This document shows positions 1-15,050 of a DNA stretch of 15,050 nucleotides, one piece after another. Each line of letters begins with the position of its first letter. The stretch's first letter is position 1. Position numbers and translations under genes: made by a program. The DNA comes from Acetobacteraceae bacterium (GTDB lineage Bacteria > Pseudomonadota > Alphaproteobacteria > Acetobacterales > Acetobacteraceae). The stretch covers positions 1 through 15,050 of the forward strand of contig CANJSR010000059.1 of assembly GCA_947476855.1 (NCBI GenBank). The letters run 5' to 3'. The notes beneath the pieces are model-generated. The model was not told the origin of the DNA. It saw only the letters and a program-made list of their open reading frames with translations, and ran no database searches.

Positions 1-1185
1 CTGCTCCTGCGGGGTCAACTGCGAGTGCGTGGTGCTGGCCGGATGGATCGCCAGGCTGCGGGCGTCGCCGATATTGGCCACGTGGTAGAACATCTTCAGG
101 CTGTCGATGAACTTCCGGCCGGCGTCGATCCCGCCCTTCAGCTCGAACCCGCACAGGCCGCCCTGGCCATGCGGCAGGTATTTGGCTGTCCGGTCAGCCG
201 CCACGCCGGTGTGATGCGCGGGATGGATCACGCGGGCCACTTCCTTCCGCCCGGCCAGATAGTTGGAGACGGCGAGCGCGTTGCGGCTGTGTTCCCGCAT
301 CCGCAGCGGCAGCGTCTCCAGCCCCTGGATGAACATGAAGGCGTTGAACGGCGCCATCGCCGCGCCAAGGTCGCGCAGCAGCGTCACCCGCATCTTCAGG
401 ATATAGGCGATCGGCCCCAGCGGCTTCACCGCCTGCGACCACACCGCCCCATGATAGGACGGGTCGGGGGAGTTCAGCAGCGGCTGCCGCTCGGGGAAGG
501 CTTCCCAATCGAAGTTGCCGCCATCGATCACCGCGCCGCCGATCGAGGTGCCGTGCCCGCCGATGTATTTCGTCGTCGAATACATGACCACGGCCGCGCC
601 GTGATCGAAGGGCCGGACCAGCAGCGGGGCCGCCGTGTTGTCCATGATCAGCGGAATGCCGAGCTTGCGGCCGATCGCGGCGACGTCGGCGATGGGGAAG
701 GGGATCAGCTTCGGGTTCGGCAGAGTCTCCGCGTAGTAGGCGCGGGTCCTGGCGTCGGTCGCGCGGGCGAAGGCCTCGGGGTCGGACGGATCGACGAAGC
801 GGCACTCGATCCCCTGGTCCTTCAGCGTGTTGGCGAACAGATTCCAGGTCCCGCCATACAGGTCGGTGGAGGAGACGATGTTGTCCCCCGCGCGCGCCAG
901 GTTCTGCACCGAAAACGCCGAGGCCGACTGGCCGGACGCGAGCGTCAGTGCCGCCACGCCGCCTTCGAGCGCGGCCAGGCGCTGCTCCAGCGCGTCGTTC
1001 GTCGGGTTCATGATGCGGGTGTAGATATTCCCCAGCTCCTTCAGCCCGAACAGGTTGGCGGCGTGCTCGCTGCTGTCGAACTGGTAGGAGGTGGTCTGAT
1101 AGATCGGCACGGCGACGGCGTTGGTCGCGCTGTCACGCCGCCATCCGGCATGCAGGGCCAGGGTCTCGGGGTGCTTGGATGCCAT
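1..1185 (-). CDS. metY: O-acetylhomoserine sulfhydrylase (aminocarboxypropyltransferase), 3'-truncated by window edge
   Basis: PLP enzyme of the Cys/Met metabolism family that makes homocysteine from O-acetylhomoserine and sulfide (cytosolic methionine biosynthesis). Seen: 395 codons open to the window edge, beginning MASKHPETLALHAGW; YTRIMNPTNDALEQRLAALEGG (split here as YTRIMNPT at 55-62 and LAALEGG at 70-76), SGQSA near 84-88, the Asp that contacts the PLP ring in MDNT (D182), and the Schiff-base lysine in STTKYIGGHG (K206). The last visible residues, HPASTTHSQLTPQEQ, are the conserved C-terminal MetY signature, so only about 30 residues are missing against the usual ~425-430. MetY rather than MetZ/MetB is favoured by the long form and the HAGW N-terminus (family knowledge). 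The ATG at 1185-1183 is fixed by AGGAGG nine bases upstream. It lies downstream of the DsbA-like gene on the same strand, but a 120-bp gap with its own promoter candidate suggests independent transcription. Confidence 0.95.
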   Translation of the reverse strand, partial: MASKHPETLALHAGWRRDSATNAVAVPIYQTTSYQFDSSEHAANLFGLKELGNIYTRIMNPTNDALEQRLAALEGGVAALTLASGQSASAFSVQNLARAGDNIVSSTDLYGGTWNLFANTLKDQGIECRFVDPSDPEAFARATDARTRAYYAETLPNPKLIPFPIADVAAIGRKLGIPLIMDNTAAPLLVRPFDHGAAVVMYSTTKYIGGHGTSIGGAVIDGGNFDWEAFPERQPLLNSPDPSYHGAVWSQAVKPLGPIAYILKMRVTLLRDLGAAMAPFNAFMFIQGLETLPLRMREHSRNALAVSNYLAGRKEVARVIHPAHHTGVAADRTAKYLPHGQGGLCGFELKGGIDAGRKFIDSLKMFYHVANIGDARSLAIHPASTTHSQLTPQEQ

Positions 1186-1194
1186 GGTGGGACG

Positions 1195-1200
1195 CCTCCT
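1195..1200 (-). promoter_or_regulatory. Shine-Dalgarno of metY
   Basis: A perfect AGGAGG on the minus strand, nine bases before the ATG at 1185-1183. It is the strongest ribosome binding site in the window and fixes the metY start. Confidence 0.8.
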
Positions 1201-1214
1201 ATGTCTCTGACGGA

Positions 1215-1242
1215 CTTATAGCGTGTGTCGCGGAATGGTAAA
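1215..1242 (-). promoter_or_regulatory. putative sigma-70 promoter of metY
   Basis: On the minus strand TTTACC (1242-1237, 4/6 to TTGACA) and TATAAG (1220-1215, 5/6 to TATAAT) are separated by 16 bases. Transcription would start near 1208, giving a leader of only about 20 bases, which leaves no room for a SAM riboswitch. This is a consensus match by eye; alphaproteobacterial promoters are loose, so confidence is moderate. Confidence 0.45.
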
Positions 1243-1253
1243 CTTGTTACGTC

Positions 1254-1276
1254 CCAGGGGACGGTGTTTCCCCCGG
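1254..1276. other. G/C hairpin between the DsbA-like gene and metY
   Basis: The arms CCAGGGG (1254-1260) and CCCCCGG (1270-1276) form a seven-pair stem (one G-T pair in minus-strand RNA) with a nine-base loop. On the minus strand it starts 29 bases after the DsbA-like stop codon and lies upstream of the metY promoter candidate. No T-tract follows, so it may be a weak or Rho-assisted terminator/3'-end stabiliser of the DsbA-like transcript, or an operator. Confidence 0.4.
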
Positions 1277-1305
1277 AGGTCACAAATCTGAAAAACCTTG
1301 CGTCG

Positions 1306-2052
1306 TCAGGCCGCCTTTTCCAGCAGGATCTTGTTGCCCCGCCGCAACGCATTGGCGATCGTCTCGGCCGGCATCGCGCCCGAGAACAGCCCATACCCGT
1401 CCAGGAAGAACGACGGCACGCCGTTCACCCCTGCCTCCCGCGCCGCCTGGTCCGCGGCCCGCATCTCCTGGTCCGCCAGCGGACCCGACAGGAACGCCAC
1501 AACCTCGGCCCCGTCCATCCCGGCTTCGACCGCGCAGGCGGTCAGCACGGCGTGATCGCCGACATCCGCGCCCTCGGTGAAATAGGCCCTGAACACGACC
1601 TCCATCGCCGCGTCCTGCACGCCCTTGGTGCCGGCGAACCAGATCAGCCGATGCGCGTCGATCGTGTTCGGCGTCCGCGTCATCAGGTCGGTGCGAAACG
1701 CCAGCCCGACGCCCGCCGCCGATTCGATGATCCGCTGGTCAAGCTCCGCCGCCTTGGCGGCGCTGCCGAACTTCATCGCCCGGTACGACGCCCGGTCCCG
1801 CCCCTCGGCCGGCATGTCGGGATTGAGCTGGAACGGATTCCAATGCACCGAGAAGTGCAGCCCCTCGGCCCGCAGCATCTCCAGCGCCCGTTCGAGTTGG
1901 CGCTTGCCGATATAACACCAGGGGCAGATCACGTCGGAGACGATGTCGATCCGCGTGCCCACCGCCGGCTTGGTGCCCAGCGAAACCGGCGCCGCCGTGT
2001 CGTCACATCCATCGGGGCCGCATACCGCGCCACCGGAGATATTGTCGTCCAT
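1306..2052 (-). CDS. DsbA-family (FrnE-like) thiol oxidoreductase
   Basis: A 248-residue protein of the DsbA/2-hydroxychromene-2-carboxylate isomerase superfamily (FrnE subgroup): a thioredoxin fold with an inserted helical domain, expected to be a cytosolic disulfide oxidoreductase/isomerase. Seen: catalytic CPWC at residues 43-46 after the beta strand IDIVSDVI, the FrnE-like WNPFQLNPDMP, the helical insert, and the cis-proline region GVPSFF near the C-terminus followed by FSGAMP. No signal peptide is visible. The start ATG (2052-2050) is preceded by AAGGGAGG with a 7-base gap; a longer in-frame extension to 2235 would run into the divergent GTPase gene and is rejected. An oddity is the N-terminal tail (1-34) carrying CGPDGC (C11 and C16), a second CX4C pair. 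It is divergent from the CobW-type GTPase across 48 bp. The exact substrate is unknown. Confidence 0.9.
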   Translation of the reverse strand: MDDNISGGAVCGPDGCDDTAAPVSLGTKPAVGTRIDIVSDVICPWCYIGKRQLERALEMLRAEGLHFSVHWNPFQLNPDMPAEGRDRASYRAMKFGSAAKAAELDQRIIESAAGVGLAFRTDLMTRTPNTIDAHRLIWFAGTKGVQDAAMEVVFRAYFTEGADVGDHAVLTACAVEAGMDGAEVVAFLSGPLADQEMRAADQAAREAGVNGVPSFFLDGYGLFSGAMPAETIANALRRGNKILLEKAA

Positions 2053-2071
2053 CCGCCTGCCTCCCTTGCCA

Positions 2072-2087
2072 GGGGCCTCGCGGCCCC
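2072..2087. other. perfect 6-bp hairpin in the divergent intergenic region
   Basis: GGGGCC (2072-2077), loop TCGC, GGCCCC (2082-2087). It lies between the two divergent starts (2052 minus, 2101 plus), a gap of only 48 bases that must hold both 5' ends. It could be an operator or a structured leader masking the weak ribosome site of the GTG start; the sequence does not decide. Confidence 0.4.
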
Positions 2088-2100
2088 GGATAGTCCGTTC

Positions 2101-3102
2101 GTGATCCCTGTCTCCATCGTCACCGGCTTCCTGGGCAGTGGCAAGACCACCCTGATCGGGCGTGTCTTGCGCGACCCCGCCTTCGCGCGCACCGCGGTCA
2201 TCGTGAATGAGTTCGGGGAGATCGGGCTCGACCACGAACTGATCGCGTCGAGCAATGAGACCTTCACCGCTTTGACCACCGGCTGCCTGTGCTGCGCGGT
2301 GCGCGACGACCTGGTGAAGACCCTGCTGGACCTGCGGGCCGATCCCGCCGCGTCCTATGACCGGGTGCTGATCGAGACATCAGGCCTGGCCGACCCCGCG
2401 CCGATCCTGCACGCGCTGATGACGGATCGGGACCTGGGCCGCGACCATGTGATCGACACCGTGCTGACCGTCGTCGATTCCCTGTTCGGCGCGACCACGC
2501 TGGATGACCATCCGGAGGCGCGCCGGCAGGTCGCGGTCGCCGATCTGCTGGTGCTCAGCAAGGCCGATCTGGGCGCGCCGTCGGCCGAATTGCTGGAACG
2601 GCTGGACGCGCTGAACCCCTCGGCCGAACGCGGGCGCTCCGATGCGATCGACCCTGCGTCGCTGTTCGGGCGGGTGGGGGGTGTCGCCAACGACCGCCTT
2701 GCCCGCTTGCCGGACCAGCCAGCGGCGTCTCCCTTTTCCACCGCCCGCCATTCCGACGGGGTCGAGACGTTCAGCCTGACGCGGGAGGCGCCCATCCCCG
2801 CCTTGGCTCTGACGTTGCTGTTGCAGGCCCTGGCGGAACATTGCGGCCCCGCCTTGCTGCGCATGAAGGGCATCGTCGCGATCGCCGAGGCCGATGACCG
2901 TCCCGCCGTCCTGCACGGCGTGCGTCATGTCTTCTCCCCGCCCGCCTTCCTGCCGGCCTGGCCCTCGGCCGACCGGACGTCGCGGCTGGTCTTCATCACG
3001 CGCGGCGTGCCCCGGTATTTCCCGGCCCGGTTGCTTGAAATGATCGAAGCCGAGGTTCATGAGGAAATGAACGCCCACAAGGGCGGCATGAATAATCGGT
3101 AA
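2101..3102 (+). CDS. CobW/COG0523-family GTP-binding protein (metal chaperone type)
   Basis: A 333-residue G3E-family P-loop GTPase; relatives (CobW, YeiR, YjiA, ZNG1) deliver or insert Zn, Co or other metals into client proteins. Seen from the GTG start: VIPVSIVTGFLGSGKTT places Walker A at residues 9-16; NEFGEIGLD at 36-44 (switch region); the metal-binding CxCC motif GCLCC at 61-65; ETSGLADP at 92-99; SKAD at 153-156 in place of NKxD; and a CobW_C domain from about 215 to the end containing RMKGIVAIAE. GTG at 2101-2103 is chosen because family members start two or three residues before the Walker A strand, and longer in-frame sequence overlaps the divergent oxidoreductase. The ribosome site is poor. 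There is no long His-rich loop, only scattered His near the end. The following binding-protein gene starts 23 bases after the stop, suggesting co-transcription. The metal and client are unknown. Confidence 0.92.
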   Translation: MIPVSIVTGFLGSGKTTLIGRVLRDPAFARTAVIVNEFGEIGLDHELIASSNETFTALTTGCLCCAVRDDLVKTLLDLRADPAASYDRVLIETSGLADPAPILHALMTDRDLGRDHVIDTVLTVVDSLFGATTLDDHPEARRQVAVADLLVLSKADLGAPSAELLERLDALNPSAERGRSDAIDPASLFGRVGGVANDRLARLPDQPAASPFSTARHSDGVETFSLTREAPIPALALTLLLQALAEHCGPALLRMKGIVAIAEADDRPAVLHGVRHVFSPPAFLPAWPSADRTSRLVFITRGVPRYFPARLLEMIEAEVHEEMNAHKGGMNNR

Positions 3103-3125
3103 TCCATTCGGGAGTTTCCAGAATA

Positions 3126-4703
3126 ATGCTCAACCGGCGTACTCTTCTCGCCGCGGCTGCCGTGTCGCCGCTTGCCCGCCCCGCCATCGCCGCGCCCAAC
3201 GCCCGCACCCTGGTCTGCGTCCCGCAGGCGGGCCTCACCTCGATCGATCCGGTCTGGAGCAGCGCGCAGGTCGTCCGCAACATGGCCTTCATGGTCTACG
3301 ACGTGCTGTACGGCCTCGATGAGAACATGGTCCCCCGCCCGCAGATGGTCGAAGCCGACCTGATGGAGGACGGCGGCAAGCGCTGGACCATCAAGCTGCG
3401 GGAAAACCTGGTCTTCCATGATGGGGAAAAGGTGCTGGCGCGGGACTGCGTTGCCTCCCTGAAGCGCTGGATGGCGCGCGACCAGGTGGGCGTCACCATC
3501 GCCCGCCGGACCGAGGCGCTTGAGGCGATCGACGACCGCACGATCGTTCTGCGCATGAACCGTCCGTTCCCGCATCTGCGCAAGGCCCTGTGCAAGATCA
3601 TCACCCCCGCCGTGATGATGCCCGAACGCCTGGCCTTGACCGATCCGTTCAAGCAGATACCGGAAGCCATCGGCAGTGGCCCGTTCCGTTGGCTGGCCAA
3701 GGAACAGGTCCTCGGCAGCTCCGCGGCCTTCGAGCGGTTCGACAAATATGTCTCCCGCAACGAAGCCCCCAGCTACATGGCCGGCGGCCGGCCGGTCTAC
3801 GTCGATCGGGTCGAATGGAAGATGATGCCCGACGGCGCCACCGCCGCCAACGCGCTGGTGACCGGAGAGATCGACTGGATCGAAATCCCGTTGCCCGATT
3901 TGCTGCCGATGCTGAAAAAGGCAAAGGGCGTGCGGACCGAGGTGCTCGACACCCAGGGCCAGATCCATTTCCTTCGCCCCAACCACACCGTTACGCCCAC
4001 GAACAATCCGGCGGTCCTGCGCGCGATGCTGGCCGCGATCGACCAGAAGGAGGTGATGCTGGCGGTCATGGGCGGTGATCCCACCAACATGATTACCGAT
4101 GTCGGCTTTCTCCGCAGCCCGCATCCGGAGGTCCGTGAAGCCGGGCTCGACCTGGTCCGCAAGCGGCATACGAAGGCTGAGATCAAGGCCATGCTCGACA
4201 AGGCGGGCTACAAGGGCGAACGCATCGCCCTCCTGCACGCGACCGAGCACACGTTCTACAACCCCTCCGCCTCCATCATCGGCCATCAACTGCGCGAAGC
4301 CGGCTTCAACGTCGACAACCAGCCGATGGACTGGGGTACCGTGCAGGCACGCCGGATCAGCAAGGAACCGGTGGAAAAGGGCGGCTGGTCGTTGTTTCCC
4401 AGTGTCGCACCGTTTCCCGACTATACCGATCCGCTGCTGGCCAACTTCATCCGCAGCAACGGCAAGGATGCCTGGTTCGGCTGGCCCGACGATCCGAAGA
4501 TCGAATCCCTCTATTCAACCTGGCTCGAAACATCGGATCCCGCCGAACAAATTAAACTTGAGCGTGACTATCAGCTTCAGGCCTTCGAAACGCTGCCCTT
4601 CATCCCGTTGGGCGGGTATCGACAAACCTCCGCCTGGCGGGACAATGTTCAGGGTATCCTGAAGGGCCCGTCGGTCGTGTTCTGGAACGTCAAGAAGACC
4701 TGA
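3126..4703 (+). CDS. ABC transporter periplasmic substrate-binding protein, family 5 (DppA/OppA/NikA type), copy 1
   Basis: A 525-residue extracytoplasmic solute-binding protein (SBP_bac_5) of the class that captures peptides, nickel complexes or glycosides for an ABC importer. Seen: signal peptide MLNRRTLLAAAAVSPLARPAIA (given here as the n-region LNRRTLL, an Ala-rich core and cleavage near PAIA-AP; the twin Arg makes Tat export possible); SIDPVWSSAQ and the YGLDENMVPRPQM segment typical of the family; LRENLVFHDGEKVLARDCVASLKRW; RMNRPFPH; EAIGSGPFR; and the C-terminal LPFIPLGGY. The length is normal. The ATG at 3126 has GGGAG about 11 bases upstream. It is followed by a close paralogue. No permease or ATP-binding genes adjoin it, so the ligand cannot be assigned. 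Confidence 0.93.
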   Translation: MLNRRTLLAAAAVSPLARPAIAAPNARTLVCVPQAGLTSIDPVWSSAQVVRNMAFMVYDVLYGLDENMVPRPQMVEADLMEDGGKRWTIKLRENLVFHDGEKVLARDCVASLKRWMARDQVGVTIARRTEALEAIDDRTIVLRMNRPFPHLRKALCKIITPAVMMPERLALTDPFKQIPEAIGSGPFRWLAKEQVLGSSAAFERFDKYVSRNEAPSYMAGGRPVYVDRVEWKMMPDGATAANALVTGEIDWIEIPLPDLLPMLKKAKGVRTEVLDTQGQIHFLRPNHTVTPTNNPAVLRAMLAAIDQKEVMLAVMGGDPTNMITDVGFLRSPHPEVREAGLDLVRKRHTKAEIKAMLDKAGYKGERIALLHATEHTFYNPSASIIGHQLREAGFNVDNQPMDWGTVQARRISKEPVEKGGWSLFPSVAPFPDYTDPLLANFIRSNGKDAWFGWPDDPKIESLYSTWLETSDPAEQIKLERDYQLQAFETLPFIPLGGYRQTSAWRDNVQGILKGPSVVFWNVKKT

Positions 4704-4793
4704 CATGGTTTGACGGGCGGGGAGGCACGGGAAAAAGGTCCGGTCAGGTCAATCTGGTAATCGCCGCATAAGGCGCCAGGGAGGAAAATGACC
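4704..4793 (+). other. short gap between the two binding-protein genes
   Basis: Ninety bases without a gene. TTGACG at 4710-4715 resembles a -35 box but no good -10 box lies 16-18 bases on (the region is purine-rich), so an internal promoter is not supported. The gap ends in the ribosome binding site of copy 2. Confidence 0.35.
4779..4784 (+). promoter_or_regulatory. Shine-Dalgarno choosing the second ATG of copy 2
   Basis: GGGAGG lies 3 bases before the ATG at 4788 but 9 bases before the ATG at 4794. The latter spacing is normal, so translation most likely begins at 4794 (MIKRRTLLKG). Confidence 0.65.
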
Positions 4794-6374
4794 ATGATCA
4801 AACGTCGAACCTTGCTGAAAGGTGCGGCCGCCGCGGCCGTGCCCCTCGCCAGCCCCGCCCTCGGGCAGCCGGCCAGCGTCCTGCGGGTCATGCCGCAGGC
4901 CGTGCTCAACACGATCGACCCGGTCTGGAGCAGCGCCCAGATCGTCCGCAACCTCGGCTTCATGGTGTTCGAGACACTGTATGGCCGCGATGAGAACCTG
5001 GTTCCCCATCCGCAGATGCTGGAAGGCGGGTTGATGGAGGACGGCGGCAAGCGCTGGACCCTGACGCTGCGGCCCAACCAGTGGTTCCATGACGGCACGC
5101 CGGTGCTGGCCCGGGACGTGGTCGCGTCGCTGAACCGGTGGAGCAAGCGCGACCCGGCCGGCGCCACGCTGATGGCCCGAATGGATGAGATGTCGGCCAA
5201 GGACGACCGCACCGTCATCCTGCGGCTGAACAAGCCGTTCCCGCATTTCCCCGAACTGATGTGCAAGGTCACCATCCCGCCCGTCATCATGCCGGAACGA
5301 CTGGCCGCGACCGATCCGTTCAAGCAGATCCCCGAGGCGATCGGCTCCGGCCCGTTCCGCTTCGTGCACAAGGAACACGTCCTCGGCAGCAAGGCCGTGT
5401 TCGAGAAGAACGAGAAATACGTCCCCCGCGATGAGGCGCCGAGCTACACGGCGGGCGGACGAAGGGTGTTTGTTGATCGGGTGGAATGGCTGATGATCCC
5501 CGATGGCGGCACCGCGGTGAACGCGCTGATGACCGGGGAACTCGACTGGATCGAAATCCCGCTGCCCGACCTGATCGGCACCCTCCGCAAGGCGAAGGGG
5601 ATCAAGACCGGGCATCTGGATACCTATGGCCAGATCATGGCGCTGCGCCCGAACCACCAGGCCGCGCCAACCTCCAACCCAGCGTTCCGGCGCGCGATGA
5701 TGGCAGCGATCGACCAGAAGGAGGTGATGACCGCGATCATGGGCGGCGACCCGGAAAACTGGTTCGTGCCCCAGGGATTCATGTTCACCGGCAAGAAGGA
5801 GGTCGACGAGGCCGGCCTGGACAATGTCCGCGCGCCCAAGAGCAAGGCCGAGATCAAGAAGATGCTGGATGCCGCGGGCTACAAGGGCGAAAAGCTCGCC
5901 CTGCTGCACGCGACCGAGCACACCTTCTACAACCCCGCCAGCCTGATCGTGACCCAGCAGTTGCAGGACGCGGGCATCAACGTCGACGCCCAGCCGATGG
6001 ATTGGGCGACCGTGCAGACGAGGCGCAACAACCGCGGCCAGTTGAACGAAGGCGGATGGTCACTGTTCCCGACCGTGACCCCGGTCGCCGAGATGCGCTC
6101 TCCCCTGGTCGGGATGTTCATGCGCGGCAACGGCAAGAACGCCTTCTTCGGCTGGCCCGAGGATCCCGAAACAGAACGCATGTACGACCAATGGCTCGGC
6201 GTTTCCGACCCGGCGGAACAGACGAAGCTGGAACGGGCGTATGAGCTTCATGCCTACCAGACGGTGCCGTTCATTCCGCTGGGGCGGTATGTCCAGTCCT
6301 CGGCCTGGCGGGAGAACCTGACGGGGATCCTGAAGGGGCCGTCGATCGTGTTCTGGAATGTAAAGAAAGGCTGA
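4794..6374 (+). CDS. ABC transporter periplasmic substrate-binding protein, family 5, copy 2 (tandem paralogue)
   Basis: A 526-residue binding protein, collinear with the preceding gene over its whole length and clearly more than half identical by eye. Seen: a Tat-like signal peptide (IKRRTLLKG, then an Ala-rich core, with cleavage likely after PALG before QP); NTIDPVWSSAQIVRN; the YGRDENLVPHPQML segment; NQWFHDGTPVLARDVVASLNRW; LNKPFPHFPE; EAIGSGPFRF; shared IDWIEIPLPDL-type and HATEHTFYNP stretches; C-terminal VPFIPLGRY and GPSIVFWNVKK. The two copies differ most in the middle (MITDVGFLRSPHPEV against WFVPQGFMFTGKKEV) and around WSLFP, places where ligand specificity often varies in this family. 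Start at 4794 from ribosome-site spacing; 4788 would add MT. No permease follows; the transcript probably ends at the hairpin near 6448. Confidence 0.93.
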   Translation: MIKRRTLLKGAAAAAVPLASPALGQPASVLRVMPQAVLNTIDPVWSSAQIVRNLGFMVFETLYGRDENLVPHPQMLEGGLMEDGGKRWTLTLRPNQWFHDGTPVLARDVVASLNRWSKRDPAGATLMARMDEMSAKDDRTVILRLNKPFPHFPELMCKVTIPPVIMPERLAATDPFKQIPEAIGSGPFRFVHKEHVLGSKAVFEKNEKYVPRDEAPSYTAGGRRVFVDRVEWLMIPDGGTAVNALMTGELDWIEIPLPDLIGTLRKAKGIKTGHLDTYGQIMALRPNHQAAPTSNPAFRRAMMAAIDQKEVMTAIMGGDPENWFVPQGFMFTGKKEVDEAGLDNVRAPKSKAEIKKMLDAAGYKGEKLALLHATEHTFYNPASLIVTQQLQDAGINVDAQPMDWATVQTRRNNRGQLNEGGWSLFPTVTPVAEMRSPLVGMFMRGNGKNAFFGWPEDPETERMYDQWLGVSDPAEQTKLERAYELHAYQTVPFIPLGRYVQSSAWRENLTGILKGPSIVFWNVKKG

Positions 6375-6447
6375 CCGGCGCTGCCTTTCGTTGCGGCGGC
6401 TGGCGCACCGGCCGCTGTAACGTTTGGCCCACCGGTCGGTCCTACCC

Positions 6448-6479
6448 GTCGTGGCGGCCGAAGGGCCGCCATCCACGAC
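6448..6479 (+). terminator. strong hairpin in the convergent gap, likely terminator
   Basis: GTCGT then GGCGGCC, loop GAAG, GGCCGCC, a 4-base ATCC bulge, then ACGAC: twelve pairs in all. It lies 73 bases after the second binding-protein stop and 73 bases beyond the convergent NUDIX stop, so it could serve both strands. No clear T-run follows on either side, so it may act as a Rho-dependent or processed 3' end. The rest of 6375-6552 shows no gene. Confidence 0.45.
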
Positions 6480-6552
6480 TTGCCCGTCAGCAACAGCGGA
6501 AAATCGTGGTGGTCAGCCCTGCGCCCACCAGGACGGGACTACGCTCCAGGGC

Positions 6553-7185
6553 TCAGTCAAACTCGGTCGGCAGGGACCGATCACGCCAATGGGCATACAT
6601 CTGCGCGATCTGGCGCGGGTTGATCCGGCGCGTGGACAGGTCGGAGGGGATGGCGTCTTCCGCGAACCAGCCGATCTCGCTGGTTTCCAGGCTGGTCGTC
6701 GCCTCTCCGCCCGTTGGTTCGCAGATGAAGAACAGGGTGGTGATGGAAAACGGCCCCAGTACCAGACCCTGGGTCGCCTTGTCCCAGGCGGCGGCGAGCT
6801 TCACCGGGCGGACGTGGAAGCCCGATTCCTCCCACACCTCCCGCACCACGGACTGCGCGGCGGTCTGGTTCACGTCGGCCCAGCCGCCGGGGATGGTCCA
6901 ACGGTGGTCGTCGGCGGTTTCGCGCACCATCAGAATTCGGCCGTCATCATCGAAGACCGCCGCGCGCACGCCCAGCTTGGGGGTCGCATAGCCGGCCTCC
7001 TGGCCGAAAAGGCTCTCGATCAGGCCCAGGTCGGCGCTTGTGTGTTCGGCCATGATCCGGGCCGCCAGCCCCATCAGCGCCTGGTAGCGGTCGAGGTCAT
7101 AGGGATCGCGGCTGAAGGCGAGGCCGGTCTGCGCCGTCGCCTGGATTTCCCGCGCCCACAGCAGCCAGTCAGGCTCCTGTCCCAT
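6553..7185 (-). CDS. NUDIX hydrolase with Nudix_N_2 domain (putative ADP-ribose/nucleotide pyrophosphatase)
   Basis: A 210-residue two-part protein. An N-terminal helical domain (about 1-60; WAREIQATAQTGLAF and DPYDLDRYQ are the hallmark of the NUDIX N-terminal domain found in COG1051-type enzymes) precedes the Nudix fold (about 68-200). The Nudix box runs from G101: WADVN, Q107, seven residues, then REVWEESGF (115-123). The box keeps R115, E116, E119 and E120, but the first conserved Glu is Gln (CAG). Members cleave nucleoside diphosphates linked to another moiety; the substrate is not predictable here. The ATG at 7185 shares one base with the bpt stop (TGATG), so it is translationally coupled as the last gene of the RDD-bpt-NUDIX operon. 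Confidence 0.9.
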   Translation of the reverse strand: MGQEPDWLLWAREIQATAQTGLAFSRDPYDLDRYQALMGLAARIMAEHTSADLGLIESLFGQEAGYATPKLGVRAAVFDDDGRILMVRETADDHRWTIPGGWADVNQTAAQSVVREVWEESGFHVRPVKLAAAWDKATQGLVLGPFSITTLFFICEPTGGEATTSLETSEIGWFAEDAIPSDLSTRRINPRQIAQMYAHWRDRSLPTEFD

Positions 7186-7973
7186 CAGGTCGTGGATTCC
7201 TGGACCAGTTCCTGTTCGGATGATCCCGCGCCGTCATGCCGCACCACATCGGCGTCCGTCAGCATGCGCCAGGTGCCGCCCGACAGGACCTCGGCGGGAC
7301 GGAAGCGGGCCTTGTAGGCCATCTTCCTGCTCTCCGGCACCCAATAGCCCAGGTAGACATGCGGCAGGCCCAGCGTGCGGGCATGGCCGATCAGCCACAG
7401 CACGGCCTGGGTGCCGAGGGATCGTTTCTCCATCCCCGGGGCGAAGAAGCTGTAGACGGCGGACAGGCCATCGCCGAGGCGATCGGTCAGGCAGGCGCCC
7501 ACCAGCCGGTCCTCCCCATCGCGGAACTCGACGATGAAGGTGTCGATCGGCGTGTCCTCGACCATCGCGCGGTAGTCGTAGAAGCTCATGGTCGCCATGT
7601 CGCCAGCGCCGTGGCGGGTCTGCTGGTAGCGCTGGAACAACTGGAACTGTTCCGCGGTGGCGCGGGCCGGGACCTCATAGGCTTCCAGGTCGGCGTTGGC
7701 CTTTTCGATTTTGCGGAGCGTGCGCCCGGGCTGGAAACTGGCGACGGGCACGCGGATCGGAATGCAGGCCTGGCAGTTGGGGCAGACGGGGGCATAGGCG
7801 ATGTTGTGGCTGCGGCGGAAGCCGGCGCGGGACAGGCGGTCGTGCAGGTTGTCGGCGTCGGGGCCGGTGATCTCGGTCACGACCTTCCGCTCCGTCCTGC
7901 CCGCGACATAGGGGCAGGGCAGAGGCGCGGTCGTGTAGAAGAACTGCGGGCGGCGCGCTGGCTTGTAGGTCAT
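7185..7973 (-). CDS. bpt: aspartate/glutamate leucyltransferase (Bpt, ATE1-like)
   Basis: A 262-residue aminoacyl-tRNA-protein transferase of the bacterial N-degron pathway. Family knowledge: Bpt adds Leu from Leu-tRNA to proteins with N-terminal Asp/Glu, sending them to ClpS-ClpAP. Seen: ATE N-terminal domain (about 10-90) with YVAGRTERKVVTEI, GFRRSHNIAYAPVC and the cysteine cluster CPNCQAC (64-70); ATE C-terminal domain (about 110-235) with RHGAGDMATMSFYDY, LTDRLGDGLSAVYSFF, LGTQAVLWLI and YLGYWVPESRKMAYKARF, all diagnostic. The C-terminal tail after about 240 is variable and acidic/polar. The ATG at 7973 overlaps the upstream RDD-gene stop by four bases (ATGA), and its own stop overlaps the NUDIX start, so all three are coupled. 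Length matches the family (about 240-260). Confidence 0.95.
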   Translation of the reverse strand: MTYKPARRPQFFYTTAPLPCPYVAGRTERKVVTEITGPDADNLHDRLSRAGFRRSHNIAYAPVCPNCQACIPIRVPVASFQPGRTLRKIEKANADLEAYEVPARATAEQFQLFQRYQQTRHGAGDMATMSFYDYRAMVEDTPIDTFIVEFRDGEDRLVGACLTDRLGDGLSAVYSFFAPGMEKRSLGTQAVLWLIGHARTLGLPHVYLGYWVPESRKMAYKARFRPAEVLSGGTWRMLTDADVVRHDGAGSSEQELVQESTT

Positions 7974-8488
7974 GGCCCATGCTGTCGGGGGTACGAACCG
8001 TCACCCATGTTCCATTGGCCCCGCGCCTGGGTCAACGCCTCAAGCGCTTCGACGCGCATGACGACCAGGCCGCTGAGTAGATCGTGCAGGGTCCGTTTGC
8101 GGGGAACGAACAGGGCGACGACCAGCAGCAGGCCGGATGTCGCGAGGGTTGCGTAGTAGACCAGGACGCTGACGACGGCCTGGAGCAGGGTGGGTGGGCC
8201 GAAATCGGCGTTGCGGCGGACGATCAGGCCGCACAGTTGCTGGCCGGGCGTGGCGCTGGCGGGGCTGAGCAGGGACAGCACGTGATAGAGGAACGGGACG
8301 AACGGCAGGACGGACAATAGACCGAACCCCAGCCCCAGCGTGGCGAAGCCGATCATCCAGATCAGGATGGCGAGGCCGAAGGCGATCACGCCGATTACGG
8401 CGGCATCGATGATCCAGGCGAACATGCGCCGGCCGAGCACGCCGTTGCTGACGAAATCATCATCGGGTTGTTGGTGGCCGTACTGCAT
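7970..8488 (-). CDS. RDD-family integral membrane protein
   Basis: A 172-residue inner-membrane protein of unknown molecular function. Seen: an RDD-type start (LGRRMFAWIIDAAVIG, with R20/R21 and D28), hydrophobic segments at about 24-48, 51-73 and 101-127, the TPGQQLCGL motif at 80-88, and the closing motif RTLHDLLSGLVVMR (132-145) that typifies the family. The polar C-terminal tail (146-172) is glycine/glutamine rich. It is first gene of the RDD-bpt-NUDIX operon; the ATG at 8488 has only a weak upstream AGG. RDD proteins have been linked to solute or ion transport in some bacteria, but nothing here decides that. Confidence 0.9.
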   Translation of the reverse strand: MQYGHQQPDDDFVSNGVLGRRMFAWIIDAAVIGVIAFGLAILIWMIGFATLGLGFGLLSVLPFVPFLYHVLSLLSPASATPGQQLCGLIVRRNADFGPPTLLQAVVSVLVYYATLATSGLLLVVALFVPRKRTLHDLLSGLVVMRVEALEALTQARGQWNMGDGSYPRQHGP

Positions 8489-8662
8489 GAAGCCGAACCT
8501 GCCGGGATGGGAGAACGGTTCCTATCAGGATGTCGGCGCGACGGACAGGATTTCCGGAGGTTGCAGCCATGTGGCTGCTGTTCATGGGCAGGGATCTGGC
8601 GTGCGGTTCCGGGCGGGCGGGGTTGGCCGGTGCTTGGGTGTTCTGCTTTGGTGGACACGGAT
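8489..8662 (-). other. gap between the methylase and the RDD operon
   Basis: About 170 bases without a supported gene. It must carry the promoter of the RDD-bpt-NUDIX operon unless that reads through from the methylase, but I see no convincing -35/-10 pair on the minus strand. Its far end is the first unit of the CACGGAT array. Confidence 0.4.
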
Positions 8663-8693
8663 TTACACGGATCTGGCACGGATTTTCACGGAG
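8656..8693. repeat. four-unit CACGGA(T/G) heptamer array
   Basis: CACGGAT at 8656-8662, 8666-8672 and 8677-8683, and CACGGAG at 8687-8693; start-to-start spacing is 10, 11 and 10 bases, one DNA turn each. The methylase stop codon (8665-8663) falls between units 1 and 2, so units 2-4 encode its last ten residues (GSVKIRARSV). Short interspersed arrays of this kind are known to me from other bacterial genomes, function unclear. Confidence 0.75.
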
Positions 8694-11600
8694 CCTGGCG
8701 GAGACGCCAGTGTCCGGGCGTTGGCGGTCCGGTGGGTAGTGATCCGGTCATAGGCCGTCAGGCACAGCGTCGGGGCCTCGGACCACGAGGCGTGACTGAA
8801 GCTCTTGAGCACGTGGGCGTATTCCTCGCGGGTCAGGCCGTAGGCATGGGCGACCACGGCATCCGCCTCGGCGCGCAGACGATTGCGTTCGGCTGGATTA
8901 GCGACGACTGGCCATCGAGCGCGGTTGCCGACCAGCGGGGCGAACCGGGCGTCGTTCGCGCAGAGTGCCGCGGTCGTTTCGGCCAAGGCGGTCAGTGTGT
9001 CCTCGGTCAGCGCCGGCATCGGCAAGCCGTCCAGCAGGTAGAGACTGAGATGCGTCGCCGTCTTCTGCCGCACCAGCCAGTCGAAGGGGAAGGCGTTGAA
9101 CACCGCGCACAGCGCCAGGGCCAGGCGGGGCGGGCGCGCGCCGGGCGTCTTTTCAACGGTCGCGGTATGACCCAGCACGACACCGGGCGGCAGGATCGTG
9201 GCGATGGCGGATCGTTCGTCGTTGGATCGCGCGATGTCGCGGAACGCGAGGCGGAAGTGCCGCACGGACTCGGCGACCAGGGGCTTGGCCGCCAGCGCCT
9301 CGGTGCGGACGCGATAGCGGGGCGCGGTGTCCCAGCGATCGGTATATTGGTGGAACGTCTTGCCCTCATGCAGCGGGCACCAGGCGGGATCGTCGCCGGC
9401 CCCACCGATCGGGGCGAACAGGCCGGCATCGTCGGTCATGTGCAGGTCGCGGCCGAGGCGAATGCCGTTCGACGCGCACCACGCGCCGAACCGCTGCCCT
9501 CCGTTGGCGAACAGCCGGCGCGCCAGGATCAGGTCGGCGGGGCCGCGCAGTTCCGTCAGCGTCTGGTACGGCCCGCCCGAGGCATCGATGAAAGCGCGGT
9601 CATAGGTCATCACCCGGGCGGGGTCCCCGGCCTGCCCGATCTCCTCCAGATAGAAGGCGCAGCGCACGGCATGGGCCGGACCGGGCCGGCGGGCCACGAC
9701 GAGGGCGAACTTGAAGCGGCTGTCGATGTCGAACAGGCCGCGCCGGTTCTCGAACGACAGGCAGGTTTCCAGGCCGTGGTCCAGATACAGCCGGCGGATC
9801 CCGGTCGTTCCCTCATTGGCATGAAACGCCGAGGGCAGTAGCAGCCCCACCGCCCCATCCGCCGCCGCCAGCCGGATCGCCCGCTCCGCGAACAGCCGGA
9901 ACGCATCGAGGTTCCCGGCCGTGGAGTCGCTGCCCATCCCCACGCGCTGGTGCCGGAACAGGCGGTTGGCGACGCGCTTTCGGCGGTCGAACCCCGCGCG
10001 GTAGGCGGCGAAGTCGTCCGCGACCGCGGGGTCGGCCAGGACCCGCGCCTCGATGGCCGCACGCTCCCGCTTGGTCGGCGCATCCAGTACGGACAGGTCG
10101 TGGCCGGCGACGAAATCGCTCGTGTTGTGCTGGATGACGTCCCAGGGCGGGTTGCCGATCACGGCGTCGAAGCCGGCGACCTCGGCGAAGGCGAGGTCCC
10201 AGGGCAGGGCTTCGGCCCCCGCTTCCAGCATGGCGGCCTGGCGCGGGGTGGGGGCCGCGGGCCAGGCGCCGGTGGCGGCGACCGCCTGGGCCAGGGCCTG
10301 CCACTCGTCATCGCCCTCCCGCGTCGCCAGCATCGCCGCTCCGGCCCAGGCGCGGGCCAGGTTCAGCAAGGGCGCGCGCGCCGACTCCAACGCTTCCCGC
10401 GCCGCCTGCTTCAGCGCCAGATCGGCGAGGTCGCGGCCCAGGGTGGCCCCGATCCGGCGCACCTGCTCGACCGCCGTCGCGTGCATTGCCGCCAGACGGT
10501 CGGCCAGCCCGGCAGCCAGCAGCGGATCGAGCATCCCGCCGCCCACCGGCAGGCGCCGCATGTCATCCAGGAACGGGCCGGCGAGCGAATCCCCCTGCAC
10601 CAGCCGGTGATCCAGGAAAGTCAGCGGCAGCCCCTCCGCGTGCGATTCCAGCCACAGGGCCAGTTTCGCGAGCTCGATCGCCAGCGGGTTGCGGTCCGCG
10701 CCATACAGGCAATGCACGGCCACCAACCGTCGGCACAGCGCCATCGCCCGCCGCTCGGCGATCCCGCCCTTGGCCAAGGCGGGCAGCCAGCTTGCCAGCA
10801 GCCCGTCGGGATCGGGCAAAGCGGCGATGCGGGCGGAGAGGACGGCGGCGCGGGCGGGGGGCGTCGCGGGATCGCGGGCCAGGGCGTCGCAGCGGCGGCA
10901 GGCGTCGAACAGCGCCTCGGCCAGGAAGCGGCAGGCTTCGACCAGGAAATGCCCGCTGCCGGTCGCCGGATCGACGACCCGCAACGCCAGGATCGCACCC
11001 GGGTCCGGGTCAGCGTCCGGGCTGCGGGACCGGCAGGCGGGGCCGAGGCTTTCCGCCACCAGGAAGCGGACGAAGCCGGTGGGCGTGTAGTAGCTGCCGC
11101 TGGCCTTGCGGCCCTGGCCGGCGCGCAGGAAGAACCGTCCGGCGGGGATTGCCTCCACCGCCAGGGGATGGGTGGGATCGGCGGCGATGACCACCTCCCG
11201 TTCGGATCGACGCAGGCGGCTCATCGGGCGGCCGGCGATGCCGGGTTCCAGGTCCAGGAGGGATTCGTAGACGCTGCCCAGCACCTCCACGTCCAGCGCG
11301 CCGTAGTGGACCCGTTCGCGTGCCCCGCCGGCGGGCGTGGTCCACAATAATCGGTCGAGCAGCAGCGCCACCGCCCGTTCGCCCCAGGGCAGGCGGTCGA
11401 GCACCGGCATCGTGTCCGCGGCGAACAACGCCCCGCCCAGCGGCGCGATCACCAGTTCGGCGCAGCGCAGCCCTTCTTGCGCGGCGCGGAACAACTGGCG
11501 CAGGCCGGTTTCCAGCATGCTGCCGGTCGCCTGGCCGTGGTCGAGGTGCCGCCGGACCAGGGGGCCGAGGGCCTGGTTGGGCGACAGACCCTCCCGCCAA

Positions 11601-12532
11601 AGCCGCGTGGCGGCGAAGCTGAATCCCTGCGCGGGGTCGGCGGACGCCTCCAGCTTCAGGATGAACAGCAGCCGGTGGATCAGGATCAGGCCGTCATGCC
11701 AGAGATCGGCGGGCGGGGGCGGGGCCGGCGCGTCCTGGATCACCGCCTGGAGGAATCCTTCCAGCGCCGCCCGCGCCTGGGTCCGCAGCGCGCCGGTGAC
11801 CCGCGCCTGGTGCAGGCGGGCGGCGTCGAGGATGCCGGGCAGGGCGGCGATGCCGGCCTCGCAGGCCAGGCGGAGCAGCAGGTCCAGCCCCTCGGGCGGT
11901 GGTCCGGGTGCGCGCCAGGCATCGAGCGGGAAGGACACATGGCTGTCCGGCAGGGCCGGGTCGCTGATCAGCAGGCGCAGGTCCATGCCATTGGTCAGCA
12001 GGCCCAGCCGCTGGTTGCCGGCGCGCAGGACGCGGTGGGCGGCGCGCAGGGGGCTGGCCCGCCAGGCCTTGGGCGCGCGGATCGGGGCGTCGAGGTCGGC
12101 CGCCGAACCGGTGGCCCAGGCGCGGAGCAGGCCGCCATCGCCCCCGTGCAGAAGGTGGCCGCCATCCTCCGCGCCTTCCCGGGTGGTGACGGGTTCGGCG
12201 CGGACCGGCGGGCGTAGACCCAAGGCGAGGGCCAGGGGTGTGACCGCGTGCCGCAGCACCTGGGTCGGGCCGGCGGTGGGCCCGAGCTGACGCAAATGGC
12301 CCTGGATCGCGCGCCAGATCGCGGCCAGGCGGGCGGGGTCGGTGGGCGGCAGCCCCAGGCGGGTCAGCACGTCGGGCAGATCGAGGCGGAGGAAGGACGC
12401 GGTCAGCGCGGACCCGGTCGCGGTCGGGGCCCGGGCGCTGGCTTCGGTCGCCACTGGTGGCGGCACAGGCCGCCGCGTGCCCCGCGCGCCCCGGTTCGGG
12501 GAACGACGGGCCGTGGCGGTCCCGGCCTTCAT
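8663..12532 (-). CDS. Eco57I-like N6-adenine DNA methyltransferase, DrmMI/PglX-like, of a defence module
   Basis: A 1289-residue class I SAM-dependent DNA methyltransferase. Seen, from the start: a low-complexity basic tail (1-45); an N-terminal domain with LGLLTNGMDLRLL near 175-187, resembling the nuclease-like N-terminal domain of type IIG enzymes but with no E-x-K catalytic pair that I can find; a long helical region (190-450); then methylase motif X (SGSYYTP, YYTP 481-484), motif I (DPATGSGHF, 521-529), DRNPLAIELAKLALW around 610-630, QGDSL near 650, and motif IV NPPW (794-797), the adenine-specific type. After it come a helical/target-recognition region and a C-terminal NAFPFDWLVRQ segment near 1150. 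The ATG at 12532 overlaps the helicase stop as ATGA; an in-frame extension to 12961 is only overlap with the helicase. Expected role: marking self DNA or signalling within an anti-phage system with the SNF2 helicase. The last residues come from the CACGGA array. Confidence 0.88.
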   Translation of the reverse strand: MKAGTATARRSPNRGARGTRRPVPPPVATEASARAPTATGSALTASFLRLDLPDVLTRLGLPPTDPARLAAIWRAIQGHLRQLGPTAGPTQVLRHAVTPLALALGLRPPVRAEPVTTREGAEDGGHLLHGGDGGLLRAWATGSAADLDAPIRAPKAWRASPLRAAHRVLRAGNQRLGLLTNGMDLRLLISDPALPDSHVSFPLDAWRAPGPPPEGLDLLLRLACEAGIAALPGILDAARLHQARVTGALRTQARAALEGFLQAVIQDAPAPPPPADLWHDGLILIHRLLFILKLEASADPAQGFSFAATRLWREGLSPNQALGPLVRRHLDHGQATGSMLETGLRQLFRAAQEGLRCAELVIAPLGGALFAADTMPVLDRLPWGERAVALLLDRLLWTTPAGGARERVHYGALDVEVLGSVYESLLDLEPGIAGRPMSRLRRSEREVVIAADPTHPLAVEAIPAGRFFLRAGQGRKASGSYYTPTGFVRFLVAESLGPACRSRSPDADPDPGAILALRVVDPATGSGHFLVEACRFLAEALFDACRRCDALARDPATPPARAAVLSARIAALPDPDGLLASWLPALAKGGIAERRAMALCRRLVAVHCLYGADRNPLAIELAKLALWLESHAEGLPLTFLDHRLVQGDSLAGPFLDDMRRLPVGGGMLDPLLAAGLADRLAAMHATAVEQVRRIGATLGRDLADLALKQAAREALESARAPLLNLARAWAGAAMLATREGDDEWQALAQAVAATGAWPAAPTPRQAAMLEAGAEALPWDLAFAEVAGFDAVIGNPPWDVIQHNTSDFVAGHDLSVLDAPTKRERAAIEARVLADPAVADDFAAYRAGFDRRKRVANRLFRHQRVGMGSDSTAGNLDAFRLFAERAIRLAAADGAVGLLLPSAFHANEGTTGIRRLYLDHGLETCLSFENRRGLFDIDSRFKFALVVARRPGPAHAVRCAFYLEEIGQAGDPARVMTYDRAFIDASGGPYQTLTELRGPADLILARRLFANGGQRFGAWCASNGIRLGRDLHMTDDAGLFAPIGGAGDDPAWCPLHEGKTFHQYTDRWDTAPRYRVRTEALAAKPLVAESVRHFRLAFRDIARSNDERSAIATILPPGVVLGHTATVEKTPGARPPRLALALCAVFNAFPFDWLVRQKTATHLSLYLLDGLPMPALTEDTLTALAETTAALCANDARFAPLVGNRARWPVVANPAERNRLRAEADAVVAHAYGLTREEYAHVLKSFSHASWSEAPTLCLTAYDRITTHRTANARTLASPPGSVKIRARSV

Positions 12533-15050
12533 GGCGCGTCCGGGCGCAGCATCAGCATGCCGATCGGGGTGATCGCGGGCACGCCCTGGATGGTGCGGGC
12601 GGCCAGTGCCTCGGTCCGCTCGCGGAACAGGGCGAGGACGGCGGCGGCGTCGCGGCGCTGTTCCGCGGGCGCGGTGGCATCGGCGGTGAAGGCGGCCAGG
12701 CGGTCCAGCGCGGTGGGGAGGGTCTTCCAGTCCGGCGCCTCCGGGACATCGCCGAACAGGTCGGGCGTGGGCGGTGTCCAGGGGCCGGCGATCTCGGTCG
12801 TCCGGCGGTTCAGCCAGTCGGTCAGCGTCCTCGTCTCCCGTGCCAGCATCGCGTCGTGGGTCGCGCGGAACCGTTCGGTGATAGCCCCGGCCGCCTCGGT
12901 CGCGAGGGCCAGCGCGTCGGGTCCCCGGTCTGGCACCCAGGCGGCGAACAGCCGGGACCATGTGTCGTCCGGTCCCTTGTCATCCGATCCTGAGTCGTCC
13001 GATCCTGTGTTGCCTTGGGCCAGCGCCAGCCAAGCGGCCGGGTCAACGATGACCCGAGGCGGCCCGGTTCGGTACAACCGAACCGCGATCACGTCGCGCA
13101 GGGCCGAACCCAGACCGTCCCGCAGATCCAGCGCATAGGTCAGCAGCACGGAGGGGTCGTCCTGGCCTCGGGCGACCGCGATCCGTGGGTCCGGGCCTTC
13201 GGCTGCTTCGGCCCGCATGTGTTCCGTTACGCGCCGGACCAAAGGGTGCGCCCAGCCGGGACAGGCGACCTCCCGCCCTTGTGCATCGCGCAACAACGCC
13301 GGATCGGCGGTGGCGCGTAGCCCGCCGGTCCCGGGGTCGTGCCCCGGCAGGCCGGAGAGGTCGGCGTGCCACGCCGCCGGGGGCACCAGCAGCAACGCCG
13401 ACTGGCCCGGATCGGTGCCGGCGGCCACAGCCAAACGATTGCCGGTCACCGGGGCGTCCGTCATTACCGACCCGCCCGCCAGCACGATCGCCTCGCCCAG
13501 GAAATCCAGTGGCCCGCGGCCGCCGATCGCCCGCGTCGCGCCCGGGGGCAGCCGGGTCGCGCTGGCGGCGCCGAGGCCGGTCAGCCAGCCATGCCGGACG
13601 GCCATCCGCTCGAAGCCGGCATAGGCTCGGTCGATCTCGTGCAGCAGGTCGCGATAGGCGGCGGCGTCGGCTTCCTCGGCCACCCGGTCAAGGCCACGGA
13701 TCGGTGAGGGCTTCGGCGGGAACAGCGGCGCCTGTTCCTCGGCGAAGCCCGCCACCAGGCCCGGCCCCAGCGCGTCGCCCTCCGCCGTCACGCCGATCGT
13801 CTCCGGCATCACGTCCAGCGCCAGGCGGGCGCGCTCATACTTCGCGATCAGGCGCAGCAGGAGCCGTTCCTCGAAGGTGCCGGCCAGATAGGGGTAGCGG
13901 ATATCCGGCTCGTGGCGCTGGCCATAGCGGTCGATGCGGCCGTTGCGCTGTTCCAGCCGGTTCGGATTGTAGGGCAGATCGAGGTGGATCAGATGCCGGC
14001 AGCGCTGGTGCAGGTTCAGCCCCTCGGCCAGCGAGTCCGTGCTAACCAGGATGATCGGGGCCTCGGTGGCGAAACGGTCCGCGGCCGCGGCGCGCCGGTG
14101 GTCGGGGTCGGCGCCGCTGATGGTCAGGATCGCGCCGCCGACCGACGGATCGGCCAGCAGGTGGTCGCGGGCGGCGTCCTGGCTGTCGGCGTATTCCGTG
14201 TAGACGAGGATATTGGCGTCCGGTTCGGCTGCCCGGATCGCGCGGATATCGGCCGCCAGCGCGCGCAGCTTGGGGTCCTCGGCCGCCGCGTCCTCGCCCA
14301 GGCGGATCAGCGCGCGCAGGGCGGCGGTGATGTCGCCCGCCGGTGCTTCATGCAGTTCGGCGGCCATGCCCTGGGCCTCCAGTTCCGCCTGGTCGCGTTC
14401 GTCCTCGGCTGACAGCACGCCATAGCGCGCGAGGCGCCGGCGATAGGTCCGCAGCGCGCGTGCCCGTTCCCGGCGAAGCGCCGCCTCATCCCCCACCGCA
14501 GCGAAGGCCGCGTGCCGGTCCGCCACCACGGCCAGGGTGTTGACGCAGGCCCGCAGCGTGGAGACCGATCGTTTCAACAGCCCCACGAAGGCCAGCGTGT
14601 CGGCTGGATGGCGCGGATGGGCGCCGCGCCGCAGTCGGGGCGCGATCAGGGCGGCCAGTGCCTGGTGGAACGCGAGCACGCGCGCATCCGCCGCGGGCGT
14701 CAGCGTGATCGGCAGCGGGGTCACCGTCCGCTCCCGAAACAAGGCGCGGCCGGTCACGGGATCGCGGACATGCGCCTTCAACCGGCGCACGACATGGCGC
14801 CGGTACGCCTGGCCCAGCAGCCGGCCCTCTCCATCCACCAGGCCCGGATCGAGCAGCCCCATCAGCGAGGCGAAATGCGCGTCGTTGCCGTCATGCGGGG
14901 TGGCGGTCAGCAGCAGCAGGCCCTCGGCCCGGACCGCCAGGACCTCGGCCAGGCGGCGGCGCTGGGTGTCGGTGGCGCCGTTGCCGACGCAGTGATGCGC
15001 CTCATCGATGATCGCGAGGTCCCAGGCGGATCGTTCCAGCTCCGCCAGCA
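12529..15050 (-). CDS. SNF2/RapA-type DEAH helicase (DrmD-like), 5'-truncated by window edge
   Basis: Superfamily 2 ATPase; 839 residues visible (first full codon at 15048), with Walker A and the N-terminus beyond the window. Numbering from the first visible residue: motif II DEAH at 15-18 (AIIDEAHH), motif III TATP at 48-51, motif IV NILVYTEYADSQ near 280, motif V STDSLAEGLNLHQRCR at about 336-351, motif VI RLEQRNGRIDRYGQ at 364-377. These match the HepA/RapA branch of SNF2. A C-terminal domain of about 400 residues follows: a conserved-looking PGWAHPLVRRVTEHMR, a repeat-encoded Asp/Ser/Gly linker (12963-13007) and a helical end. The stop (12531-12529) overlaps the methylase ATG by four bases, so the two are made together. 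In class 1 DISARM a SNF2 helicase (DrmD) is paired with an adenine methylase (DrmMI); that assignment is inference because drmA, drmB and drmC are not in the window. Confidence 0.88.
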   Translation of the reverse strand, partial: LAELERSAWDLAIIDEAHHCVGNGATDTQRRRLAEVLAVRAEGLLLLTATPHDGNDAHFASLMGLLDPGLVDGEGRLLGQAYRRHVVRRLKAHVRDPVTGRALFRERTVTPLPITLTPAADARVLAFHQALAALIAPRLRRGAHPRHPADTLAFVGLLKRSVSTLRACVNTLAVVADRHAAFAAVGDEAALRRERARALRTYRRRLARYGVLSAEDERDQAELEAQGMAAELHEAPAGDITAALRALIRLGEDAAAEDPKLRALAADIRAIRAAEPDANILVYTEYADSQDAARDHLLADPSVGGAILTISGADPDHRRAAAADRFATEAPIILVSTDSLAEGLNLHQRCRHLIHLDLPYNPNRLEQRNGRIDRYGQRHEPDIRYPYLAGTFEERLLLRLIAKYERARLALDVMPETIGVTAEGDALGPGLVAGFAEEQAPLFPPKPSPIRGLDRVAEEADAAAYRDLLHEIDRAYAGFERMAVRHGWLTGLGAASATRLPPGATRAIGGRGPLDFLGEAIVLAGGSVMTDAPVTGNRLAVAAGTDPGQSALLLVPPAAWHADLSGLPGHDPGTGGLRATADPALLRDAQGREVACPGWAHPLVRRVTEHMRAEAAEGPDPRIAVARGQDDPSVLLTYALDLRDGLGSALRDVIAVRLYRTGPPRVIVDPAAWLALAQGNTGSDDSGSDDKGPDDTWSRLFAAWVPDRGPDALALATEAAGAITERFRATHDAMLARETRTLTDWLNRRTTEIAGPWTPPTPDLFGDVPEAPDWKTLPTALDRLAAFTADATAPAEQRRDAAAVLALFRERTEALAARTIQGVPAITPIGMLMLRPDAP
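12963..13007. repeat. three 15-bp tandem repeats inside the helicase gene
   Basis: Units 12963-12977, 12978-12992 and 12993-13007 share the core TCxTCCGxTCC. Each unit encodes five residues: GSDDS, GSDDK and GPDDT. The unit length is a multiple of three, so gain or loss keeps the frame and only changes an acidic linker. Confidence 0.8.

Follow-up and report, generated by a model that had tools for sequence, protein, structure and literature searches.

The window, a stretch of 15,050 nucleotides from an Acetobacteraceae bacterium (contig CANJSR010000059.1), ends in a helicase gene and a methylase gene on the minus strand, with three flanking genes downstream of them. The proteins are compared below within a window clade and with its sister clade, a set of equally diverged ARMADA-type relatives. 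The features are:

6553-7185, minus strand: flanking NUDIX hydrolase (profile match)
7185-7973, minus strand: flanking arginyl-tRNA-protein transferase, Bpt/Ate (profile match)
7970-8488, minus strand: flanking RDD-family membrane protein (profile match)
8663-12532, minus strand: NPPW DNA methylase, 1289 aa, N6-adenine type by family (ArmB/DrmMI-like, Eco57I family; Pfam Eco57I 3.5e-14; PADLOC)
8963-10042, minus strand: presumed target-recognition region, methylase residues 831-1190, conserved in the window clade, hypervariable among sister-clade sequences
10142-10153, minus strand: methylase motif IV, NPPW (translation, alignment)
10943-10972, minus strand: methylase motif I, DPATGSGHFL, SAM binding (translation, alignment)
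11123-12424, minus strand: N-terminal part of the methylase (residues 37-470), whose model shows a type IIG-like nuclease-fold domain and helical connector (pLDDT 90.7; fold comparison)
12116-12124, minus strand: R137-x-W139, on the strand expected to carry an ExK nuclease motif, a placement inferred from alignment and model
12529-12532, minus strand: ATGA in which the helicase stop and the methylase start overlap (translation; junction conserved in the clade)
12529-15048, minus strand: RapA/SNF2-type helicase, ArmA-like, N-terminus cut by the window end (Helicase_C 8.1e-13; PADLOC DrmD 1.1e-61)
14995-15006, minus strand: helicase DEAH motif, Walker B (translation; D, E and H invariant in 36 aligned rows)

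As read, the helicase comprises 839 aa in a frame that is open at the window edge; compared with L002, the nearest full-length relative (1016 aa), it lacks about 200 N-terminal residues, including the Walker A motif, which lie past position 15050. The best match by Z to the modelled structure of L002 is RapA. Only the downstream side of the window's own locus is readable, and because the source contig has at most 15,693 bases, that assembly holds little sequence past the window. The first-pass annotation had described a RapA-type helicase whose stop overlaps the start of a 1289-residue NPPW methylase in an ATGA, followed by RDD, bpt and NUDIX genes, and the translations and profile matches bear out both observations. 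Both long frames are present in 28 window-clade loci, and in all 28 a methylase start codon is found between -14 and +1 nt relative to the helicase stop, the overlap being 4 nt in 20 of them; in 14 sister-clade loci the start falls within -20 to +40 of the stop in 10 and overlaps by 4 nt in 1. The count used whichever start codon came closest to a 4-nt overlap, a choice that biases both clades alike towards overlaps. Because this spacing is kept in 28 of 28 window-clade loci, we regard the ATGA overlap as beyond chance. Locus L042 has a split helicase frame.

Of the systems described so far it is ARMADA, not DISARM, that comes closest to the pair. ARMADA is itself a DISARM relative; defence in E. 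coli disappeared with the loss of any one of its four genes, ArmA and ArmB both being needed, and in Type I loci the YprA gene normally comes first (Bell et al. 2025; PMC12458937). An ArmA-like helicase and an ArmB-like methylase lie adjacent here, as in ARMADA, and in the sister clade, from other phyla, the pair stands beside a giant DUF1998 (YprA/DruE-family) helicase in the ARMADA layout. The pair is 35-46% identical to five YprA-linked sister-clade members; against the E. coli Type II ARMADA and a Type I example, identity is 24-32% over parts of the proteins (24-30% for E. coli ArmB/ArmA). The YprA helicases of the sister clade are 45-68% identical to that of locus L021 and about 26-27% to those of L070 and L087, two Type I examples; the clade may be ARMADA Type I with its gene order reversed, or a third type. 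Because the published survey began from the YprA helicase (PMC12458937), armC-less pairs would escape it, and a literature search of titles and abstract openings, with subscription papers outside its scope, returned nothing on such a pair.

ArmC is a YprA-family helicase with a C-terminal Vsr nuclease, and no YprA/DruE-type helicase was found beside the pair in 30 clade loci, six of which offer under 2.2 kb of upstream sequence or include an undefined stretch there; the flanks were searched directly for this helicase type only. Across the 33 genomes of the GTDB genus of the window's nearest relative, which includes Rhodopila globiformis, the YprA/DruE profile matches at E<=1e-15 in four and not in the other 29. 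We inspected each of these four matches as a partner encoded elsewhere in the genome: one has an ArmAB-like pair of its own alongside, a second neighbours a DruH-like protein, a third is Druantia-like and the last is cut by a contig end, and none is a free partner as far as it could be read. DUF1998 matches in only 5 of the 33 genomes, never on the pair's contig, leaving 28 without a match, and PglZ matches in none of the 33. A kinase-AAA-DUF2357 cluster beside the Pseudanabaena locus was considered as a partner set and rejected, as none of its five proteins occurs in the other loci. The methylase itself seems to begin with a type IIG-nuclease-like domain that lacks ExK: the N-terminal model is nuclease-like in fold, and at the strand placed by inference RxW stands in place of ExK, LRxW being present in almost every aligned row of either clade. 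Foldseek with the modelled domain gave no match at E<=0.001, and its sequence matched nothing significant among solved structures (best E 0.54).

The helicase and the methylase are found in the same 31 of the 33 genus genomes. This frequency is close to that of rpoB, found in 27 of the 30 genomes searched for it, and to that of the CcrM-type methylase RAMA domain, with 29 of 33; in contrast, hsdR exceeds its cut-off in 6 of 33 and matches at E<=0.001 in 17. Most of these genomes look like draft MAGs whose completeness is unreported, and a single absence therefore carries little weight; in the two genomes without the pair (G335 and G340) the neighbouring SDR gene is also unmatched at E<=1e-80, so that gene loss and missing assembly are indistinguishable there. 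A single methylase match is present in 28 of the 31 carriers, and the other three (G312, G336 and G337) have two partial matches each, on separate contigs. The first-pass annotation held that finding the two genes apart and unlinked in relatives would count against it; they stay together.

Among 20 genomes, the rpoB and methylase trees have 11 of 17 splits in common (shuffled mean 0.18, maximum 3) and do not conflict at any split with support of 95 or more. The rpoB-methylase distance correlation is only moderate (Mantel r 0.50), and that between methylase and helicase is 0.96. Mean distances of 0.59 and 0.62 for the pair, against 0.083 for RpoB, indicate that the pair evolves about seven times faster, which is fast for a housekeeping enzyme; dN/dS of 0.10-0.32 for both genes (nine pairs) points to purifying selection. 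A shared housekeeping gene, the SDR gene, lies immediately upstream of the pair in 19 of 30 clade loci, L002 among them, and the gene adjoining the SDR gene takes that place in 3 more; overall, 22 of 30 loci have the SDR or the GYF-domain gene upstream and 8 have neither. Together, these comparisons indicate that the pair is inherited vertically and is near-core in one Acetobacteraceae clade.

The high G+C content of the pair (0.731, against 0.659 for the rest of the window) was considered as a mark of recent horizontal acquisition, which we reject: the pair is also richer in G+C than both flanks in 16 of 20 relatives, and a feature so common gives no sign of recent transfer. Viral carriage was likewise rejected, since none of the 8 viral-contig stretches that matched the search patterns encodes a relative.

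In type IIG enzymes the target-recognition region follows NPPW. Over the corresponding methylase residues, whose boundaries were picked after inspecting sliding windows, the ratio of target-region to core identity is 0.96 in the window clade (15 disjoint pairs) versus 0.58 in the sister clade (8 pairs). The contrast, the most telling of the observations, holds with larger samples: 74 pairs from 148 sequences on the window side give a mean of 0.96, with 3 of 74 below 0.85, and 11 pairs drawn from all 22 sister rows give 0.57 (p 2e-5), the overall sister range being 0.57-0.60. The best reading is that target specificity is fixed in the window clade; the window clade spans one genus and its kin and the sister clade several phyla, so that change in the target region could follow horizontal transfer and not the presence of ArmC. 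Near-universal in its clade, congruent with the species tree and conserved in its target region, the methylase has the hallmarks of a core methylase.

How, then, should the locus be read? The first-pass annotation offered two possibilities, one end of a DISARM locus, its drmABC lying past position 15050, or a helicase-methylase module without that core, and the DUF1998 and YprA/DruE searches identify the second as the right one. The PADLOC comparison it called for does return DrmMI and DrmD as the best matches of the pair, and the sequence upstream of the window's helicase lies past the window edge. Against this, the window helicase (cut) scores 222 bits and the full-length L002 and L007 helicases 349 and 367 on the NCBIfam DrmD equivalog NF038317, whose cut-off is 610; E. 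coli ArmA itself reaches just 348, and this score thus assigns the helicase to neither family. With DUF1998 so rare in the genus and never on the pair's contig, no YprA/DruE helicase at 30 loci and an SDR gene upstream in the nearest relative, we hold a DISARM end to be extremely improbable. A complete ARMADA, with armC overlooked or lying upstream of the window helicase, would suit the usual Type I order (PMC12458937) and a helicase at the window edge, but the SDR or GYF-domain gene upstream of most clade loci and the lack of a YprA/DruE gene at all 30 loci and in 29 of 33 genomes make it very improbable.

Two further alternatives retain an immune function. In the first, a restriction nuclease would sit at an unlinked locus or be concealed within the helicase or the N-terminal part of the methylase; the LRxW strand without a visible conserved ExK, the empty Foldseek search and the 28 genomes without a DUF1998 match all speak against it, and we consider it unlikely. 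In the second, motor and methylase would form a minimal non-cleaving immune system that stops unmodified incoming DNA, for example by blocking replication. BREX is thought to act without simple cleavage, for instance by replication block. The ATPase and methylase motifs of the pair are intact, its proteins evolve fast, and its homologs ArmA and ArmB are both required for defence in E. coli (PMC12458937); yet any one of the four ARMADA genes is indispensable there (PMC12458937), PglZ is absent from all 33 genomes, and the pair is vertically inherited, near-universal, fixed in its target region and represented by a single methylase match in nearly every carrier. We therefore regard non-cleaving immunity as possible but doubtful. 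The earlier label of a defence module is also doubtful for a vertical, near-universal pair with a fixed target region and no recognisable active nuclease.

We propose instead, at about an even chance of being right, that the locus encodes a nuclease-less ArmA-ArmB-type translocase/methylase pair, ARMADA-derived or of common ancestry, that is vertically inherited, fixed in target and now has a marking role. The sequence basis for this proposal is the pairing and coupling of the genes, the intact motor and methylase motifs, the lack of a YprA gene in the flanks that were read and, in most genomes, of a DUF1998 match, together with vertical inheritance, purifying selection and a conserved target region. 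Helicase and methylase would make up a single machine: travel of the SNF2 motor along DNA would allow the methylase to deposit N6-methyladenine at one fixed chromosomal motif. Such a machine probably marks the chromosome and does not cut phage DNA; with no nuclease and with DNA marked, not cut, its present role would be epigenetic or maintenance, immunity being lost or secondary. The pattern suggests an immune module turned routine DNA-marking machine, its cutting partner apparently lost. Tentatively, and with somewhat less than an even chance, we extend this to a genus-wide domestication of an anti-phage system into a helicase-driven chromosomal m6A machine with one conserved motif, following loss of the ArmC helicase-nuclease.

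If true, the locus would offer a clear example of how a multi-gene immune system can lose its weapon and stay on as a core DNA-marking machine. It comes with a built-in comparison, in which the target region diversifies in the YprA-linked sister clade and stays constant in the window clade, and it gives a way to test what role the motor and the methylase of ARMADA, DISARM and BREX play when their nuclease is missing.

Among known systems, ARMADA has the same RapA/BrxHII-like helicase followed by a PglX-like methylase, to which the sister clade adds a YprA/DruE-family helicase; the window clade differs in having neither ArmC nor ArmD, in being vertical in one genus and in its fixed target region. 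Class 1 DISARM also pairs a SNF2 helicase with an adenine methylase (DrmD and DrmMI, the top PADLOC profiles), but the window-clade pair has no DUF1998 protein, the mark of DrmB, on its contig, and its DrmD score is far under the cut-off. BREX type 3 (BrxHII plus methylase) and BREX-related systems (PMC12839542) likewise combine a RapA-like helicase with an N6-adenine methylase; here PglZ is missing from the genus genomes. The type IIG enzymes BpuSI, DrdV and MmeI resemble the methylase chain in its modelled N-terminal nuclease-like fold and connector, but the window methylase apparently lacks ExK and is coupled to a separate motor. CcrM and Dam are core orphan methylases, vertically kept and fixed in specificity without a nuclease partner, and they are small and helicase-free. 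The window pair is vertically kept, fixed in its target region and nuclease-less as they are, but its methylase is co-translated with a motor of about 1000 residues.

The window holds a helicase and an adjoining methylase, both on the minus strand:

12529-15048, minus strand: helicase with DEAH and Helicase_C, its open frame running past the window end
8663-12532, minus strand: methylase of 1289 residues with motif I DPATGSGHFL, NPPW and an Eco57I domain

The translated frames and motifs bear out the first-pass annotation, which had read a helicase coupled by an ATGA overlap to a 1289-residue NPPW methylase, and the predicted RDD, bpt and NUDIX genes do lie downstream (RDD, arginyl-tRNA-protein transferase, NUDIX). 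The helicase's Walker A, near-invariant across 36 aligned rows, falls beyond the window edge. The DISARM proteins DrmMI and DrmD, which that annotation named for comparison, are the pair's top PADLOC matches, with only core regions aligned. The G+C content of the pair (8663-15048) is 0.731 versus 0.659 for the remaining window, and among 20 relatives there are 16 in which the pair likewise exceeds each flank. At 1225-6374 the window carries ordinary genes: a CobW-type GTPase and, after it, two family-5 solute-binding proteins in tandem.

A protein search returned 989 methylase homologues; among the 120 matches listed (query included), identity is 53-100%, mostly over ~95% of the length, and the named ones carry the label Acetobacteraceae, Rhodopila or Rhodospirillales, or simply hypothetical protein. 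Loci came from a genome-contig scan (74) and a plasmid search (one Pseudanabaena locus, L001). A 59-row methylase tree, rooted by midpoint only, groups the window with 29 loci that bear Acetobacteraceae, Rhodospirillales or Proteobacteria labels (30 rows, support 95), none with an adjoining YprA/DruE gene. The 22 rows of the sister clade come from cyanobacteria, Myxococcota, Acidobacteriota, Chloroflexota, Planctomycetota and others, and 14 of them have a YprA/DruE gene of at least 800 residues within the fetched stretch. The piece in L040 has 795 residues, below that threshold; sister rows L045, L046 and L059 are short stretches; and L026, L032 and L047 show no such gene within the stretch read, with strong matches in their genomes. 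Complete sister-clade YprA/DruE genes encode about 1740-1910 aa, and the two proteins scanned match DruE profiles at E about 1e-126 to 1e-128 and carry DEAD, Helicase_C and DUF1998/MZB domains.

G010's GTDB genus has 33 genomes, among them those of Rhodopila globiformis (locus L007, genome G006) and of the relative nearest to the window (L002, G001); one and the same set of 31 carries both methylase and helicase. The methylase was found in 9 of 299 sampled family genomes, 8 of them also on the genus list. As benchmarks, an rpoB profile was found in 27 of 30 genomes searched (29 pair carriers and one non-carrier), 25 over cut-off; the RAMA domain of CcrM-type methylases in 29/33; and hsdR in 6/33 over cut-off (17/33 at E<=0.001). 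Trees and distances rest on the 20 genomes that offer at least 1000 rpoB residues and a long frame for each of the two genes; 10 of the 30 were left out because rpoB was short or absent, a long frame was lacking, or none of their pair loci had been read. The rpoB tree shares 11 of 17 splits with the methylase and 10 of 17 with the helicase, with no conflict at support >=95; label shuffles gave a mean of 0.18 shared splits (maximum 3). L023's genome sits on an unusually long rpoB branch, so its marker may be at fault. The correlation of distances is r 0.50 (p 0.0003) for rpoB-methylase, 0.49 for rpoB-helicase and 0.96 for methylase-helicase, and dN/dS is 0.10-0.32 for both genes (nine close pairs, some with a common member).

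An SDR gene is the immediate upstream neighbour in 19 of 30 loci, at 75-89% identity to that of L007 (itself counted). It is spaced 45-104 bases from the helicase in 14 and overlaps the helicase start, as picked mechanically, in 4; the remaining locus has a split helicase frame. In L019, L024 and L031 the upstream gene is the GYF-domain gene that elsewhere neighbours SDR, and eight loci have neither. Downstream, six loci have one hypothetical gene in common and eight others a glycosyltransferase. The frames are coupled in 28/28 window-clade loci versus 10/14 in the sister clade, whose helicase and methylase can be separated by other genes, for instance a Phd/VapC pair. In L001 this toxin-antitoxin pair occupies 14125-14830, and a kinase-AAA-DUF2357 cluster lies directly upstream; in L021 helicase and methylase stand about 4 kb apart, with other genes between them. 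In L042 (Acidisphaera sp. S103) the helicase, upstream of an open methylase, spans two frames, owing either to a genuine break or to an error of assembly.

Methylase residues 831-1190, after NPPW, we take to be the target-recognition region, the place where such enzymes carry it. Over this stretch, whose boundaries were set post hoc from the sliding-identity profile and tested afterwards, sliding identity is 0.21-0.50 in the sister clade versus 0.51-0.66 in the window's clade. All-pairs core identity is alike (0.618 and 0.638), whereas target-region identity is 0.381 versus 0.592. In disjoint nearest pairs the target/core ratio is 0.96 for the window's clade (minimum 0.86 over 15 pairs drawn from its 30 rows) and 0.58 for the sister clade (highest 0.84; Mann-Whitney p 4e-6), the latter from 8 pairs covering 16 of 22 rows, 13 of them with a YprA gene in the stretch; all 22 rows give 0.57 (11 pairs, highest 0.84, p 2e-5). 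Six boundary choices, in separate pairwise alignments, gave p 4e-6 to 0.003, weakest for the shortest stretch (900-1000). Control ratios to the core, window's clade versus sister clade, were 0.97 versus 1.07 for the N-terminus (p 0.03, in the opposite direction) and 0.94 versus 0.87 for the helicase (p 0.06). All nearest pairs in the window's clade stay at 0.77 or above, and adding 118 of 119 further homologues (one was too short), all on the window's side of a FastTree, gave a mean of 0.96 over 74 disjoint pairs, three below 0.85. The Calothrix methylases L021 and L054 have cores 92% alike and target regions only 49% alike, consistent with exchanged specificities. Because the sister clade covers several phyla, the contrast between clades may owe as much to horizontal spread as to having ArmC, the YprA helicase-nuclease of ARMADA.

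Direct tblastn with seven YprA/DruE queries found no such gene beside the pair in any of 30 window-clade loci, with upstream coverage of at least 3.8 kb in 24, 0.4-2.1 kb in five and undefined extent in L042; the sole match, in L005, lies inside the pair's own helicase frame. Across the 43 genomes reached through loci, strong matches occur in 15/15 outside Acetobacteraceae; window-clade genomes have any match (E<=0.001) in 9/28 and a strong one in 4/28. At 1e-15, four of 33 genus genomes match: a DruE (33% over 1768 aligned to the Druantia III DruE of E. coli) adjoining a DruH-like protein (22%), a separate complete YprA-helicase-methylase locus in the genome of pair L015, a Druantia-like protein of 2070 aa, and a contig-end fragment with 47% identity to Type I-order YprA. 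DUF1998, sought as the DrmB partner of a DISARM locus, did not accompany the pair: it occurs in 5/33 genus genomes, always on other contigs, and 26 of 31 pair carriers, as draft genomes, gave no match. DUF1998 proteins in frames of 629-658 residues, the size of DrmB, in G014 (C172 and C45), G020 (C37) and G339 (C385) suggest separate DISARM loci in these three genus genomes. PglZ of BREX was found in 0/33.

The anatomy and inheritance of the pair are well supported. Because no nuclease is recognisable and specificity is constant across the genus, we infer that its simplest role would be motor-assisted writing, the helicase helping the methylase to place one fixed DNA mark. A non-cleaving immune role is possible: the motor is intact, and RpoB evolves about seven times more slowly than the pair's proteins. 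It is more economical that the pair's lineage lost armC than that others gained it repeatedly, as YprA partners occur in outgroup and sister lineages alike; this reading rests on the midpoint root.

ARMADA, as described in a preprint, comprises the helicase ArmA, the methylase ArmB, ArmC and an optional ArmD, and a reversed gene order is noted for cyanobacteria and archaea (PMC12458937); the sister-clade layout is that of ARMADA. L001 also encodes a ParE/RelE-like and UvrD protein resembling ArmD, and L048 a GmrSD-type and a Schlafen-type protein. Sister-clade YprA proteins are 45-68% identical to that of L021 and 26-27% to those of Type I-like L070 and L087; the match of E. coli ArmC (first 1003 residues) is about 33% over 283. 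L087 (1765-13960) is a complete YprA-helicase-methylase locus in ARMADA Type I order, in the same Rhodopila-type genome as the solitary pair L015. The window proteins share 24-32% identity over parts with L087 and with the ARMADA II proteins of E. coli ATCC 8739, but 35-46% over most of their length with five sister-clade members.
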